Source: Bacteriovoracaceae bacterium | Lineage (GTDB): Bacteria; Bdellovibrionota; Bacteriovoracia; Bacteriovoracales; Bacteriovoracaceae | Reading direction: 5' to 3' | NCBI GenBank assembly: GCA_013141065.1 | Contig: JABFRR010000005.1 | Coordinates: 1-64,000 of the forward strand | DNA length: 64,000 bases | Shown here: positions 1 to 64,000 of the stretch, in pieces | Numbering within the stretch: the stretch's first letter is position 1 | How the letters are laid out: the number at the start of each line of letters is the position of its first letter | Notes under the pieces: generated by a model | Told to the model about the DNA's origin: nothing | Databases searched by the model: none | The model's input: only the letters and a program-made list of their open reading frames with translations | Translations under genes and position numbers: made by a program

Positions 1-2
1 CA

Positions 3-161
3 CGTGATAATCCAAAGTTAACTATTTTTTTTGATTGTATTGGATGCCTCGCCGTCATGTCAGCAAATCAGCAACACCAAATTTTTACAAAAGAGACTGA
101 CGAGCTGCGAAAGTTGTTATTAGCAAAATCAGAAGTCATGGATAAAATTTTTCCACGATGA
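3..161 (+). CDS. C-terminal end of an unknown protein, cut by the window start
   Basis: An open frame without a start runs from base 3 to a TGA at 159-161 and encodes the last 52 residues of a protein. The fragment starts hydrophobic (IFFDCIGCLAVM) and ends in a charged, helix-like tail (TDELRKLLLAK). Amino-acid composition looks like real protein. Base 161 is followed by about 200 bases without a gene before the receiver-protein gene. The family is not recognised; a signalling role next to the downstream receiver and kinase genes would be a guess. Confidence 0.5.
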   Translation, partial: RDNPKLTIFFDCIGCLAVMSANQQHQIFTKETDELRKLLLAKSEVMDKIFPR

Positions 162-368
162 GAATTACTCAATCCTAATGAGATAAAACCGCACTAGTTC
201 ACTATATGAACTGTCTGTATAAATTAATTTACCAAGAGGGCAAACCATCATTTTTTTGATTTACTATGTTATCGAAGCAGGCAGTAAAAATAGAGGTAAT
301 CTTTTTTACGATCTTAATAAATTGTGCTCTAATAGCTACGAACTTAAGTTAATTACTAAGGAATTATT

Positions 369-1031
369 ATGTTTTCAATGTTCAAATCTAGTAAAATAGT
401 AGAACTAAAATTACCAATGCCGTTAATTAAAGAACGTGCAAATATTTTATTTATCGACAACGAAAAAGTAGAGCTAATAGAAACACTTCAGCTCGAGGGC
501 TGGCATGTAGAATATTGGGACGATGTAAAATCACTTAAGGACCTCGAGGAAGGTAAATTTGATATTATTTTTCTTGATATTGGAGGTGTTGGAAAGGCAT
601 ACGCTCCGACCGAGGAAGGATTTGGAATTCTGACAAGACTAAAAAGTGTTAATCCCACTGTTTGTGTGGTTGCATATTCAGGAATGTCTTTCGATGCATC
701 TAAGGCACAGTTCTGGGCGAAAGCAGACGCCTCTCTTTCTAAAAGTGCCGGTGCTATTGATGCAATAGAACTACTAGAAGAATTATTAACCAAAAAATAT
801 AACAGCAAAGTGTTGTGGGATGATTTTAAATCAATACTTAAAATTAATCACGCAACAGATAAGCAAATCGAACTAATCCAAAATGCAATTTTCATAGACA
901 GTAAGAATTCTAACAAATTAGAGAAATTAAAAGTGGCACTTTCGACTATTTCACTTTCAGCTAGCACTATGGGATCGTTAATTACAATTGGCACAAAGAT
1001 TTACAAAATTATTGAAGCAGTTGCTAAATGA
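369..1031 (+). CDS. Receiver-domain protein with hydrophobic C-terminal segment
   Basis: The 220-residue protein contains a CheY-like receiver at about residues 23-140: acidic pair in FIDN, phospho-acceptor Asp in FLDI, the Ser of AYSG and Lys of LSKS. There is no DNA-binding domain. The last 80 residues are helical and end in a segment almost free of charge (LSTISLSASTMGSLITIG), which could insert in or lie on the membrane. AAGGA precedes the ATG at good spacing. The stop overlaps the next gene's ATG by 4 bases (ATGA), so it is translationally coupled to the sensor kinase that follows and is probably its output protein. The receiver call is firm; the output function is unknown. Confidence 0.8.
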   Translation: MFSMFKSSKIVELKLPMPLIKERANILFIDNEKVELIETLQLEGWHVEYWDDVKSLKDLEEGKFDIIFLDIGGVGKAYAPTEEGFGILTRLKSVNPTVCVVAYSGMSFDASKAQFWAKADASLSKSAGAIDAIELLEELLTKKYNSKVLWDDFKSILKINHATDKQIELIQNAIFIDSKNSNKLEKLKVALSTISLSASTMGSLITIGTKIYKIIEAVAK

Positions 1032-2116
1032 ACATAAGTCCTTTTCCGATACGTGTACAAGTTGGAGCTGAGTTTCAATCCCAGTCTGGATTAATATTCG
1101 ATTCCACAAAATATTGCATAGATAACTGCAATGGTTTTAATTGTCGTAAAGAATACGAGGATTTAGTTTTTGTAAAAAACAAACCACATTTCAAAGAATG
1201 CCACAAAGGTTTTTTGATATGCTCGTTTGTAATCCATCAAAGACAATACGTTATTCACGGTATGATAGATGCACGCAGTAAAGATAAAAATAAAAGAATC
1301 TTTGATAAAAAATATATTGGGACGAATACAATTGGCCGAGAAAAAATCAGCAAATTTATCGAAACATACACTGCCCTAGACAAGACATATTTTAAAAATA
1401 TGTTAAAAAAAACAAATGAGTTAATTTTTCCGTATCATGATATAAAAAGACTAGTTGGAACAATCGTTTCCAATATTGAAATATATGCTAAAAGAACTAA
1501 TCCAACAATGAACCTGGACACGGCTGTTTACAGCTTAGATGAAAAACTTAAATCTATCTTCGTTACTTCTAAATTAATTGATTCTTACACATCTGTCGTT
1601 GACGCTCTTTCAAGTCCAGAATCTTTGAAAAGTGGTACAAGTAGAATGAGAAGAGTTTACAATGCCTTCCATAAGATGGCACAAATCCTTGAATCAAAGG
1701 CGATATCCAAAAAACTGAATATCAAATTTAATGGCTCTGATTTTACAGAAATACCTGCATACACGTCGCTGGATCTACTTCCCTTTATAATATTAGATAA
1801 TGCGATTAAATACTCGTCCGAAATCAATGACATTATCATCTATTTCAAGAAAGATGGTTCAGATCTTATTGTCCAAGTTGAGAACACTGGCTGCATTATC
1901 ACGGATGAAGACAAGGGGATGATATTCAAGCGACTAAATCGTGGTAAATTTTCATCTTCTTTTAGCTCTGAAGGGTCTGGTATTGGACTTTATTTAGCAA
2001 AAGTAATAGCTGAACATCACAACGCTGTGATTGAGGTAGAGTCAGCTCCGTTAAGTTATCAACACCGAGGGATTGAAATAGCTGTTAATATTTTTACAAT
2101 TCGTTTTAAAATATAA
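1028..2116 (+). CDS. Sensor histidine kinase with N-terminal cysteine cluster
   Basis: The 362-residue protein is soluble, with no signal peptide or membrane segment. Residues 30-65 hold five cysteines (C30, C34, C39, C58, C65) in a PocR-like sensor setting (FKECHKGF), which could bind metal or sense redox. A probable phospho-acceptor helix has H137 in FPYHDIK. The C-terminus is a GHKL ATPase: N-box LDNAIKYSS and G-box EGSGIGLYLAK. It overlaps the upstream receiver gene by 4 bases and almost certainly phosphorylates it. The kinase fold is clear; the cysteine sensor is inferred from spacing only. Confidence 0.8.
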   Translation: MNISPFPIRVQVGAEFQSQSGLIFDSTKYCIDNCNGFNCRKEYEDLVFVKNKPHFKECHKGFLICSFVIHQRQYVIHGMIDARSKDKNKRIFDKKYIGTNTIGREKISKFIETYTALDKTYFKNMLKKTNELIFPYHDIKRLVGTIVSNIEIYAKRTNPTMNLDTAVYSLDEKLKSIFVTSKLIDSYTSVVDALSSPESLKSGTSRMRRVYNAFHKMAQILESKAISKKLNIKFNGSDFTEIPAYTSLDLLPFIILDNAIKYSSEINDIIIYFKKDGSDLIVQVENTGCIITDEDKGMIFKRLNRGKFSSSFSSEGSGIGLYLAKVIAEHHNAVIEVESAPLSYQHRGIEIAVNIFTIRFKI

Positions 2117-2130
2117 AGAAAACTTCCTAT

Positions 2131-2400
2131 TCATTTTACATTCACGATAACACCATTAATTATTTGAACGGATTTAGTCATGCAAGGATCTTTAGAGCTA
2201 TCGTAAGTATTCGGATTTGTCCAAGACATATTGCCATCTGTTCTAGGTGGTGGCGGTTGGTAACATGTTTTTGCACATTCGGGCAACTGGGCACAGGTGT
2301 AACTCTGAAGAGAGTTGGCAGATGATGTAGAGCTATCCATCTTCGTTTTTCCACAAGACCAGAGATTAACAGTGATCATTAAGATAATTAATTTTTTCAT
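2131..2400 (-). CDS. Small cysteine-containing lipoprotein
   Basis: The 89-residue protein has a lipoprotein signal peptide with lipobox LWSC at about residue 16, so the mature protein is a lipid-anchored peptide of about 74 residues. The mature part has four further cysteines (CAQLPECAKTC and a late C), a proline run PPPPR, and no recognisable domain. Its start overlaps the stop of the upstream XRE regulator by 4 bases (ATGA), so the two form an operon on the minus strand. Function unknown. The regulator-lipoprotein pairing resembles lysogeny or entry-exclusion modules of mobile elements, but nothing in the sequence proves that. Confidence 0.6.
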   Translation of the reverse strand: MKKLIILMITVNLWSCGKTKMDSSTSSANSLQSYTCAQLPECAKTCYQPPPPRTDGNMSWTNPNTYDSSKDPCMTKSVQIINGVIVNVK

Positions 2401-2696
2401 CTTTTTACCCTCCTTAATACAACTTCAAATGTTCCAGCATTAATTTCGTCAGCATATTCTGAAATTGCAGAACGATCTCGTTCTTTATCTTTCTTATTTC
2501 CATAGAGAAGTAGATCAACAGTTACGTCGAAATAGTCAGCGACTTTTTTTAGCTGTAATAGGTTTCTTGGCTCAAGACCAGTTAGCCAGTTTTGAATGGT
2601 TGAATTTGGAACCTTGGTAGCCCGTGATAGTTGAGATGCAGTCATGCCTCTCTTTTCTAATAGATTCTTTAGGTTTTTATGTAGTTCTAGCTTCAT
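2397..2696 (-). CDS. XRE-family transcriptional regulator
   Basis: The 99-residue protein is a Cro/CI-type helix-turn-helix regulator: helices at residues 8-60 include GMTASQLSRATKV, the recognition helix NSTIQNWLTG, and the typical ending VADYFDVTVDLLLYG. A short charged tail follows. It is the first gene of a two-gene operon with the small lipoprotein. An inverted repeat 29-52 bases upstream of its start is a plausible self-operator. Such single-domain XRE proteins commonly control mobile or accessory segments, which fits the position beside a tRNA gene. Confidence 0.8.
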   Translation of the reverse strand: MKLELHKNLKNLLEKRGMTASQLSRATKVPNSTIQNWLTGLEPRNLLQLKKVADYFDVTVDLLLYGNKKDKERDRSAISEYADEINAGTFEVVLRRVKR

Positions 2697-2724
2697 ATGT
2701 TCTGCTTCGTCCTTATTACATTAT

Positions 2725-2748
2725 CCAATAAGGTTTTTCCCTTATAGG
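2725..2748 (-). promoter_or_regulatory. Candidate operator of the XRE regulator
   Basis: A near-perfect inverted repeat, CCAATAAGG and CCTTATAGG (8 of 9 matching), is separated by six bases. It lies just upstream of the XRE gene, where an autoregulatory site would sit. A further half-site-like CCTTATTAC is at 2711-2719. Regulation by the XRE protein is inferred from position and symmetry only. Confidence 0.4.
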
Positions 2749-3028
2749 AATGCAAAATTACCGCACAAGGTAATTAATAGTTCCTGTGCGGTTATGGTTA
2801 AGGATGTATTCAAAGAAAGTCTTGTCGTTAAGATTTAAAAACACGGTCGGCAGAAAATCGGCACTCGATCGGCACAATGTAGTGACGATAAGTGATGGTA
2901 GGTGATTTTAGACTGAGTTAAAAATCTGCTTAGGTGCAAACTATGATAATGACGAATTGTGATTGTTTGTTTTTTGTAGTTAAGTTCTGTTTTTGAGTGT
3001 TCTAAGAGTGAATTTTGATACTTTAAAA
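2749..3028. other. Non-coding stretch between XRE gene and tRNA-Asp
   Basis: No convincing gene is seen. It contains an inverted repeat CCGCACA (2761-2767) / TGTGCGG (2785-2791) without a following T-run, and a short cluster of CGGCA/CGGCAC units at about 2850-2876. The position immediately beyond the 3' end of a tRNA gene is where integrase attachment sites normally lie, but no integrase gene is in view. Confidence 0.3.
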
Positions 3029-3105
3029 TGGCGGGAGCGAAGGGACTCGAACCCTCGGCCTTCTGCGTGACAGGCAGACGTTATAACCAACTTAACTACG
3101 CCCCC
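3029..3105 (-). tRNA. tRNA-Asp (GTC)
   Basis: The minus strand folds as a 77-nt tRNA: acceptor GGGGGCG pairs with CGCTCCC, discriminator G is followed by an encoded CCA (3029-3031), the T arm carries GGTTCGAGTCC, and the anticodon arm is TCTGC-CTGTCAC-GCAGA. The anticodon GTC is at 3069-3071, giving aspartate. Accessory-looking genes begin directly beyond its 3' end. Confidence 0.95.
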
Positions 3106-3277
3106 AACTATCTTAAAGAAGCTAAAATATAAGGATCTGGTGGCTTTTCGTCAAGGATAAATATCCATTAGAGGCCAAAAAAATAGATTTTTGCATTGCA
3201 TAAGAATTGTCCGGATAGAAGTTTCGCCCTAGACTATAATTCTAACAAAATAATGGCTTAGATGCCCTAGGAGCATT

Positions 3278-4024
3278 GTGAATATCTTTATTACTGGTGG
3301 AACAACTGGAATCGGCTTGGCCCTTGCGAAACTTTATCTTGAAGAGGGGCATCGCGTAGGTATTTGTGCGAGAAACTTATCTCGATTTCCCTCAGAAATT
3401 CGCAACAAGTATAAGCTGCTTGAGTGCTACGAAGTTGATGTGGCTAAACGAGAAGATCTCTTTAGGGCCATTAACGAATTCGCACCAAAAGAACTAGATT
3501 TAATTTATGCAAATGCCGGAAGATCTGTTGGTGCTAAATCTAAAACACCACAGTTTTCTGTAGCTAATGAAGTTATCGATATCAATGTCAAAGGTGTGCT
3601 GAATACTTTTGATGTCGCACTTGAAATTATGTTACCAAGAAAAAAGGGTCATCTTGTTGCGACTGCTTCAGTTGCAGGCTTCATGGGTCTTCCTGGAGCG
3701 GGCGCCTACAGTGCTTCTAAAGCTGCTGTCTTAAAACTATGTGAATCGTATTCACTAGATTTAAGACGCCATGGAATCTATGTCTCTGCCATTGCTCCTG
3801 GATTTGTTGATACACCCTTAACGAAACAAAATAATCATAAGATGCCTTTTTTGATGAGTGCTGAAAAAGCAGCAGTTCTTATTAAGCGTGCAGTGGAAAA
3901 GAAAAAAGTTCTTTATATATTTCCTTTTAGAATGAAAATAGTCGTGACTCTTTTAGATAAAATGCCCAGAAGTCTTTATCGAATGATCATGAATTTAAAA
4001 ATGTTTAATTACAGCGAGGAATAA
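3278..4024 (+). CDS. Short-chain dehydrogenase/reductase
   Basis: The 248-residue protein has the classical SDR layout: NAD(P)-binding GGTTGIG at residues 7-13, NAG of YANAG, catalytic Ser in ATASVAG, and the YSASK catalytic motif, followed by PGFVDTPL. The C-terminus is basic and hydrophobic and may touch the membrane, as in DltE/YqjQ-like enzymes. The start is GTG at 3278 with AGGAG just upstream. The gene is followed by a small secreted-protein gene one base after its stop. The substrate cannot be told from sequence. Confidence 0.85.
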   Translation: MNIFITGGTTGIGLALAKLYLEEGHRVGICARNLSRFPSEIRNKYKLLECYEVDVAKREDLFRAINEFAPKELDLIYANAGRSVGAKSKTPQFSVANEVIDINVKGVLNTFDVALEIMLPRKKGHLVATASVAGFMGLPGAGAYSASKAAVLKLCESYSLDLRRHGIYVSAIAPGFVDTPLTKQNNHKMPFLMSAEKAAVLIKRAVEKKKVLYIFPFRMKIVVTLLDKMPRSLYRMIMNLKMFNYSEE

Positions 4025-4025
4025 A

Positions 4026-4268
4026 ATGAAATTAATTAGCACCCTCATTTTCGTTTTGAGTTTTAACTTAGTTGCAAATGAAGTTAAAAAAGACACTAAA
4101 AAAGTTACTGAAAAAAAAGCAGTAGGAAAAGAAGGATCAAAAGAAGCTGATTGTGACAAACCAAAAGATGAGTTTCTTAAAAAGATTGAAGCACAAAAAA
4201 AAGCACAAGCAGAAGCGGGAAAAGGCTTTAGTTTACAAGGCTCAAAAGACACCGGTTGTTCACTTTAA
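4026..4268 (+). CDS. Small lysine-rich exported protein
   Basis: The 80-residue protein has a signal peptide with probable cleavage in LVA-NE at about residue 18. The mature part is highly charged, rich in Lys, Glu and Ala, with two cysteines (DCDK and the penultimate GCS region) that could form a disulphide in the periplasm. It starts one base after the SDR stop, with its ribosome-binding site AGCGAGG inside that gene, so the two are co-transcribed. No family recognised. Confidence 0.6.
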   Translation: MKLISTLIFVLSFNLVANEVKKDTKKVTEKKAVGKEGSKEADCDKPKDEFLKKIEAQKKAQAEAGKGFSLQGSKDTGCSL

Positions 4269-4279
4269 TTTAATCAAAT

Positions 4280-4936
4280 TTAGAGTCGAATAATTTCTGT
4301 GACATGGATTTTGCGGTTTTTAACCAACCAATGCACATCATAGTTAAAGAGTTTAGACCCATAGTTTTTATATTCATCTTTATGATATGAAGGCCTTGGA
4401 TCTAAACTTAAAACTTCACGTATGCTTTTAATTATTTCCTTATCAATATCACAATCACTATTATTTTCAAAAAGCACTTCTAAATTTTGATCACAGGTTC
4501 TGTCTGTCCAGCCTCCCGTCGCTTCCGGAATACTTTCTACAGAAGGGAGGTATGGTTTTAAATCCAAGAGCGGAGTTTGGTCTAGAAAATCTCCTCCTTC
4601 AATGAGAATTTTTGTCCCATCTATTTTTAAAATCTTCACTAAAGAAAGACCAATATTATTAGGTCGAAATGGAGAGCGTGTCGCAAAGACTCCCTGCTTT
4701 TGATTTCCACCAAGTCTTGGTGGGCGAACACTTAGGGATTTTTCATCGGTTGAATTTGTCTCGTGAAATAAAAAAATGACCCAGACATGAGAAAATAATT
4801 CAAGTCCCGCGAGTGCCTCACTTCTATCAAACGGAGGTGAGAGCTCGATTGTGGAAGTTAGCGAAGTGAGACCAGGCTGTCTTGGAATAGAAAATTTTTC
4901 TTTAAATGGTGAGTGAATAAGTCCAATGGATTTCAT
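4280..4936 (-). CDS. trmO: tRNA m6t6A37 methyltransferase TrmO
   Basis: The 218-residue protein matches the TrmO/TsaA (UPF0066) family, which uses SAM to methylate N6-threonylcarbamoyl-adenosine 37 in tRNA. Signature elements are IGLIHSPFK at the N-terminus, HVWVIFLFH, RPPRLGG, and the family motif GVFATRSPFRPNNIGLS, then LLDLKPYLPSVE. Length fits the family form with a C-terminal extension. It lies just downstream of def on the same strand (14-base gap), so both probably belong to one translation-related operon. Confidence 0.9.
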   Translation of the reverse strand: MKSIGLIHSPFKEKFSIPRQPGLTSLTSTIELSPPFDRSEALAGLELFSHVWVIFLFHETNSTDEKSLSVRPPRLGGNQKQGVFATRSPFRPNNIGLSLVKILKIDGTKILIEGGDFLDQTPLLDLKPYLPSVESIPEATGGWTDRTCDQNLEVLFENNSDCDIDKEIIKSIREVLSLDPRPSYHKDEYKNYGSKLFNYDVHWLVKNRKIHVTEIIRL

Positions 4937-4950
4937 TATAAAAAACCAGT

Positions 4951-5508
4951 TTACTCTTCAAGGGTGTCATCGGCCCGGGCATTAACAAATTGACTAAATT
5001 CTTCATTGTAGCTAATTTTTGTCGTATCAGTTATGCGGTCGATATAAAGTTTACCAAAAAGGTGATCGAGTTCATGTTGGAAAACAGTGGCTAAGAAATC
5101 TTCAACAATAATTTGTTTAACCTCTCCATGCTCATTTAAATAATCGATTTGAACTTTTTTAGGCCTTTCAACGAAACCGCGTATGCCGGGCACTGAAAGA
5201 CAGCCTTCCCAGAATCCTTGTTTTTCATCTGTTAAATATTGTATTTCAGGATTAATGATTATCATCAGAGGTGTCCCTGACATATCACCGTAGCGGTCGT
5301 TATTTTCGGGTAATTCGATTAAAGTTATTTGTAAGGGGACATTAATTTGTGGTGCCGCAATACCTATGCCACCTTCAATCTTCATCGTGTCGTACATGTC
5401 GATTAAAAGTTCTTTGAATTCAGGTGTAGTGAGATAGTTTAATTCCACCTTGGCGGCAACATTTCTCAGAGTCGGATGTCCCATTCTAATCACTTTTCTT
5501 GCAGGCAT
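4951..5508 (-). CDS. def: Peptide deformylase
   Basis: The 185-residue enzyme removes the N-formyl group from new polypeptides. All three family motifs are present: GIGIAAPQI, EGCLSVPG (metal-binding Cys) and QHELDHLFG (two metal-binding His and catalytic Glu). I start it at ATG 5508 (MPARKV), because GGAGAAG lies just upstream and homologues begin there. A longer in-frame form to 5589 adds 27 unconserved residues. It is divergent from greB, with roughly 90 bases between the starts holding both promoters. Confidence 0.93.
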   Translation of the reverse strand: MPARKVIRMGHPTLRNVAAKVELNYLTTPEFKELLIDMYDTMKIEGGIGIAAPQINVPLQITLIELPENNDRYGDMSGTPLMIIINPEIQYLTDEKQGFWEGCLSVPGIRGFVERPKKVQIDYLNEHGEVKQIIVEDFLATVFQHELDHLFGKLYIDRITDTTKISYNEEFSQFVNARADDTLEE

Positions 5509-5597
5509 GTCTTCTCCGTTTTTGTTATTAAACAAATTCTTAGCATATTTTAAAGAATAGAGTAAGCTTGATGGATGAAAAAAGGCCAACGATTATC

Positions 5598-6104
5598 ATG
5601 AGCACAAAAGAAAAAAATTACATTAGTCCTCAAGGTTTTAAACGCTTACAAGATGAGTTGATCTATTTGACTCGTGTCGAAAGACCTGAAGTGACAAAGA
5701 CCATCGCCTGGGCCGCATCCAATGGAGATCGGTCCGAAAATGCTGATTACATTTATGGAAAAAAGCGATTGAGAGAAATTGATAGGAGATCGCGCTTTCT
5801 TTCTAAGAGACTTGATTTGGCAGTTGTTGTTGATCCCGCCAATATTACAAGTACAAAAATTCAGTTCGGAGCGACAGTAACGATTATCGAAGAGACGGAG
5901 TCAATAGAAAGAGTCATTACGATTGTGGGAGTTGATGAAATTAATACCCAAAAAAATCAAATTAGTTGGCGCTCTCCACTAGGAAGTTCTTTGATTGGTA
6001 AAGAAGTTGGTGATATAATCGAGATCATAATTCCGGCCGGTCTTAAATCTTTTGAAATAGTAAGTCTCCTTTATAAGAGTATTGAAGAATATGATGATCA
6101 TTAA
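5598..6104 (+). CDS. greB: Transcription elongation factor GreB
   Basis: The 168-residue protein rescues backtracked RNA polymerase by stimulating transcript cleavage. The N-terminal coiled coil carries the GreB-type signature RPEVTKTIAWAASNGDRSENADY followed by KKRLREIDRR, with the acidic tip residues. The C-terminal FKBP-like domain ends in GDIIEIIIPAG. The start is uncertain: ATG 5598 matches homologues, while ATG 5571 adds nine residues. The end overlaps the DUF6165 gene by 14 bases. Confidence 0.9.
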   Translation: MSTKEKNYISPQGFKRLQDELIYLTRVERPEVTKTIAWAASNGDRSENADYIYGKKRLREIDRRSRFLSKRLDLAVVVDPANITSTKIQFGATVTIIEETESIERVITIVGVDEINTQKNQISWRSPLGSSLIGKEVGDIIEIIIPAGLKSFEIVSLLYKSIEEYDDH

Positions 6105-6474
6105 CTGTGAAGTTTCTCTGGGTGAATTGGTTGATAAACTTTCTATTTTGAAGATTAAGTCTCAAAAGATAAGTGACCTCGAAAAACTTATCCATATTTC
6201 TAAAGAGGCCGAGAGCCTCAATAAAACTCTCAATGGGCTAAATTTGGATGGTATCGACTTTCATCTAGAACAGATGATTGAAATCAATTTAAAACTTTGG
6301 AAAATTGAAGATGATATTAGAGATTGTGAAAAAAATAAAATTTTTGATCAAGTTTTTATCGAATTAGCGAGAGCGGTTTATGTTACTAATGATGAAAGGT
6401 TTAAAAGAAAGAATGTTATCAATATGAATTATAAGTCAGGCCTTGTTGAGGTGAAGTCTTATCAGAATTACTAA
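6091..6474 (+). CDS. DUF6165 family protein
   Basis: The 127-residue protein has the family's opening EVSLGELVDKLSILKIK, a central LWKIEDDIRDCE, and the closing IELARAVYVTNDERFKRK...VEVKSY. It is all-helical with no membrane segment. The family is often found near LPS or glycan genes, but its activity is not known to me. The start is taken at ATG 6091 inside greB; ATG 6094 is equally possible. Translational coupling to greB is likely from the overlap. Confidence 0.75.
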   Translation: MMIINCEVSLGELVDKLSILKIKSQKISDLEKLIHISKEAESLNKTLNGLNLDGIDFHLEQMIEINLKLWKIEDDIRDCEKNKIFDQVFIELARAVYVTNDERFKRKNVINMNYKSGLVEVKSYQNY

Positions 6475-6487
6475 GGAATAAAGAATT

Positions 6488-7348
6488 ATGTCGATTAAGA
6501 AAACAAACACCAGATTAGAGAAAAAAACTTCTAAAAAAGCTATTCCTGGTAAAAAAGTTAAACTCTCTCGAGATGAAAAGTACCGACTCTATTTAGGTTC
6601 AGTTCAAAACCCTGAAGCTGATATTCAGTTTATCAATAAAGAGTATAAAGCGATTTTTGGAAAAACTCCCAAATCGCTTCGTGAAGATTTTTGTGGAACT
6701 GGATTATTGGCCTGCGAATGGGTCCAACAAGATAAAACCCGCACTGCTTTTGGAATTGACCTCGATATGGAACCTCTTTCATATGGTGTTGTTAATCACT
6801 ACAGCGAACTAACGGAAGAAGAACAAAGCCGTATGAAATACATAAACGGCAACGTAATGTCTGCTTATGATTTTAAAACTGACGTCGTTGTTGCTTTTAA
6901 TTTTTCCTATTATCTTTTTAAGAAACGCTCAGAGCTTCTTCAGTATTTTACTTCAGTAAGAAAACACATGAAAAAAGATTCACTCTTTCTTATCGATATG
7001 TTCGGTGGAACTGAAACCCGTCAAGAACTAGAAGAATCAGTTAAGCATAAAAACCATACTTATTACTGGGACTGTAGCAGCTACAATCCACTTACAAGCG
7101 AATGCATGTATTACATCCACTTCAAAACTCACAGTGATGGAATAAAGCATGAAAAAGTTTTTAAATACGACTGGCGTATGTGGGATGCTCAAGAACTAAG
7201 AGACATCATGACTGATGCTGGATTTTCTAAAACTGTCATTTACTGGGAAGGTGTGGATAAAGACGGCACTGGAAACGGTAAATTTAGATCTGCCACAAAA
7301 GCTGAAAATTGTGAATCTTGGGTTACTTATATCTGTGCATTACCTTAA
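6488..7348 (+). CDS. Class I SAM-dependent methyltransferase
   Basis: The 286-residue protein has a basic N-terminal tail (about 25 residues, Lys-rich) and a Rossmann methyltransferase core: SAM motif I LREDFCGTGLLACEW, acidic strand-2 end FGIDLD, GNVMSAYDF, and AFNFSYYLF at motif IV. AAGGA lies about 10 bases before the ATG. It follows the DUF6165 gene closely. Substrate unknown; the basic tail could indicate a nucleic-acid or acidic protein target. Confidence 0.8.
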   Translation: MSIKKTNTRLEKKTSKKAIPGKKVKLSRDEKYRLYLGSVQNPEADIQFINKEYKAIFGKTPKSLREDFCGTGLLACEWVQQDKTRTAFGIDLDMEPLSYGVVNHYSELTEEEQSRMKYINGNVMSAYDFKTDVVVAFNFSYYLFKKRSELLQYFTSVRKHMKKDSLFLIDMFGGTETRQELEESVKHKNHTYYWDCSSYNPLTSECMYYIHFKTHSDGIKHEKVFKYDWRMWDAQELRDIMTDAGFSKTVIYWEGVDKDGTGNGKFRSATKAENCESWVTYICALP

Positions 7349-7352
7349 TTAT

Positions 7353-7799
7353 TTATTTTATAAGAAGATTTTTAAAATCATATTGTGGATATCGTTTTGT
7401 TAGATCAACTGTCCAATTTTGGTCAGTTTGATCTAAGACGATAATAGTTTTTTTTCTTTCTGAAGAATTGTTGATAAGTGAAATTTGCTCGTCAATGTCG
7501 CCGGCAATTTGAGCTTTATTTAATCCTTGGCACGCCAAGTGGGCGAGGAAAAGTTTTTCATCAAAATTTTGAGTGAAAAATATATGAGCATATTTATTTG
7601 CAGGTGAAGTCTCTTTTGATTCAAATTCTTTTTCTTTACGATAAATATATTGAGACAAAAGTCCGTCAAAAAGATAATTGAAATCGTTAAATCCTTTTAG
7701 ATCTCTATCAAGTACAGAGGGTGTAATCCAAAAAAATCCAAGAACATTTGGAGTGAATTGATCGAGAATAGTGAGATTCAATTCCAAGTTGTGTGGCAT
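7353..7799 (-). CDS. Conserved hypothetical protein downstream of nusB
   Basis: The 148-residue protein begins at ATG 7799, four bases after the nusB stop, with AAGGA inside the end of nusB. An upstream in-frame TTG at 7832 is less likely. It contains mixed alpha/beta sequence with hydrophobic strands (VLGFFWITP, YAHIFFTQ, KTIIVLDQ) and a helical LAHLACQGLNKAQI. No signal peptide and no recognised domain. Co-transcription with nrdR-nusB is likely. Confidence 0.65.
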   Translation of the reverse strand: MPHNLELNLTILDQFTPNVLGFFWITPSVLDRDLKGFNDFNYLFDGLLSQYIYRKEKEFESKETSPANKYAHIFFTQNFDEKLFLAHLACQGLNKAQIAGDIDEQISLINNSSERKKTIIVLDQTDQNWTVDLTKRYPQYDFKNLLIK

Positions 7800-7803
7800 A
7801 TAA

Positions 7804-8298
7804 CTAACGATGATCCTTTGCGACTTTATCAAGGATACTGTTGATAAAACCTTGTGAGTCGTTCGGGCAATATTTTTTTGCTAGATTAACATACTCATTA
7901 ATAAACACACCAGGACTCGTGGCCTTATCTGTGAGAATTTCAAAAACACCTAAAAGTAAAACTGCCAAGTTCATGCGGTCAACTTTAGCGAGATTGTGAT
8001 TTGTTAAGTAAGGCTCGATAATTTTAGAATTTACTCCTTCCGCGCGAAGTGAACCTAAAATGAGTTGTTTACCAAAAATTTTAACATTCATATCAATTTT
8101 ATTATCAGGATGTTCACTGTCTTCTTCATGAAAAGATTGATCAAACATATTGAGAGCTACTTCCAATGATTTTGGATCATTAAGAATGTCTTCTTTTTCA
8201 TTGGTGAAATCTGATAGTAAATGCTTGTAAATAAATTTAAAAGCATATTCTCTTCCGAGGGCGCGTTTTGAAGTACTAGGAGCATTATTGGATGTCAC
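7804..8298 (-). CDS. nusB: Transcription antitermination factor NusB
   Basis: The 164-residue all-helical protein binds boxA RNA with NusE (S10) in rRNA antitermination. Family features: SKRALGREYAFKFIY at the N-terminus, the central VDRMNLAVLLLGVFEIL, and the closing FINEYVNLAKKYCPNDSQGFINSILDKV. I choose GTG 8298 because AAGGTG precedes it; another GTG at 8316 would overlap nrdR more. The insertion with acidic residues in the middle makes it longer than the usual 140 residues. Confidence 0.9.
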   Translation of the reverse strand: MTSNNAPSTSKRALGREYAFKFIYKHLLSDFTNEKEDILNDPKSLEVALNMFDQSFHEEDSEHPDNKIDMNVKIFGKQLILGSLRAEGVNSKIIEPYLTNHNLAKVDRMNLAVLLLGVFEILTDKATSPGVFINEYVNLAKKYCPNDSQGFINSILDKVAKDHR

Positions 8299-8779
8299 GT
8301 TTTTCACCTTGATCACTAATGGATTTTACAGAGTGGAGAGTATTTTTAAGACCGTATACGAATTCTTCTATATCTTTAAAGTCCCAGTAAAATGAAGCAT
8401 ACCGAACATAAGCAACGCGATCGAGTTCTTTTAAAAGATCCATAATGATCTCACCAAGATCTCGGGCGTGAACTTCTGTTCTTGAAATTTCAAGCAGCGA
8501 CCTTTCGGTCGTATTGAGAAGTTTATTAAGTTGGTCAGTAGAAATGTTTCTTTTTTGACAGGCTTTATTTAAGCCTTTCATGATTTTTTCGCGATTATAA
8601 TTTTCACGGCGGCCGTCTTTTTTTACAATCAAAGGCATCTGAATTTGAATATTTTCATAAGTTGTAAAACGCGTTTCACAAGCATCACACTTGCGGCGTC
8701 GACGAACAGAGTTTTCTTCAAGAAGCATTCTTGAATCAATCACTCTCGTGTCTTGGGCGTTACAACTTGGACAATACAT
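8285..8779 (-). CDS. nrdR: Transcriptional repressor NrdR
   Basis: The 164-residue protein senses ATP/dATP and represses ribonucleotide reductase genes. The N-terminal zinc ribbon is CPSC...CDAC (C3, C6, C31, C34) with the RRRRKCDACETRFTTYE core; an ATP-cone domain follows (VKKDGRRENYNREKIMKGLNKAC and YVRYASFYWDFKD). It lies eight bases downstream of glyA and overlaps nusB, so glyA-nrdR-nusB form a run. Slightly longer than typical (about 150). Confidence 0.95.
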   Translation of the reverse strand: MYCPSCNAQDTRVIDSRMLLEENSVRRRRKCDACETRFTTYENIQIQMPLIVKKDGRRENYNREKIMKGLNKACQKRNISTDQLNKLLNTTERSLLEISRTEVHARDLGEIIMDLLKELDRVAYVRYASFYWDFKDIEEFVYGLKNTLHSVKSISDQGEKRDIQ

Positions 8780-8786
8780 TTAAACC

Positions 8787-10046
8787 TTAAACCTTTGGGT
8801 AGACAGGAAATTGTTTACATAATAATAAAACTTGAGACTTTACATTTTTTAAGACTGCTTCATCAGTTGAATTTCTTAAGGCACTATTAATCCAAGTAGC
8901 CAGGGTCTTCATATGAGTTTCTTGAAGACCGCGAGTTGTAATCGCAGGAGTTCCTAAGCGAACACCTGAAGTCACAAATGGAGATCTCTTATCATTCGGA
9001 ACCATGTTCTTGTTACAAGTAATACCGGCCATTTCAAGAGCGTGTTCGGCTTCTTTACCAGATAATCCAACAGAGTCAGTTTTCACAAGCACCAGGTGGT
9101 TATCTGTCCCGCCTGAGACTAATTGAATTCCATTTTCCATCAAAGCTTCGGCAAGTGCTTTTGCATTTTTTACTACTTGAGTCTGGTAAGCTTTATAGTC
9201 TGGCTCAAGAGCTTCTTTGAATGCAACTGCTTTAGCCGCAATCACATGCTCAAGAGGTCCACCTTGAATGCCTGGAAAAATATTTGAGTTTAATTTTTTA
9301 AAAAGTTCTTCGTTGTTGGTTAAAATAATTCCACCGCGGGGTCCGCGAAGAGTTTTATGAGTTGTTGATGTTACTACATGGGCCCATTCAACTGGATTCA
9401 TGTGAAGACCAGCAGCGACAAGGCCTGCAATATGGGCCATATCAACCATAAGTTTCGCGCCAACTTCGGCTGCAATATCATGGAAGGCCTTAAAATCTAT
9501 TTCACGAGAGTAAGCTGAGGCACCTGCAACGATAAGTTTTGGCATTTCTTTTTTTGCTGTCTCTCTTACGATGTTCATGTCAATTCTTTCTGTTTCAGGG
9601 TGAAGCCCGTATGCAGAAAATTTAAAAAGTTTTCCAGAGAAGTTTACTGGAGACCCGTGAGTTAAGTGACCACCTTCTGCTAAATTCATTCCTAGAACTT
9701 TATCTCCATGATCTAGCATCGCAAAGTAAGCACCCATGTTGGCCTGTGAGCCAGAATGAGGTTGAACGTTGGCAAACTTTGATCCGAAGATTTTATTCAC
9801 TCGCTCAATTGCAAGAATTTCAGCCTGGTCAACAAATTCACATCCGCCGTAATAACGTTTGTTCGGTAAACCTTCTGCATATTTATTTGTCAGGATTGAG
9901 CCTTGAGCTTCCATGACAGCTTCTGATGTGTAGTTTTCAGAAGCGATTAATTCTAATCCATCTTCCTGACGAGCACGCTCTCTATTAATAATTTCAAAAA
10001 TTTCTGGATCCATGGTTTTTACAGAAGATGCATTTTTGTTAAACAT
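8787..10046 (-). CDS. glyA: Serine hydroxymethyltransferase
   Basis: The 419-residue PLP enzyme interconverts serine and glycine and loads tetrahydrofolate with a C1 unit. Landmarks: [24 protein letters not shown], the PLP-lysine motif [16 protein letters not shown], and [17 protein letters not shown]. Full length, with no missing motifs. It lies two bases downstream of fabF and upstream of nrdR, coupling C1 metabolism to the fatty-acid block. Confidence 0.97.
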
Positions 10047-10048
10047 AT

Positions 10049-11305
10049 TTATACCTTCTTAAGTAGGAGTGATGAATTCGTTCCACCAAAACCAAATGAA
10101 TTATTAAGAGCGTACTTTAAATCTTTTTTCACCGCTTTATTGGCAGTGATATCAAGATCACATTCTGGATCAAGATTTTGTACGTTAATTGTTGGAGGAA
10201 TCATTCCCGTATGAAGGGCCATGGCACAGAAGATAGTTTCAATTCCACCAGCAGCTCCAAGTAAATGCCCAGTCATCGATTTAGTCGAAGAAACATTTAA
10301 TTTATAAGCGTGGTCCCCGAAAGTTTTTTTGATTGCTCTTAGTTCACCTATGTCTCCAAGAGGAGTCGAAGTTCCGTGAGAGTTTACGTAGCCAATTTCA
10401 GAAAGATTTACGCCTGCATCTTCGATGGCCATTTTCATAGATCTCGAAGCACCATCTCCTTCAGGATGAGGAGCAGTGATATGGTGAGCATCTGAAGTGG
10501 CTCCGTGGCCCACAATTTCAGCGTAGATCTTAGCTCCACGAGCGACAGCCTTGTCGTAATTTTCTAAAATTAAAATACCAGCACCTTCGCCGAGAACAAA
10601 TCCATCGCGATCAGCATCGTAAGGGCGAGAAGCGGTAGCAGGATCATCATTTCTTTTTGAAAGAGCTTTCATATTTCCAAAACCTGCAATCGTAAGACCA
10701 CAGACAACAGATTCTGCTCCTCCTGAAACCATCATGTCTTGTCTGCCAAACATGATTTCATAACTTGCGGCAGTCAAGGCGTGAGCTGCAGAAGCACAAG
10801 CTGAAGCTATTCCATAATTTAATCCACCAAGGTTGTAGCGAATTGTCACAAGTCCTGAAGGCATATTGGGAATAATGGCGGGAATGAAAAAAGGAGACAC
10901 TCTTCTAGGTCCTTTTTCAAACATTACTCGAGCGATTCTCTCCATTTCTGGTAATCCACCGATACCAACACCAAGGATACACCCCATCCTGTGCATTTCG
11001 TAGGGAGGATTTTCATGTAGACCAGCATCTCGAAGAGCTTCGTCAGTTGAGTGCATGGCAAAGTGAATGAAGCGATCGTATTTAGCCGCTTCTTTTTCGT
11101 CTAGTATATCGGTGTTCAAAGAAAAGTTTTTAACTTCTCCAGCGAATTTTGTCGTATATAGTTCTGTGTTAAATTGTTCGATTAAAGAAACACCTGACTT
11201 TCCTTCAAGTGCATTAGACCAAACTTCTTTAAGATTGTGACCAAGACCATTGATCATGCCCATGCCGGTGATAGCGACTCTGTTGAGTTTTCTACCTTCG
11301 CTCAT
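10049..11305 (-). CDS. fabF: 3-oxoacyl-ACP synthase II (KAS II)
   Basis: The 418-residue condensing enzyme elongates acyl-ACP with malonyl-ACP. The Cys-His-His triad is visible: active-site Cys in [10 protein letters not shown], His in HGTSTPLGD, and His in [14 protein letters not shown] strong Shine-Dalgarno AGGAGGTC lies just before ATG 11305. A terminator-like hairpin separates it from acpP, so fabF may be made at a lower level than ACP. Confidence 0.96.
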
Positions 11306-11329
11306 TTATGACCTCCTGAAATTATCCCG

Positions 11330-11360
11330 TAAAACAACAAAGGCCTCTTTCGAGGCCTTC
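11330..11360 (-). terminator. Hairpin terminator/attenuator after acpP
   Basis: A perfect 8-bp inverted repeat, AAGGCCTC (11340-11347) and GAGGCCTT (11352-11359), with a 4-base loop, is followed on the minus strand by a T-rich run (TGTTGTTTT). It sits between acpP and fabF inside the fab block and could end most acpP transcripts or stabilise the acpP mRNA 3' end. Confidence 0.65.
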
Positions 11361-11373
11361 ATGATAACTTTAA

Positions 11374-11601
11374 TTACGCTTGTTTTTTTTCTAAATAAAG
11401 AACGATATCTTTTACCGTCTTCAATCCTTCAGCATCTTCCTCAGGAATTTCAACTCCAAACTCGTCTTCCATTTTCATCATTAGTTCTACGATGTCTAAT
11501 GAGTCGAGGTTGAGATCGTCAACGAAACTAGTTTCAAGATTGATTTTAGCGATATCAATTTTTGTAGCGTCGCTGATTAGTTTAATAACCTTGTCTTTCA
11601 T
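11374..11601 (-). CDS. acpP: Acyl carrier protein
   Basis: The 75-residue acidic protein carries growing acyl chains on phosphopantetheine attached to the Ser of DLNLDSLDIVELMM. Length and helix pattern are those of canonical AcpP (ending DIVLYLEKKQA). It sits between fabG and fabF, the usual place, with AGGAGTT before its ATG and a hairpin terminator just after its stop. Confidence 0.97.
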   Translation of the reverse strand: MKDKVIKLISDATKIDIAKINLETSFVDDLNLDSLDIVELMMKMEDEFGVEIPEEDAEGLKTVKDIVLYLEKKQA

Positions 11602-11642
11602 TCAATAACTCCTGAATAATCTAAAAATAAGTAATAGTTTTA

Positions 11643-12404
11643 TTAGATATATAATCCACCGTCAATTTTAATCGTTTCTCCAGTGATATATGACGATGCT
11701 TTGCTCAATAAAAAGCAAACTAAGTTCGCAACTTCATCGGCTTCCCCCATCCTTTTTAACGGAATGCTAGTGAGATAAGCTTCTTTCACTTTTTCATCTA
11801 ATGCATGTGTCATATCGGTAGTGATAAAACCTGGACATATTGCATTGCATCTAATGTTTCGAGAGGCCAATTCTTTTGCATAGGACTTGGTAAATCCTAT
11901 CATTCCAGCCTTAGAAGCAGAGTAGGCAATTTGCGAAGCATTTCCCATCAGGCCTACAATTGAACTGATATTAACCACTGATACATTCTCGGCTTTTAAA
12001 AAACTTCTTGAAAGAATCTGAGTGAGCATAATGGCCGAAGTTAGATTGGTATTAATTGTCTGAACGACATCTTCTTCTTTCATTCGCAGCACGATTTGAT
12101 CTTTTGAAATCCCGGCATTATTTACAAGACCTGTAATAGGCCCGTTAGCTTCAATAAACTTATCGACAGCTTCTTTCATTTGAACAGTATTAGTCACATC
12201 AAATAAAAGGGCTGAAACTTTTGAAGCACCCTTTGCTTCTAATTCTTCTTTGAGTTTCATAGCCGCGGCTTCGTCACCACGGTAATTAAAAACAACATGG
12301 GCCCCTTGTTGGGCCAAAGCATCGGCCATCTTACGGCCTAAACCTCTTGAAGCTCCAGTAATGAGAACCGTTTTATTTTTTAAATCATTATAACTAGCGA
12401 TCAT
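11643..12404 (-). CDS. fabG: 3-oxoacyl-ACP reductase
   Basis: The 253-residue NADPH-dependent SDR reduces beta-ketoacyl-ACP. Motifs: TGASRGLG cofactor loop, NNAG (VNNAGISKD), catalytic Ser of NISSIVG, and YSASKAG. The ending ITGETIKIDGGLYI is the FabG C-terminus. It follows fabD by one base and precedes acpP, so its role in fatty-acid synthesis is secure from context. Confidence 0.95.
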   Translation of the reverse strand: MIASYNDLKNKTVLITGASRGLGRKMADALAQQGAHVVFNYRGDEAAAMKLKEELEAKGASKVSALLFDVTNTVQMKEAVDKFIEANGPITGLVNNAGISKDQIVLRMKEEDVVQTINTNLTSAIMLTQILSRSFLKAENVSVVNISSIVGLMGNASQIAYSASKAGMIGFTKSYAKELASRNIRCNAICPGFITTDMTHALDEKVKEAYLTSIPLKRMGEADEVANLVCFLLSKASSYITGETIKIDGGLYI

Positions 12405-12405
12405 T

Positions 12406-13350
12406 TTAAACTCCTAAGGCCAGTGCTAATTCAGCAAGGGCTTCATCTTTATCGAGGCATACAACTTTTATATCTTTGTTAATTTTTCTAACTAATCCCA
12501 TCAGAACTTTTCCCGGGCCTACTTCAACACAAATTGTATCAGAAGGAAGTTTTTCTATTGATTGAGTCCATAAAACTGGCCCGTAAGCTTGTTTAAATAG
12601 ATTATCAATAATCACTTCAGGATTTGTTCCAACAGCGTATTCGGTGGCATTGATATTGGCGATATAAGGAACTTTGTTTTCGTTCCATTTAAATTTACTA
12701 AATGCTGACTTAAGTTGGTCTGCTGCTGGCTTCATCAGGCTTGAATGAAAGGGAGCAGAGACATTGAGTTCCATTGCACGGTGAGCTTCTTTGAAGTTTT
12801 CACTTAGCCAAGCGACCGCGCGAGCACACGCTTCGCTCTCACCAGATATAACAATTTGTGAAGGATCATTGAAGTTGGCCGGCATGACTTCAGAACCAGG
12901 TTTTGAAGATTCAGTGCAAGCTTTTTCGACTACATCAGCTGGAACCTTTAAGATGGCAAACATTTTTCCTTTCCCGACAGGAACAGCCTCTTGCATGTAT
13001 TTACCGCGAAGATGAACCGCGTGAATAGCATCGTAAGGAGAGAGAACACCGGCAGCAACTAGAGCAGCGTATTCACCAACAGAGTGACCTAAGACACGGT
13101 CAATTTTTACATCGTGTTTATCTAAGAATTCTAAAAGATGATTATAGAGAGTGACTGAATGTTTTAAGATGGCAGGCTGAGTATTATGAGTGAGTTTCAG
13201 TTCTTCTTCAGGGCCTTCGTGCATAAGTTTTTTTAGGTCATAACCTAAAATTTCATTTCCCTTATCAAATAGAGAATGATCAAGATCTTTTCCCATTCCC
13301 ACGTACTGTGAGCCTTGTCCGGGGAATAAAAGAGTGACTGATTTTTTCAT
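12406..13350 (-). CDS. fabD: Malonyl-CoA:ACP transacylase
   Basis: The 314-residue enzyme transfers malonyl from CoA to ACP. It opens with LLFPGQGSQYVGMG, has the nucleophile Ser in GHSVGEYAAL, the malonate-binding Arg in the HLRGKYMQ region, and catalytic His in SAPFHSSLM. Full length. It lies between fabH and fabG with minimal gaps. Confidence 0.96.
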   Translation of the reverse strand: MKKSVTLLFPGQGSQYVGMGKDLDHSLFDKGNEILGYDLKKLMHEGPEEELKLTHNTQPAILKHSVTLYNHLLEFLDKHDVKIDRVLGHSVGEYAALVAAGVLSPYDAIHAVHLRGKYMQEAVPVGKGKMFAILKVPADVVEKACTESSKPGSEVMPANFNDPSQIVISGESEACARAVAWLSENFKEAHRAMELNVSAPFHSSLMKPAADQLKSAFSKFKWNENKVPYIANINATEYAVGTNPEVIIDNLFKQAYGPVLWTQSIEKLPSDTICVEVGPGKVLMGLVRKINKDIKVVCLDKDEALAELALALGV

Positions 13351-13367
13351 GAATGACTTCCTTGTTA

Positions 13368-14369
13368 TTAATATCTAAGAAGAGTCGCCCCCGCTGTGAG
13401 ACCAGCTCCAAAAGCATCAAATAAAACGAGGTCTCCACGCTTGATTCTTCCGTCCATAATTCCTTCGTGAAAAGCAATCGGAACAGTCGCAGCAGAAGTA
13501 TTTCCATATTTTTCGATGTTCACGATCATTTTATCCATGCTCATTCCTAATAGGCTGGCAGTGGTTTCAATGATTCTGATGTTAGCCTGATGAGGAACAA
13601 CCCAATCGACATCTTCTTTCGTATGTCCGGCCATTTCTAAAACTTTACGACCATTTTCGGCCAGTGTTCTCGTCGCGACTTTGAACATTTCTTTTCCCTT
13701 CATTTGCATGAAGTGAGTTCCTTCTTCTATATGAGTTGGAGTGATGGGGGTGACTGCGCCACCAACTGGTTGATCGAAAAATTCTCCACCAGTTCCATCC
13801 GAATTTAAGATTGTTGATAAGATTTTTGATTGTGAACCACTTTCAGCGCGGCCAATGATGGCAACTCCACAACCGTCACCAAATAAAATGCAAGAGTTTC
13901 TGTCTTTCCAGTTCACTTCGCGAGAGAGCATTTCTGATCCAACGACCAGAACATTTTTTGCCATTCCTGTTTTTATAAATGAGTTCGCCATGTTGACTCC
14001 GTAAACGAAACCAGAACAGGCGACAGAAATATCAAGACAAGTACAATTATTAGTTATTCCAAGTTTCACTTGGAGAATACAGGCTGAATTTGGGAGTTTT
14101 ACGTCGGGAGTAACAGAGGCAAAAATGATAAAATCGATGTCGTTAGGAGTGAGTCCGGCAGCATTTAAAGCATCACGAGTGGCATAAAGGGCCATGTCTG
14201 TGGGAAATTCTCCGCCTTCTGTTGAACAGATTCGACGTTCTTTTATTCCAGTCCTTTCAAATATCCACTGGTCATTAGTTTCTACAATTTTTTCAAGGTC
14301 AACATTAGTAACAATTTTTTTGGGAGCGTACATCCCAGTGCCTAAAATTTTGGCTTCATAGGTGTTCAT
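13368..14369 (-). CDS. fabH: 3-oxoacyl-ACP synthase III (KAS III)
   Basis: The 333-residue enzyme starts fatty-acid synthesis by condensing acetyl-CoA with malonyl-ACP. The triad is present: Cys in ISVACSGFVYG, His in VVPHQANIRI, and Asn in KYGNTSAATVP; the family's WIFERTGIKERR is near residue 35. It is the first fab gene of the block. The usual upstream plsX is absent here; rpmF is directly next to it, with a terminator hairpin between. Confidence 0.96.
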   Translation of the reverse strand: MNTYEAKILGTGMYAPKKIVTNVDLEKIVETNDQWIFERTGIKERRICSTEGGEFPTDMALYATRDALNAAGLTPNDIDFIIFASVTPDVKLPNSACILQVKLGITNNCTCLDISVACSGFVYGVNMANSFIKTGMAKNVLVVGSEMLSREVNWKDRNSCILFGDGCGVAIIGRAESGSQSKILSTILNSDGTGGEFFDQPVGGAVTPITPTHIEEGTHFMQMKGKEMFKVATRTLAENGRKVLEMAGHTKEDVDWVVPHQANIRIIETTASLLGMSMDKMIVNIEKYGNTSAATVPIAFHEGIMDGRIKRGDLVLFDAFGAGLTAGATLLRY

Positions 14370-14406
14370 GCTTGACGTCCATGTTTAGTTGTCGTTTTTT
14401 ATGTCT

Positions 14407-14447
14407 AAAAAAAAAATGCCCTTAAAGTTCTTCTCGAATTTAAGGGC
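14407..14447 (-). terminator. Rho-independent terminator after rpmF
   Basis: A 9-bp perfect inverted repeat, GCCCTTAAA (14418-14426) and TTTAAGGGC (14439-14447), is followed on the minus strand by a run of nine or more T. It lies between rpmF and fabH, so it would end the DUF177-rpmF transcript or attenuate read-through into the fab genes. Confidence 0.8.
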
Positions 14448-14490
14448 GACTTTTATATCTTTTAATTATAGCGACAAAATTTTGCTTAAA

Positions 14491-14700
14491 TTATTGAGCA
14501 GCTTCAGCAGTATCCGCAGCTTTAACTGAAACAACTACTTTACCTTTATAGAATCCACATGCTTCACAAACTGTGTGAGGCATAACGTGTGAACCACAGT
14601 TTGAACATGACATTGGGTGCTTTCTATATAGTTTATGGTGTTGACCAGCTCTTCTTAAACCTTTTCTTGAAACTGAATTTTTCTTCTTAGGAACTGCCAT
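14491..14700 (-). CDS. rpmF: 50S ribosomal protein L32
   Basis: The 69-residue protein has the L32 opening MAVPKKKNSVSRKGLRRAGQ and a four-cysteine zinc site CSNC...CEAC (C32, C35, C46, C49). An alanine-rich acidic tail (TAEAAQ) extends beyond the usual end. It follows the DUF177 gene, the conserved yceD-rpmF arrangement, and is separated from fabH by a terminator. Confidence 0.95.
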   Translation of the reverse strand: MAVPKKKNSVSRKGLRRAGQHHKLYRKHPMSCSNCGSHVMPHTVCEACGFYKGKVVVSVKAADTAEAAQ

Positions 14701-14802
14701 TTTATACTCCGCGACAAATTTGGTACTTCAACAATTTTAAATATGAGGGTAAATCAATACGATGAAAAGAGGGTTTCGGCAAGTAGTTTTACCTAAATAA
14801 CA

Positions 14803-15327
14803 TTATTCTTCTAGCGACGCTTGAGCTTCCGGGCTTCTTGGAAAGGCCGGCACCTCTAAAAATATTTGCTCGTGAACAAATTCTTTCACGTCGATCATGC
14901 CTTTGCGGTAAAAATAAAGCTCCATCTCATCGTTATCAGCAAAAATAGTAGTGGCTTCAGCATATTCTGGCTGCTTTTCTTGAGACTCGTGCAAAAAAGC
15001 TGCATTCACTGAAAGCAGCATATGCTGCGACACAGGGACAAGTGTGAGACCACAAGGCATATGATAAAAAGCGTCAATTTCAGCTCGAATTATTATGTGA
15101 TCGCCTAAAAAGGTGTTTTTCTTTCTTGTGATGTGAAGTTTGAGCTTCAGGGATCCAGCTGGATAGACGTCATCTGGGTCTAATTGTTCATGGAGTTCTG
15201 TAAGAATTTCATGGAGCCATGGAGTCTTGAGGTCACTTAGTTCATACTCTTCTATGATGTCGTGACTGTATTTATTTAAAGGAACGACAGGATCAATTTG
15301 AGTGTTTATTTTGGTTATCATATTCAT
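14803..15327 (-). CDS. DUF177/YceD family protein
   Basis: The 174-residue protein is the YceD-like partner normally encoded just before rpmF and linked to 23S rRNA and large-subunit metabolism. The family's central cysteine motif is reduced to MPCGLTLVPV in this lineage. The acidic ending (DNDEMELYFYRKGMIDVKEFVHEQIFLEVP) is typical. I choose ATG 15327, preceded by GAGAAG; ATG 15339 would add four residues. Confidence 0.8.
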   Translation of the reverse strand: MNMITKINTQIDPVVPLNKYSHDIIEEYELSDLKTPWLHEILTELHEQLDPDDVYPAGSLKLKLHITRKKNTFLGDHIIIRAEIDAFYHMPCGLTLVPVSQHMLLSVNAAFLHESQEKQPEYAEATTIFADNDEMELYFYRKGMIDVKEFVHEQIFLEVPAFPRSPEAQASLEE

Positions 15328-15459
15328 GGCACTTCTCATAACTCAGATCTACTTAAAAGACAATTTCATTCAGAGAGCGCGGTGAATAAAAGAGATTGAT
15401 GAGAGTTTGACTTTGGTGCATAATTTAAGAGGCTTGATTCCAACAGCGAGAGGTTTTTA

Positions 15460-16938
15460 GTGAATGACAATAAAGTTTCAGTGGCACTTCTCCTAAGTGA
15501 TCTTCACGAAGTGAAGGAAATTTCCAGTGTTTTTAAAAAATTGGGAGTAATTCCTCATTTTTACGAAGACCTTAAAACTTTTTGGCATGGGACACTTGAG
15601 CGCTTGCCGGCCATCTGTATTGTCGATGTCAAAATGATGAGTGAGGGAGAGTTGGTCCTTCGCGATCACCCGGCCGTCATAGCTGAAGAAATGCCCCTCT
15701 TGTTTTACTACACAGATGCAACAGAGCCGCTTTTAGTGTCGACTCATCAATTTTATCATCTTGGTGTTTTGAAAAAATCTACTCATTACGAGGGAGCACT
15801 TAAAGCAATTTTAAAAAGACTTAATAAAGTTTCGGCGCTTGAGCAACACTATCATATGATGAAGCTGACGACCCAAGCTCAAAAAGACCAAATTGAAAAA
15901 TTAGAAATTGCTTTATTGGAAGATAAAAAATCAGATAATTACCAATCGGTGGTGAAGAATGTTTGTTTGGAATTTGAAAAATATAAAGAAGAGTCCGATT
16001 TTTTTAAAGCACTTGAAAAAGTCTTTCAAGGAATTGATGAAATTGAAGAGTTTGCTTATCTAGAATTAAGTTTCAATGGACAAAAACTCCTTTCACCACT
16101 GTCTCATTTGGCAAAATTCCGGGCGATACCGAGTCTTTGGCTTGGGCAAGCTTGTGCAGGCAGTATTGAACTCTTTGCTCAGAATATGGCCACGCAAGTG
16201 TCATTAGAAGTGATGGGCGGGGATCTCGTGTCGTTATTAATTAAAGGCACTGACAACAAGCCCGAGAAGATGATTTTTATCAAAGCTAAAAATGAAATAT
16301 TTTTTAATAACTTTGATTGGAATATGCTGGAGGCCTACTTAAGTGGATTTTACGCCAGCTTTAAAAATAAATTAATGGCACCGATAGCACTAGAGAGAAA
16401 ATTTGGGTCAACTTTTGAAGCACTGAGTTTCTTGGATCAATTTCTATTTGGACAAACAAAAGATGAATCGAAGTTTGGCTCAAAAGAAGATTTGCGTTTA
16501 GTAGACTTAGACCTAGAGACCTTAATGAGCTCTATAATGAAAAAAGGGACTACACGCTTTTTTTGGAATAAATTTTATCTCGATTTTATACATAAACTAG
16601 AAATTCAAACTAGAGTCGATTTTCGTTTTTTTGAATACGGAGCAAGTCACGTTGCTTTTATGGTCAAAGCGGCAGATCTCGATATTTTTTATGATTTACT
16701 TAAAGATTTTTCAAATCGTTTTCAGTACTGGAAATATTTTGAAGACAGCGAGTCCATGTTAACGATGATGATTCGTCCAAAGGTTTCAATGTCTCCTTTG
16801 TCGGCCCATGCCTTTTTGTCTAAAGTTAATACACGGGAATCAGATTTGAATAAAAATGAAGAGACGATGAGAGTTCCACAAAATGAGAAATCTCGCCCAT
16901 GGGCTTTTGTTGAGCCTAAAAATAATATGAATATCTAA
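15460..16938 (+). CDS. Receiver-like protein with coiled coil and unknown C-terminal domain
   Basis: The 492-residue soluble protein starts at GTG 15460. Residues 1-120 resemble a receiver domain (LLLSDL acidic end, ICIVDVK with a candidate phospho-Asp, LFYYTD, GVLKKS Lys). A coiled-coil linker at 130-160 (KDQIEKLEIALLEDKK) follows. The remaining 330 residues have no domain I recognise. The gene sits 24 bases before alr and may share its transcript. Output function unknown. Confidence 0.65.
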   Translation: MNDNKVSVALLLSDLHEVKEISSVFKKLGVIPHFYEDLKTFWHGTLERLPAICIVDVKMMSEGELVLRDHPAVIAEEMPLLFYYTDATEPLLVSTHQFYHLGVLKKSTHYEGALKAILKRLNKVSALEQHYHMMKLTTQAQKDQIEKLEIALLEDKKSDNYQSVVKNVCLEFEKYKEESDFFKALEKVFQGIDEIEEFAYLELSFNGQKLLSPLSHLAKFRAIPSLWLGQACAGSIELFAQNMATQVSLEVMGGDLVSLLIKGTDNKPEKMIFIKAKNEIFFNNFDWNMLEAYLSGFYASFKNKLMAPIALERKFGSTFEALSFLDQFLFGQTKDESKFGSKEDLRLVDLDLETLMSSIMKKGTTRFFWNKFYLDFIHKLEIQTRVDFRFFEYGASHVAFMVKAADLDIFYDLLKDFSNRFQYWKYFEDSESMLTMMIRPKVSMSPLSAHAFLSKVNTRESDLNKNEETMRVPQNEKSRPWAFVEPKNNMNI

Positions 16939-16962
16939 TAGATCGATGGGATTATAAAAAAG

Positions 16963-18102
16963 ATGAGATTTAGAAGCAGACTAGTTGTTAACCTCGATCA
17001 CTTCAAAAACAACATTAAGCAAATTAGAAAAATTTCTCCAGGCGCCCAAATTCTTTGTATGGTTAAAGCAGATGCTTATGGCCATGGCATGATACCGATT
17101 GCTCGGTATGCAATGACAGAGTTGGGAATTAAAGAATTTGGATGTGCAACTCTTAGTGAGGCGGTAAAGCTACGCGAAGAACTTAATGAGTTGGAATTTG
17201 ATATTTATGTCTTTTCTGATATTCAGTTAGAACTTTTAGAAAATGCAGACATCTATCTTAAGCGCCGGATTATTCCTGTCATTTCGAACGTGAGTGAACT
17301 CGATTATATTTTGCACACCACAGAATTTAAATATTTTCCCATTTGTCTAAAATTTAATACAGGTATGAATCGTTTGGGACTAGATCCCAAAGACACCTCG
17401 CTCATTGTCAATAAACTCAAACAGCACCACCGAACTAGTGTTCATCACCTTATAAGTCACTATGCGAATGCAAGTTCTGAAATGGAAAGTCATCCAGTCA
17501 ATATTTTACAAAGAAAAAGATTTAGTGAAATTAAAAAATTCTTTCGTGACTCGGGCATTACTCTTGAAAGGACTTCGCAATCTAATTCGGGGACGATAGA
17601 ACAAAAAGTAGGCTTACCTGAAGAAGGCGACGACACTCATGTACGTCCTGGGCTGATGTTATATGGCCCATCTTCACTCAGTGCTGAAATGAAGAGTGCT
17701 TTTTTAGGTCAACTGGTCTCAACACTAGAAACTTACATACTAAGAGTTTTTGAAGTGAATAAAGGTGATGTTGTAGGATACAACTCAACTCCCTGTCCGG
17801 AGGATGGTGTGATAGCTATTTTAGCAATCGGCTATGGTGATGGATTTTTTAATCGTTATTCAGGGGCTCATCTTTATCATAAAGGCTTTGAAGGTGTGAT
17901 TATCGGAAGAGTCAGCATGGATATGACTCATGTTTTTTTTCCGAAAGAATCAGTCAATGTCATTAAGGCCCACGAAATATTTACAATATGGGGTCAACAA
18001 GAGGGTGATTTACTCAAGTTTTGTAATGAAACAAAAATTATTCCTTACGAAGTCTTTTGCGCTCTTCTTCCTCGCGTTCCAAGAGTTTATCGTTTAAACT
18101 AA
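16963..18102 (+). CDS. alr: Alanine racemase
   Basis: The 379-residue PLP enzyme makes D-alanine for peptidoglycan. The PLP lysine is K35 in MVKADAYGHG; other landmarks are KFNTGMNRLG, HVRPGLMLYG, the second-base Tyr in VGYNST, GYGDGF, and VSMDMTHV. Length is normal. It is followed six bases later by the mlaE-like permease gene, so the racemase and the lipid-transport genes are probably co-transcribed. Confidence 0.95.
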   Translation: MRFRSRLVVNLDHFKNNIKQIRKISPGAQILCMVKADAYGHGMIPIARYAMTELGIKEFGCATLSEAVKLREELNELEFDIYVFSDIQLELLENADIYLKRRIIPVISNVSELDYILHTTEFKYFPICLKFNTGMNRLGLDPKDTSLIVNKLKQHHRTSVHHLISHYANASSEMESHPVNILQRKRFSEIKKFFRDSGITLERTSQSNSGTIEQKVGLPEEGDDTHVRPGLMLYGPSSLSAEMKSAFLGQLVSTLETYILRVFEVNKGDVVGYNSTPCPEDGVIAILAIGYGDGFFNRYSGAHLYHKGFEGVIIGRVSMDMTHVFFPKESVNVIKAHEIFTIWGQQEGDLLKFCNETKIIPYEVFCALLPRVPRVYRLN

Positions 18103-18107
18103 TTCTT

Positions 18108-18911
18108 GTGATAGCAAAAATTCAGAAATATTTAATTAATTCCACCGAAGATTTAGGGCGCTCTATTATTGAAATGGTTAATGGCCTGGGTCTCATGACT
18201 GAGTTTGCGGGACGGTTTTTTTACTGGGCTGTGAGAAAGCCATTTCGCTTTCATCTTTTAACCGAACAATTATATTTTATAGGTAATAAAAGTATTTTTA
18301 TTATTCTCCTTACGGGTGTGTTTACAGGAATGGTCTTTGCGACTCAAACATACTTAGGTTTCAAAATTATTAATGTCGATTCACTGGTTGGGGCCATTGT
18401 CGCAATCTCCTTAGCTAAAGAATTAGCTCCTGTTTTAACTGGATTAATTGTTGCTGGGCGGGCCGGTTCAGCGATGGCAGCGCAGATTGGTTCGATGAAA
18501 GTGACCGAACAAATCGATGCACTTGAAGTAATGGGGATCAATAGCATTCAGTATCTTGCTGTCCCAAGAATTATTGCAGCGACGATTGCTGTGCCAATGT
18601 TATCAATTGTCTTTTTATTTATTGGAAATTTGGGAGCCTACTTAGTAGGTACGACTACTTTGATGATAGATGAAGCACTTTTTTTCTCCAAGCTTGGTGA
18701 ATTCATGGTTGTTGCAGATATTGCTCAAGGAGTAATTAAGGCTACTGTTTTTGGGTTTATCATCGCTGTCATCGGCACTTATTTTGGTTTTCAAGTTGAA
18801 AAAGGGGCCGTTGGGGTAGGAAGGGGAACTAATCTCGCCGTTATTTGGGGGATGGTTTCTGTTTTGGTACTCGATTACTTTCTTACAACATTTTTGGTTA
18901 AGATTTTATAG
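18108..18911 (+). CDS. mlaE: MlaE-family ABC transporter permease
   Basis: The 267-residue inner-membrane protein belongs to the MlaE/YrbE family that moves phospholipids between inner and outer membrane. It has five or six hydrophobic spans and the family signature TGLIVAGRAGSAMAAQIGSMKVTEQIDALEVMG. The start is GTG 18108, six bases after alr; a longer frame overlapping alr is discounted. It forms an operon with the ATPase and MCE genes that follow. Confidence 0.92.
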   Translation: MIAKIQKYLINSTEDLGRSIIEMVNGLGLMTEFAGRFFYWAVRKPFRFHLLTEQLYFIGNKSIFIILLTGVFTGMVFATQTYLGFKIINVDSLVGAIVAISLAKELAPVLTGLIVAGRAGSAMAAQIGSMKVTEQIDALEVMGINSIQYLAVPRIIAATIAVPMLSIVFLFIGNLGAYLVGTTTLMIDEALFFSKLGEFMVVADIAQGVIKATVFGFIIAVIGTYFGFQVEKGAVGVGRGTNLAVIWGMVSVLVLDYFLTTFLVKIL

Positions 18912-18919
18912 GAAGGTAG

Positions 18920-19672
18920 ATGTTAACTTTTCAAAACCCGGCCATTTCCTTAAAAAATGTCACCAAAATATTTGGTGAGCAAACGGTATTGGACAGTTTA
19001 AGTTTTGATGTTGAAAGAAATAAAATTACAACGATTTTGGGTTTTTCAGGAGCAGGAAAGTCAACTTTGCTCAAACACATCTTGGGAATCATGCAGCCGA
19101 CTTCTGGAACGATTGAAGTTTTAGGTAAAGATCTTTCTACGTTAGGTAAAGTTGAGCTTCGAGAGTTTAGACGAAATTATGGAATGCTTTTTCAATACGC
19201 GGCTTTGTTTGATTCTTTTACGGCAGAAGAAAACGTAGGTTTTCCACTCAAAGAATTTACAAAACTTTCCAAAGAAGACATTCATAAGAGAGTGAGTGAG
19301 CTGCTCATTTCAGTTGGTATCAAAGAAGAGTCTTTTACTAGACTTCCCTCGGAACTTTCTGGTGGGATGAGAAAAAGAGTTGGACTTGCTCGAGCGCTGG
19401 CGCTTAGTCCACATATTATGCTTTATGATGAACCGACAACTGGACTCGATCCAATCACGACAAAAATGGTAAATAATCTAATTGTGGATACAGCAAAAAA
19501 TCATAAAGACCGTGAGATGACCTCCGTTATTATTTCACATGATGTGAGGGCCACGTTAGAAATTTCCGACTATGTTGCATTTTTAGACCGTGGTAAGATT
19601 GTAGAGTATTTACCAGTAGATGAGTTTAAAAATTCTGACAAAGAGTTAGTGCAAGAGTTTTTGAAACTATAA
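18920..19672 (+). CDS. mlaF: MlaF-family ABC transporter ATP-binding protein
   Basis: The 250-residue ATPase powers the MlaE permease. Walker A is GFSGAGKST, the signature is LSGGMRKRVGLARAL, Walker B is IMLYDEPTTGLDP, and the switch His is in IISHDV. GLDPITTKMVN is typical of MCE-system ATPases. It starts nine bases after mlaE and is followed by the MCE protein gene. Confidence 0.94.
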   Translation: MLTFQNPAISLKNVTKIFGEQTVLDSLSFDVERNKITTILGFSGAGKSTLLKHILGIMQPTSGTIEVLGKDLSTLGKVELREFRRNYGMLFQYAALFDSFTAEENVGFPLKEFTKLSKEDIHKRVSELLISVGIKEESFTRLPSELSGGMRKRVGLARALALSPHIMLYDEPTTGLDPITTKMVNNLIVDTAKNHKDREMTSVIISHDVRATLEISDYVAFLDRGKIVEYLPVDEFKNSDKELVQEFLKL

Positions 19673-19692
19673 ACTAAAAGGTGTTTAGTTCA

Positions 19693-21063
19693 ATGAATGA
19701 ATTTAAAGTCGGATTGTTGGCCTTAGCTACACTTGCCGCCATTGTATTTATGTCTTTTAAAATAACTTCTAATCAATCAGGATTTGGTCAATACGTGACC
19801 TACCGTACAATTGTTAAAGATGCTTCGGGCATTTTTCCCAAGACACCGATAAAAGTTGCGGGTATCGCAGCAGGTAGAATTACGTCAATTGAACTTCAAG
19901 GAAATACTGCACTCATCACTTTTGAAATTTTAAAACAAATTCAAGTGACTAAAAATTCTAAACTAAGAATCAAGTCGGTGGGATTTTTAGGTGACAAATA
20001 CATTGAAATTTATGTTGGGGATTCAACTGAAATGTTGGCCAAACTCGATTTCATTGATTCTGAAGAGTCTGCAGGGATTGAGACCCTTGTTAAAGATGCA
20101 TCTGAAGTATTAGTCGATGTAAAATCTATTGTGAAAAGTTTAAAAGAAAGCATTTCTCCTGATGGACAAGTTTCACCAATAAAACAAATTTTGGCAGACT
20201 TATCTGAAGTAATGGCAAATACAAAAGAAGCCACAGAAGTCTTAAAGCGTGTGACTGCTGGTAATGAGCAAAAAATTAATGCGCTCATGGATAACTTAGA
20301 AAGTTTTTCATATGATTTAGCTTATCAAATGGATAAAGCTAATCCCGATAGTACGATGTCAGACATAAAAGAAGTCTTATCAAATACAAAAAAGCTAACA
20401 GCTGATTTAAATGAAATCGTTGCCGATGTTAAACGTGGAAAAGGAACTGTTGGAAAATTATTAGTTGAAGATGAAATTGCTGATCAAGTGAAAGCGACTC
20501 TTTCAAGTGTCCAAAAAATAGTAGGAAAAGCTGATGCGATTAGAACTGAACTTTCTGCGTTTACAGGGGTAAATACATTAGGTGGAGCTGAAAACGAACT
20601 CGCTCTTCGCATTTTCCCTTCGCCTGAAAGATTTTATCACCTAGGGCTAACGACTACTGAAATTGGTCCGGACACTGAAACAATCACTGAAACAACGACA
20701 AGTGGAACAACAGTCGTTCAAAATAAAAAAGAAAGACAAAAAGATACATTTAAATTCAATATTCAAGTCGGAAGAAGAGTTCAAGACTTTGGGTTTCGTG
20801 GTGGCTTAATTGAATCTTCTGGTGGTCTAGCACTGGATTATTATCTACAAAACTTTGGAACTCGTTTTTCACTTGAAGGTTTTGATTATAAAAAAGACAA
20901 AGGTGCCAATCTGCGATTTATTACAGAGCTTCAATTGTGGAATGTTCTTTACGGACGTGCCTCACTTGATGACATGGCAAGAAAAGAGCGAAGTGCAACA
21001 GTACAAGCTGGTTTAAGATTCAATGACGAAGACTTAAAAGGCTTAATAGGATTTTTCTTTTAA
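19693..21063 (+). CDS. MCE-domain protein (MlaD-like) with beta-rich C-terminus
   Basis: The 456-residue protein has an N-terminal membrane anchor (LLALATLAAIVFMSF), one MCE domain at about 32-112 (VKDASGIFPKTPIKVAGIAAGRI), a long helical region at 115-290, and a C-terminal part of about 150 residues with alternating beta strands ending in IGFFF. E. coli MlaD is only 183 residues and lacks the tail. Start is taken as ATG 19693 with AAAAGG upstream; GTG 19681 is an alternative. Its product should bind lipids in the periplasm; the tail may reach or enter the outer membrane. Confidence 0.85.
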   Translation: MNEFKVGLLALATLAAIVFMSFKITSNQSGFGQYVTYRTIVKDASGIFPKTPIKVAGIAAGRITSIELQGNTALITFEILKQIQVTKNSKLRIKSVGFLGDKYIEIYVGDSTEMLAKLDFIDSEESAGIETLVKDASEVLVDVKSIVKSLKESISPDGQVSPIKQILADLSEVMANTKEATEVLKRVTAGNEQKINALMDNLESFSYDLAYQMDKANPDSTMSDIKEVLSNTKKLTADLNEIVADVKRGKGTVGKLLVEDEIADQVKATLSSVQKIVGKADAIRTELSAFTGVNTLGGAENELALRIFPSPERFYHLGLTTTEIGPDTETITETTTSGTTVVQNKKERQKDTFKFNIQVGRRVQDFGFRGGLIESSGGLALDYYLQNFGTRFSLEGFDYKKDKGANLRFITELQLWNVLYGRASLDDMARKERSATVQAGLRFNDEDLKGLIGFFF

Positions 21064-22289
21064 TGGAAAGAAACTGGCTAATTCGTACAACTCAAAATCA
21101 AGTCTTGGGACCTGTCACCAAGCAAAAGATTTTAGAGTTTATTCAAAAGGGAGCTTTAGGGCTTTCGGATGAAGTATGTAGTGGCAACGGTTATTGGTTT
21201 CATTTACGAGAAAAAGACCTGGTCGAAAAATATCTTCATGGTGACATCCCACAAGGTTATAATCCGATTTCGGAATCAAGAAGTGTATTATCGAAAAGAG
21301 AAAATCCAGATAAGACATCTTCGATTAATACTGCTCCTGTCAATAAATTCGAGATTGCTTCAAGCACTCTGACTTCTGGAATTGTACCCAAAAGTGAAGA
21401 CTTGGATTTCCCTGAGATTGCGAATGTCGGACATGTGGCTTCTAAAGATTTAGAAACTAAATTGCCTGATCTGTCTGATTTAGAGTTTCCCGATGTAGAA
21501 CTCATCACTGAATCAGTGAAAGCTAATCCCTCAATCGTCTATGCGACAGAACAAAAAACATCACCTAATATTGTCGTTCCTAAGCCAAAACCAGAGCCGG
21601 TATCAAATTTTAATTTCAGCATTGAAGGAGAAGAAGTCAATTTTCCTAAAGCTGATGACCTTGAATTTCCTGATCTTGATAACATGAAAACCTCGCCTAA
21701 AATTGAAAAAGGCAAGGTTGATCTTTCTCACCAATATACGAGAACAGTTGCTCTGGATATGCAGCAAATGGAAGAAGTTCTTCCCGAAAATCAAAATACA
21801 AAGGATGAAACAAAAACCACTGCAACTGAAGAAAATAGTGATAAAGATTTTGAGTTTTCGGTTGATGTAAAACAAATCGGAAAAAAATTCATTAGCCAAA
21901 ATGATTCAGAAGAGCACACCGAACAACTCCAAGACCTACAAGCAATCGAAGACATGGAGGCTGCTGCCCAAGTCCCATTGCAAGTAAAAGGCAAGTTTGC
22001 GAACGCTAAAGAAATGGCTTCAAGTTACGTGAAAAAAGAAAAGGGCCCTAAGCTCGAAGATCGAAAACTTCTTCATGAAAGAAAAGCGAAGACAGTTGAA
22101 AATCAACCGATACGTAAAGTAATCAATGAGCCAATGGTCACTACGCCAGGCCCTATTGATACTTCCATGGGCTCACTTAAAAAGCGCAATGATAATTATC
22201 TTTTTTTCATTTTGATTATAATTGTACTTATCATCATTGCGGTATTCTTCTATTTCAAAGAAATATTAAATAAACCACTGCCAGTTTAA
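21063..22289 (+). CDS. GYF_2-domain protein with C-terminal membrane anchor
   Basis: The 408-residue protein begins with a GYF_2 (DUF4339-like) domain at residues 1-60: NWLIRT...VLGPVTKQKILEFIQKGALGLSDEVCSGNGYWFHL. A long, acidic, low-complexity region with repeated DLEFP-type motifs (SEDLDFPEI, LSDLEFPDV, ADDLEFPDL) follows. A single hydrophobic span (FFILIIIVLIIIAVFFYF) near residue 385 anchors it tail-first. Its ATG shares a base with the stop of the MCE gene. Probably a cytoplasmic adaptor at the membrane; its link to lipid transport is only positional. Confidence 0.7.
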   Translation: MERNWLIRTTQNQVLGPVTKQKILEFIQKGALGLSDEVCSGNGYWFHLREKDLVEKYLHGDIPQGYNPISESRSVLSKRENPDKTSSINTAPVNKFEIASSTLTSGIVPKSEDLDFPEIANVGHVASKDLETKLPDLSDLEFPDVELITESVKANPSIVYATEQKTSPNIVVPKPKPEPVSNFNFSIEGEEVNFPKADDLEFPDLDNMKTSPKIEKGKVDLSHQYTRTVALDMQQMEEVLPENQNTKDETKTTATEENSDKDFEFSVDVKQIGKKFISQNDSEEHTEQLQDLQAIEDMEAAAQVPLQVKGKFANAKEMASSYVKKEKGPKLEDRKLLHERKAKTVENQPIRKVINEPMVTTPGPIDTSMGSLKKRNDNYLFFILIIIVLIIIAVFFYFKEILNKPLPV

Positions 22290-22290
22290 T

Positions 22291-22815
22291 TTACGACTGA
22301 CTTCCTGTTTGAATATAAAGTGAAATGAGTTTCTCTTTGATTTCAAGGTCCTCGATATCGTGAAAAGCTGCCTCGGCTTCTTTTTTGAGTCGTCTAAATT
22401 CAGGAGAAAATGGGTGTAACTTTTGGGAGTTATTTGATTTAATTTTATCAAGTGGAGCAATAAATTGAGAGTATTGTTGTTCGAAGTGAGTGCTGTCGAC
22501 AATAAACTTAATACTCACGATAGACTTATCTAAGTTGGGAAATTTTGCAAAAATTTTCTTTTTAAGTGGCACTTCCATAAAACTGAGCTCATTAGCGAAT
22601 GCTGAATGGTTACTAAGGACCACTAAAGTTCCGTGCTGATTTTTTAGAGGTATAGTGTGCTCTGAAAGTTTTTCTCCGGCAATTTCTCGCCACGCCTTTA
22701 TCAGGCTTAAAAAATCAAAACTTTGCGAGAGTTGTTGTGATTTTTTTGTGTCGTTTTTAGATGTGCGCGGCGCAGGTCCATCAAATTCTATAAATTGGGA
22801 GAGTTTTTTTAACAT
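22291..22815 (-). CDS. DciA-like DUF721 protein
   Basis: The 174-residue protein contains the DUF721 core: FLSLIKAWREIAGEKLSEHTIPLKNQHGTLVVLSNHSAFANELSFM. In many bacteria this family (DciA) loads the replicative helicase DnaB. The C-terminal half has two charged helices (RRLKKEAEAAF, DIEDLEIKEKLI). It is convergent with the GYF_2 gene and divergent from lptE. The family call is good; helicase loading in this organism is by homology. Confidence 0.75.
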   Translation of the reverse strand: MLKKLSQFIEFDGPAPRTSKNDTKKSQQLSQSFDFLSLIKAWREIAGEKLSEHTIPLKNQHGTLVVLSNHSAFANELSFMEVPLKKKIFAKFPNLDKSIVSIKFIVDSTHFEQQYSQFIAPLDKIKSNNSQKLHPFSPEFRRLKKEAEAAFHDIEDLEIKEKLISLYIQTGSQS

Positions 22816-22859
22816 AAAATTGATTCAAGCCTTATGGCTTTTAGGGTAGCATTGAGCTC

Positions 22860-23534
22860 ATGAAACGACGATTTTTTTCTCTTTTTATAATGGCATTTAC
22901 CTTGGCTTCATGTGCAGGGTATCATTTTAATACAAATAACAACCCTTTAATAGGCTATGACATTCATTCTGTTGCGGTGCCTATGTTCATTAATCGCTCA
23001 GTGTTGCCTGACTTAGCAGCACCCATGACTCGAGAAATTACTCTGACATTGAGTGATTATTCAGGACTAAAAGTCTTGAGTGGCAACAAGGAAAACACCG
23101 ATGCCGTTTTAATAGGTGTGATTGAATCAAAAGATTATTACAACGAAGTCGTCACTACATCTCAAACGCTTTTTTCTGGGACTGAAAAATTAATTAAGCC
23201 TTCTATTGGTGCACGCACAGATTTTTATTATCCAGTTCAAACGACCTACGCTCTTGCACTCAAAGTGATTTTAATTAAAAATCCCTCTCCCGAGGAAATT
23301 GCCTTGGCCAGTTCCAATTTAGGTGAACTGCTTAAAGCAAATCCTAAAGTAGTATTAGTGGATACAATAAATTTAAGTGGGACATTTTCTAGAGTTGTCG
23401 GAGAAACTTCAGGTTCTGGCTCTATCGGAAAAACTAATTTCGTGAAAAATAAAGGCATTTTTGAAAAAAGTCTTCAAGAGACTGCGCTTAATGCGGCAGA
23501 GTCATTTAAGCAGGTTGTTTTAAATGCTTTCTAA
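22860..23534 (+). CDS. lptE: LPS-assembly lipoprotein LptE
   Basis: The 224-residue lipoprotein has lipobox LASC (Cys at about residue 18) followed by AGYHF, the LptE hallmark, and VAVPMFINRSVLPDLAAPMTREI. LptE plugs the LptD barrel that delivers LPS to the outer-membrane surface. The C-terminal third, after a serine/glycine-rich turn, is longer than in E. coli. It overlaps holA by 11 bases, the same lptE-holA order as in enterobacteria. Confidence 0.85.
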   Translation: MKRRFFSLFIMAFTLASCAGYHFNTNNNPLIGYDIHSVAVPMFINRSVLPDLAAPMTREITLTLSDYSGLKVLSGNKENTDAVLIGVIESKDYYNEVVTTSQTLFSGTEKLIKPSIGARTDFYYPVQTTYALALKVILIKNPSPEEIALASSNLGELLKANPKVVLVDTINLSGTFSRVVGETSGSGSIGKTNFVKNKGIFEKSLQETALNAAESFKQVVLNAF

Positions 23535-24456
23535 AATGCTTCCGTGGGATTTTTATTCAAAACACCCAACAACTATCGATACCAAAAAACCAGGCTTGTA
23601 TGCTTTTCTCATTTCTGATCCATACTTAGAGCGAATTTTTTTTGATAGACTTCCAAAAAAAGATCTTAATCTCGCACTTTATAGCGGCGTAGATATCACT
23701 AAAGATTTTATAGAGGAACATTTTTTAAATTTGTCTTTTTTTTCTAACACTGATCATATCCAGGTCATTAATGCCGAGGGAATCCCAGCGGGGCAATTAA
23801 CTCTCTTAAACGAAGACTCCCTTGATTGGTCAGAGAGATTTATGATTTTGTGTTTTACCAAATCATCAAAGGCTTTTACTGATTTTGCCAAAGGAAAAAA
23901 TGTAACTGCCATTGAAATTGAAGAACCAAAATTCTGGGAAGGGCCAAAGCTTTGGCAATTCATCCAAAAAGCAAAAGGTGTAAATTATCCACCTGAAATT
24001 AGTCGTTTTGTCCTAGATAATCTTGAACATCACTCTGAATCTTTTTTATGGGCCATTGATACTATTGAACTCAATTTTGAAAAGGGAAAAATTAATCTCA
24101 GTGAATTGCAGAATTTAATTAAAAAGGAAAAATGGGATTTTTTCTCCTTGGCTGATATTTTTCAGAATAATCCTAAAAACTTTTTTAACACTATATTAAA
24201 AAAAGAAGAATTCGATCATGAGTGGTATAGAGGCCTTTTTTCGTTTATGCAATCTCACTTAGTCAAAGCATTGAGCCCAGAAGATATAAAGCTAAAGGCC
24301 AAACTCAGCAAATATGATCAAGGATTGCTTGATCTAAGTGAAAAATGGAGCAATCATCAAATTATTGCCTCCATCAAGTTTTTTTCTGAACTAGAAGTTA
24401 TGGCAAAATCAAATGATCAATTCCTACTAAATCACCTAAGGATGAAGCTTTTATGA
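23524..24456 (+). CDS. holA: DNA polymerase III subunit delta
   Basis: The 310-residue protein is a divergent HolA, the clamp-loader subunit that opens the beta sliding clamp. Sequence identity to E. coli appears low, but the layout fits: an N-terminal alpha/beta ATPase-like domain without a working P-loop, FWEGPKLWQFIQK, a middle helical domain, and a C-terminal helical collar with LNHLRMKLL. Immediate downstream position to lptE, as in E. coli, supports the call. It overlaps the next gene by 4 bases. Confidence 0.75.
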   Translation: MLSKMLPWDFYSKHPTTIDTKKPGLYAFLISDPYLERIFFDRLPKKDLNLALYSGVDITKDFIEEHFLNLSFFSNTDHIQVINAEGIPAGQLTLLNEDSLDWSERFMILCFTKSSKAFTDFAKGKNVTAIEIEEPKFWEGPKLWQFIQKAKGVNYPPEISRFVLDNLEHHSESFLWAIDTIELNFEKGKINLSELQNLIKKEKWDFFSLADIFQNNPKNFFNTILKKEEFDHEWYRGLFSFMQSHLVKALSPEDIKLKAKLSKYDQGLLDLSEKWSNHQIIASIKFFSELEVMAKSNDQFLLNHLRMKLL

Positions 24457-25640
24457 TGAGAATCTTTTTATTAATTTTGTTGTTAATTTTAAGTGTTTCG
24501 AGTTGTTCGACGCCAAAGACAGAGATCGAAGTTGCTCCTATCGTTACTCAGCCAGAAATCCCGCTAAAGATTGAACCAATTAATTTAGATTTTAAATATA
24601 ATGAAGACTTAAATAAAGTTTGGTCAAATTATTTTACTGAAGATTTTACAGACTCAAGAGCAATCGTTATTTACGTTGTCACCAATCGAAACCTCAAACA
24701 AGGAAACACTCTTGGTTGCAGTGATGACTATTTTGGAGTCAACACCGATAAAGTAGTGAGAAATATTGCTTGTAAAATCAATGTACCCAAAAATCATACT
24801 ACGGGTGAAATTCAAATCGCCTCTGACAATCGTCAATCATCACACGATTATTTTAAAGTATTAAGCATAAAAAGTTTTGATCAAACAGCAATGATTGAAA
24901 CACTTAAAAAAAGTCAGAGATTACCTTTAGTTTTTGTTCATGGTTTTAACGTAAAATTTCAAGAAGCAATTTTCAGGGCTTCACAAATTGCTTATGACTT
25001 AAAATACCAAGGGCCAATTATTTTATTTTCATGGCCAGCTGGTTCTGGAGATGGATTTTTAGATGATAAACTTGTTAATCGAACTTATAAAAATAATTCA
25101 CAAACGGCTAAAGATTCAATCTTAGTTTTTAAAGATTTAATGGATACTTTTTATAAAATGAATTTAAAAGTGAATTTAATAGTTCACTCTATGGGGCATC
25201 AAGTAGTATTGCCGGCACTTAATCAATGGGCAACGGCCAAATCAAATGGATTAGATAGGAAAATTATTAATGAATTAATTTTAAATGCTCCAGATTTTGA
25301 AATTAATCAATTCGACCGAGTGGCTGAAAATTTAAAAACGATTTCCAACCGAGTAACACTTTATTGTTCATTTAACGACAGTGCAATGGTTGCCTCTGAA
25401 GTCATGAATAAGAATAAAAGACTTGGAGGGTGTGCTCAGGTTGAGGCGATTGACACTATCAATGTAAGTCTAATTGACGCTCCTACGATGGGAGTCGTTG
25501 GGTTGGGTCATGGATACTATTCTTCTCGTCCACTTCTCACTGATTTCTTTCAAGTTTTATTAGGTATAGATGCTGAAAAAAGACTTTTTATTAGAAAAAG
25601 TGAACCCAACAGTACTGAAAAATATTATTTAAGGCCGTAG
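24453..25640 (+). CDS. DUF900 alpha/beta-hydrolase lipoprotein
   Basis: The 395-residue protein has a lipobox (VSSC, Cys at about residue 18). The catalytic domain is a DUF900 alpha/beta hydrolase: LVFVHGFNVKFQEAI oxyanion region, ILFSWPAGSG, nucleophile Ser in VHSMGHQVVLPAL, and a late His in VGLGHGYY. It is therefore a lipid-anchored envelope esterase or lipase of unknown substrate. The gene starts inside the end of holA (ATGATG), so it belongs to the lptE-holA transcript. Confidence 0.8.
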   Translation: MMRIFLLILLLILSVSSCSTPKTEIEVAPIVTQPEIPLKIEPINLDFKYNEDLNKVWSNYFTEDFTDSRAIVIYVVTNRNLKQGNTLGCSDDYFGVNTDKVVRNIACKINVPKNHTTGEIQIASDNRQSSHDYFKVLSIKSFDQTAMIETLKKSQRLPLVFVHGFNVKFQEAIFRASQIAYDLKYQGPIILFSWPAGSGDGFLDDKLVNRTYKNNSQTAKDSILVFKDLMDTFYKMNLKVNLIVHSMGHQVVLPALNQWATAKSNGLDRKIINELILNAPDFEINQFDRVAENLKTISNRVTLYCSFNDSAMVASEVMNKNKRLGGCAQVEAIDTINVSLIDAPTMGVVGLGHGYYSSRPLLTDFFQVLLGIDAEKRLFIRKSEPNSTEKYYLRP

Positions 25641-25735
25641 ATTTTTTACAGAGTGCAAAAAAATAAATTCATCAAATCCTAACAAAACTCAAAGACTAAC
25701 ATAACTTGAGAAAAAGCCTCGGTTGCAGTTAGTAT

Positions 25736-25765
25736 CCAAAATATTAGAAACTAGAAATATTTTGG
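25736..25765 (+). promoter_or_regulatory. Inverted repeat overlapping the ribosome-binding site of the TonB module
   Basis: Perfect 10-bp arms CCAAAATATT (25736-25745) and AATATTTTGG (25756-25765) flank a 10-base spacer. The last two bases of the right arm are the first two of the GGAG ribosome-binding site (25764-25767) of the following gene. As RNA this hairpin could affect ribosome access; as DNA it could be an operator. Which applies is unknown. Confidence 0.5.
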
Positions 25766-25773
25766 AGTCGATT

Positions 25774-27066
25774 ATGTTTAAATCTTTCGCTCTCTCAACG
25801 CTCTTAATGAGCTCAGTGGCATTTGCTTGTCCAACTGGAACAGAAGTTCTTGCTGAAAATGGATTAAATTATTGTTTATTAAAAGGAAAGTACTTAGGTA
25901 GCCAGTTAAACCTAACATCTAACTTTACTTACCGCCTTGATGACGAAGGTGTCTTTATCGGTGGTGATAATAAAGACAATTCTACAATTAGAATTCAAGC
26001 TGGAACAAAAATCGTCGGTGAACCAAAATCATTTTTGGCAATCATGAGAGGATCAAAAATTATTGCTGAAGGCTCAAAAGAAAGCCCAATCGTTTTTACT
26101 TCAGTTAAAACTGAAAATAGAAAGCGTGGAGAATGGGGTGGACTCGTAATCAGTGGAAATGCACCTATCAATGCTTGTAAAGCAGGTACTCCACTTTGTG
26201 AAGCAACTAGTGAAGGTATTAAAGTTGAACAAGTTAAATTTGGTGGAAATGATCCATTAGATAATTCTGGTGTTTTAAAATTCGTAAGAGTTGAATTTGC
26301 TGGTTACCCAATGTCTCAAGATAATGAATTAAATGGAATCACATTTAATGCTGTTGGAGAAGGAACTGAAGTTGACTATATTCAAGTAAATATGAATGCA
26401 GATGATGGAGTTGAGTTTTTTGGTGGAACAGTTAATGTAAAACATTTAGTTGTAACTAACAATGACGATGATTCAGTTGACTGGGATATGGGATTCAGAG
26501 GAAAAATTCAGTATTTATTATCTAAGCAATCTGATGATGCAGGTGATAATGGTGTTGAAGCAGATAACTTTAAATCTCCAATGAATGCTCAACCTCGTTC
26601 AAATCCAACTATTAGCAATGCTACTTTTTTAGGTGGAAAAAACAGTGGTTATGGACTTCTTTTAAGAAAGGGAACTGCAGCTAGTTTTCATAATACAATT
26701 GTAACTGGTTATAAAAAAGCTTGTGTTGATATTGATGATGTTGAAACTTATTCAAATGGTGCATCTGTTAACGGTGGAATTTTAAGTGTAAACGGTCTTA
26801 AGATGGCAACAAGTCTTATCTTCTGTACAAAAAATGCAGAAAGTGAAGCTGAAGATCTTTGGTCTACTGAAACATGGTTAACTTCTCAAGGTAACAAACT
26901 TCTAGATCCACAATTAAATGGTTTTTATCCAAGTGTAACTAGCCCAGCAATTGGTGCTGGTGAAACTCCAGATGATTTATTCTTCGAGCCAGTTGACTAC
27001 ATCGGAGCTTTCGCTTCTGAAAATGATGACTGGACTGCTGGTTGGACTTCAATGGATCTTCAATAA
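25774..27066 (+). CDS. Secreted beta-helix-like protein partner of a TonB receptor
   Basis: The 430-residue protein starts at ATG 25774 with GGAG upstream and has a signal peptide ending SVAFA-C. The mature part has repeated strand-turn units typical of right-handed beta-helices: GEWGGLVISGNAPIN, SGVLKFVRVEFAG, ELNGITFNAVGEGTEVDYIQV, DDGVEFFGGTVNVKHLVV. Proteins with this pattern are often encoded beside TonB-dependent receptors, as here. It is probably a periplasmic or surface protein that works with the receptor encoded 23 bases downstream. Ligand unknown. A longer in-frame form from 25723 is discounted. Confidence 0.75.
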   Translation: MFKSFALSTLLMSSVAFACPTGTEVLAENGLNYCLLKGKYLGSQLNLTSNFTYRLDDEGVFIGGDNKDNSTIRIQAGTKIVGEPKSFLAIMRGSKIIAEGSKESPIVFTSVKTENRKRGEWGGLVISGNAPINACKAGTPLCEATSEGIKVEQVKFGGNDPLDNSGVLKFVRVEFAGYPMSQDNELNGITFNAVGEGTEVDYIQVNMNADDGVEFFGGTVNVKHLVVTNNDDDSVDWDMGFRGKIQYLLSKQSDDAGDNGVEADNFKSPMNAQPRSNPTISNATFLGGKNSGYGLLLRKGTAASFHNTIVTGYKKACVDIDDVETYSNGASVNGGILSVNGLKMATSLIFCTKNAESEAEDLWSTETWLTSQGNKLLDPQLNGFYPSVTSPAIGAGETPDDLFFEPVDYIGAFASENDDWTAGWTSMDLQ

Positions 27067-27089
27067 TTCAAAGTCAGTTAAGAAAATAA

Positions 27090-29570
27090 ATGAAAAAGTT
27101 ATTAGTTTTATTAGTTACTATTTCAAATGCAGGGGCCGAGACCGACATCCAAGAGATGTCGGTCGCGGCTCCTCGTATTAATAACTCTGTCGAAGCTCTC
27201 TTAGAGATGAGAAAAAAAACTCAAACGGTTTCAGATGTTTTAGGTGCTGAGGCGATGAGCCGCAGTGGGGACTCTGATGCAGCCTCATCATTAAGACGAG
27301 TGACAGGATTAACCTTAGTAAATGGAAAATATGTTTATGTTCGAGGCTTGGGGGAAAGGTATTCTAGTGTTCTGTTAAACGGTTCGCAAGTACCGAGCCC
27401 AGAACCTAGCAGACGAGTTGTTCCTCTGGATTTATTCCCAGTTTCAATATTAGAAAGTATCACAGTTCAAAAAAGTTTTTCTCCGGAGCGTCCTGCTGAA
27501 TTTGGTGGCGGTCTGATTGAATTAAAAACTAAAGCAATTCCTAAAAAATTTACAGGATCAATGAGTATTGGACTCAGTTCAGATTCGTTTACGTCAGGAC
27601 TAAATTATGCTGGCGGCAATAAAGATTCATTGGGCTTTGACGACGGATCTAGGGCCATGCCTGCCCAAATAAAAAATGCCTTTTTAAGTAATAAGAAAAT
27701 CATAATTTCTAATACAGAAGGATTTACAGAAGAAGAAATTGTAGAAATGAGTAAAACTCTTTCTAATTCATATAACGTGAAAAAATCACAAAATCCTATG
27801 ATGCCTAATTTACAATTATCAATTGGGGACTCACGCAATATCGGCAACTGGCGCGGCGGGGGCTTGTTTGGAGCGATCTATTCACAAGGTGCTGATGTTG
27901 GATCGAGAGAAACTCAAAGCTTTAACGTTGGAAATGTAGGAAAGCTTGAGCGAGATGAAAAAAGTCAAATTGAATATAATGAAAACGAAGTCCAATTAGG
28001 CGGGGCACTTAATCTGGGCCTCAGTTATAAAGATGGACACGCACTAAACTTAACTAGTCTTATGTTAAGAAACACTACAAATCTTACTCAAGAAAAAATA
28101 TCAGAAAAATCGAGCGATACTTTTAAAAGCAGAAAGTACTCAACGCTTGAGTGGAGCGAAAGACAACTATTTTTTAATCAAGTGAGTGGAGCACATTCCT
28201 TTGATAAAATAAAAATAGATTGGAGACTAAATAAATCTGTGGCAAACCGAGACAGCCCTGACTCACGTGAAATCATGAGAAATTTTGACAATGGCCAATA
28301 TGTATTGGAGACCGACGTCTCAGGAAATAAGCGCGTTTATAGTGAACTTCAAGACGATTCACAAGAAGCTGGACTGGATCTGGATTTTTTAGTTCTTGAT
28401 GAGCAGGCATTTGATCTAAAAGTAAAAGTTGGTGGTGTCATAAATCAAAAAGACCGTAAGTCAGATATTTATCGCCTGCATTTTAAAAATAATTTTAAAC
28501 CTAATGAAGTTCCAGACCTAACACTTGATTCTGAATCTATTTTGGGAAATAGAGGAAAGGATGGATTTTTACTAACCAACATTACGGATTCAGCCGATAG
28601 CTTTAAAGGGACACAAGATGTCACTTCACTATACGCCTCAACAGAAGCGAATTTTTCAGATTCACTATTTTTGGGAGTCGGTTTTAGACAAGAAAAATCT
28701 AACCAGCAAGTAGAAACCTTTAAATATTACGAGCCAAAATTTCCCACGTCCGAAGGCAATTTGAGAATGAATGATATATTGCCTTCATACAACATGAGTT
28801 ACACCTTTAAAGGTGATCAAAAAATCCGCCTAGCTTTTGGTGAAACGATTGCCAGGCCAGATTTCAGAGAGCTTTCTCAAGTGTCTTATATTGAAGATGA
28901 AACAGGCTATGATGTCATTGGAAATAATTTACTAAAAGGCACTGTGATTCAAAATTGGGATCTTCGTTTTGAGAATTATTTTGACGAGTCAGACTATTAT
29001 TCTGTAGGTGCATTCTATAAAAATTTTAATTCACCAATTGAAGCCATTTTTCAACCTGGGGATAAATTAGTTAAAACCTTTGTTAACGCTAAAAATGCCA
29101 AAAGTTATGGTGTTGAGTTAGAAGGGAGAATTTCATTTCATAATTTTTCAAGAGTACTGAGACGATGGAGCTTGAGCTCAAACGTTTCTATTATTAAATC
29201 AGTTGTTGGGATTGATGAATCACAGGGAAATCAAACATCTTCAGTAAGACCACTTCAAGGACAATCCCCATATGTGGCCAACATTCAACTTTTTTATGAT
29301 CGCCCCCAATATAATTTAACGAGTGGAGTGATCTATAATGTTGTTGGGAGAAGAATTACTGAAGTTGGAACGAACTCCAGACCAGACACCTACGAAGAAC
29401 CAGTTCATCAAGTCGATTTAGTCTTAAATCAAAAAATTGATGATTGGGGATACGGTCTAAAAGTTAAAAATATTTTAGATGTTGAATCAAAAAGCACTCA
29501 GGGTGATGAAATCGTAAGGTCGAGAAGAAAAGGAAGAACTTATGCAGTTAATCTTAGTAGCTATTTTTAG
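27090..29570 (+). CDS. TonB-dependent outer-membrane receptor
   Basis: The 826-residue protein has a short signal peptide (cleavage near NAGA-E), a TonB-box-like EMSVAA, a plug domain with [45 protein letters not shown] and [11 protein letters not shown], then a beta barrel ending in aromatic SSYF. It imports an unknown ligand using energy from the TonB/ExbBD genes downstream. The plug style is that of large receptors for iron complexes, carbohydrates or peptides. A very stable hairpin lies in its first 85 coding bases. Confidence 0.92.
27131..27173 (+). promoter_or_regulatory. Long GC-rich hairpin inside the 5' coding region of the TonB receptor
   Basis: Bases 27131-27149 pair with 27155-27173 across a five-base loop: 17 Watson-Crick pairs, one G-U and one A-G mismatch, with a perfect 10-bp core GACCGACATC / GATGTCGGTC. 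It begins 41 bases after the ATG. No T-run follows, so it is not a terminator. It may slow ribosomes, block a nuclease or serve as a processing site. Confidence 0.5.
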
Positions 29571-30243
29571 TCTGCTCATTATGTCGTGCGGAAAACATCA
29601 GCAAACTTCGTCTGGGAAGTCGGGTGTTTCTATCGTCACGAAAGTCGAAAATGCAGAAGTACTGTCACAAAGTATTATTGAAGAAGATCTTAAGGCCATA
29701 GAAATATTTTTAGCAACTAAGGGCACAGTAGATTATGAATTTAACTCAACGGGAAGAACATTGATTACTGAAGCCTGTTTTTGGGAAAAAATCAAAGTGA
29801 TTGATTTTTTAGTCAAAAAGGGAGCAGCCATTAATTTAAAAGATAAGAATGGTTTAAGTGCCGAGGATTATGGACTAAAAAATTTAAAAATAAAAAGGAC
29901 CATTTTTCCAGAACTCACAATTTCTCTAAAACAATCATTAGTGGAATTTTCAAGCAAAAATGATCTCGTAAGTTTAAAAAAGTTACTAGAAGAAAATCCA
30001 CCCGTTAATTTTTATCTTGATACAGTCATTACCTCTCAAAATCAGTATATAGGTGAAACTTATCTCACTTATATATTAAAGTTAAAGTTAGAAAATGTTC
30101 TGCGTCTTGTTGCTCAACCTAAGTTTGAAATAGATCCTAACTTAAAAAACAGTAGTGGAGAACACCCACTTACAATTGCGAAAATGCTCAATTTAAAAAA
30201 CTCAGAAAAAATATTAGTAAAACTTGGAGCTAGAAATGAATGA
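29542..30243 (+). CDS. Ankyrin-repeat lipoprotein
   Basis: The 233-residue protein has a lipobox IMSC (Cys at about residue 16). Two ankyrin-type units are visible: LITEACFWEKIKVIDFLVKKGAAINLKDKNGLSAEDYG and a weaker C-terminal NSSGEHPLTIAKMLNLKNSEKILVKLGA. The start lies inside the end of the receptor gene (29-base overlap), and the stop overlaps the ExbB gene by 8 bases, so it is locked into the TonB operon. It probably holds other envelope proteins of the module. Confidence 0.7.
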   Translation: MQLILVAIFSLLIMSCGKHQQTSSGKSGVSIVTKVENAEVLSQSIIEEDLKAIEIFLATKGTVDYEFNSTGRTLITEACFWEKIKVIDFLVKKGAAINLKDKNGLSAEDYGLKNLKIKRTIFPELTISLKQSLVEFSSKNDLVSLKKLLEENPPVNFYLDTVITSQNQYIGETYLTYILKLKLENVLRLVAQPKFEIDPNLKNSSGEHPLTIAKMLNLKNSEKILVKLGARNE

Positions 30244-30868
30244 AAGAATCTTTGCGATTGCTCACTATGTAGATCAAGGAGTTCTTTATTTACTCCTGGC
30301 CCTTTGTTTTTTTTCAATCTTTATGATCTTTGAACGTTTTAGTTATTTAAAAAAGAAGGTCAAACACAGTAAAATTCGTCAAAAAGAACTCAAGGCCATA
30401 TTAGAATCTCAAGACTACGCTCGTTTAGAAAAATTAACAACAGATCTCAATGAAGTCGAAGATAGGGCAATTCATTTATCTCTAGAGCATTATAAAAAAT
30501 ATAATAAATCAGGGGTTGATGAAATATTTAAATATGTAGAGCAAAGTGAAAAACCTAAATATGAAAAATTTTTAGGATTCCTTGCTACAGTTGGTTCCAA
30601 TGGACCTTACATTGGATTGTTTGGAACAGTTTTAGGAATCATGAAAGCCTTTAATGATATGAGTGCAACCTCCGGAGGAGGAGGCGGCTCTGTAATGTCA
30701 GGAATTTCTTCAGCATTAATTGCAACTGCAGCAGGCTTAATGGTCGCGATACCTGCAGTTCTTGCGTTTAACTTTTTTTCCAAACAAGTAAAAGGAATAT
30801 TCTTAGGTCTAGATTCTTGCAAAGAAATTCTCTTTTTATATGAAAAAACTAAAAACTTGGAGAGTTAA
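30236..30868 (+). CDS. exbB: ExbB/TolQ-type proton channel protein
   Basis: The 210-residue inner-membrane protein has three hydrophobic spans: about residues 12-32 (LYLLLALCFFSIFMIF), 108-130 (FLATVGSNGPYIGLFGTVLGIM) and 150-175 (SGISSALIATAAGLMVAIPAVLAF). The last two carry the family core GLFGTVLGIM and ALIATAAGLMVAIPA. With ExbD it forms the proton-driven motor for TonB. ATG 30236 with GGAG upstream is chosen over TTG 30224. ExbD starts directly after the stop. Confidence 0.92.
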   Translation: MNERIFAIAHYVDQGVLYLLLALCFFSIFMIFERFSYLKKKVKHSKIRQKELKAILESQDYARLEKLTTDLNEVEDRAIHLSLEHYKKYNKSGVDEIFKYVEQSEKPKYEKFLGFLATVGSNGPYIGLFGTVLGIMKAFNDMSATSGGGGGSVMSGISSALIATAAGLMVAIPAVLAFNFFSKQVKGIFLGLDSCKEILFLYEKTKNLES

Positions 30869-31285
30869 GTGGCAAGTGTAAAAAATGATCAGGAAGAAAT
30901 TTCTGATATAAATATTGTTCCCTTAGTTGATATTATTTTAGTTGTTTTAATCATATTCATGGTGGCATCTCCTGCTAATCAATCAGCTAAGATCAATGTA
31001 AATCTACCAGAGGCTTCGAGTGGAGATACTAGTTCAAGCTCCAATGAGCCTTTCGCAGTCACAGTGAATGAAGATGGCTATCTATTTGTAAATGGTGAGA
31101 CCGTTTCAGAAAGTGAACTTAAGTCTCGGGCAGAAATTGAATTAAAGAAAAACTCTCAGTTAGAGGCCATTCTAACGGCAGATAAAAATTTGGGTTATGG
31201 CGAAGTGGTTAAAGTTATAGATCTCATAAAGACAGCAGGCGTAGTCAAAATTGCCATTTCGACAACGACAGGCTTGGAGGAATAA
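30869..31285 (+). CDS. exbD: ExbD/TolR-type protein
   Basis: The 138-residue protein has a short cytoplasmic start (ISDINIVPLVDIILV) in which the Asp of LVDI is the conserved proton-path residue, one membrane span (IILVVLIIFMVASP), and a periplasmic domain with the family sequence AVTVNEDGYLFVNGE and AILTADKNLGYGEVVKVIDLIKTAGV. The start is GTG directly after the exbB stop. The next gene follows with no gap. Confidence 0.93.
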   Translation: MASVKNDQEEISDINIVPLVDIILVVLIIFMVASPANQSAKINVNLPEASSGDTSSSSNEPFAVTVNEDGYLFVNGETVSESELKSRAEIELKKNSQLEAILTADKNLGYGEVVKVIDLIKTAGVVKIAISTTTGLEE

Positions 31286-32026
31286 ATGTTAAAGTTTTAC
31301 TCATTATTATTTTTTGTTTTAACTGCTAAATCATTCGCTCAAGCGTCTAATGACGAAGTTCAGGCAGTGATTAATCTTCGCCAAGATGTTGAAGTATTGT
31401 CACTCGAAGTTGAAAATGTGAAAAAATCAAATCAAGCCTTAATGGATACCTATATTCAAAGAGAGCAAGAGCTCTCTGCAATGCTTATTAGAGAAAAGTT
31501 TAGAGCAGATCAGATTAAGTCGCAAATTGCATTAGGAAAAAATAAGATTTTTTCTAACCAAATAAATAAAGCAACTAAGTCTGATACGAATTGGTTAGTG
31601 ACGTTTTGGATGAGATATGAAGACTTATTAAAAAAAGCAAACCCGCTTTATTCGAATAGATTAAAAGAAAAATTGCAAAAAATTAAATTGGACTATAAGG
31701 ACAAAAGGCTGTCTTACGAGCATGCACTTATGCAAACTTGGTTCATAGTTGATGAAGATCTCAAAAAAAGTCAGGATACAGAATATCATCTGGCACCACT
31801 CAGTCTTGAAGGGAAAAATTACAACCTAGAAATGGTGCGACTTGGACGAACGAAAGGCTACTTTAGATCAGCAGAAGGGAAGTATGGACTACTTGAACTA
31901 AAAGACAAATGGGCCGTGACCTATTTTGAAGACAAAGAGTCAATTACAAAAATTGAATTATTGCTTTCACAATTTAAACAACAACAAAAAACTGGTCTAT
32001 TCAATTTACCTGGAATGAGTTTATGA
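31286..32026 (+). CDS. Periplasmic coiled-coil protein, DUF3450-like
   Basis: The 246-residue protein has a signal peptide (cleavage near SFAQA) and a coiled coil at about 28-100 (VEVLSLEVENVKKSNQAL, YIQREQELSAMLIREKF), then a globular part with YHLAPLSLEGKNYNLEMVRLGRTKGYFRSAEG. The design matches DUF3450 (TtpB-like) proteins that accompany TonB2-type systems in Vibrio and relatives. It overlaps the next gene by 4 bases. The family call is from layout and context, not from a search. Confidence 0.65.
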   Translation: MLKFYSLLFFVLTAKSFAQASNDEVQAVINLRQDVEVLSLEVENVKKSNQALMDTYIQREQELSAMLIREKFRADQIKSQIALGKNKIFSNQINKATKSDTNWLVTFWMRYEDLLKKANPLYSNRLKEKLQKIKLDYKDKRLSYEHALMQTWFIVDEDLKKSQDTEYHLAPLSLEGKNYNLEMVRLGRTKGYFRSAEGKYGLLELKDKWAVTYFEDKESITKIELLLSQFKQQQKTGLFNLPGMSL

Positions 32027-32793
32027 AATTAATTTTTGTATTATTTATTATAATGATTACTCCACAATATGCTTATTCTCAATCGATTGAAGAAGCTTAT
32101 AAAAGAGAAAAGAACTACCTGAAATCTCAAAAGGATGCTTTATTTGCCTTAAAAGGTGAATTAAAATTTCAATTCATAAAAAGTAAAGCTGCTGCTGAAA
32201 AAGAGATCGCTAAACTTCAATCGGAGTTAACTCTTTTAGAACAGGCTAATACAACTTCCCTCGAGGAATTTAAGGCTATTGAAAAAATAACGAAAGAAGG
32301 TGTTCAAATTTCAGGTCAAATTGAAAAGCAAAATTTAAAAATTGCAGAATCTTTAGCTTCTACCACTGCTAAGCTTGGTCTTAAGTATACAGAAAATACG
32401 GAACGTGATGAAGTGAAAAAGTTTGAAAAAAATCTCGATGAAGTTTTGAGCTTAATTGAAGTATCAAGTAGTAAAGCATGGAGAAGTCATGCTTTTATCA
32501 ACGAAAATAATCAGCTTATTAGTGGAGAAATTCTTTTTAATGGACTTTATTCTGCTTGGGGAAAAATTAATTCTAAAATCGTATCCCTGGCACCCTACAA
32601 TAAAGACTTTTTGAAAGTGATACCTGAGACGAGTGAAAGTGTCGTTTACTTATTTACACCTGACTTTACTAAAGTGAATGTCTTAAGTGCTAAAACCTGG
32701 AAGGAGTCAGTTGCAGATGCAGTTCCAGGAGTAGTTATGGCCTTAATTATGCTTACCGTGTTCGGTCTCTTTGTGATGCTTGCAAAATCATGA
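32023..32793 (+). CDS. Stand-alone TtpC-like periplasmic domain with one C-terminal membrane span
   Basis: The 256-residue protein has a signal peptide (QYAYSQ), a helical coiled-coil region at about 20-140, a compact region around LISGEILFNGLYSAWGKINS, and a single hydrophobic span at the end (AVPGVVMALIMLTVFGLFVML). In Vibrio TtpC, a similar periplasmic N-terminus continues into a TolQ-like channel domain; here it stops, and the channel protein ExbB is a separate gene upstream. ATGA overlaps join it to both neighbours. The TtpC comparison is my inference. Confidence 0.6.
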   Translation: MKLIFVLFIIMITPQYAYSQSIEEAYKREKNYLKSQKDALFALKGELKFQFIKSKAAAEKEIAKLQSELTLLEQANTTSLEEFKAIEKITKEGVQISGQIEKQNLKIAESLASTTAKLGLKYTENTERDEVKKFEKNLDEVLSLIEVSSSKAWRSHAFINENNQLISGEILFNGLYSAWGKINSKIVSLAPYNKDFLKVIPETSESVVYLFTPDFTKVNVLSAKTWKESVADAVPGVVMALIMLTVFGLFVMLAKS

Positions 32794-33443
32794 AATTAAA
32801 AACACTTCATCATTCATTGAATGCTGATATATTTTTAGCCTTTACAATGATCCCACTTTTTATGAGTGTGGCGCTGCTTCTATCAGTTGTTAAAGCTCCA
32901 ACTCAACTTTTTATTAATGAAACTCAAAAACCAAAAGCAAAAATAATTAAAAGAGTCACTGTTAAAGAAGAGGCTAAAAAAGTTGAAACCATCATTCAGC
33001 CCCTTAAGAGTCTTAGTAGCGCACTTGCCTCCCCAACGAAGTTGTCGACAGATTTAAAGTCTTTATCAGCAGGCGTTGTTTCAGAGTCTTCAACATCATC
33101 TGGAGGTGGTTTTAATGTCAGCCAAGGTGACGTGAGTGCAAATGAACTTATTAAACAAACTGGTGGAGAAAATAGGCAAGCGAGGGCCACTCAAGTCAGT
33201 AATCCTGAGTACCCTCAATCTGCCAGGGCCAGAGGTTTAGAGGGAAGTGTGCTTTTAGAATTCACGGTCTCAGAGCGTGGACAGGTTTCAGATATTCGGA
33301 TACTGAGTTCGAAACCAGAAGGCATCTTTGATCAAGTGGCCATTGAAGCAATTAAAAAATGGACATTTTCCCCAGGAATAACAAATGGCCAAGCAGTCGT
33401 CAGTAAAATTAAACAAAAGGTAAATTTTGAACTTGATAATTAA
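32790..33443 (+). CDS. tonB: TonB energy-transducing protein
   Basis: The 217-residue protein has an N-terminal membrane span (IFLAFTMIPLFMSVALLLSVV), a Lys-rich and Ser-rich spacer (KPKAKIIKRVTVKEEAKK), and a C-terminal TonB domain: NPEYPQSARARGLEGSVLLEFTVSERGQVSDIRILSS...AIKKWTFSPGI. The usual Pro-rich linker is weak. It lies last but one in the module and should touch the TonB box of the receptor encoded upstream. Confidence 0.92.
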   Translation: MKLKTLHHSLNADIFLAFTMIPLFMSVALLLSVVKAPTQLFINETQKPKAKIIKRVTVKEEAKKVETIIQPLKSLSSALASPTKLSTDLKSLSAGVVSESSTSSGGGFNVSQGDVSANELIKQTGGENRQARATQVSNPEYPQSARARGLEGSVLLEFTVSERGQVSDIRILSSKPEGIFDQVAIEAIKKWTFSPGITNGQAVVSKIKQKVNFELDN

Positions 33444-34557
33444 CTCTTTTTTAATTTTAATCGTGTTTTTCATGAGCAGCTCTCACGCCATGAACATGTC
33501 CCAAGACGACCGAAAAAAATATGATGAGCTTGAAGGATTGCCCTACATCCAAGCGCTCTACGACGATAAAAGATATGAAAATCTTTTAGTTGAAAGCAGT
33601 AAGATTTCTCCAAGTAAAGGTCTTGAAAAAGATTTTTACTATTTAGTGGCTTCATCTTACTATCTGGTTCGCAAATACCAGGATTCTCTCAACGTGCTTT
33701 TAAAAAAATCAGCATTTCTTAAAAGTCATAGTGATTATTCACTTCTTTTGTCTCGCAATTATTTTTCACTATCGCAATTTAAGTTGTGTTCAGATGAAAT
33801 CAATAAAGTCTCATTAGAACTCATTCACGGTGATGATTGGAAAATTTTTAGAACCTGTAATGAAAGATCTAATAATCATTCACAACTACTTTCAATTTTT
33901 TTGAAAAATAAAATTCAAGACCAAGATTTTTTCATTCAAAGACAAATTGTTTTATTAGAAAACTCACTTCATAGTTTAGGAATGGAGCATCGAAAAATGT
34001 TTCTTGAACGATGTATAAGTGTTGACGCTTTTCTTGAGCTTAATTCAGTCTTAGAAAAATTTAAAATTAAGGATAAGACTCTTCTCGAAAGGGCCCATCA
34101 GTGTCACCCTAATGCTTCAGAAGTAACGAGCTTATTAGTTAAGCAACTCTTCACTGAAGGAAAATTTCATTCTATTGCCTATTTATTCGAAGTCATGAAT
34201 GCCGAGAATCCAGAATTCACAGCCCATGTCGCTGAGTTTTTTAAAGTCGCCGGTAGAGTTCAAGTAGCAGAATATTATTTTCTTCAAGCAGACGAGCCTC
34301 GCTATATGCTGGCACGGGCAACAAACTTTTTAGCACAAGAAAAATTTAGTGAGTTAGTGACTTTTCCATTCGATAAAATAACAATTTCAAAAAATAAAGA
34401 TTTAAGTTATGCCCTGAGTTTTTCAGCTTTTAAAAATGGTAATAATATCTTAGCAGCACAATATTTACCTGATAAAAAAAATGCAAACACTAAAGAATTG
34501 GCACTTTTGGATTTAATTCAAAAGTGTAAGGGGCTTTCATGGAAGTGCAGGCCTTAG
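33427..34557 (+). CDS. Exported TPR-like protein at the end of the TonB module
   Basis: The 376-residue protein starts at TTG 33427 or 33433 within the end of tonB and has a signal peptide (LILIVFFMSSSHA). It is all-helical, with TPR-like pairs such as KRYENLLVESSKISPSKG, FYYLVASSYYLVRKYQDSLNVLL and AEYYFLQADEPRYMLARATNFL. TPR proteins close TonB2-type operons elsewhere, which fits. Two late cysteines (CKGLSWKC) may form a disulphide. The start codon is unusual but dictated by the signal peptide. Confidence 0.7.
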   Translation: MNLIINSFLILIVFFMSSSHAMNMSQDDRKKYDELEGLPYIQALYDDKRYENLLVESSKISPSKGLEKDFYYLVASSYYLVRKYQDSLNVLLKKSAFLKSHSDYSLLLSRNYFSLSQFKLCSDEINKVSLELIHGDDWKIFRTCNERSNNHSQLLSIFLKNKIQDQDFFIQRQIVLLENSLHSLGMEHRKMFLERCISVDAFLELNSVLEKFKIKDKTLLERAHQCHPNASEVTSLLVKQLFTEGKFHSIAYLFEVMNAENPEFTAHVAEFFKVAGRVQVAEYYFLQADEPRYMLARATNFLAQEKFSELVTFPFDKITISKNKDLSYALSFSAFKNGNNILAAQYLPDKKNANTKELALLDLIQKCKGLSWKCRP

Positions 34558-35308
34558 TCTTAGCCAGGCAATTTTCCCTTACTCAGTGAAATATGCATAT
34601 GAAGGACTTCATTATTATATTTTTGGTCTGATTCATCCGAACATCTCACAAAATCGGTCAAGGCTTCAATTTGTTTTTGAATAACTCCAAAATATCGAGG
34701 AGAGATTCTTCTGATCATCATTTTATTGATAAATTTTTTGAATTCAAACTGAGTTGAAAATTCAATATCCCATTGATCAAACAGGCGATAGATTTCTTCC
34801 AGCCCCTCATTAGTAGCTTTCGGGAAAATATACTCAGAGGATGTTGCTCTTAACGTATCTTCAATCGCCAAAGCAATTGAGCTCTCAATTAACGTTTCGA
34901 CTGATTTTTTTAGCTTGGGATAGGTTTTTAATTCTTTAAGTGTAATGGGGTATCTGGAAAGTGTTAAAATAAGAAATAAAAAATAATGCTCTTTTTTTTC
35001 ACTCAGGATACTTACTTGTTTTATCGTCAATTCTTTTTGGCCTTGATTGATTTTTTGATCATCAAGATTTGAGCTTAGACTTACGTGCGAAGAATTTATT
35101 TTTTCGTTAACTGTTTCTTCGAATAAATATTCAAAAGCCACAAATTGATCCGAGCAATAAGCCTTAATAAGCCTTTCAGCATAATGTCTTTCTACTATCT
35201 TTGAAATTTGATTAATTAGCTGCGAAGAAGGAAAAGAAACTCCTGATTCAATCTTTACATAATACTGATAATTGCACTCAAGCCCACATGATTTTAAATA
35301 ATTAAAGT

Positions 35309-35316
35309 AGCTTTTA
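35309..35316. repeat. Target-site duplication, left copy
   Basis: The 8-mer AGCTTTTA stands directly outside the left inverted repeat and is repeated exactly at 37073-37080. Eight bases is the duplication size of the IS66 family. Confidence 0.85.
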
Positions 35317-37072
35317 GAATCTATTCATTTTAATGGGGAAAATCGGTCAGGTTTAATAGTGCTAAGCCATCCAAATGAGATCACCGAGCGGCGGTAGTTC
35401 GTGGCGATTGTAAAATCGGTCTTTTAAATATTCACCAAAGCTAATTCCTATTTTTCGGCAAGTACTCATCAGACCTAAGAAAATATCTGATGCCATGGCC
35501 CCTTCTAAGCTTCTAAAATATCCTCTGATTTTTCTTTGAATAACTTTTTCTCTCATTGCCAATTCAGAAGTATTATTATGCAAAGGAATAGTTGGAAATT
35601 CCAAAACCAAAAGCAGCTCATCTTTTTTTGCTCTAGTTTTTTCCATCAATTGATTTAAAGCGAAGTAACAAGTCTTACCTAAAAAAATTAAATCAAATTC
35701 ATCACTCAATTCTTTCTTTTTCTTGTCATTGGGATTAATTTTATAAAGCTTTAGCTTTTCGTAATATTTCCAAAATGTTTCTCTAAAATCGGCAACAGCT
35801 TTTATAAAATCGGGATGACTTGGAGTTAACTTTTTATAATGGCGTTCTTCATGAATCAAACAAAGACCTAAGAATTCCAGGATGCCTTTAAACTGGGGGG
35901 CATCATCACAAATCAAAATTTTTGACCTCACTCCAAGAAAATTATCCCTAAATGCACCAATGGCACAACCTTCTTTTATGTGTTTTATCCACGAAGTAAT
36001 CTTTCCTCTCGCCCAGGGAGCATTTAGGATTTCATTGGTAAACTCATCTGGCCCATACAATCTATTTGATTGTAATTTTCTAAGTTCGCCAACGATTGCC
36101 TTATTGTTAACTTTATCATCAACATATTTGAGTGCAATTTCATTAATTGCAAATTTTAATTCTGTTCCGGCAAGTGCTCTCAATACAGCCTCTCTATTTT
36201 TTGAAAGACTTGTATAATAATCAGTAAAAAATTGATTACAAACTGCAATGCTGTAACCATTCTTTCCATTAAGTCTTGCACCGGTATCATCAATTTGAGA
36301 AAATCGCTTCGACTGATTCCAGCTTCCCTTACATTTTGTCGTTCTTCTTCAAATCTCTCATGACAAAGAATCATATTTGAAATTTCGCCGACAGATATTT
36401 TGACTTTAAGTCCGGTTAAAATTTTAAAAGAAGATTTTGTGTCATTCTTGCCTCGTAGTGAAACTGGATGACAAATGACCAAATACCAGGTCCGAAGATA
36501 CTACCTTTATATTCGGGAGGCAGTTGTCCTTCAAAAAACTTTTCCTAAAAATGGTGAATAGTATTTATGGATAATAAATTTGGTATTATTTAGATTAAAA
36601 TTTATGTCTTGAATTACGACATCTCTAGTACCTTTGTATTGTGCATCTTTTGGAAGATCTTTTTTCGACATCTTTTTCTTCCGTATTGTGGATTTCTATT
36701 TCTTTAGCATTTTTATTTTTTCCACGCCCGCCGTTCTTGCCGCCTTTTCTTTTATCATCACTATCTTTCTTGTCATCTTTGTTTTTAGCAATATCTGGCT
36801 TGCCTTTTTCGCCTTTGAGGCGATTGATTTCATCCTTGAGCTTTTGATTTTCTGAAGACAGTTCAGTTATTTTATTTTCTTGAGCATCAACTTTATTGAG
36901 AAGAGTTTTAATTGCACCAACTAGCATTTTGACCGGAAGCTTGGAAAATAGTTCGATGGTAAAGTTTTTGATATCGGCGAATGGCATTCACCAATACTTT
37001 CATATGGAAGACATAAGGCCAACTAACATGGCCTTACATTTAAAAAATTACCCCAGCGGGATGAATAGATTC
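35317..37072 (-). mobile_element. IS66-family-like insertion sequence, decayed
   Basis: The 1756-bp element is bounded by inverted repeats: GAATCTATTCAT at 35317-35328 and its complement at 37061-37072 (12 of 12), extended by TGGGG in both ends after a five-base gap. An 8-bp duplication AGCTTTTA flanks it. It carries one transposase gene on the minus strand, broken by several frameshifts, and none of the IS66 accessory genes. It sits inside an HTH regulator gene. Confidence 0.88.
35362..36987 (-). pseudogene. IS66-type transposase, multiply frameshifted
   Basis: The N-terminal piece (36987 to about 36660) has the leucine-zipper coiled coil and Lys-rich linker of TnpC (VDAQENKITELSSENQKLK). 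The next piece in another frame reads QYKGTRDVVIQDI, then after a shift LPPEYKGSIFGPGIW, then TGLKVKISVGEISNM, then, after another shift near 36305, IDDTGARLNGKNGYSIAVCN, which contains the first catalytic Asp, and the large C-terminal piece with the HNNTSELAMR motif and final Glu region. At least four frameshifts, mostly at A or T runs, make it inactive unless they are assembly errors. Confidence 0.85.
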
Positions 37073-37080
37073 AGCTTTTA
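37073..37080. repeat. Target-site duplication, right copy
   Basis: AGCTTTTA directly outside the right inverted repeat of the insertion sequence, identical to 35309-35316. Confidence 0.85.
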
Positions 37081-37232
37081 GATGTTCTAAATTTTGATTC
37101 TGTCCTGATCTTAACTAATTCCTGACTTATTTTGTTCACAATATCCCTGCCGGGCGATAATCGCTTATTAAAAGACTATATTCTAGCTCTTCGGTTGTGT
37201 ATGAAGTGAACATTAATTTTTACGAGGTTCTC

Positions 37233-37646
37233 ATGAAATCGACAATTTTTATGTTATTTACATTTTCCCTCATTATCCTTTCAAGTGGCGCCAGTGCCGG
37301 TAACGGTGTTGAGCGTGGAAGTGTAATGATTAAGACCTCTGGAGAAGAGACAATTATTAGTCCAGAAATTCTCAAGTTTTTGAGCAAAAAATTAGTTCGT
37401 TGTTCAAATACTAATAGCAGTGAGTATTTTGAAGTTTCTGAAGTCTCTATTCGAAGAGAAAAAATTGACCAAGGGATAATCGATCACTTTTATAAAATTA
37501 AATTAAATCATATCTCAGAAAATGCAGAATCTCTCAATAGAGTAACAGTAGAAATCTTAGACAGTGATTTTCATAATTGGCGCGATTATGAAGAAAAGCT
37601 TTCTTTAGAAATACTGAATGATCAAAATAAGCAATGTCTAAATTAG
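37233..37646 (+). CDS. Small exported protein, paralogue A
   Basis: The 137-residue protein starts at ATG 37233 with GAGG upstream and has a signal peptide ending SGASA-G. The mature part contains two cysteines (VRCS and the final QC) and the pattern EV...IDQGIIDHFYKIKL. The same pattern occurs in the next gene's product, so the two are paralogues with low identity. No known family. The stop is 23 bases before the ATG of the second gene, so they form an operon. Confidence 0.65.
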   Translation: MKSTIFMLFTFSLIILSSGASAGNGVERGSVMIKTSGEETIISPEILKFLSKKLVRCSNTNSSEYFEVSEVSIRREKIDQGIIDHFYKIKLNHISENAESLNRVTVEILDSDFHNWRDYEEKLSLEILNDQNKQCLN

Positions 37647-37669
37647 TACCTTTAACCAACGGAGTTTTT

Positions 37670-38026
37670 ATGAAAAAAATGCTATTGTTAACTTCTCTTT
37701 TATTGTCTCAAGTCTCTTTTGCAGCGATTTCTGAATCAAAACTAGAACTTCGTCACCAAGCTCTCATTGAAAAAGCAATCAATGCAAATTGTGGAAGCTT
37801 TAGAGAGCTTACTGAAGTGAATACTTCTGAAGTTGTTATTCAAATTGACCAAGGGATTAGAGACATTAAGTACACGACTATTTTAACTGGTCTTCAAAGA
37901 TTAGATCAAAATATTTTTGATCGTTATGAAATCGTTGTTGAGTCAGATTATGCAGATATGTATGACCACAGCGCTCAAGATTGGGGAGCTTACAACGTCA
38001 CTAAAGTTTCTTGCAGAATGGAATAA
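37670..38026 (+). CDS. Small exported protein, paralogue B
   Basis: The 118-residue protein starts at ATG 37670 with GGAG upstream and has a signal peptide ending VSFA-A. It shares with paralogue A the order Cys, EV, IDQGI.D..Y, then a SD and a Trp region (DWGAYNVTKVSC). Two cysteines (NANC and SC) probably form a disulphide. A rho-independent terminator follows its stop. Function unknown. Confidence 0.65.
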   Translation: MKKMLLLTSLLLSQVSFAAISESKLELRHQALIEKAINANCGSFRELTEVNTSEVVIQIDQGIRDIKYTTILTGLQRLDQNIFDRYEIVVESDYADMYDHSAQDWGAYNVTKVSCRME

Positions 38027-38044
38027 CTGAAAACGTAAAAATAG

Positions 38045-38086
38045 ATCGTCCAACGAGAGTATAAAAATCATTGTTGGACGATTTTA
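38045..38086 (+). terminator. Rho-independent terminator after the small exported pair
   Basis: Perfect 10-bp arms ATCGTCCAAC (38045-38054) and GTTGGACGAT (38073-38082) are separated by 18 bases and followed by TTTA. It closes the two-gene operon upstream. The T-run is short, so efficiency is uncertain. Confidence 0.6.
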
Positions 38087-38163
38087 GTCGGTCTTTTTCT
38101 TAACACGTAATTGATTTAAGCCTTTGTTTATTATGCCGAATAGTAAACATCAAGGAATCGATT

Positions 38164-40404
38164 ATGAAATCAATGTTTTTTTGTCTTGTCCTCATCTTAA
38201 ATTTAACCTTTCCAGCTTTTGCAATTGAAACTTCACAAGATGTTTTTAATTCAAAATGGAATTATACCCCTCTTTTAAGTCAAACAGAAAATGAATCTAC
38301 TCTTCAAATGAAGTTATTTAAGCGTGTATTTTGGATTAATAAAACAGAAATTCCTATTGCTGAAACAACATTTACTTTTCTGAAAAATCCGAAAGAAAAA
38401 ACAATGCTTTTAGATTTGGGGAAAAATATTCAAAAATCTTTTGGTACAGTAGGGTTTATTGTTTCGGGAGATGAGAGCAATGTATTAGTGGAAGGCCATT
38501 ATAAAAAAATAAATCGATTTATTAAAATCCATTTAAAATTAAAAGATAACAATGTGACAATTGTTTCTTCATTTATTCGAAGTGGTTTCAAAAAAAATTT
38601 AGACATGGAAATTGATGAACTTCACAGTGTTTTATTGTCGTATAATGGAGATAGCGTAGATAAAACAAGCTGGATCAATCAATTCCAAAAATTTATTATC
38701 AAAGATGCAAATGCCGCTGGCATTGATTATAAATCCATCTTTAGTAGCTCTAATATTTCTATGCCACCAAGCTCTCTCGGAACTCCATCACCTTCTTTAA
38801 TTAATTTTAATTTGAGCACAACCGGGCTCCAAGAAAGTACAGATAATCTCACCAATCAAATTGGTGCAACAAATACCCAACTTGGAAACGCCAATGTAAA
38901 TTGGGCCGGTACAAATTTACGTTTGGGTGATGCCAATAGTAATTGGTCTGGAACCAATATGCGTCTAGGAGATGCTAACACTCAGTTAGGTAATGCCAAT
39001 AATAATTGGGCGGGAACCAATTTGCGACTTGGAGACGCCAACACTCAACTAGGTAATGCAAATACTAATTGGGCCAGCACCAACACTCAAATTCAAGCGG
39101 CCAATGCCAATCTCGCGGATTTTAATAAACAGTACGGGAGCATGAACACCAATTGGGCCGAGTCCAATAAACTCCTAGGGAAAATGATGGATCCCAATCA
39201 TATGGCAAAAGTGGGATTCTATACAGCCGCTGGTGCTGCCCTCGGTGCAGTTACAGTGAACTTAGCAGTTGAAGGTGTGAGTGCAGGAATCAGCTTTCTA
39301 CACGAGTTGTTTACTGGATCAAAAAAGAAAAAACTTGAGTGGGAAGATTTTGAAAAGGCCATGTCTCTTTGGGATAACCAATTAAGTTACCTCGTTAAAA
39401 TGGAACAGGCCGTTGATAGTTACTTGGCGGCATTTGATTTTTTTGATGGAAAGAATCTTTCGAATTATTATTTGAAACAATTAACAGACGCGATGAGAGA
39501 TATGAGATTTGATAGAGATCTTTTTACAGAGAAATTCAAAGACCAAAGTTTGGATGTGAGCTGCCGAAAAGTTTTTCATAGCGCTGCTGATGAATTAGAC
39601 CAAAAAATTAAAGAGTATGATGAAATTATAAAGTTTGCGACGAAAAACAACCTTTCAATTAATGGTGGAGCTAATTATTTTTGTAATCAATTAAAAGAGC
39701 TACAAAGAAAAATTCTTTCAGCAGAAAATCAAATGCAAGATATTAGATTAAAAATCCTATTAGCTGAAAATCAATTCTACGGAAAACAAGAAACCGAACT
39801 GGAATCACGCGACGATAAAATGGAAGACATCAACGGCAAACTTTCTAAAACAATTCAAAGTAAAAATAAATATGACCAAGTCATCTCTGAGCGCCAAAGT
39901 GAAAAGGAGAAAGCAGGTAAAGATGAATGGGTGGACTCGTGCCTAGATGGAAAAAATGATCAAGGTGCAAAAATTAATGCAGAATTCAAGGGATCGTTCT
40001 TGGGAGGAATTTTCACGCACTTTAAGCGAAAATCTTTATGTAATACAGCTTTTGAAAATATTTCAAAACAAGAACTAGCGAGATCGCAAAAAAGTCTAGA
40101 TATCCTGTCAGCTGAAGAAGAAATGAGAAAAAGCTTAAAGCTTAAAACCAACAGCTATGTAGATATGAAATTATCCGAAGAACAAATGAGCTGGATGGCA
40201 CGATTACACATTGATGCTTATTGTTTTCAATTTGCTCATCAAAGTAGTGAAAAGATTCCTGCAAAATGTAATGAATACCCAGAACTCTTATATTCAATGA
40301 GTTTATCTAAAGGGCATGAAAAAGCTAAGCGAGCTTATGATTCCAAATGCCAAGATAGATACTTGCAAGGAATTAAGAGAATTGCCCAAGACGCAGCAAA
40401 ATAG
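38164..40404 (+). CDS. Exported protein with an Asn-heptad coiled-coil repeat
   Basis: The 746-residue protein has a signal peptide (FPAFA). Residues 22-200 form a globular part. Residues 237-341 are fifteen consecutive heptads, each opening with Asn (237, 244 ... 335) and with Leu, Trp, Ile or Tyr three residues later (TQLGNAN, VNWAGTN, LRLGDAN types). A hydrophobic, Ala/Gly-rich segment (FYTAAGAALGAVTVNLAVEG) follows at about 347-375, then a long charged helical region with coiled coils and several cysteines. No known family. The layout suggests an oligomeric stalk next to a membrane-inserting segment. Confidence 0.7.
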   Translation: MKSMFFCLVLILNLTFPAFAIETSQDVFNSKWNYTPLLSQTENESTLQMKLFKRVFWINKTEIPIAETTFTFLKNPKEKTMLLDLGKNIQKSFGTVGFIVSGDESNVLVEGHYKKINRFIKIHLKLKDNNVTIVSSFIRSGFKKNLDMEIDELHSVLLSYNGDSVDKTSWINQFQKFIIKDANAAGIDYKSIFSSSNISMPPSSLGTPSPSLINFNLSTTGLQESTDNLTNQIGATNTQLGNANVNWAGTNLRLGDANSNWSGTNMRLGDANTQLGNANNNWAGTNLRLGDANTQLGNANTNWASTNTQIQAANANLADFNKQYGSMNTNWAESNKLLGKMMDPNHMAKVGFYTAAGAALGAVTVNLAVEGVSAGISFLHELFTGSKKKKLEWEDFEKAMSLWDNQLSYLVKMEQAVDSYLAAFDFFDGKNLSNYYLKQLTDAMRDMRFDRDLFTEKFKDQSLDVSCRKVFHSAADELDQKIKEYDEIIKFATKNNLSINGGANYFCNQLKELQRKILSAENQMQDIRLKILLAENQFYGKQETELESRDDKMEDINGKLSKTIQSKNKYDQVISERQSEKEKAGKDEWVDSCLDGKNDQGAKINAEFKGSFLGGIFTHFKRKSLCNTAFENISKQELARSQKSLDILSAEEEMRKSLKLKTNSYVDMKLSEEQMSWMARLHIDAYCFQFAHQSSEKIPAKCNEYPELLYSMSLSKGHEKAKRAYDSKCQDRYLQGIKRIAQDAAK
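38872..39177 (+). repeat. Tandem 21-bp heptad-coding repeat
   Basis: The DNA encodes fifteen 7-residue units with Asn fixed at the first position. Units alternate between a TQLG/LRLG type and a NWAG/NWSG type, so two-unit (42-bp) repeats are also visible. Codons vary between copies, which argues for selection on the protein rather than recent slippage. Confidence 0.75.
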
Positions 40405-40420
40405 ACAAATATGCACAAAT

Positions 40421-40446
40421 AAAAAAGCCCCCAATAAATTGGAGGC
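40421..40446 (-). terminator. Rho-independent terminator after rpsT
   Basis: On the minus strand GCCTCCAA (from 40446) pairs with TTGGGGGC (to 40427) with one G-U pair and a 4-base loop, followed by TTTTTTATTT. It lies just beyond the rpsT stop. It may also serve the convergent exported-protein gene. Confidence 0.75.
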
Positions 40447-40481
40447 TCTAGATAATCTCTAAGAATTGGGTTTCTTAGAAA

Positions 40482-40745
40482 TTATTTTAAATTATTAATT
40501 TGAGTAGCTAAGCGAGAAGTTCTTCTTGCGGCTGTGTTTTTCTTAATTACACCAGTCTTTGCAAGTTTTCTTAATTCAGCTTGAGCAGTCACAAGAGTTG
40601 CCGCTGCAGCTTTTTTGTCAGAAGCAGTAATTGCATCTCTAACTTTTTTAACAGCAGTTTTTGTCTTTGACTCGTTAACTTTATTAACAAGGTTTTTCTT
40701 AATGTCTTGTTTCGCTCTTTTTTCTGATGATTTGTGGTTTGCCAC
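40482..40745 (-). CDS. rpsT: 30S ribosomal protein S20
   Basis: The 87-residue basic protein starts MANHKSSEKRAKQ and has the S20 helical pattern VKKVRDAI...KKAAAATLVTAQAELRKLAKTGVIKKNTAARRTSRLA. It binds 16S rRNA early in 30S assembly. It is a single gene with its own terminator and is divergent from the beta-oxidation genes. Confidence 0.96.
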   Translation of the reverse strand: MANHKSSEKRAKQDIKKNLVNKVNESKTKTAVKKVRDAITASDKKAAAATLVTAQAELRKLAKTGVIKKNTAARRTSRLATQINNLK

Positions 40746-40841
40746 AATTAACTCCTACCGTTAGATATTTAGCTTTTTGCAATAAGCAATTTTGTAAGAC
40801 TCATTTTTTATTCTAATTGTAAAAACTTGGCAAGGTTTTAT

Positions 40842-40870
40842 TTGTGAAACTGATGAGTGGTTTGTATCAT
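40842..40870 (+). promoter_or_regulatory. Candidate sigma-70 promoter of the beta-oxidation operon
   Basis: TTGTGA (40842-40847) and TATCAT (40865-40870) are separated by 17 bases and lie about 34 bases before the ATG of the hydroxyacyl-CoA dehydrogenase gene. Spacing and match are good for a housekeeping promoter in an AT-rich genome, where chance matches are also common. Confidence 0.45.
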
Positions 40871-40903
40871 TAGGACAAAATTTCTAAAATTGAGAGGGAA
40901 ACC

Positions 40904-41749
40904 ATGTTAAAAATTGAAACAATTGGTGTTGTTGGTGCGGGTCAAATGGGCCGAGGAATCGCGCAAGTTGCCGCAATGAGTGGATATAAGGTTATTATTT
41001 TTGACGTTTCACCTGAAGGATTGAAAAAAGGTGTGGATTTTATAGAGACTCAATTAAAAAAAGGAGTCGAAAAAGGGAAGTGGGACGAAAGCTGTGTAAC
41101 TAACTGTATGGGTGCCATTTCGACAATCTCAGATATCTCGGGGCTCAAAAATTGCGAGCTTTTAATTGAAGCTGCCACTGAAAATAAAGCCATTAAATTC
41201 GATATTTTTAAAAAACTTGATGAAGTGGCCAAAGCCGGAGCGATTCTCGCCACCAACACCTCATCGATTTCTATTACTGAAATAGCAGCTGTGACTAAAC
41301 GTCCCCACTTAGTTGCAGGGATGCATTTTATGAATCCAGTTCCGGTGATGAAATTAGTGGAAGGCATAAGAGGATTAGACACCAGTGATGAAACTTTTAA
41401 TACAGTTGCCGCAGTAGCTGAAAAAATGGGAAAAGTCTTTGTACGTGCTAATGACGTCCCGGGTTTTGCCGTCAACCGAATCCTAATGCCAATGATTAAC
41501 GAAGCCGTGTACGCTCTTTATGAAGGCGTAGCCTCTGCTAGTGACTTAGATCAGGCCATGAAGCTTGGCACCAATCAACCTATGGGCCCTTTGGAGTTGG
41601 CAGATTTTATCGGACTCGATACTTGTTTGGCGATTATGAACGTGCTTCATGAAGGATTAGGGGATACAAAATATAGACCGTGTCCGCTTTTAAAAAAATA
41701 TGTACTGGCCGGAAGAATGGGTAAAAAATCAGGGAGAGGATTTTATTGA
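40904..41749 (+). CDS. 3-hydroxyacyl-CoA (3-hydroxybutyryl-CoA) dehydrogenase
   Basis: The 281-residue enzyme oxidises 3-hydroxyacyl-CoA with NAD. The Rossmann motif is GVVGAGQMGRGIAQVAAMSG; catalytic His and neighbours are in GMHFMNPVPVMKLVE; the C-terminal domain has VPGFAVNRILMPMINEA and QPMGPLELADFIGLD. Length matches the single-function Hbd/PaaH type. It overlaps the enoyl-CoA hydratase by 4 bases (TTGA), and together with the acyl-CoA dehydrogenase makes a three-gene beta-oxidation operon. Confidence 0.93.
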   Translation: MLKIETIGVVGAGQMGRGIAQVAAMSGYKVIIFDVSPEGLKKGVDFIETQLKKGVEKGKWDESCVTNCMGAISTISDISGLKNCELLIEAATENKAIKFDIFKKLDEVAKAGAILATNTSSISITEIAAVTKRPHLVAGMHFMNPVPVMKLVEGIRGLDTSDETFNTVAAVAEKMGKVFVRANDVPGFAVNRILMPMINEAVYALYEGVASASDLDQAMKLGTNQPMGPLELADFIGLDTCLAIMNVLHEGLGDTKYRPCPLLKKYVLAGRMGKKSGRGFY

Positions 41750-42549
41750 ATATAAGTAAAAATTACCAAACAATTAAATTTGAAATTAAAGACAGTGTTG
41801 GATATCTCACTATTAATCGTCCGGCAAAACTCAATGCCTTAAACGTAGAAGTGTTAAATGAATTAAAAGAATTACTGACTGATTTAAAAAATGATGAAAA
41901 TTTTCATTTCAAAGGAATTCTTTTAACTGGCGAGGGTGAAAAAGCTTTTATCGCTGGAGCTGATATTGCCGAAATGAGTGAAATGACTCCCAGTGATGCC
42001 TATACTCTGGGTCACTTGGGTCAACAAGTTTCTGTGCTTCTTGAAACACTACAGGTTCCAGTTATTGCCTGCGTAAATGGCTTCGCTCTCGGAGGCGGAT
42101 GTGAAATGGCGATGAGCTGTGATTTTATCTATGCGACCGACAATGCTGTTTTTGGCCAACCAGAAGTTAAGCTCGGACTCATTCCAGGTTTCGGTGGAAC
42201 CCAGCGCTTAGCTAAATTAGTAGGACGCAATAATGCTAAAGAAATGATTTTTACAGGTCGCAACGTTAAAGCAGATGAAGCTTTAAAAATGGGGCTGATT
42301 GTTAGAACATTTGCAACAAAAGCGTCAATGATGGATGAGGCAGTGAATACTTTAAAAGCTATTTCGGTAAATTCTCCATTCGCAGTATCGATTGCAAAAA
42401 AAGTTATGAACGAAGGTATTGACTTAACTATCAATGAAGGTTTACAGCTAGAAAAGAGACAATTTTCAGGAATTTTTTCCTCTGAAGATATGCAAGAAGG
42501 AACCCGAGCATTTGTAGAAAAACGCACACCTAGCTTTAAAGGAAAATAA
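41746..42549 (+). CDS. Enoyl-CoA hydratase
   Basis: The 267-residue crotonase hydrates trans-2-enoyl-CoA. It has the CoA-binding start VGYLTINRPAKLNALN, oxyanion residues in FIAGADIAEM and NGFALGGGCEMAMSCDF, and the catalytic Glu pair in GQPEVKLGLIPGFGGTQRL. The start is TTG 41746, overlapping the dehydrogenase stop. The following acyl-CoA dehydrogenase gene begins 10 bases after its stop. Confidence 0.93.
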   Translation: MNISKNYQTIKFEIKDSVGYLTINRPAKLNALNVEVLNELKELLTDLKNDENFHFKGILLTGEGEKAFIAGADIAEMSEMTPSDAYTLGHLGQQVSVLLETLQVPVIACVNGFALGGGCEMAMSCDFIYATDNAVFGQPEVKLGLIPGFGGTQRLAKLVGRNNAKEMIFTGRNVKADEALKMGLIVRTFATKASMMDEAVNTLKAISVNSPFAVSIAKKVMNEGIDLTINEGLQLEKRQFSGIFSSEDMQEGTRAFVEKRTPSFKGK

Positions 42550-42559
42550 GGAAATAATA

Positions 42560-43705
42560 ATGATGAGTATGTATGATGCACAATACACCGAACTCCGCGA
42601 CCTCATGTCAAAATTTAGTGACACTGAAGTAGCACCTTTGGCCCACCAAATTGATCACGACGCCCTTATACCAAAGGCCCTGATCAACAAACTGTATGAA
42701 AATGGATTTATGGGCTCCTACATTCCAGAGGAATTTGGCGGAGCAGGGATGGACTATACATCTTATGCGATTATCATTGAAGAACTCTCACGCGGTTGTG
42801 CTTCAACTGGAGTTTTAGTTTCTGCTCACACTTCACTATGTATGTGGCCAATACTCAATTACGGAACAACAGAACAAAAAACAAAATTTTTACCGGGACT
42901 AGCTTCTGGTGGAACTATTGGATGCTTTTGTTTATCAGAACCTAATGCGGGCTCGGATTCAGGTGGCCTGACTACTTTTGCAGAAGATAGAGGAGATCAC
43001 TTCGAGATCTCTGGAGTCAAAAATTGGATAACGAACGGTCGAGATGCGGGTATTGCGATTGTGATGGCGAAGACCACTAAAACAACTGATCACAAGGGAG
43101 TGACAGCTTTTATTGTTGAAACTAATTCACCAGGATTTAAAGTTCAAAAAGTTGAAGAAAAACTTGGAATCAAGGGTTCTTCAACCGCACAAATATGGCT
43201 CGATAAAGTAAAAGTTCCAAAAGATCAGGTCATCGGAGTAGTAGGCCAGGGCTTTAAAGTGGCCCTTTCAACTTTAGATGGCGGGCGAATTGGTATTGCC
43301 TCTCAAGCAGTAGGGATCGCAGAAGCTGCATTTCGTTATGCTAAAAAATACTCGAAAGAGCGCATTCAATTTGGAAAACCTATTGCAGAACTGCAAGCGG
43401 TACAGTTTATGTTGGCCGACATGTCTACCAAGATTGCCGCAGCTAGACTACTAGTTATGCACGCCAGTCATTTAAAGGATAATGGGCTTCCTTATTCAAA
43501 AGAGGCTGCTCAAGCTAAGCTTTTTGCCAGCGAATCTTGTATGAGTATTACAACAAAAGCTATTCAAGTTCTCGGTGGAAATGGCTATAGTAAGGAGTAT
43601 CCATGTGAGCGTCATTTTAGAGACGCAAAAATCACTGAAATTTACGAAGGAACATCAGAAATTCAACGTATCGTGATTGCAGCCAATGAATTAAAAGGAA
43701 CTTAG
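42560..43705 (+). CDS. Acyl-CoA dehydrogenase (short-chain type)
   Basis: The 381-residue flavoenzyme inserts the trans-2 double bond in acyl-CoA. Motifs: CLSEPNAGSDSGG FAD/substrate loop, NWITNGRDAG, ERIQFGKPIAELQAVQFMLADM, and IQVLGGNGYSKEYPCERHFRDAKITEIYEGTSEIQR with the catalytic Glu of EIYEGT. It completes the operon with the hydratase and hydroxyacyl-CoA dehydrogenase. AAGGAAATAATA precedes the ATG. Confidence 0.93.
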   Translation: MMSMYDAQYTELRDLMSKFSDTEVAPLAHQIDHDALIPKALINKLYENGFMGSYIPEEFGGAGMDYTSYAIIIEELSRGCASTGVLVSAHTSLCMWPILNYGTTEQKTKFLPGLASGGTIGCFCLSEPNAGSDSGGLTTFAEDRGDHFEISGVKNWITNGRDAGIAIVMAKTTKTTDHKGVTAFIVETNSPGFKVQKVEEKLGIKGSSTAQIWLDKVKVPKDQVIGVVGQGFKVALSTLDGGRIGIASQAVGIAEAAFRYAKKYSKERIQFGKPIAELQAVQFMLADMSTKIAAARLLVMHASHLKDNGLPYSKEAAQAKLFASESCMSITTKAIQVLGGNGYSKEYPCERHFRDAKITEIYEGTSEIQRIVIAANELKGT

Positions 43706-43780
43706 TAATTTAATTTGACACTGACATTATATAAGTAGAAAGGTATTTAATTGATAAAAAAAATTTTGGAGAATCTTGGT

Positions 43781-44995
43781 ATGAAAAAACCCTCAAAACC
43801 AGCCGCTAAAAAAGGTGCGTCTAAACCTGCACCAAAAAAGGCTGCACCGGCGAAAAAGCCCATGGCCAAAGCTGCCCCTAAAAAAGTTGCAAAACCAGCT
43901 GCTAAAAAGGCTGTGAAACCAGCTCCTAAAAAAGCTGTTCCTGTAAAAAAAGCACCGGTACAGGCTTTAAAAAAGCCTGCGGCTAAAAAAGTAGACGTCA
44001 AAGGTAAATCGCAAGCTGGTCTTCAAAAAAAGATTCAGGATAAAATTGCAGCGTCTAAAAAAGCCCATCCTGATGTGAATTCAAAAAAATTCGCACAAAA
44101 AAATGCCAAGAAACTTGCAGAAGATAAAAAGAAATCTGCCAAAGCTCTCGAATTACAAAAGAAAGCTGAAAAAATGGCCAAAGAAAAAGAAAAAGAAAAA
44201 GAAAAAGAAAAATTAGCCGCAAAAGCTGCTGCCACTGCCGCAAAAGATGCAGCTAAGCTTGAAAAAGGCACTAAGAATTTGAAAGGTGGAAAAGAAGCGA
44301 CACCTGCAAAAAAACTTTCAAAGAAAGAAGAAAAAGAACTTTTAAAATTAAAAAAGAAAGGCGGAGGAAGCTTCGAAGATGATCAAGAAGAAGAAGCAAA
44401 CGCACGACGCCCATCTGATGAAGATGAAGAAGATGATGATCTAGAAAGCCTAGCTCCTAAAAAAGTAAAAATGACTTTTGATGAAGACATAGAAGAAGAA
44501 ATTATTCCTGTCAGAAAGAAAAGTAAGTCAGCGATTGACGACGATATTAAAGAAAACCTTGCGGAAGAAATTCTGGCACTTTCAGACGATTTTACGATCG
44601 ACGAAGTGTTTGCCTCTATCAGAAGCATGGAATTATTCAAGGTTGAAACAGATGAGTGTGTTGTAAGAGGCTGTGATAATCCTTCAACGACAAACGGATA
44701 CTGTCGTTACCACTACATTAAACTGTGGAAAGATGTGAAGAAAAAGCAGTTGATCCTTTCAGAAGGTAGACTGGCAAAAATCATTGAAGAGCTAGTGGGT
44801 AAATACCCAATGAAATACATCGAAACAATTATTCAAGATCTAGCAGATGATAAAGCGTTTAATCATGTTTTAAAGGATCTTGATATTGAAACAGATGAAG
44901 CGGAAATCGATGGATTTGACGATGATGAATTATTAGATGATGATCAAGATATTGCTTTTGAAACAAAAGTTGTTAAGCCGTCTTTTGACGATTAA
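43781..44995 (+). CDS. Histone-H1-like basic protein with Cys-rich C-terminal domain
   Basis: The 404-residue protein has a Lys/Ala/Pro-rich N-terminal half (AAKKGASKPAPKKAAP-type repeats, KEKEKEKEKEK) like bacterial histone-H1 proteins, an acidic middle (DEDEEDDDLE), and a compact C-terminal domain with CVVRGCDNPSTTNGYCRYHY (C-x4-C-x9-C-x2-H, possible zinc site). It should bind DNA or RNA. GGAG nine bases before ATG 43781 supports this start; TTG 43751 would add ten residues. The domain pair is not one I can name. Confidence 0.7.
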   Translation: MKKPSKPAAKKGASKPAPKKAAPAKKPMAKAAPKKVAKPAAKKAVKPAPKKAVPVKKAPVQALKKPAAKKVDVKGKSQAGLQKKIQDKIAASKKAHPDVNSKKFAQKNAKKLAEDKKKSAKALELQKKAEKMAKEKEKEKEKEKLAAKAAATAAKDAAKLEKGTKNLKGGKEATPAKKLSKKEEKELLKLKKKGGGSFEDDQEEEANARRPSDEDEEDDDLESLAPKKVKMTFDEDIEEEIIPVRKKSKSAIDDDIKENLAEEILALSDDFTIDEVFASIRSMELFKVETDECVVRGCDNPSTTNGYCRYHYIKLWKDVKKKQLILSEGRLAKIIEELVGKYPMKYIETIIQDLADDKAFNHVLKDLDIETDEAEIDGFDDDELLDDDQDIAFETKVVKPSFDD

Positions 44996-45008
44996 TTAGG
45001 GGACTCAT

Positions 45009-45410
45009 TTGAAAACTTTAATACTTATTTTCTCTGTGCTTTTTTGTTCAACGATTTTAGCTGAAGAAATACCTCTACCAGGTAATATTACGACTTATGA
45101 AAATCCAGTTTTAGATGGAGTTTCATTTATGGCCGTTGATTCGACTGAGTATCACTTAGATGAACAAATACCGGGAACTCTTTCGACCAGAGACCTCGCT
45201 GTTGATCGTGCGATGAATGTTTGTAGGTTTTTTGGATTTAAAAATGTCGCGACTTACTCACTCGCTTACGTAGTAGAAGATGGTCTTATTGTTTTGACAG
45301 TAGATAAAGATTTAGTGGCGAGCCCGAATTATTCGATTATTTTTAAAATGGAAGAAGATGGTAAAGAATATCGGTCATCAATATTTGCAAAAATTAGCTG
45401 CAGAAATTAG
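45009..45410 (+). CDS. Small exported protein
   Basis: The 133-residue protein starts at TTG 45009 after GGGGAC and has a signal peptide (CSTILA-E). The mature part has two cysteines (NVCRFF and KISC) and strands such as VSFMAVDSTEYHLDE and YSIIFKMEEDGKEYRSS. It resembles in size and cysteine placement the small exported pair at 37 kb, but without clear identity. A strong terminator follows. Confidence 0.65.
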   Translation: MKTLILIFSVLFCSTILAEEIPLPGNITTYENPVLDGVSFMAVDSTEYHLDEQIPGTLSTRDLAVDRAMNVCRFFGFKNVATYSLAYVVEDGLIVLTVDKDLVASPNYSIIFKMEEDGKEYRSSIFAKISCRN

Positions 45411-45412
45411 TA

Positions 45413-45437
45413 AAGGCTCCTTCGGGAGCCTTTTTTT
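45413..45437 (+). terminator. Rho-independent terminator
   Basis: A perfect 8-bp stem AAGGCTCC / GGAGCCTT with a TTCG tetraloop is followed by seven T. It is the clearest terminator in the window and ends the small exported-protein gene just before a convergent gene. Confidence 0.92.
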
Positions 45438-45891
45438 ATTCACCTAAAAGAGCATTCGCTTCCATAGTGAGACTGATATTTTCTCTTGTGACTTTATAAA
45501 AAAGTTTTTCCCCTGAAAATTCTGATTCTTCCCAATCAAGTACATAGTCATCCCAAATGACATCACTGTCATTATTTTCTTCTGCAGAAAAATACTGATC
45601 AAAGAAAACACCAGCACTATCAAACATGTTGTCCATCGTTTTATCTGTGTCGGTTTTATCTGTCAGGTCACTTGAAATAAAAAGTGAAACAGGTGTTTCA
45701 AATTTATCCAGACCAACATAAGAAATAATTAGTAGGGCTTCAGTAGGGTAAGAAAAACCATATATTTCAAAAGTTTTTTCATTTTGAATGCATTTTTCCC
45801 CGTAAATATTAAGGAGAATTTGCTTAAGTCCTTCTGCCCAATCTTTGGGAAAATAGACTGCGGGAATTTCATGATCAAGTCTTGAAAACAT
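45436..45891 (-). CDS. Hypothetical acidic protein
   Basis: The 151-residue protein starts at ATG 45891 with GGAG six bases upstream; a TTG 12 bases earlier is only part of the ribosome-binding site. It is strongly acidic in the middle (TDKTDTDKTMDN, ENNDSDVIWDDY), has no signal peptide, and no recognised domain. It ends against the upstream terminator. Confidence 0.6.
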   Translation of the reverse strand: MFSRLDHEIPAVYFPKDWAEGLKQILLNIYGEKCIQNEKTFEIYGFSYPTEALLIISYVGLDKFETPVSLFISSDLTDKTDTDKTMDNMFDSAGVFFDQYFSAEENNDSDVIWDDYVLDWEESEFSGEKLFYKVTRENISLTMEANALLGE

Positions 45892-45955
45892 TGAGAACTC
45901 CAATTTAATTGTTAAGTGGTCATATCAATTCATCTGATGTTTTGCAATCTGGAAA

Positions 45956-47902
45956 CTATCTGGTGAGACTAAACATTTGCTCAATTTCACTTCGGCTCAA
46001 GGTAATGACAATATCTCGTTCACCTTGAGGTGATATATTTGTAGGTCTCACACCTAATTTTCTATAAAGTCGGGCATGAAGCTTTGAAGTGTAAATATAG
46101 ACAGTTGTTATAGAGGGGTCTTGAAGTATTACAGCACTTGCTTGGTTGATGAGGGATTTAGAGAGTGAGACAACGAGCCTGACAATTTCAGCTACTTTTT
46201 GACCTGATTTTCTTGGCATGTTGGTTCCGATGGACTTCTCCACAGGTAAAAGATTAGATGCTGAATCAGAAACGACGACACCGACGCCACCTTGAAAACC
46301 AGATTCAGCATTTGCAACACCAGCTTTTGTATTGACGATTAATTTGGTTCGGTCTGTAAAAGCTTCACTTGATTTAATGAATCCTTTTATTTCATCAGGA
46401 GTTAAATTGAGTCTTTCTGAATACACTTCACCTACATACTTCCAATAATTACTTGGTAATGTTAAAAGCTTTGGATCATTGACTTGGTTTAATTTTGAAA
46501 GATCCATGTAAGTAAAACTACCTTGATCCATAGTCTTAAATTCTCGGGCCCATTCATTTCTTTTGAGTGCATTATTTTTTAACTCTTCACCTATATTAGC
46601 GACTTTTGCATTTTGACTGACAAGGCTAACGGCATAACGTTTTTTATGGAGTGCTAAGATTGCAGGACTTATTCCAGGAGCAAATGATAAAAGTGCTCCT
46701 GCCGAATTAAAAATAAGTGCATCATGATAGTCTTCACGACAAGAATTGAGGGAAGTTAAGTCTTTGCCCGAAGGTTTTGAATAAAAATTGACTTCGATAC
46801 TTCGGCACTTCTTATCTAGTTTTTGTAAATCAAGGTATTGAACTGAATTGAGTGATACCGCAGTTACAGCTTGTGCGACCCAAGCTGTTTTTTCTACAGT
46901 TTTTGCCTGTAAGCCCCATTGAAGAAGTTTTTTACCGAGTGCCCCTTCAAGACCTAAAATTCCGGCCCTTCCCCAAGGTCCAAGCATTAGTGGTGCAATA
47001 AATAATGCAGCATCAGCTCCCATTTTTAAGAATTCATCATGCTGTCGTTTACTTTTACGGTCTTTATAAAGTTGACAGAGAAATGGTTTCATTTCAACTT
47101 GTGGTGGAATCATTTCATATCGATCAAGAAAGTCATCAATAATATCTGGATATTTTTTAAGAGTGTTTTTATTGAAATCAGTATCAAGAACACTAAAGAG
47201 TTCAGGATTTGTATTCACTTCACTTGCTTCAATAAAACTATTGTAGCGGTCAACTTTTTCAACAAGGGCCGAAGCAGTTGATTTGGCAGCAAGAAATAAA
47301 GTATCTTCAAAGGCGGAATTAGTTATCTCTTTTTCATCTTCTGTCGTAATAAATCTTAGGTGCGATTCAAAAAAATCTTCAAAATATTTAGATGTTAAAA
47401 TGGGACGTTTAATGAGTAAAAGAGCCTTCAGCTTTTGAAGTGCTGCCATTTGTTCTTCAAATTCTATTCTGGTTTTACTAGTGCAATTACCTGCATAGCA
47501 AGATTGAAGTTTTACCTCTAGTCCACGGCTATGTTTTAGTACGTCATTGAGTGCTAAGAAATCTTTTTTTGTTTTTTCTATTTCAGCACGGGCTTCCTTT
47601 TCGACTTCTTTATTATCAAATTTTTTATTATTGAGCAGCCTGTAGATGTTGGCGAATAAGTTTTTTTTCTGAGTAAATACCTCACGGTTTATATGAACCT
47701 CTTGTATCATTTTCTTTCGACTATCAATTTTGTCGAATACATAAAGAAGTTCATTGTAGGGTTTATGGGGTTCTGTTGAGCATGGAATTTTACTAACGAT
47801 ATCAGCAGCACATAACAAATTTAGATTCGCGTAAGCCTCATGTGTACTTAGTAAAAAAAGAAAAATGAATATTGGTATTTTTATTCCAGTCATCAACGAC
47901 AT
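45956..47902 (-). CDS. Large exported protein with acyltransferase-like C-terminal segment
   Basis: The 648-residue protein has an N-terminal signal peptide (FIFLFLLSTHEAYA). Residues 40-250 are helical and charged; two hydrophobic stretches near 300-345 (AALFIAPLMLGPWGRAGIL, WVAQAVTAVSL) and one near 410 (ALLSFAPGISPAILAL) may insert in membranes. The last 80 residues (VAEIVRLVVSLSKS, VYIYTSKLHARLYRKLGV) resemble the C-terminal part of GNAT or autoinducer-synthase-like acyltransferases. No family is recognised over the whole length. ATG 47893 is an alternative start. Confidence 0.6.
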   Translation of the reverse strand: MSLMTGIKIPIFIFLFLLSTHEAYANLNLLCAADIVSKIPCSTEPHKPYNELLYVFDKIDSRKKMIQEVHINREVFTQKKNLFANIYRLLNNKKFDNKEVEKEARAEIEKTKKDFLALNDVLKHSRGLEVKLQSCYAGNCTSKTRIEFEEQMAALQKLKALLLIKRPILTSKYFEDFFESHLRFITTEDEKEITNSAFEDTLFLAAKSTASALVEKVDRYNSFIEASEVNTNPELFSVLDTDFNKNTLKKYPDIIDDFLDRYEMIPPQVEMKPFLCQLYKDRKSKRQHDEFLKMGADAALFIAPLMLGPWGRAGILGLEGALGKKLLQWGLQAKTVEKTAWVAQAVTAVSLNSVQYLDLQKLDKKCRSIEVNFYSKPSGKDLTSLNSCREDYHDALIFNSAGALLSFAPGISPAILALHKKRYAVSLVSQNAKVANIGEELKNNALKRNEWAREFKTMDQGSFTYMDLSKLNQVNDPKLLTLPSNYWKYVGEVYSERLNLTPDEIKGFIKSSEAFTDRTKLIVNTKAGVANAESGFQGGVGVVVSDSASNLLPVEKSIGTNMPRKSGQKVAEIVRLVVSLSKSLINQASAVILQDPSITTVYIYTSKLHARLYRKLGVRPTNISPQGERDIVITLSRSEIEQMFSLTR

Positions 47903-48004
47903 ATCGGTTATTTGCTGGGTAAAGTTGAGTGAATTGAGATAGGCAAGGTGCTGATATTGTGGTTAAATACGGTAAAAATTTAATGAATAAAAAGGAGCTA
48001 AAAA

Positions 48005-49162
48005 ATGAGTGTTTATATTTTATCTGGAGCACGCACTCCAAACGGCAGTTTTATGGGATCTTTAAGTACTGTTGCAGCTCCAAAGCTTGGAGCTGTTGCA
48101 ATCGAAGCTGCTTTAAAAAAAGCGGAATTAAGTCCTAATTTAGTTGATGAAGTTTTTATGGGAAATGTTGTCTCAGCTGGAGTTGGACAAGCCCCAGCGA
48201 GACAGGCTGCAATTTTTGCCGGTTTACCAGAAGCAACTCCATGTACGACTTTAAATAAAGTTTGTGGCTCAGGATTAAAGGCCATCATTACTGGAGCCCA
48301 AACTATTTTAGCAGGGGATAATAAACTTGTTATTGCTGGTGGAATGGAAAATATGTCGATGGCACCACACTTGTTAATGAATTCTCGAAATGGATACAAG
48401 TTCGGTGATGCGACAGTTAAAGATGCTATGACTTTAGACGGTTTGACGGATGTTTATAGTAATGTCCCAATGGGAGTTTGTGCAGAAGAGGCGGCAAAAA
48501 AATACGCAACGAGAGAAGAACAAGATGCCTTTTCAATTGAATCTTTTAAGCGAGCACAATTGGCAATTAAAGATGGAATTTTCAATTCAGAAATTGCCGC
48601 TGTAACGATTAAAGGTCCCAAAGGCGATAGTGTCGTTAATACTGATGAAGGGCCAGGGAAAGCTAATTTTGAAAAAATGCCGGCTTTGAAGCCAGCTTTT
48701 GATAAGAATGGGACAATTACAGCAGCAAATGCTTCAACTATTAACGATGGTGCAGCAGCGGTTGTATTAGGAGGAGAAGAATATAAATCTCAAGCGAAAT
48801 TTAAAATTGTTTCGTACGCTAGTCATGCTCAAAATCCTACTTGGTTCACAACCGCACCAGTCGAAGCGATGAATAAAGCTTTATCAAAAGCAAATTTAAA
48901 ACTTGATCAAATTGATTTGTTTGAAATTAATGAAGCTTTTGCAGTGGTTGCTCTCGCGGCCATGAAAGAGTTAAAATTAGATCACACCAAGGTGAACATC
49001 TACGGCGGTGGAGTTAGCCTCGGCCATCCAATAGGATGCAGTGGAACGAGAATTGTAGTAACATTAATGACAGCAATGGAAAATAAAAAAGCTAAGTATG
49101 GAATGGCCGCCATTTGTATCGGTGGTGGAGAAGCACTGGCTTTGGTTTTAGAAAGACTCTAA
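48005..49162 (+). CDS. Acetyl-CoA acetyltransferase (thiolase)
   Basis: The 385-residue thiolase cleaves or forms acetoacetyl-CoA. The nucleophile Cys is in NKVCGSGLKA, the second His in EINEAFAVVALA (NEAF motif), and the final catalytic Cys-His region in GGGVSLGHPIGCSGTR. AAAGGAG precedes the ATG. It probably serves the beta-oxidation genes encoded about 5 kb upstream, or short-chain ketogenesis. Confidence 0.94.
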   Translation: MSVYILSGARTPNGSFMGSLSTVAAPKLGAVAIEAALKKAELSPNLVDEVFMGNVVSAGVGQAPARQAAIFAGLPEATPCTTLNKVCGSGLKAIITGAQTILAGDNKLVIAGGMENMSMAPHLLMNSRNGYKFGDATVKDAMTLDGLTDVYSNVPMGVCAEEAAKKYATREEQDAFSIESFKRAQLAIKDGIFNSEIAAVTIKGPKGDSVVNTDEGPGKANFEKMPALKPAFDKNGTITAANASTINDGAAAVVLGGEEYKSQAKFKIVSYASHAQNPTWFTTAPVEAMNKALSKANLKLDQIDLFEINEAFAVVALAAMKELKLDHTKVNIYGGGVSLGHPIGCSGTRIVVTLMTAMENKKAKYGMAAICIGGGEALALVLERL

Positions 49163-49190
49163 AACAAAAAATCTTTCAAGGATTGAAATA

Positions 49191-50237
49191 GTGGTTTTAC
49201 CAGCACAAGCAACTCAAAAAAAATCTGGAATTAAAACATTAATTCCAGGCCAAATACTTTTTAATGAAGGTGATGCTGCTACTTCAATGTACATTGTTCA
49301 AAAAGGGCAACTGAGATTATTTAGACCTAAGGGGAAAGGATTTGTTGAAGTTGCAGTGCTTCGAACTGGAGAGGTGCTTGGTGAAATGGCCTATTTTGAT
49401 CCAGATTCAAAAACACGGAGTGTCTCAGCAGCTGCTATTACAAGTGTTGAGATTATAGAAATTTCTTTTAATGCTCTCGATAAAACGATGTCAGCACTCA
49501 ATCCTTGGTTTAAAACTTTAATTAATACTTTGGCGGAAAGACTTAGAAAAACCAATGAAAGAGTTAAGGCATTAGAAAATAACTCAGTTGGATTTTCATC
49601 TGATTATAAGTTTTTTCAATCTGCCGATATCGTAAAAATTCTCTCTGTTTTATTTCTCACTTTTAGAAGCATGAGCGAGCAAAGAGAGGGAAGATGGTAT
49701 CTCAATTATAATAAAATAAAAACTTATGCGATTGAAATTTTTATTATCAATGAAGCAAAAATGGAAGAGTTCATTCAGCTTTTATCTGATGAAAAAATTA
49801 TTGTAATGTCAGTAGATGAAAATGATGCTTCAAAAGTGTTAAGTATTAAAGAGCCTGACACATTTAGAATATTTCAAGTTTTTGTGAATACACAACGCTC
49901 TCTTCGTGATGAAAAGAAATTAGTTATTTCTCCTAAGTGTGAAAAGTTTTTAGTCAAAGTCATCGAAGAGTGCGAGAGTCTTCCAGTTGTCGATGGAAAA
50001 GTTGACTTGGAAATATCTAAGATCGTGACTTACTTCAAAGAATATAACCTTGGCATTACCTTGGATGATTTCCAAGGAGCTAAAAATGCAAAATTCTGTG
50101 GAGAGTACAGAATGGATGATAAAAATAACATCAGCACAACTATTAACATTGAGTACCTAAGGAAAATGTTCCCAGTGGTGCGGTTCATGAACTCCCTTAA
50201 TAGACATAATGAATTGAAAACTAAAGCTAATAGCTAA
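49191..50237 (+). CDS. Cyclic-nucleotide-binding-domain protein
   Basis: The 348-residue protein starts at GTG 49191. Residues 15-115 form a cNMP-binding beta roll: ILFNEGDAATSMYIVQKGQLRLFR, and the phosphate-binding-like cassette GEMAYFDPDSKTRSVSAAA. The rest is helical, with two winged-helix-like parts of unknown type rather than a CRP HTH. It lies 28 bases after the thiolase gene. Such proteins are numerous in Bdellovibrionota; the ligand cannot be deduced. Confidence 0.8.
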   Translation: MVLPAQATQKKSGIKTLIPGQILFNEGDAATSMYIVQKGQLRLFRPKGKGFVEVAVLRTGEVLGEMAYFDPDSKTRSVSAAAITSVEIIEISFNALDKTMSALNPWFKTLINTLAERLRKTNERVKALENNSVGFSSDYKFFQSADIVKILSVLFLTFRSMSEQREGRWYLNYNKIKTYAIEIFIINEAKMEEFIQLLSDEKIIVMSVDENDASKVLSIKEPDTFRIFQVFVNTQRSLRDEKKLVISPKCEKFLVKVIEECESLPVVDGKVDLEISKIVTYFKEYNLGITLDDFQGAKNAKFCGEYRMDDKNNISTTINIEYLRKMFPVVRFMNSLNRHNELKTKANS

Positions 50238-50240
50238 CTT

Positions 50241-51782
50241 TTAATTATAATCAACTCTTATAGAAGTTGTCTGGCCCGTTGAATTTTGAAACTTATAAGT
50301 TCCATTTAATCTAATAAAGTATCCAGAAGTAGTTCCAGGAGGAAGATCCACTGCTTTTAAGTTTGGATCAAGAGCACTGGTGAATTGAAGTCCTATATAA
50401 TCCCATCCATTGGTCGTGCTTTGTGGGATTGGAGTGTAGGCACCTCCATTAACACTTTTAAAAACTTGAATTGTACTTACTTGTGGCTGGCCATATTTTA
50501 AATATGCATAGCCATAAGTCGATTTAACTCCATCGTAAGTGATGGTTAAACAATCTGGATAAACAATTTTATCATTTCCATCAGCTCCGTAGAGTCGAAT
50601 CATTTTTCCAGTAAATGGCTCTCCTGGAGTTGGATAAAAACGTGTATTTTTTGTAACGCTAGCTGGTCTTCCACCAGAATCTAAAAGGAGCTCGTATCCA
50701 TTTGTGGCACTTGGATCGACGGCTCTATTTAATAAAACTTTTCCGTCTGTTCTTGTGACTCTAATAGTATCAGGATCGAAAGTTGAGGTAGAGCCGGCTA
50801 CTGGCCAATAATCATATTTATGTTTTAGTAGGGTTTGTTTAATTGCAGTATTAACCCCATCAAAGATATGGTTAAAATCAAAGCGTGACGAACAAAGATC
50901 ATAACTATCAGGTGCACCTGTAATGTCAGGACTTAGATGATCATTAGAAGTCGGCCATTTGTTGCCGTATTGATCTGCTTTGTACTCGGCTTCATATAAA
51001 GCTTTTGCTGTTTTTCTATAGCGTTGGTTAATTTTATTCAATCCACTCGAACAAGCAGTTAATGGAGCAATATTAATAAATCTCATCATGGCCGAATCAA
51101 GAGGCGTAACACCAGAGCCTGAGCAGTTCACAAAAGTGTTACCACGAAGGCAAAGCAGTTTATTTATTTTTGGATTTAATTGTTGATCAATATCATAAGG
51201 AGAGCAGCTGGCGTAGCCAGTACTTAGCTCGCAACTCTTATCGTCTTCGTTCGACATGACTACTATAATGGTATAGGCACCTGTTCTAAAAATACCATTA
51301 CTTCTATTTTGTTCAATCACTGAAATCGCACGATCCACTCCAGCTTCGGCTCCACCAGGGCCAGATGAAAACGCAAGGGAGGCAACAGCCGCTTCTTTAC
51401 TCTTGAGAATTCCCAGTGCTGATGAGTTTAGTCCAGTGTTGTTTTTTGCCACAAGGATGCTTTCATATAAAGGAGTCGTTGTATTTGGTACGAGGGGAGC
51501 AGACAAAATATGATAATCAAAGTTTTCAGAAACCGAATTGATAAGACTGGTCATTGAAGCTTTCGTTGCACTATTAACAAAATTAAAGCTCGAAGAGTTG
51601 TCCCAAAGCATGAGGATATCAACTTGTGGGCTAATCAAGGTTGATTGACTACAAAGTTTTGTACTTGTTGACTCTAAGGGATTGACTGATCCAACTTGAA
51701 CACCTTTGTTGGCAATGAATTCTTCTTTAGCGCAGGAAAAAAGCGTAGCTAAAGCGACCAACAGAAAGAATTTTTTTTTCAT
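50241..51782 (-). CDS. von Willebrand factor A lipoprotein
   Basis: The 513-residue lipoprotein has lipobox LFSC (Cys at about residue 17). A vWA domain starts near residue 50 with the MIDAS motif LMLWDNSSS (DxSxS) and continues with IIVVMSNEDDKSC. The C-terminal 180 residues are beta-rich and Gly/Ser/Thr-rich, like a surface-exposed adhesive domain. It is convergent with the cNMP-binding gene. Likely an outer-membrane surface protein that binds a ligand through a metal ion. Confidence 0.8.
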   Translation of the reverse strand: MKKKFFLLVALATLFSCAKEEFIANKGVQVGSVNPLESTSTKLCSQSTLISPQVDILMLWDNSSSFNFVNSATKASMTSLINSVSENFDYHILSAPLVPNTTTPLYESILVAKNNTGLNSSALGILKSKEAAVASLAFSSGPGGAEAGVDRAISVIEQNRSNGIFRTGAYTIIVVMSNEDDKSCELSTGYASCSPYDIDQQLNPKINKLLCLRGNTFVNCSGSGVTPLDSAMMRFINIAPLTACSSGLNKINQRYRKTAKALYEAEYKADQYGNKWPTSNDHLSPDITGAPDSYDLCSSRFDFNHIFDGVNTAIKQTLLKHKYDYWPVAGSTSTFDPDTIRVTRTDGKVLLNRAVDPSATNGYELLLDSGGRPASVTKNTRFYPTPGEPFTGKMIRLYGADGNDKIVYPDCLTITYDGVKSTYGYAYLKYGQPQVSTIQVFKSVNGGAYTPIPQSTTNGWDYIGLQFTSALDPNLKAVDLPPGTTSGYFIRLNGTYKFQNSTGQTTSIRVDYN

Positions 51783-51964
51783 AAATACCTATCCCAATGA
51801 AACGTCTTAAATATACTTCCAACCTATCGGGTGAATGGAGTAAAAGCTTAAGTACTTGACTTGTTTAATACCCCTAGGGCAAAAAGTTCAAGCTGTTATT
51901 GTGATTTCAAAAAGTTAAAATAGCTTATTGATCATAATAAATTTGCAAAACAGGGATAGAGAGT

Positions 51965-52837
51965 ATGGTGAACTGGTATTATGTTGTTGGTTCAGAGCGG
52001 GTAGGGCCGGTTAGTTTTGAAATTATCAAGCAACTCTTTTTGAGTAAACAAATTAATCAAGAAACATATGTTTGGAAAAAAGGTTTTCAAAATTGGGAGA
52101 AAATTCAAGATGTCCCAGAATTAGATTTTTCCAGTGATGAGTCAATTGAATTTCCAGAAGTGAAAAGTGATTCAATCAATGAATTAAAATTTCAAATTGA
52201 AGAAAAAGACGAAAGTGCAATAAATAATGAAGAATCAATTTATGAATCTAGTACTGAACTATCAACAAATGATACTGAGGTTGATTCCCCTGTAGTGAGT
52301 TTTGATTTTGATTGGAGTAAGTTACAGGCAAAACATGAAATATTTTTTGTTCGCATTGGTAAAGACCGAAAAAACTATCCAGGAGCAGACATTTTTGGAC
52401 CTTACTCAAAAATAGAACTGGATGAGGCGCTGGCCAATCAAAGAATTAATCTTTCTACTTTAATTTTCGCTCCTGGAATGAGTTCATGGATAAAAATTCA
52501 AGAAACTCCAATAAATCAAAATTATTATCCAGGAATTACAACTTCTGTAAGTTTAAACGAGATCCCAGTTGTACTAGTTTTTAATCACGTGACTGGCCCC
52601 TTAAGTGCAGTAGTAAAAAGAGCTGGTGTTAAGGATTGTCAATTACTCTCAAGCCAGGTCGCCAATGATATAAACGGTAAAAAAATACTTGCATCACTTT
52701 ATTTAGGAAACGAATTAAAGGTTAAAAATATACCAGTGCAAATAAAAAGTTATCACAATAAGACTCAAGTCTTGGATTGTCATTTTATAGATCTAGATTC
52801 TGAGGCAAAAAAAATAATGTTAAATCATGCGATCTGA
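51965..52837 (+). CDS. Tandem GYF_2-domain protein with PilZ-like C-terminus
   Basis: The 290-residue protein has an N-terminal GYF_2 domain (WYYVVGSERVGPVSFEIIKQLFLSKQINQETYVWKKGFQNWEKI), an acidic linker, a second GYF_2-like domain at about 120-180 (FGPYSKIELDEALANQRINLSTLIFAPGMSSWIKI), and a C-terminal beta-rich domain of about 90 residues that could be PilZ-like. No membrane segment. It overlaps the hydrolase-like gene by 11 bases, so the two act in one operon. It shares the N-terminal domain type with the protein after the MCE gene. Confidence 0.7.
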   Translation: MVNWYYVVGSERVGPVSFEIIKQLFLSKQINQETYVWKKGFQNWEKIQDVPELDFSSDESIEFPEVKSDSINELKFQIEEKDESAINNEESIYESSTELSTNDTEVDSPVVSFDFDWSKLQAKHEIFFVRIGKDRKNYPGADIFGPYSKIELDEALANQRINLSTLIFAPGMSSWIKIQETPINQNYYPGITTSVSLNEIPVVLVFNHVTGPLSAVVKRAGVKDCQLLSSQVANDINGKKILASLYLGNELKVKNIPVQIKSYHNKTQVLDCHFIDLDSEAKKIMLNHAI

Positions 52838-53732
52838 AGAAAAACCGAGTGCTTTGAGCTGGAAAAACATTAGAGATGAAAATTGGACCTCTCAATTTAT
52901 ATCATCTCACTCAAGACAAAAAATATATTTAAAAAAGATTCAGAGTAAGGATAGTACTGATTCGGGAGTTACTGTATTTCTGTTTCATGATATCACTTCA
53001 TACCATGGTCGCTTTCATCACCTCACTTCTTGGTTTCAAAATAATTATCCTTCTGTCAGCTTTGTGATGATGGATTTTGCAGGTCATGGCCTGAGTACTG
53101 GAACCAGGGGACATTTTGAAGATTTTAATCATTTAGTTGAAGACATGTCATTCGTTTTAAAAAATATGTCAAAGGGGCATAATGATAGATGGATTGTCCT
53201 TGGTCATGGAATGGGGGCGATGGGCTTACTTGATTTAATAAATAGATTCGATGAAAGTTTAAAACATAAAGTCGATCAATTAATTCTTTCGAATTTTATT
53301 TTAAATTTCACTTCACCTTTATTTTTATTCGAAAAAAAGATTGCAGAAAAATTTTTGATAAATTCATTCTTGATTAATCAATCTAGACCCTTATCAATCT
53401 ATCATGCCCATGAAATGCTTAGTTCTCACGAAGACCAAGTGAATTATCTTAAAGATCCTTTAATCGTTAAAGCTCCAACATTTCAAAGCCTCAAAGCCTT
53501 AAATGAGAAAGTTAAAACTCTGTTTCAAGAATCTTACTTTCTTGATAAGCCGACTCTGCTTTTAAGCAGCCAAAGTCCTTATCTTGTCGGTGGAGGAATG
53601 GAGTCCTTTTCAAAAGGCTTTAAAAAAGGAATACTGACAAAAAAGAACTATTCAAATTTTCAACATGACTTGTATAATGAAAGAGACTCTCAAACTCTGT
53701 TTAACGATATCGCTCAGTGGATAAAATTATGA
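52827..53732 (+). CDS. Alpha/beta-hydrolase homologue lacking the nucleophile Ser
   Basis: The 301-residue protein has the monoglyceride-lipase fold: FLFHDITSYHGRFHHL, MDFAGHGLSTGTRGHFEDF, and the nucleophile elbow VLGHGMGAMG, in which the expected Ser (position 128) is Gly (codon GGA at 53208-53210). The acid position LSSQSPYLV also lacks Asp, while the terminal His (NFQHDLYNE) remains. It is therefore probably a non-enzymatic binding protein. It is coupled to the GYF_2 gene before it and overlaps the lipoprotein gene after it. Confidence 0.75.
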   Translation: MRSEEKPSALSWKNIRDENWTSQFISSHSRQKIYLKKIQSKDSTDSGVTVFLFHDITSYHGRFHHLTSWFQNNYPSVSFVMMDFAGHGLSTGTRGHFEDFNHLVEDMSFVLKNMSKGHNDRWIVLGHGMGAMGLLDLINRFDESLKHKVDQLILSNFILNFTSPLFLFEKKIAEKFLINSFLINQSRPLSIYHAHEMLSSHEDQVNYLKDPLIVKAPTFQSLKALNEKVKTLFQESYFLDKPTLLLSSQSPYLVGGGMESFSKGFKKGILTKKNYSNFQHDLYNERDSQTLFNDIAQWIKL

Positions 53733-54268
53733 AAATAGTCCAACGAATTACTCGTCTCATTATTCCTGTAATCCTTTTATGTATCATGTCTTCGTGCTCA
53801 AACCTTTCTAAAAATACAATCAAAGAAGGAAGTTTTTCTCTACGTAATGGAGTGGTGGCAGATAAAAAATGGATTGAGGAATTGAAGCTTGCCAGATTGT
53901 CTTGGTATCATGAAATGACTTTGCAGTTTGACCTCATGATGGGCAACATTATGCCACAGTCCGGATTTAATTTTTGGTTTTCCAAGTCTGAGTTGGATCA
54001 GATGTCTAAATGTATTGATTTTCGTTTAGTCGTCTCGTATACCCAAGATTCTACGGTAATCCCTAATTCATACCTACTTGAACAATTAAAACAGTCAGGT
54101 TTTCAAAAAATTGAGCTAAGTGACTTCAAGACCCATTTTTTACAACATCCTGATTCTGAACTAAATTCATTTAAACTTTATCAAGTCTTTGGTGCATGTC
54201 GAGTTGAAAAAAGTGATAAGCCATTGATATTAAACTTTCCAGGCTACTCAGAAATTTCTCTAAACTAA
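53729..54268 (+). CDS. Lipoprotein of unknown function
   Basis: The 179-residue protein begins at ATG 53729, overlapping the stop of the hydrolase-like gene, and has a lipobox (MSSC, Cys at about residue 22). The mature part has two further cysteines (SKCIDF and GACRV) and helical/beta sequence (LARLSWYHEMTLQFDLMMG) without a known family. It ends the three-gene set that starts with the GYF_2 gene. Confidence 0.65.
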   Translation: MKIVQRITRLIIPVILLCIMSSCSNLSKNTIKEGSFSLRNGVVADKKWIEELKLARLSWYHEMTLQFDLMMGNIMPQSGFNFWFSKSELDQMSKCIDFRLVVSYTQDSTVIPNSYLLEQLKQSGFQKIELSDFKTHFLQHPDSELNSFKLYQVFGACRVEKSDKPLILNFPGYSEISLN

Positions 54269-54330
54269 TCTCATTATTATCTCAAGTTTTAGTTAGAAGC
54301 CTCCGAATAATAGACTCGGGAGCTTAATAA

Positions 54331-56340
54331 ATGGCTAATTCTGAAAAACGCGAACGATTTGGCAGATATCTAATTCTAGATCACCTAGTAGATGGTGGTA
54401 TGGCAAAGATCTGTCGCGCCCGTTTTCTTGGCGAACAAGCTGATAAGCTTGTTGTCATTAAGATGGTTCAATCGCAATTTTCTAAAGATGAAGCATTCAA
54501 AACTATGTTTATGGATGAAATCAAAGTTACATTTGGCTTAATTCATCCCAATGTTGTTCAAACATACGACTATGGTTTAAACAAAGATCAACTCTTTGTT
54601 GCGATGGAGTACTGTGATGGACGAAATCTAAAAGAATACTTAGATAAACTTAAAGAAAGAAAATTTGTTTTTCCTGTTGAGATATCTACTTATATTATTT
54701 CTCAGGCGTGCCAAGGTCTTTACTACGCTCACACCTTTAGAGATAAATTATCCGGACAAGAGTCAAATATTATCCATAGAGACATATCGCCTCATAATAT
54801 AATGCTGACATATGATGGTGCTGTGAAAATCATCGATTTTGGTATTGCGAAATCTCAAACAAATTCAGAAGCAACTCAAGCAGGAACTATTAAAGGTAAG
54901 TTGTCTTACCTGGCACCAGAGTATCTTGAAGGTCTTGAACTCGATGCACGTTATGACCAATTTGCCATTGGTATTACTTTATGGGAAATGTTGTGTTCAA
55001 GAAAACTGTTTAAAGAAAACAATGACCTCGCTGTATTAAAGAAGATTCAAGAATGTAAAATTCCAATACCGTCTTCAATTAATCCTAACGTACCTAAAGA
55101 GCTAGATGGAATAGTATTAAAAGCTTTAAGTAAAAATCGCTCAAAGCGATATGAAAACCTCGATCAAATGAATCGAGCGCTCATGAAGTTTCTCTATGCA
55201 AAGTATCCAGACTTTAATTCGACAGATTTATCTTATTTCTCTCAAGAACTCTTCAGAGAAGAAATTAAGAAAGATCGAGAGAAGATGTTTGAATATGGGA
55301 AAATTGACATCAAACCTTATTTAAATGAACTCAAAAAAGAATTAGAGCGCGGTTCTGCACCGAGAGATTCAGGGCATCGTTCTAGTTCACAATATATAGA
55401 TGATTCTCCAGCAATCAAAAAAGAAGCCATACTTGATTTTGGTTTTGAAGAGTCAGGTTTGGCGAGAAAGAAAACCATTTCGATAAGAAAAACAAATGTT
55501 GCAACTAAAGACAAAACAGCTTTAGATGAAGACAGAACGAAAATTACAAAAGATGCCAATGAAAATACCTTAACCAATTTAAAACGAAGTGGTGGTAATA
55601 CTGCATCAGTAAATAAAGATGATACTCGAAATATTAAGAGTCAAAACAGTAAAGTGATATCTAAAGAAGGTAAAACGCCTCTTGGAACATATGCTGCTCT
55701 CATTGCTTTTTTACTCGGTGGTTCGTTTTATTTTTACTCAACTTTTATTCAAGGACGTAAAGGTGTTCCGAAGGTTGTAGTTAAAACAAGTAAAGAGCCT
55801 GTTGGAAAAAGACAACCTGCCAATCAAGAGATTGAGTCAATTGCAGCAGCAAGTGGAGAGTCACAGTTGATGCTTAATGGTTACGATAAGCAAAAGATGC
55901 AAGTTTTTATTGATGGTAATAAAGTCAATGTTGATTTACTTAACTCGCTTAAAGTTCCAGTTGGTAGACCGTTTATTTTACGAGTACAGATCGATGATCG
56001 ACAGTCTTTCATTAAAGAAATGAATTTATCGAATAATTCTGATTTGCAAATAGCTGTTCCTGAAACGCCACCGGTTGCTTATGGGTATATTCATACTTCT
56101 AAAGATTGTGGAATTCAAGGTGAAATACGTTTCGAAATCTTTGGAGAAAAAAGAGTAAGTCAAATTCCGATGAAGGAAGAATTTGGGATTGCTTTTCCAA
56201 TGGGAGTTGATGCGAATTCATTTTCAACACCTGCTACACATGAAATTTATTTCAAGAAAAAAGGTGAAGAGCTAGAACGTAAAATAGAAGTGACAATTAA
56301 ACGTGAAGATCAGTCTATTGATATCTGTGAGATGCTATAA
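54331..56340 (+). CDS. Membrane Ser/Thr protein kinase
   Basis: The 669-residue protein has a complete Hanks-type kinase domain at about residues 10-275: Gly loop LVDGGMAKICRA, Lys in VVIKMV, catalytic IIHRDISPHNIM, DFGIAKS, and APE-like LAPEYLEG. A charged linker at 330-440 includes an RT-rich segment and is followed by one membrane span (LGTYAALIAFLLGGSFYFY). The C-terminal 190 residues are outside the cytoplasm and beta-rich with no recognised sensor domain. It probably phosphorylates FHA-domain proteins, one of which is encoded at 59926-60834. Confidence 0.93.
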   Translation: MANSEKRERFGRYLILDHLVDGGMAKICRARFLGEQADKLVVIKMVQSQFSKDEAFKTMFMDEIKVTFGLIHPNVVQTYDYGLNKDQLFVAMEYCDGRNLKEYLDKLKERKFVFPVEISTYIISQACQGLYYAHTFRDKLSGQESNIIHRDISPHNIMLTYDGAVKIIDFGIAKSQTNSEATQAGTIKGKLSYLAPEYLEGLELDARYDQFAIGITLWEMLCSRKLFKENNDLAVLKKIQECKIPIPSSINPNVPKELDGIVLKALSKNRSKRYENLDQMNRALMKFLYAKYPDFNSTDLSYFSQELFREEIKKDREKMFEYGKIDIKPYLNELKKELERGSAPRDSGHRSSSQYIDDSPAIKKEAILDFGFEESGLARKKTISIRKTNVATKDKTALDEDRTKITKDANENTLTNLKRSGGNTASVNKDDTRNIKSQNSKVISKEGKTPLGTYAALIAFLLGGSFYFYSTFIQGRKGVPKVVVKTSKEPVGKRQPANQEIESIAAASGESQLMLNGYDKQKMQVFIDGNKVNVDLLNSLKVPVGRPFILRVQIDDRQSFIKEMNLSNNSDLQIAVPETPPVAYGYIHTSKDCGIQGEIRFEIFGEKRVSQIPMKEEFGIAFPMGVDANSFSTPATHEIYFKKKGEELERKIEVTIKREDQSIDICEML

Positions 56341-56341
56341 G

Positions 56342-57241
56342 CTATTCTCCCTCTTCTTTAGATTCAATTGGTTCATTCGACTCTTTTAAATCTTTTTTAC
56401 TTTCTTTGAAGATATTGTTTTTTCTCATACTAAGCAGTTTTAAAATGTCGGCGGCAGTTTCTTCAAGTGCCTTGTCAGTCACATTAAATACAGGCCATCT
56501 TTTATTTTCTTTAAAAATCTTGTTTGCCCATTCTACTTCTTCAACAATCTTGTCATGCTCGGCATAATCACCTTGGTGTTTTTCAGCACCTAATCTTTGA
56601 AGTCGATTTTTTCTAATTTCTCGGAGTGATTCTGGATCAATTGTTAATGCAAAGATTTTCCTTTGATCAACTTCAAAGAGCTCTATGGGAAGAGCTTGAT
56701 CTTTAATCATTGGAATATTAACAACTTTAATTCCATGTTGCGAAAGGTAAACCGACAAGGGCGTTTTAGATGTTCTGGAAACGCCAACTAAAATGACATC
56801 AGCTAAATGTAAAGAAGCTAAATTTCGTCCATCATCATGATTGAGCGTAAACTCCATTGCTTCAACTCGTTTATAGTATTCTTCATTAACAGCTCTAAGC
56901 AGTCCTGGTTCACTCATTGGCTCTTGATTAAAATAATTTGAAAAAGCAGTAATGGCAGGGCCAATTAAATCGAGAGTTCTAACTCTTTTTGTTCTTGAGA
57001 GTTCCGCAATATATTCTCTTAATTTCCCCGAAACAATAGTGTGGATGACTAGGTCATGATGGATTGCCGCTTCGTTAAAAATGGCATCAATTTGTTCATT
57101 CGTTCTAATATTTTTATAGCGGGTAAAAAAAACTTCACGCTCTTTAAATTGGGCCATAACAGCACGCGAGATTGCCGTAGCGGTTTCACCTGTGCCGTCT
57201 GATATAATGATAATTTTTAATTTTTGAGTTTCAAGGTTCAT
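56342..57241 (-). CDS. ppsR: PEP synthase/PPDK regulatory kinase-phosphorylase
   Basis: The 299-residue protein belongs to DUF299, the bifunctional ADP-dependent kinase and phosphorylase that controls PEP synthase or pyruvate phosphate dikinase. It shows the opening IISDGTGETATAISRAV and the P-loop-like GVSRTSKTPLSVYLS, followed by NIPMIKD. A charged tail of about 30 residues (KESKKDLKESNEPIESKEE) is extra. It overlaps miaA by 11 bases. The target enzyme is not encoded in the window. Confidence 0.92.
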   Translation of the reverse strand: MNLETQKLKIIIISDGTGETATAISRAVMAQFKEREVFFTRYKNIRTNEQIDAIFNEAAIHHDLVIHTIVSGKLREYIAELSRTKRVRTLDLIGPAITAFSNYFNQEPMSEPGLLRAVNEEYYKRVEAMEFTLNHDDGRNLASLHLADVILVGVSRTSKTPLSVYLSQHGIKVVNIPMIKDQALPIELFEVDQRKIFALTIDPESLREIRKNRLQRLGAEKHQGDYAEHDKIVEEVEWANKIFKENKRWPVFNVTDKALEETAADILKLLSMRKNNIFKESKKDLKESNEPIESKEEGE

Positions 57242-58205
57242 ATGAATTTCCTAAAAATAAAGCAGCTTTCCTTAATATACTATCCTGATCTCTAAGAGGA
57301 TTAAAGCTCTCTTTTGGTGTGATTTTATTAAAAAAAGTCCGTTGAGACTTTGCTAACTGCCTGGTTGAAATGGCCGTTCGCTCTATGCACTGCTCGAGTG
57401 TTGGTATAGCACCACGAATATGTTCAAGCGCTTCTTTATATCCAATTGAAGAAAGAGGCTTTTCATTAAGAGTAAAACCTAATTTTTGAAGTTGCTTAAT
57501 TTCTTCTATTAGCCCTTTCTCAAACATGTCTCGGGCCCGGCTTAAAATGATTTGGAAATGCTCTTCCTTAGGCAGATCGAGATAGAGATGGAGAATATTC
57601 CAGGGATGGATAATTTGTGAAAAATCATAGGGATCAAGTTCATCTAGCACTTTTTTTTGATCCGAAATCTTTGTACCAGTCACTTCGAAATGTTCTACTG
57701 CCCTGATTAATCGGTAGTGATCATTTACATGAAGATTATCCAGCGACTGTGGGTCGTGAATGGCCAAAAAATCAAGAAATGGTTTTATCCCATCATTTTT
57801 AAACCATGAGTCTAGTTTTTGTTTTATCTCTACACTCACTTTTGCCGATTGATACATGCCTTTAAGGAGTGCTCGTAAATAAAATGCACTGCCACCTACA
57901 AGAATTACGGTTTTATTTTGAGCAAATAATTCTTCAATTTTATTTTGGCCAAGAGCTATAAATTCTGCGGCATTCATCGGACTCGCAATCGAGGCAATGT
58001 CAATGAGATGATGTTCAATGCCTGCTCTTTCATGCAGATCTGGCTTAGCCGTTCCAATGGAAATTTCTTTGTAAAAAAGGAGAGAGTCAAAATTAACGAT
58101 GGCAGCATTTTTTTTAAAGTCATTTTCAATCATTTTTGCAATCGCAATACTGGTTTTAGTTTTTCCAGAAGCTGTGGGCCCAGTGATGATGATTAGCTTA
58201 TTCAT
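57231..58205 (-). CDS. miaA: tRNA dimethylallyltransferase
   Basis: The 324-residue enzyme attaches an isopentenyl group to A37 of tRNAs reading UNN codons. It has the P-loop ITGPTASGKTKTSIAIA, NFDSLLFYKEISIGTAKP (normally DSxQxY), GGSAFYLRALLKG, HVNDHYRLIRAVEH, and GLIEEIKQL...SSIGYKEALEH. It overlaps mutL by 4 bases (ATGA), reproducing the common mutL-miaA order. Confidence 0.94.
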   Translation of the reverse strand: MNKLIIITGPTASGKTKTSIAIAKMIENDFKKNAAIVNFDSLLFYKEISIGTAKPDLHERAGIEHHLIDIASIASPMNAAEFIALGQNKIEELFAQNKTVILVGGSAFYLRALLKGMYQSAKVSVEIKQKLDSWFKNDGIKPFLDFLAIHDPQSLDNLHVNDHYRLIRAVEHFEVTGTKISDQKKVLDELDPYDFSQIIHPWNILHLYLDLPKEEHFQIILSRARDMFEKGLIEEIKQLQKLGFTLNEKPLSSIGYKEALEHIRGAIPTLEQCIERTAISTRQLAKSQRTFFNKITPKESFNPLRDQDSILRKAALFLGNSYEP

Positions 58206-59926
58206 AAAGAAAACATCTTTTTAAATTTTTCTGCAGTTATCACTGTTGCAAACAAGCGAGTAGAGACTGTATTGATATCTGAAAGTAAGATCTCATCTGT
58301 CAAATAATCTGGAATGAGTTCTAAATCTTTGAGCGAGTATTCTTCTTCAAAAAAATCTGTGAATAGTTGCATTGAGTATTTTTTATTTTTTTGCAGACTA
58401 AAATATTTTAATAATATCAATGTGACTGGAATTATCAGTGGCTGAGGGAGAAACGAAGGTATTGTTCTCAAAACAAGAAAGTCATTATTGAGCCTATCGA
58501 ACTCAAGTCCTAATGGTTTAAATTCTTCTAGATTATTATCGATTATTCCCAAAGCCATTTTAAAAGGTTCACTGATTAGAAGTGGACTAGGGGTTTCTTC
58601 ATTTTCCATAAATTTATCAAAACCGTCACTAATAAAGAAAGATAACCATTTTTTTAAATCTATGAGTACTGGTTGATTATTTCCTATTATAAGGTATTGA
58701 TTAAAATATATATTTTTAACATTTTCTTGATCATTTATTGAGTGCAACTGAATCGGGGAGTGAGACCATTGGGTAGATGACTGGTTAAGATTTTGTAAAT
58801 AGTGGTCTTGATTTTCACTGCGATTAAAAAATGAATCCTGGGCATTTTGACTTTCAATTGAAGGAGCTAAGGATTCATTAAGAGAATTATTAAGTAATTT
58901 TACTTTTGATTTCAGCGATGTTGTAAGAAGTGAGTAGACAACATCTGCTCGGAGGAATTTGATTTGTGTTTTGTTGGGATGAACATTTACATCAATATCT
59001 TCGGCCGGTGTCGTAATATCTACAAAATAATGTCCACTTTCACCAAAACGCCAAAAGCTTTCTAAGTTTCTTATAACTGCCAAATGAAGTGACTTATCTT
59101 GAAAAAATCTTTTATTGACGAATAAGTAATGGTGCCGATACTGAGGAGTCGTGTAAGTCGTTCGTGTGAAATATGTTGTCACCTTATAATTATCATAAAC
59201 CTGTTGGGTCATGATTAGGTTGTTTTGTAATTCACGATTGTCTATCTTTTTTGAGAAGAAGACTTGGGCCACTCTCTCGGAATTTTTATCAATATCGACT
59301 GCTTTAAATATTTCTTTTTCTTTTTCATCCCACTTAATACTAAATGTTACTTGTGGGTGAGAAAGAACAAAAGAATAAATCATTTTTTTAAGTGCTGCCT
59401 TTTCACTTACTTTTGATTTTACAAATTTAAGTCTGGCGGGCGTATTAAAAAATAGGTCTTTGATAAAAATTGATGTGCCTTGTGAGCTTGATTTTTGAGC
59501 AATAAGAAGTTCAGTGGCTCCGCCATTAATTATTATTTTACCACCATCTTCATTGAGGTTTTTAGGCTGTGAAGTGCATGTGACTCGGGCCGATGCTGCG
59601 ACAGAGGCGAGGGCTTCACCTCGAAATCCAAAACTTCTTAATCGATAAAGGTCTTCAAAGTTTTTTAGTTTGCTAGTGGCATGTCTTAAAAAGGCATAAG
59701 GAAGGTTGGCAAAATTAATTCCTGTTCCATTGTCTTCAATGGACAGCAGGTCCATTCCTTGATCAATAAGGTGAATATTGATTTCTGTTGAATTGGCATC
59801 GAGAGAGTTCTCAATGAGTTCTTTTAAAAGAGACGCAGGTCGCTCTAGAACCTCTCCAGCTTTAATTTGGTCAATGATATGCTCAGGAAGAATTTCGATA
59901 GTTGGATTTATGTCAATGGAAGTCAT
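58202..59926 (-). CDS. mutL: DNA mismatch repair protein MutL
   Basis: The 574-residue protein has the GHKL ATPase domain of MutL: IAAGEV-like IKAGEVLERPASLLKELIENSLDA, DNGTGI, RHATSK, LRSFGFRGEALASVA, and GTSIFIKDLFFNTPARLKFVK. The linker at 350-400 is Ser/Gln-rich and the C-terminal dimerisation domain is short and divergent; the endonuclease motif DQHA(x)2E is not seen, so it may lack nuclease activity. Its ATG shares one base with the stop of the GGDEF gene. Confidence 0.93.
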   Translation of the reverse strand: MTSIDINPTIEILPEHIIDQIKAGEVLERPASLLKELIENSLDANSTEINIHLIDQGMDLLSIEDNGTGINFANLPYAFLRHATSKLKNFEDLYRLRSFGFRGEALASVAASARVTCTSQPKNLNEDGGKIIINGGATELLIAQKSSSQGTSIFIKDLFFNTPARLKFVKSKVSEKAALKKMIYSFVLSHPQVTFSIKWDEKEKEIFKAVDIDKNSERVAQVFFSKKIDNRELQNNLIMTQQVYDNYKVTTYFTRTTYTTPQYRHHYLFVNKRFFQDKSLHLAVIRNLESFWRFGESGHYFVDITTPAEDIDVNVHPNKTQIKFLRADVVYSLLTTSLKSKVKLLNNSLNESLAPSIESQNAQDSFFNRSENQDHYLQNLNQSSTQWSHSPIQLHSINDQENVKNIYFNQYLIIGNNQPVLIDLKKWLSFFISDGFDKFMENEETPSPLLISEPFKMALGIIDNNLEEFKPLGLEFDRLNNDFLVLRTIPSFLPQPLIIPVTLILLKYFSLQKNKKYSMQLFTDFFEEEYSLKDLELIPDYLTDEILLSDINTVSTRLFATVITAEKFKKMFSL

Positions 59927-60834
59927 TAGCCCCTATAGAATTGCACTTGATTACGGCCGCCTTCCTTAGCTTTGTAAACTGCTTCATCAGCTCTCTTAAA
60001 GAGATCTGTTCCTGTGATTACACCTTGGCGATAATCTGCTACCCCGATAGATGCGGTTACGGGAAGTCTTTTCCCGTCGTATAAAAATTCCTTATTCTCA
60101 ATGAGTTTTCTTAGTCGTTCAGCGATTTCAAATGACTGCTTTAGGTTTGTCTTTGGAAGAAGGATGACAAACTCTTCTCCACCGTAACGAGCAAATACAT
60201 CTTGTTCTCTTATTCCATTGGCACGAATAACTTGGGCCATTTCTTTTAAAACGTAATCTCCCGCATCGTGGCCGAAGCTATCATTTAACTTTTTAAAGTG
60301 GTCGAGATCGAAAATCACGAGAGAAAGAGGATCACCAGTAACCTTAGATTTGTTAACTTCAAGAGTGATACGGTTATTAAAAAATCCCTTGTTGTAACAG
60401 CCGGTATGTTTATCGGTGTTAGCTTCGAGGTTGAGTTTATCGTAAGTTAATCTTTCAGGATCTCCCTTGGGAAGATACTTAAGAGCTATACTTCCAATTT
60501 TGATGATATCACCTTTAGAAAGATTGATTTCACCTTCAACTTTTTTATTGTTGAGATAAGTTCCATTTTTAGATCCACAATCTTCAAGTCGATGAGTTTC
60601 ACCTACGGCGTGAAGTTTAAAGTGGTATCTTGATACACCATTAAATTCTAATGCAATTGTATTATCAGCATTACGCCCTACACCCACGAGTGGTTCGTTC
60701 AGGTCAAAAAGCGCCCCATTTAAGTCTCCACCAACAATGAGCAAAGCCGCTGGCTTTTGTTGAGCTTCTTTTTCAGAACTTTGAAGTGCAGCTCTAATAT
60801 CTGTTAAGACAATGGTGGTGTCATCACTACTCAT
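59926..60834 (-). CDS. FHA-GGDEF diguanylate cyclase, DgcB-like
   Basis: The 302-residue protein has a short N-terminal tail with clustered Thr (DDTTIVLTD), an FHA domain at about 45-115 (VGVGRNADNTIAL, SRYHFKL, LEDCGSKNGTYLN), and a GGDEF domain at 135-300 with active-site RYGGEEFVILLP and an intact catalytic core (KKLNDSFGHDAGDYVL). It makes cyclic-di-GMP. Bdellovibrio bacteriovorus DgcB, needed for prey entry, has the same domain order; orthology here is by architecture only. The Ser/Thr kinase at 54331 could supply the phosphothreonine. Confidence 0.9.
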   Translation of the reverse strand: MSSDDTTIVLTDIRAALQSSEKEAQQKPAALLIVGGDLNGALFDLNEPLVGVGRNADNTIALEFNGVSRYHFKLHAVGETHRLEDCGSKNGTYLNNKKVEGEINLSKGDIIKIGSIALKYLPKGDPERLTYDKLNLEANTDKHTGCYNKGFFNNRITLEVNKSKVTGDPLSLVIFDLDHFKKLNDSFGHDAGDYVLKEMAQVIRANGIREQDVFARYGGEEFVILLPKTNLKQSFEIAERLRKLIENKEFLYDGKRLPVTASIGVADYRQGVITGTDLFKRADEAVYKAKEGGRNQVQFYRG

Positions 60835-60898
60835 TTAATTTGGTCCTTTAGGTTTTTACTATTTTCTCACTTTCGATTTTAACGAAGGAAAGAACTTT

Positions 60899-62167
60899 TT
60901 ACAACTGATTCAAAAATTCAAATGCATAGATTTTCCCAGCCTCGACTCCGGGTTGATCAAAAGGATCAATCATTAAATAATCTCCCATGAGAGCAGTAAG
61001 ACTTTCAAAAAAGATTATTAAGTAAGCTAGGTGGAATTCATCGTTGCGTTCAATTGATAAGTGAATAAGGGGGCGCTCGCCCTCAGTTATGGCCTTAATT
61101 GTTCCTTCCATTTCAGCCTTAATGAGTTGTGACATCATAAAGCCTGAGAGTTTTTCTAGGTTATTACTAGTTAGTGTCGATTGAAGACTAAAATCGTTTT
61201 TAAACTTTTCAATTTCGATAAAAATAAAAGCTTTGTCGAGTGGACCTTCGACAAAAAGTTGTACGAGGGAGTGCTGATCTGTCGCTCCATAGCTAATTAT
61301 TGGAGTGAGTCCAGTATTAACAATTTCGCCTTTTCTATTTTTCTTTTTTCCCAAGCTCTCGCCCCATAACTGAGCGAACCAAAATGAAAAAGACCTCAGT
61401 TTAGAAGAGTAGGGCATCAGGACAGTTTGATTAATTTGATTTTTTCTTTTTAGCTCATTTAAAAATTCAGCTGCTGCAATCAATTGGTTTTTACTTCCTT
61501 CTTCTTCCAGCATGGCTTCTTGTGCTGCTTTTGCTCCACGTAGTAATTCTTTTAAGTTTAGACCTGCAAAGAGTGCTGGAAAAAATCCAACTGGAGTCAA
61601 GGCCGAAAATCGTCCACCAACATCACTAGGAACTTCAAGAGTATCAATGTCCCATTTTTTTGCCAGTGTGAGGAGCTCGCTTTTATTTGGGTCTGTAGCA
61701 AAAACAAAATAATTTTTAAAATCACTTGGCTTTATATTGTGTGCTTCGAGGAGTTTGGTGATGACAGCTAGTGCCGCCATCAGTTCTGCTGTTCCTCCTG
61801 ATTTTGAAACGAAATAAAAAACAGCATCGGAAATTGATGCTTCATTAAAAATTTCAAGTTGAGAGTGAAGTTCTTCTGGGTCAATATTATTTATAAAAAT
61901 AAACTGTGTTGAATTTTTTTTCAAAGCATTGATCATCATTTCCGGGCCCAAGCTTGAACCACCTATGCCGATATGGACAAATATCTTACGATCTTTAAAT
62001 TTTTCAAAAATCGCCTGAGTACTTGTGAGTAGTTCGGTACGCTCAAATGTATAGAAAAATTGAGTGCGAGGGTTACTGATGATACTTTTAAAAAGCGAAA
62101 TTTTCGACGCGATTAAGTCTTTTGAAATGTAGGGTCTATCTGGAAAGAATTTAATTTTCACTGTCAT
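60899..62167 (-). CDS. pgi: Glucose-6-phosphate isomerase
   Basis: The 422-residue enzyme interconverts glucose-6-phosphate and fructose-6-phosphate. It has the family motifs VHIGIGGSSLGPEMM, FVSKSGGTAEL, VPSDVGGRFSALTPVGFFPA and LFVEGPLDKAF. The length is that of the short bacterial type. It is nine bases downstream of the acyl-CoA dehydrogenase gene. Confidence 0.93.
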   Translation of the reverse strand: MTVKIKFFPDRPYISKDLIASKISLFKSIISNPRTQFFYTFERTELLTSTQAIFEKFKDRKIFVHIGIGGSSLGPEMMINALKKNSTQFIFINNIDPEELHSQLEIFNEASISDAVFYFVSKSGGTAELMAALAVITKLLEAHNIKPSDFKNYFVFATDPNKSELLTLAKKWDIDTLEVPSDVGGRFSALTPVGFFPALFAGLNLKELLRGAKAAQEAMLEEEGSKNQLIAAAEFLNELKRKNQINQTVLMPYSSKLRSFSFWFAQLWGESLGKKKNRKGEIVNTGLTPIISYGATDQHSLVQLFVEGPLDKAFIFIEIEKFKNDFSLQSTLTSNNLEKLSGFMMSQLIKAEMEGTIKAITEGERPLIHLSIERNDEFHLAYLIIFFESLTALMGDYLMIDPFDQPGVEAGKIYAFEFLNQL

Positions 62168-62175
62168 AAGAATCC

Positions 62176-63321
62176 TTAGTTTTTCGTGTATTCTTTTTTT
62201 AGTTGTCTGGCGATGACAACTCTTTGAACTTGGTTTGTACCTTCGACAATCTGAAGAACTTTTGCATCTCTCATAAAGCGCTCAACTGGATACTCTCTGG
62301 TGTAACCAACACCACCAAATATTTGAACGGCATCTGTTGTTACTTTCATTGCTGTATCAGTTGATTTGAGTTTAGCAAAAGAGGCAATCTTTTGATTGGG
62401 TTTACCGATATCATAGAGACGAGCTGCTTCGTGAACTAAAAGTCTTGATGCCTCAATTTCACAGGCCATATCGGCCATCATAAATTGGAGACCTTGAAAG
62501 TCAAAAATGGGCTGATTAAATTGCTGACGAGACAGTGCATACTTGACTGATTCGTCCAAGGCCCTTTGTGACAATCCAACAGCCGTAGCACCAATGGTAA
62601 TTCTTCCTTTATCCAATGCGGCCATGGCCACTTTAAATCCTTCACCTTCACTCAGAAGTCTTTGATCGTCGGGAACAAAACAATTTTCGAAAATGACTTC
62701 ACGAGTAGGGCTGGTTCTCCAGCCCATTTTTTTTTCTTTTTTTCCAAAGCTAAGACCAGGAGTTCCGTCTCTCACAATAAAGCTCGATACTCCTTTACTA
62801 CCGCCTTCACCAGTGCGTGCCATAACAATGTAAGTTTTAGCAATACCACCTGAAGTGATCCAAAGCTTTGTTCCGTTTAAGACATATCCACCTTCTACTT
62901 TTTTTGCAGTGGTTTTAAGTGCGCTAGCATCAGAGCCTGCACTTGATTCACTTAAGCAAAATGCTCCAATTTCTTCACCGCTGGTGAGTGTTGGAAGAAA
63001 TTTTTTCTTTTGAGTTTCACTTCCAAAATCATTGATTATCGCTTGAACCATTGTAGAGACAGAGACTGTGACTGCGTAGGGTACAGAGTATTTTGCAATC
63101 TCTTCTAGTGCGATAGAAAAATCAGTATAAGTGAGTTCTGCTCCTCCAAATTTTTCAGGAATAGTCATTCCACAAAAGCCAAGGGCGCCTAGTTCTGTAA
63201 AAATATCCATTCTGAATTCTTCTCTTTCATCGTCATGTTCCATGAAAGGCTCGATTTTATCTAGGCAGAATTTCGTGAGTTGATTTTTTAATTCGACTTG
63301 TAGTTCGTTCATATTAGTCAC
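62176..63321 (-). CDS. Acyl-CoA dehydrogenase
   Basis: The 381-residue flavoenzyme has CLSESSAGSDASA, LWITSGGIAKTYIVMARTG, LSRQQFNQPIFDFQGLQFMMADM and the late VQIFGGVGYTREYPVERFMRDAKVLQIVEGTNQVQR with catalytic Glu in IVEGT. It overlaps the next upstream acyl-CoA dehydrogenase gene by 8 bases, so two related dehydrogenases are made from one transcript and may form a branched-chain degradation pathway. Confidence 0.93.
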   Translation of the reverse strand: MTNMNELQVELKNQLTKFCLDKIEPFMEHDDEREEFRMDIFTELGALGFCGMTIPEKFGGAELTYTDFSIALEEIAKYSVPYAVTVSVSTMVQAIINDFGSETQKKKFLPTLTSGEEIGAFCLSESSAGSDASALKTTAKKVEGGYVLNGTKLWITSGGIAKTYIVMARTGEGGSKGVSSFIVRDGTPGLSFGKKEKKMGWRTSPTREVIFENCFVPDDQRLLSEGEGFKVAMAALDKGRITIGATAVGLSQRALDESVKYALSRQQFNQPIFDFQGLQFMMADMACEIEASRLLVHEAARLYDIGKPNQKIASFAKLKSTDTAMKVTTDAVQIFGGVGYTREYPVERFMRDAKVLQIVEGTNQVQRVVIARQLKKEYTKN

Positions 63322-64000
63322 GCATTTCCTTTAAGAGATTTTTAGCTATTATCATAATCATGACTTCGTTTGTACCAGCACCAATTTCGTTGAGCTTATT
63401 ATCTCTCATCATGCGCTCAAGTGGAAATTCGCGAGAGTATCCGTATCCACCGTGAAGTTGAATGGCATCGAGAGCTATCTTCGTGGCCATTTTCGGAATT
63501 TGAAGTTTAACCATTGCAGCGACTGTCGGGCCTCGAACGCCGCGGTCATATTCTTTAGCAACAGAATAAAGGAAAGCTCTCATCATTTCAGTTTCGGTTG
63601 CCATTTCTGCAATCATCTTTTGAATTAATTGATAGTTTCCAATATGTTTTCCAAATTGCTTTCTTTCCATAGAATATTTAATACATTGATCAACGCACGC
63701 TTGAGCAATGCCAAGTGAGATTCCAGCAATGGTGATTCTTTCAATATCGAGATTTTTCATCATGTGATAAATTGAATCACCTTCTTTGCCTACAAGTTGT
63801 GATGATGCGACCTGGGCTTTATCAAATACTAATTCTCCTGTAGGAGAAGATCTCATACCCATTTTATGAATTGGTTTACCAACGTGAAAGCCTGGCGTTC
63901 CTTTTTCTACAATGAATGTTGAAAGATTTTTTCTTTCCTCACCTGTACGTGTGTAGACATAAGCTATATCGGCATATTGAGCATTTGTTATCCACATTTT
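63314..64000 (-). CDS. Acyl-CoA dehydrogenase (isovaleryl-type), cut by the window end
   Basis: The visible part encodes about the last 228 residues; the N-terminus lies beyond 64000. Seen are KMWITNAQYADIAYVYTRTG at the very start, GMRSSPTGELVFDKAQV, ERKQFGKHIGNYQLIQKMIAEM, and YSREFPLERMMRDNKLNEIGAGTNEVM. The ending EIGAGTNE lacks the Glu of the usual YEGT, as in isovaleryl-CoA dehydrogenases, whose base lies earlier. This suggests leucine breakdown, but it is an inference. Confidence 0.88.
   Translation of the reverse strand, partial: KMWITNAQYADIAYVYTRTGEERKNLSTFIVEKGTPGFHVGKPIHKMGMRSSPTGELVFDKAQVASSQLVGKEGDSIYHMMKNLDIERITIAGISLGIAQACVDQCIKYSMERKQFGKHIGNYQLIQKMIAEMATETEMMRAFLYSVAKEYDRGVRGPTVAAMVKLQIPKMATKIALDAIQLHGGYGYSREFPLERMMRDNKLNEIGAGTNEVMIMIIAKNLLKEMRD

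What the first reader, a model, noticed from the sequence alone, without database searches (positions are those of the whole stretch)
35309..37080. IS66-like element inserted in an HTH regulator, with perfect 8-bp duplication and restorable reading frame
AGCTTTTA occurs at 35309-35316 and 37073-37080, directly outside 12-bp perfect inverted repeats. Removing the 1756-bp element and one duplicate joins GTG 37139 through 35308 to the stop at 34560 with no frame error, giving a 271-residue HTH protein. This shows a recent, precise knock-out of a regulator of the type Bdellovibrionota carry in large numbers, beside the TonB module.
Basis: seen in the sequence. Interest (0 to 1): 0.7.

Follow-up and report, generated by a model that had tools for sequence, protein, structure and literature searches.

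The report
Jumping gene splits a bacterial regulator
A mobile DNA element has landed, cleanly and recently, inside a gene for a small DNA-binding control protein in a relative of predatory bacteria; the event is of an ordinary kind, but it sits in a genome unusually full of such elements.

Summary
Confirmed. An IS66-like element (35317-37072, 1756 bp, 12-bp perfect inverted ends) is bracketed by the 8-mer AGCTTTTA. Closing the site gives 271 in-frame residues; seven uninterrupted close orthologues (49-57% identity) read straight across the junction. Profile libraries hardly see a helix-turn-helix, but a predicted fold supports one at residues 4-77, with the insertion in its second helix. The regulator's conserved neighbour is not the TonB module (0 of 7) but a divergent small secreted protein (7 of 7), usually with a second (6 of 7). 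The family is sparse (9 of 96 relatives), not numerous. This genome holds 12 full-ended copies of the element plus fragments; 13 congeners show only two short weak matches. One of 13 long copies keeps a 542-aa transposase frame; other differences are mostly homopolymer indels, probably assembly errors in repeats. Only 4 of 12 full copies have matching duplications; two pairs of copies share flanks (recombination or misjoined contigs). The genome has 85 DDE_Tnp_1 matches against 0-7 in 56 relatives. An ordinary IS insertion within an IS burst; loss of function and effect on the partner genes are inferred.

The parts
34560..35315 (-). 3' part of the interrupted regulator gene, 251 codons plus stop, open up to the element
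   Evidence: contains a 193-aa ORF from GTG 35141
35309..35316 (.). target-site duplication, left copy AGCTTTTA
35317..37072 (-). IS66-like insertion sequence, 1756 bp, transposase on the minus strand (same direction as the regulator)
   Evidence: sister copy L011 encodes an open 542-aa frame with DDE_Tnp_IS66
35317..35328 (+). terminal inverted repeat GAATCTATTCAT
37061..37072 (-). terminal inverted repeat GAATCTATTCAT (reverse strand)
35362..36183 (-). C-terminal transposase fragment, 273 aa, DDE_Tnp_IS66
36180..36482 (-). middle transposase fragment, 100-aa ORF, partly out of frame
36625..36987 (-). N-terminal transposase fragment, 120 aa
37073..37080 (.). target-site duplication, right copy AGCTTTTA
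37073..37139 (-). 5' part of the regulator gene, GTG start, 22 codons plus one base (includes the duplication)
   Evidence: resembles the N-termini of orthologues
37152..37166 (.). candidate operator, imperfect palindrome around GCGATAATCGC between the divergent genes
   Evidence: chosen after the fact, untested
37233..37646 (+). conserved divergent partner 1: small secreted protein, 137 aa (secretion judged by eye from the N-terminus)
37634..38026 (+). conserved divergent partner 2: small secreted protein, 130 aa, shares a D-Q-G stretch and cysteines with partner 1

Best explanation
An IS66-like element with a single transposase gene copied itself, from one of its many copies in this Bacteriovoracaceae-like genome, into codon 23 of a transcription regulator (N-terminal Cro/C1-type HTH, then a winged-helix-like part). 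It made an 8-bp target duplication and cut the HTH within its second helix. Shown: the site, the duplication, the restorable frame, the uninterrupted orthologues, and the many sister copies. Inferred: that the HTH is lost and the regulator is dead; that its normal job is to control itself and the divergent secreted proteins through a palindrome between them; and that those genes are now unregulated.
For: Exact 8-bp duplication outside 12-bp inverted ends, with the chance control. 271-codon closed site. The N-terminus of orthologue L066/L027 (ESFSQVLVRIRLTNGFKTSKSFFNYL) runs colinear with the closed site's NKISQELVKIRTESKFRTSKSYFNYL. Homologues without internal stops in 9 of 96 other genomes and 9 named loci (at least 4 of them appear to be contigs already found). 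Predicted helices 4-14, 20-29, 36-43, 51-60, 63-77, block pLDDT 85-94 over residues 1-70; local matches to C.AhdI and the DdrO HTH (TM by target 0.68 and 0.72). First partner gene beside the regulator in 7 of 7 close orthologues, second in 6 of 7; the same six of 97 genomes hold a close regulator and the partner. Element in 12 full-ended and 1 contig-end copies; 3 further copies have matching duplications.
Against: Pfam and NCBIfam give no HTH at E 0.1 for the window piece or for the three orthologues tested; weak HTH hits in 2-3 of 10 family members, best E 0.0059. Foldseek E-values for C.AhdI and DdrO are 0.48 and 0.60, and no PDB or viral match reaches 0.001. No expression data; a C-terminal 193-aa piece may be made from transposase read-through. 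The operator is an after-the-fact choice and is poor in L028 and L029. G012 has a weak partner match without a regulator match.
Confidence: 0.93

Rival explanations
1. The regulator was already dispensable or unused when the element landed, so the insertion had no consequence.
For: Patchy distribution: close orthologues in only 3 of 13 congeners, so the gene is readily lost or gained.
Against: 251 downstream codons and 22 upstream codons have no stop or frameshift; the partner genes are open frames of normal length.
Confidence: 0.3
2. The insertion is an on/off switch: precise excision restores the gene in part of the population, as in phase variation by some insertion sequences.
For: Exact duplication and intact frame make precise reversal possible in principle.
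Against: No read data; precise excision of such elements is rare (recalled general knowledge); one genome only.
Confidence: 0.04
3. The element join is an assembly artefact: contigs were wrongly linked through a multi-copy repeat.
For: 8 of 12 full-ended copies lack a matching duplication and two pairs share flanks; homopolymer indels suggest a long-read assembly with errors in repeats.
Against: At this locus both flanks carry the same 8-mer and together form one gene colinear with orthologues and their conserved neighbours, which a random misjoin would not give; another high-copy IS keeps matching duplications in 9 of 10 full-length copies.
Confidence: 0.02

Closest known systems
IS66 family, single-transposase elements (the tnpC-only, ISBst12-like subgroup; name and definition recalled)
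   Same: DDE_Tnp_IS66 domain, 8-bp target duplication (4 copies), terminal inverted repeats, one long transposase; tblastn relatives in 214 plasmid records, the best in Nostoc at 39% identity, most in rhizobia
   Different: Ends begin GAATCTATTCAT, whereas the two other IS66 elements examined here begin GTAAG; NCBIfam equivalog score 91.5 against a cut-off of 180
Cro/C1 (XRE) type HTH regulators
   Same: Predicted five-helix N-terminal bundle like C.AhdI and DdrO
   Different: Not recognised by Pfam or NCBIfam at their cut-offs; a winged-helix-like part and an unassigned, low-confidence C-terminal part follow
Clade-specific IS expansions in other bacteria, such as IS5 in Pseudomonas syringae (PMC12858298) and IS in Shigella (PMC7373316); titles and starts of abstracts in the search listing only
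   Same: Many near-identical copies of several IS families in one lineage and few in its relatives
   Different: No sign here of general gene decay in the one sample tested: 0 of 61 ABC_tran matches contain stops

Membership tests
IS66 family | DDE_Tnp_IS66 transposase domain | tested here: met
   PF03050 41.4 bits against cut-off 23.1 on the open-frame sister copy; 32.6 on the window fragment
IS66 family | 8-bp target-site duplication | tested here: met
   window copy and three more (L014, L016, L019); the other 8 of 12 full-ended copies do not match
IS66 family | terminal repeats beginning GTAA (recalled; seen in two other IS66 elements here) | tested here: not met
   ends begin GAATC in all 12 full-ended copies; GTAAG in L093/L094 and L096/L097
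IS66 family | NCBIfam transpos_IS66 equivalog cut-off | tested here: not met
   91.5 bits against 180; hence called IS66-like here
IS66 family | accessory tnpA and tnpB genes (absent in the tnpC-only subgroup; recalled) | tested here: not met
   the 1759-bp copy L011 has one frame of 80 aa or more in the transposase direction, 542 aa, starting 86 bases from the end; on the other strand the window copy has only a 111-aa ORF inside the transposase region, not searched further
Cro/C1-type HTH regulators | five-helix HTH fold at the N-terminus | tested here: met
   AlphaFold2 model of orthologue L066 and Foldseek local matches, with E above 0.4 for the named HTH chains
Cro/C1-type HTH regulators | curated HTH profile match | tested here: not met
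   none at 0.1 for the window piece or three orthologues; best 0.0059 among 10 members
Cro/C1-type HTH regulators | sequence-specific DNA binding | not testable with these tools
   needs protein

The most novel reading that the evidence does not exclude
This genome is caught in an IS burst far above its family (85 DDE_Tnp_1 matches against 0-7 in each of 56 relatives, plus 18 stretches of the IS66-like element that congeners lack), and the IS66-like copies have also rearranged the chromosome by recombining with each other. One example is a radical-SAM gene cut at CTAGCTCT, whose halves now lie on two contigs. The regulator loss is one hit of that burst and leaves a conserved secreted gene set without its switch.
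Probability: 0.4. Interest if true: 0.4.

Novelty: new member of a known kind. Interest (0 to 1): 0.22.

Why it matters
It is a natural disruption of a small, so far unnamed regulator whose likely target genes can be named from gene order, so its role can be tested. The larger point is the IS load: a genome from a family that includes predatory bacteria, caught in an IS burst, could show how such lineages lose regulation and rearrange. The insertion itself is routine.

Tried and rejected
A programmed frameshift for the transposase (two overlapping frames in the majority sequence of 13 copies) was considered and dropped: one copy has a single open frame of 542 aa, and related transposases have long single frames (545 aa in G013, 538 and 509 in G022, 570 in the second IS66 element of this genome).

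A TonB connection was dropped: none of the window's TonB-module proteins is matched at E 1e-4 within about 5-9 kb of the 7 close orthologues.

Genome decay as the cause of the broken transposases was weighed: 16 substitutions against 75 indels, 57 of them in runs of four or more that make up 16% of the element, and 0 of 61 ABC_tran matches with stops, point rather to residual homopolymer errors in repeats, of the kind that PMC8812927 describes (start of abstract in the listing). That this assembly rests on long reads is my inference. A second IS with 13 matching loci has a milder indel excess (53 gap openings against 27 mismatches over 12 comparisons), but a 5-copy IS of 875 bp has no gaps, so true decay is not excluded.

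The palindrome test (0 of 20000 random placements) overstates the case because the motif was picked from the same alignment; upstream of 7 distant relatives no such motif was found within 3 mismatches. The fold search of partner 1 gave no match at E 0.001 or better; the best, a lipoprotein and LptE chains at E about 0.02, do not settle its function. Two viral contigs matching the end motif were not followed; 17 specified bases in a collection of that size can match by chance.

Full report
OBSERVATION. The 8-mer AGCTTTTA lies at 35309-35316 and 37073-37080, directly outside 12-bp perfect inverted ends GAATCTATTCAT. The element between is 1756 bp. Of 33 perfect 12-bp inverted pairs at 500-3000 bp in the window, only this one has an 8-bp direct repeat outside; 20 first-order Markov sequences gave none. 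The closed site reads 271 codons from GTG 37139 to the stop at 34560.

THE INTERRUPTED GENE. The piece downstream of the element is 251 open codons and was used as the query without joining. Of 97 genomes searched (this one included) 10 have a match: this genome once; five others at 49-57% identity over the whole piece, without internal stops (G009, G023, G010, G003, G025); four weaker (G046, G005, G029, G062). A scan of named genome contigs gave nine loci, at least four of which appear to be contigs already found; two further close orthologues are Bacteriovorax sp. BSW11_IV (L073, 55%) and MedPE-SWde (L074, 49%). G009, marked as the same genus as the window, matches the record Bacteriovoracaceae bacterium UBA6153 in contig length and position, so the window's organism is placed in that family by inference; its own name is not given. 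The orthologues' N-termini run colinear with the 22-codon upstream piece and through the junction. Two fragments on one G005 contig (L037, L038) were not examined.

IS IT AN HTH PROTEIN? Pfam and NCBIfam do not say so for the window piece and three orthologues at E 0.1; three HTH families appear weakly in 2-3 of 10 members, best E 0.0059. A profile search of PDB sequences gave three weak hits, two to RNA polymerase subunit F and one to a transcriptional regulator (E 0.0028 to 0.038). The AlphaFold2 model of L066 has five helices in residues 4-77, block pLDDT 85-94 over residues 1-70, then a winged-helix-like part around 111-181; overall pLDDT 72, pTM 0.42. Foldseek places the first part on C.AhdI (65 columns, rmsd 2.5, TM by target 0.68) and on the DdrO HTH (TM by target 0.72), with E 0.48 and 0.60; the best PDB match is an ArsR homologue at E 0.018. 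Several HTH_XRE phage models also appear, none at E 0.001. The insertion falls in codon 23, inside helix 20-29.

THE CONSERVED NEIGHBOURS. In 7 of 7 close orthologues the gene divergent from the regulator is a homologue of the secreted protein at 37233-37646; in 6 of 7 the next is a homologue of 37634-38026, and in G003 a second copy of the first takes its place. Of eight apparently distinct distant relatives (L032/L071, L033/L069, L034/L070, L035, L036, L067, L068, L072) none has them in the flank held, which is only 1.5 kb a side for L035. The proteins of the TonB module (window ORFs of 80 aa or more from 28000) are matched near 0 of 7. Among 97 genomes, six hold both a close regulator and partner 1, one (G012) a weak partner only, four a distant regulator only (Fisher p 1.4e-6, which does not correct for kinship). 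An imperfect palindrome around GCGATAATCGC (37152-37166) lies between the divergent genes and has counterparts at the aligned place in the seven orthologues: good in L066, L073 and L074, middling in L031 and L030 (as in the window), poor in L028 and L029. Partner 1 is predicted as a helix followed by a four-stranded sheet, with no firm fold match.

THE ELEMENT. The genome (3.58 Mb, 21 contigs, 92% complete) holds the window copy, 11 more full-ended copies, one cut at a contig end and five partial stretches, plus one 36-bp match likely due to chance; 40 of 118 first-look candidates were scored, so faint remnants may be missed. Thirteen congeners show nothing beyond stretches of 42 and 69 bases, with 24 candidates scored in each. 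Outside the genus, G029 has a short piece with 84% identity over 43 residues of the transposase, so a close relative of the element exists in the family. One of the 13 longest copies (L011, on the same contig at 191 kb) has an open 542-aa transposase frame with DDE_Tnp_IS66; the window copy has three pieces. Against L011 the other 12 show 16 substitutions and 75 indels, 57 in runs of four or more. A sample of single-copy genes looks clean: 0 of 61 ABC_tran matches contain a stop. The likeliest reading is leftover homopolymer errors in repeats (PMC8812927, start of abstract only); real decay remains possible.

REARRANGEMENT. Only 4 of 12 full-ended copies have matching 8-bp duplications. L013 and L018 carry each other's ends (CACTATAC and TAAATTTT), and the left end of L015 equals the right end of L017 (CTAGCTCT). 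The gene piece running into L015 matches residues 5-199, and the piece leaving L017 residues 203-413, of one gene that is open over 561 aa in G007; the second piece is a Radical_SAM domain, the first a B12-binding match below its cut-off. So one gene was hit and its halves now sit on contigs C10 and C17, by recombination between copies or by a misjoin. A second high-copy IS in the same assembly keeps matching duplications in 9 of 10 full-length copies (p 0.011 against 4 of 12), which argues against general misjoining but does not exclude it. A further copy, L016, splits recX. The flanks of the other unmatched copies were not paired.

IS LOAD. PF01609 gives 85 matches in this genome (76 over the family cut-off; some are two pieces of one element) against 0-7 in each of 56 relatives (which scored only 45 of this genome's 103 candidates but all of each relative's). 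Relatives assembled in 2 to 10 contigs, G003, G015, G020, G023 and G025, have 0; fragmented relatives may be undercounted. For comparison, Bacteriovorax sp. As-1 is reported with 13 IS elements (PMC12642874, passages). The three families examined are near-identical among their copies, a sign of recent spread.

VERDICT. A well-formed, apparently recent, ordinary IS insertion that very probably inactivates a sparse regulator. The wider IS burst is the more interesting fact and needs read data.

Noticed in passing
genome G000, all contigs: 85 DDE_Tnp_1 matches in this genome against 0-7 in 56 relatives: an IS burst.
   Followed up: partly
L015 (G000:C10:78200-81800) and L017 (G000:C17:142200-145800): Halves of one gene lie beside two different copies of the element and share the same 8-mer, so copies have recombined or contigs are misjoined.
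   Followed up: partly
L016 (G000:C6:608500-612000): Another copy of the element, with a matching 8-bp duplication, splits recX.
   Followed up: partly
window 37233-38026: Two small secreted proteins with a shared D-Q-G stretch and cysteines, conserved beside the regulator and of unknown function.
   Followed up: partly
L096 (G000:C11:25500-29000), L097 (G000:C6:294400-298000): A second IS66 element with GTAAG ends and a 570-aa open transposase frame in two near-identical copies; L097 appears to have a 9-bp duplication, L096 none.
   Followed up: no
L093 (G022:C2:8000-11800) and L094 (G022:C7:64000-67800): In another genome of the family, two identical IS66 copies also carry each other's flanking 8-mers (gtgaattt and ctttaaaa), the same exchanged-ends pattern as L013/L018.
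   Followed up: no
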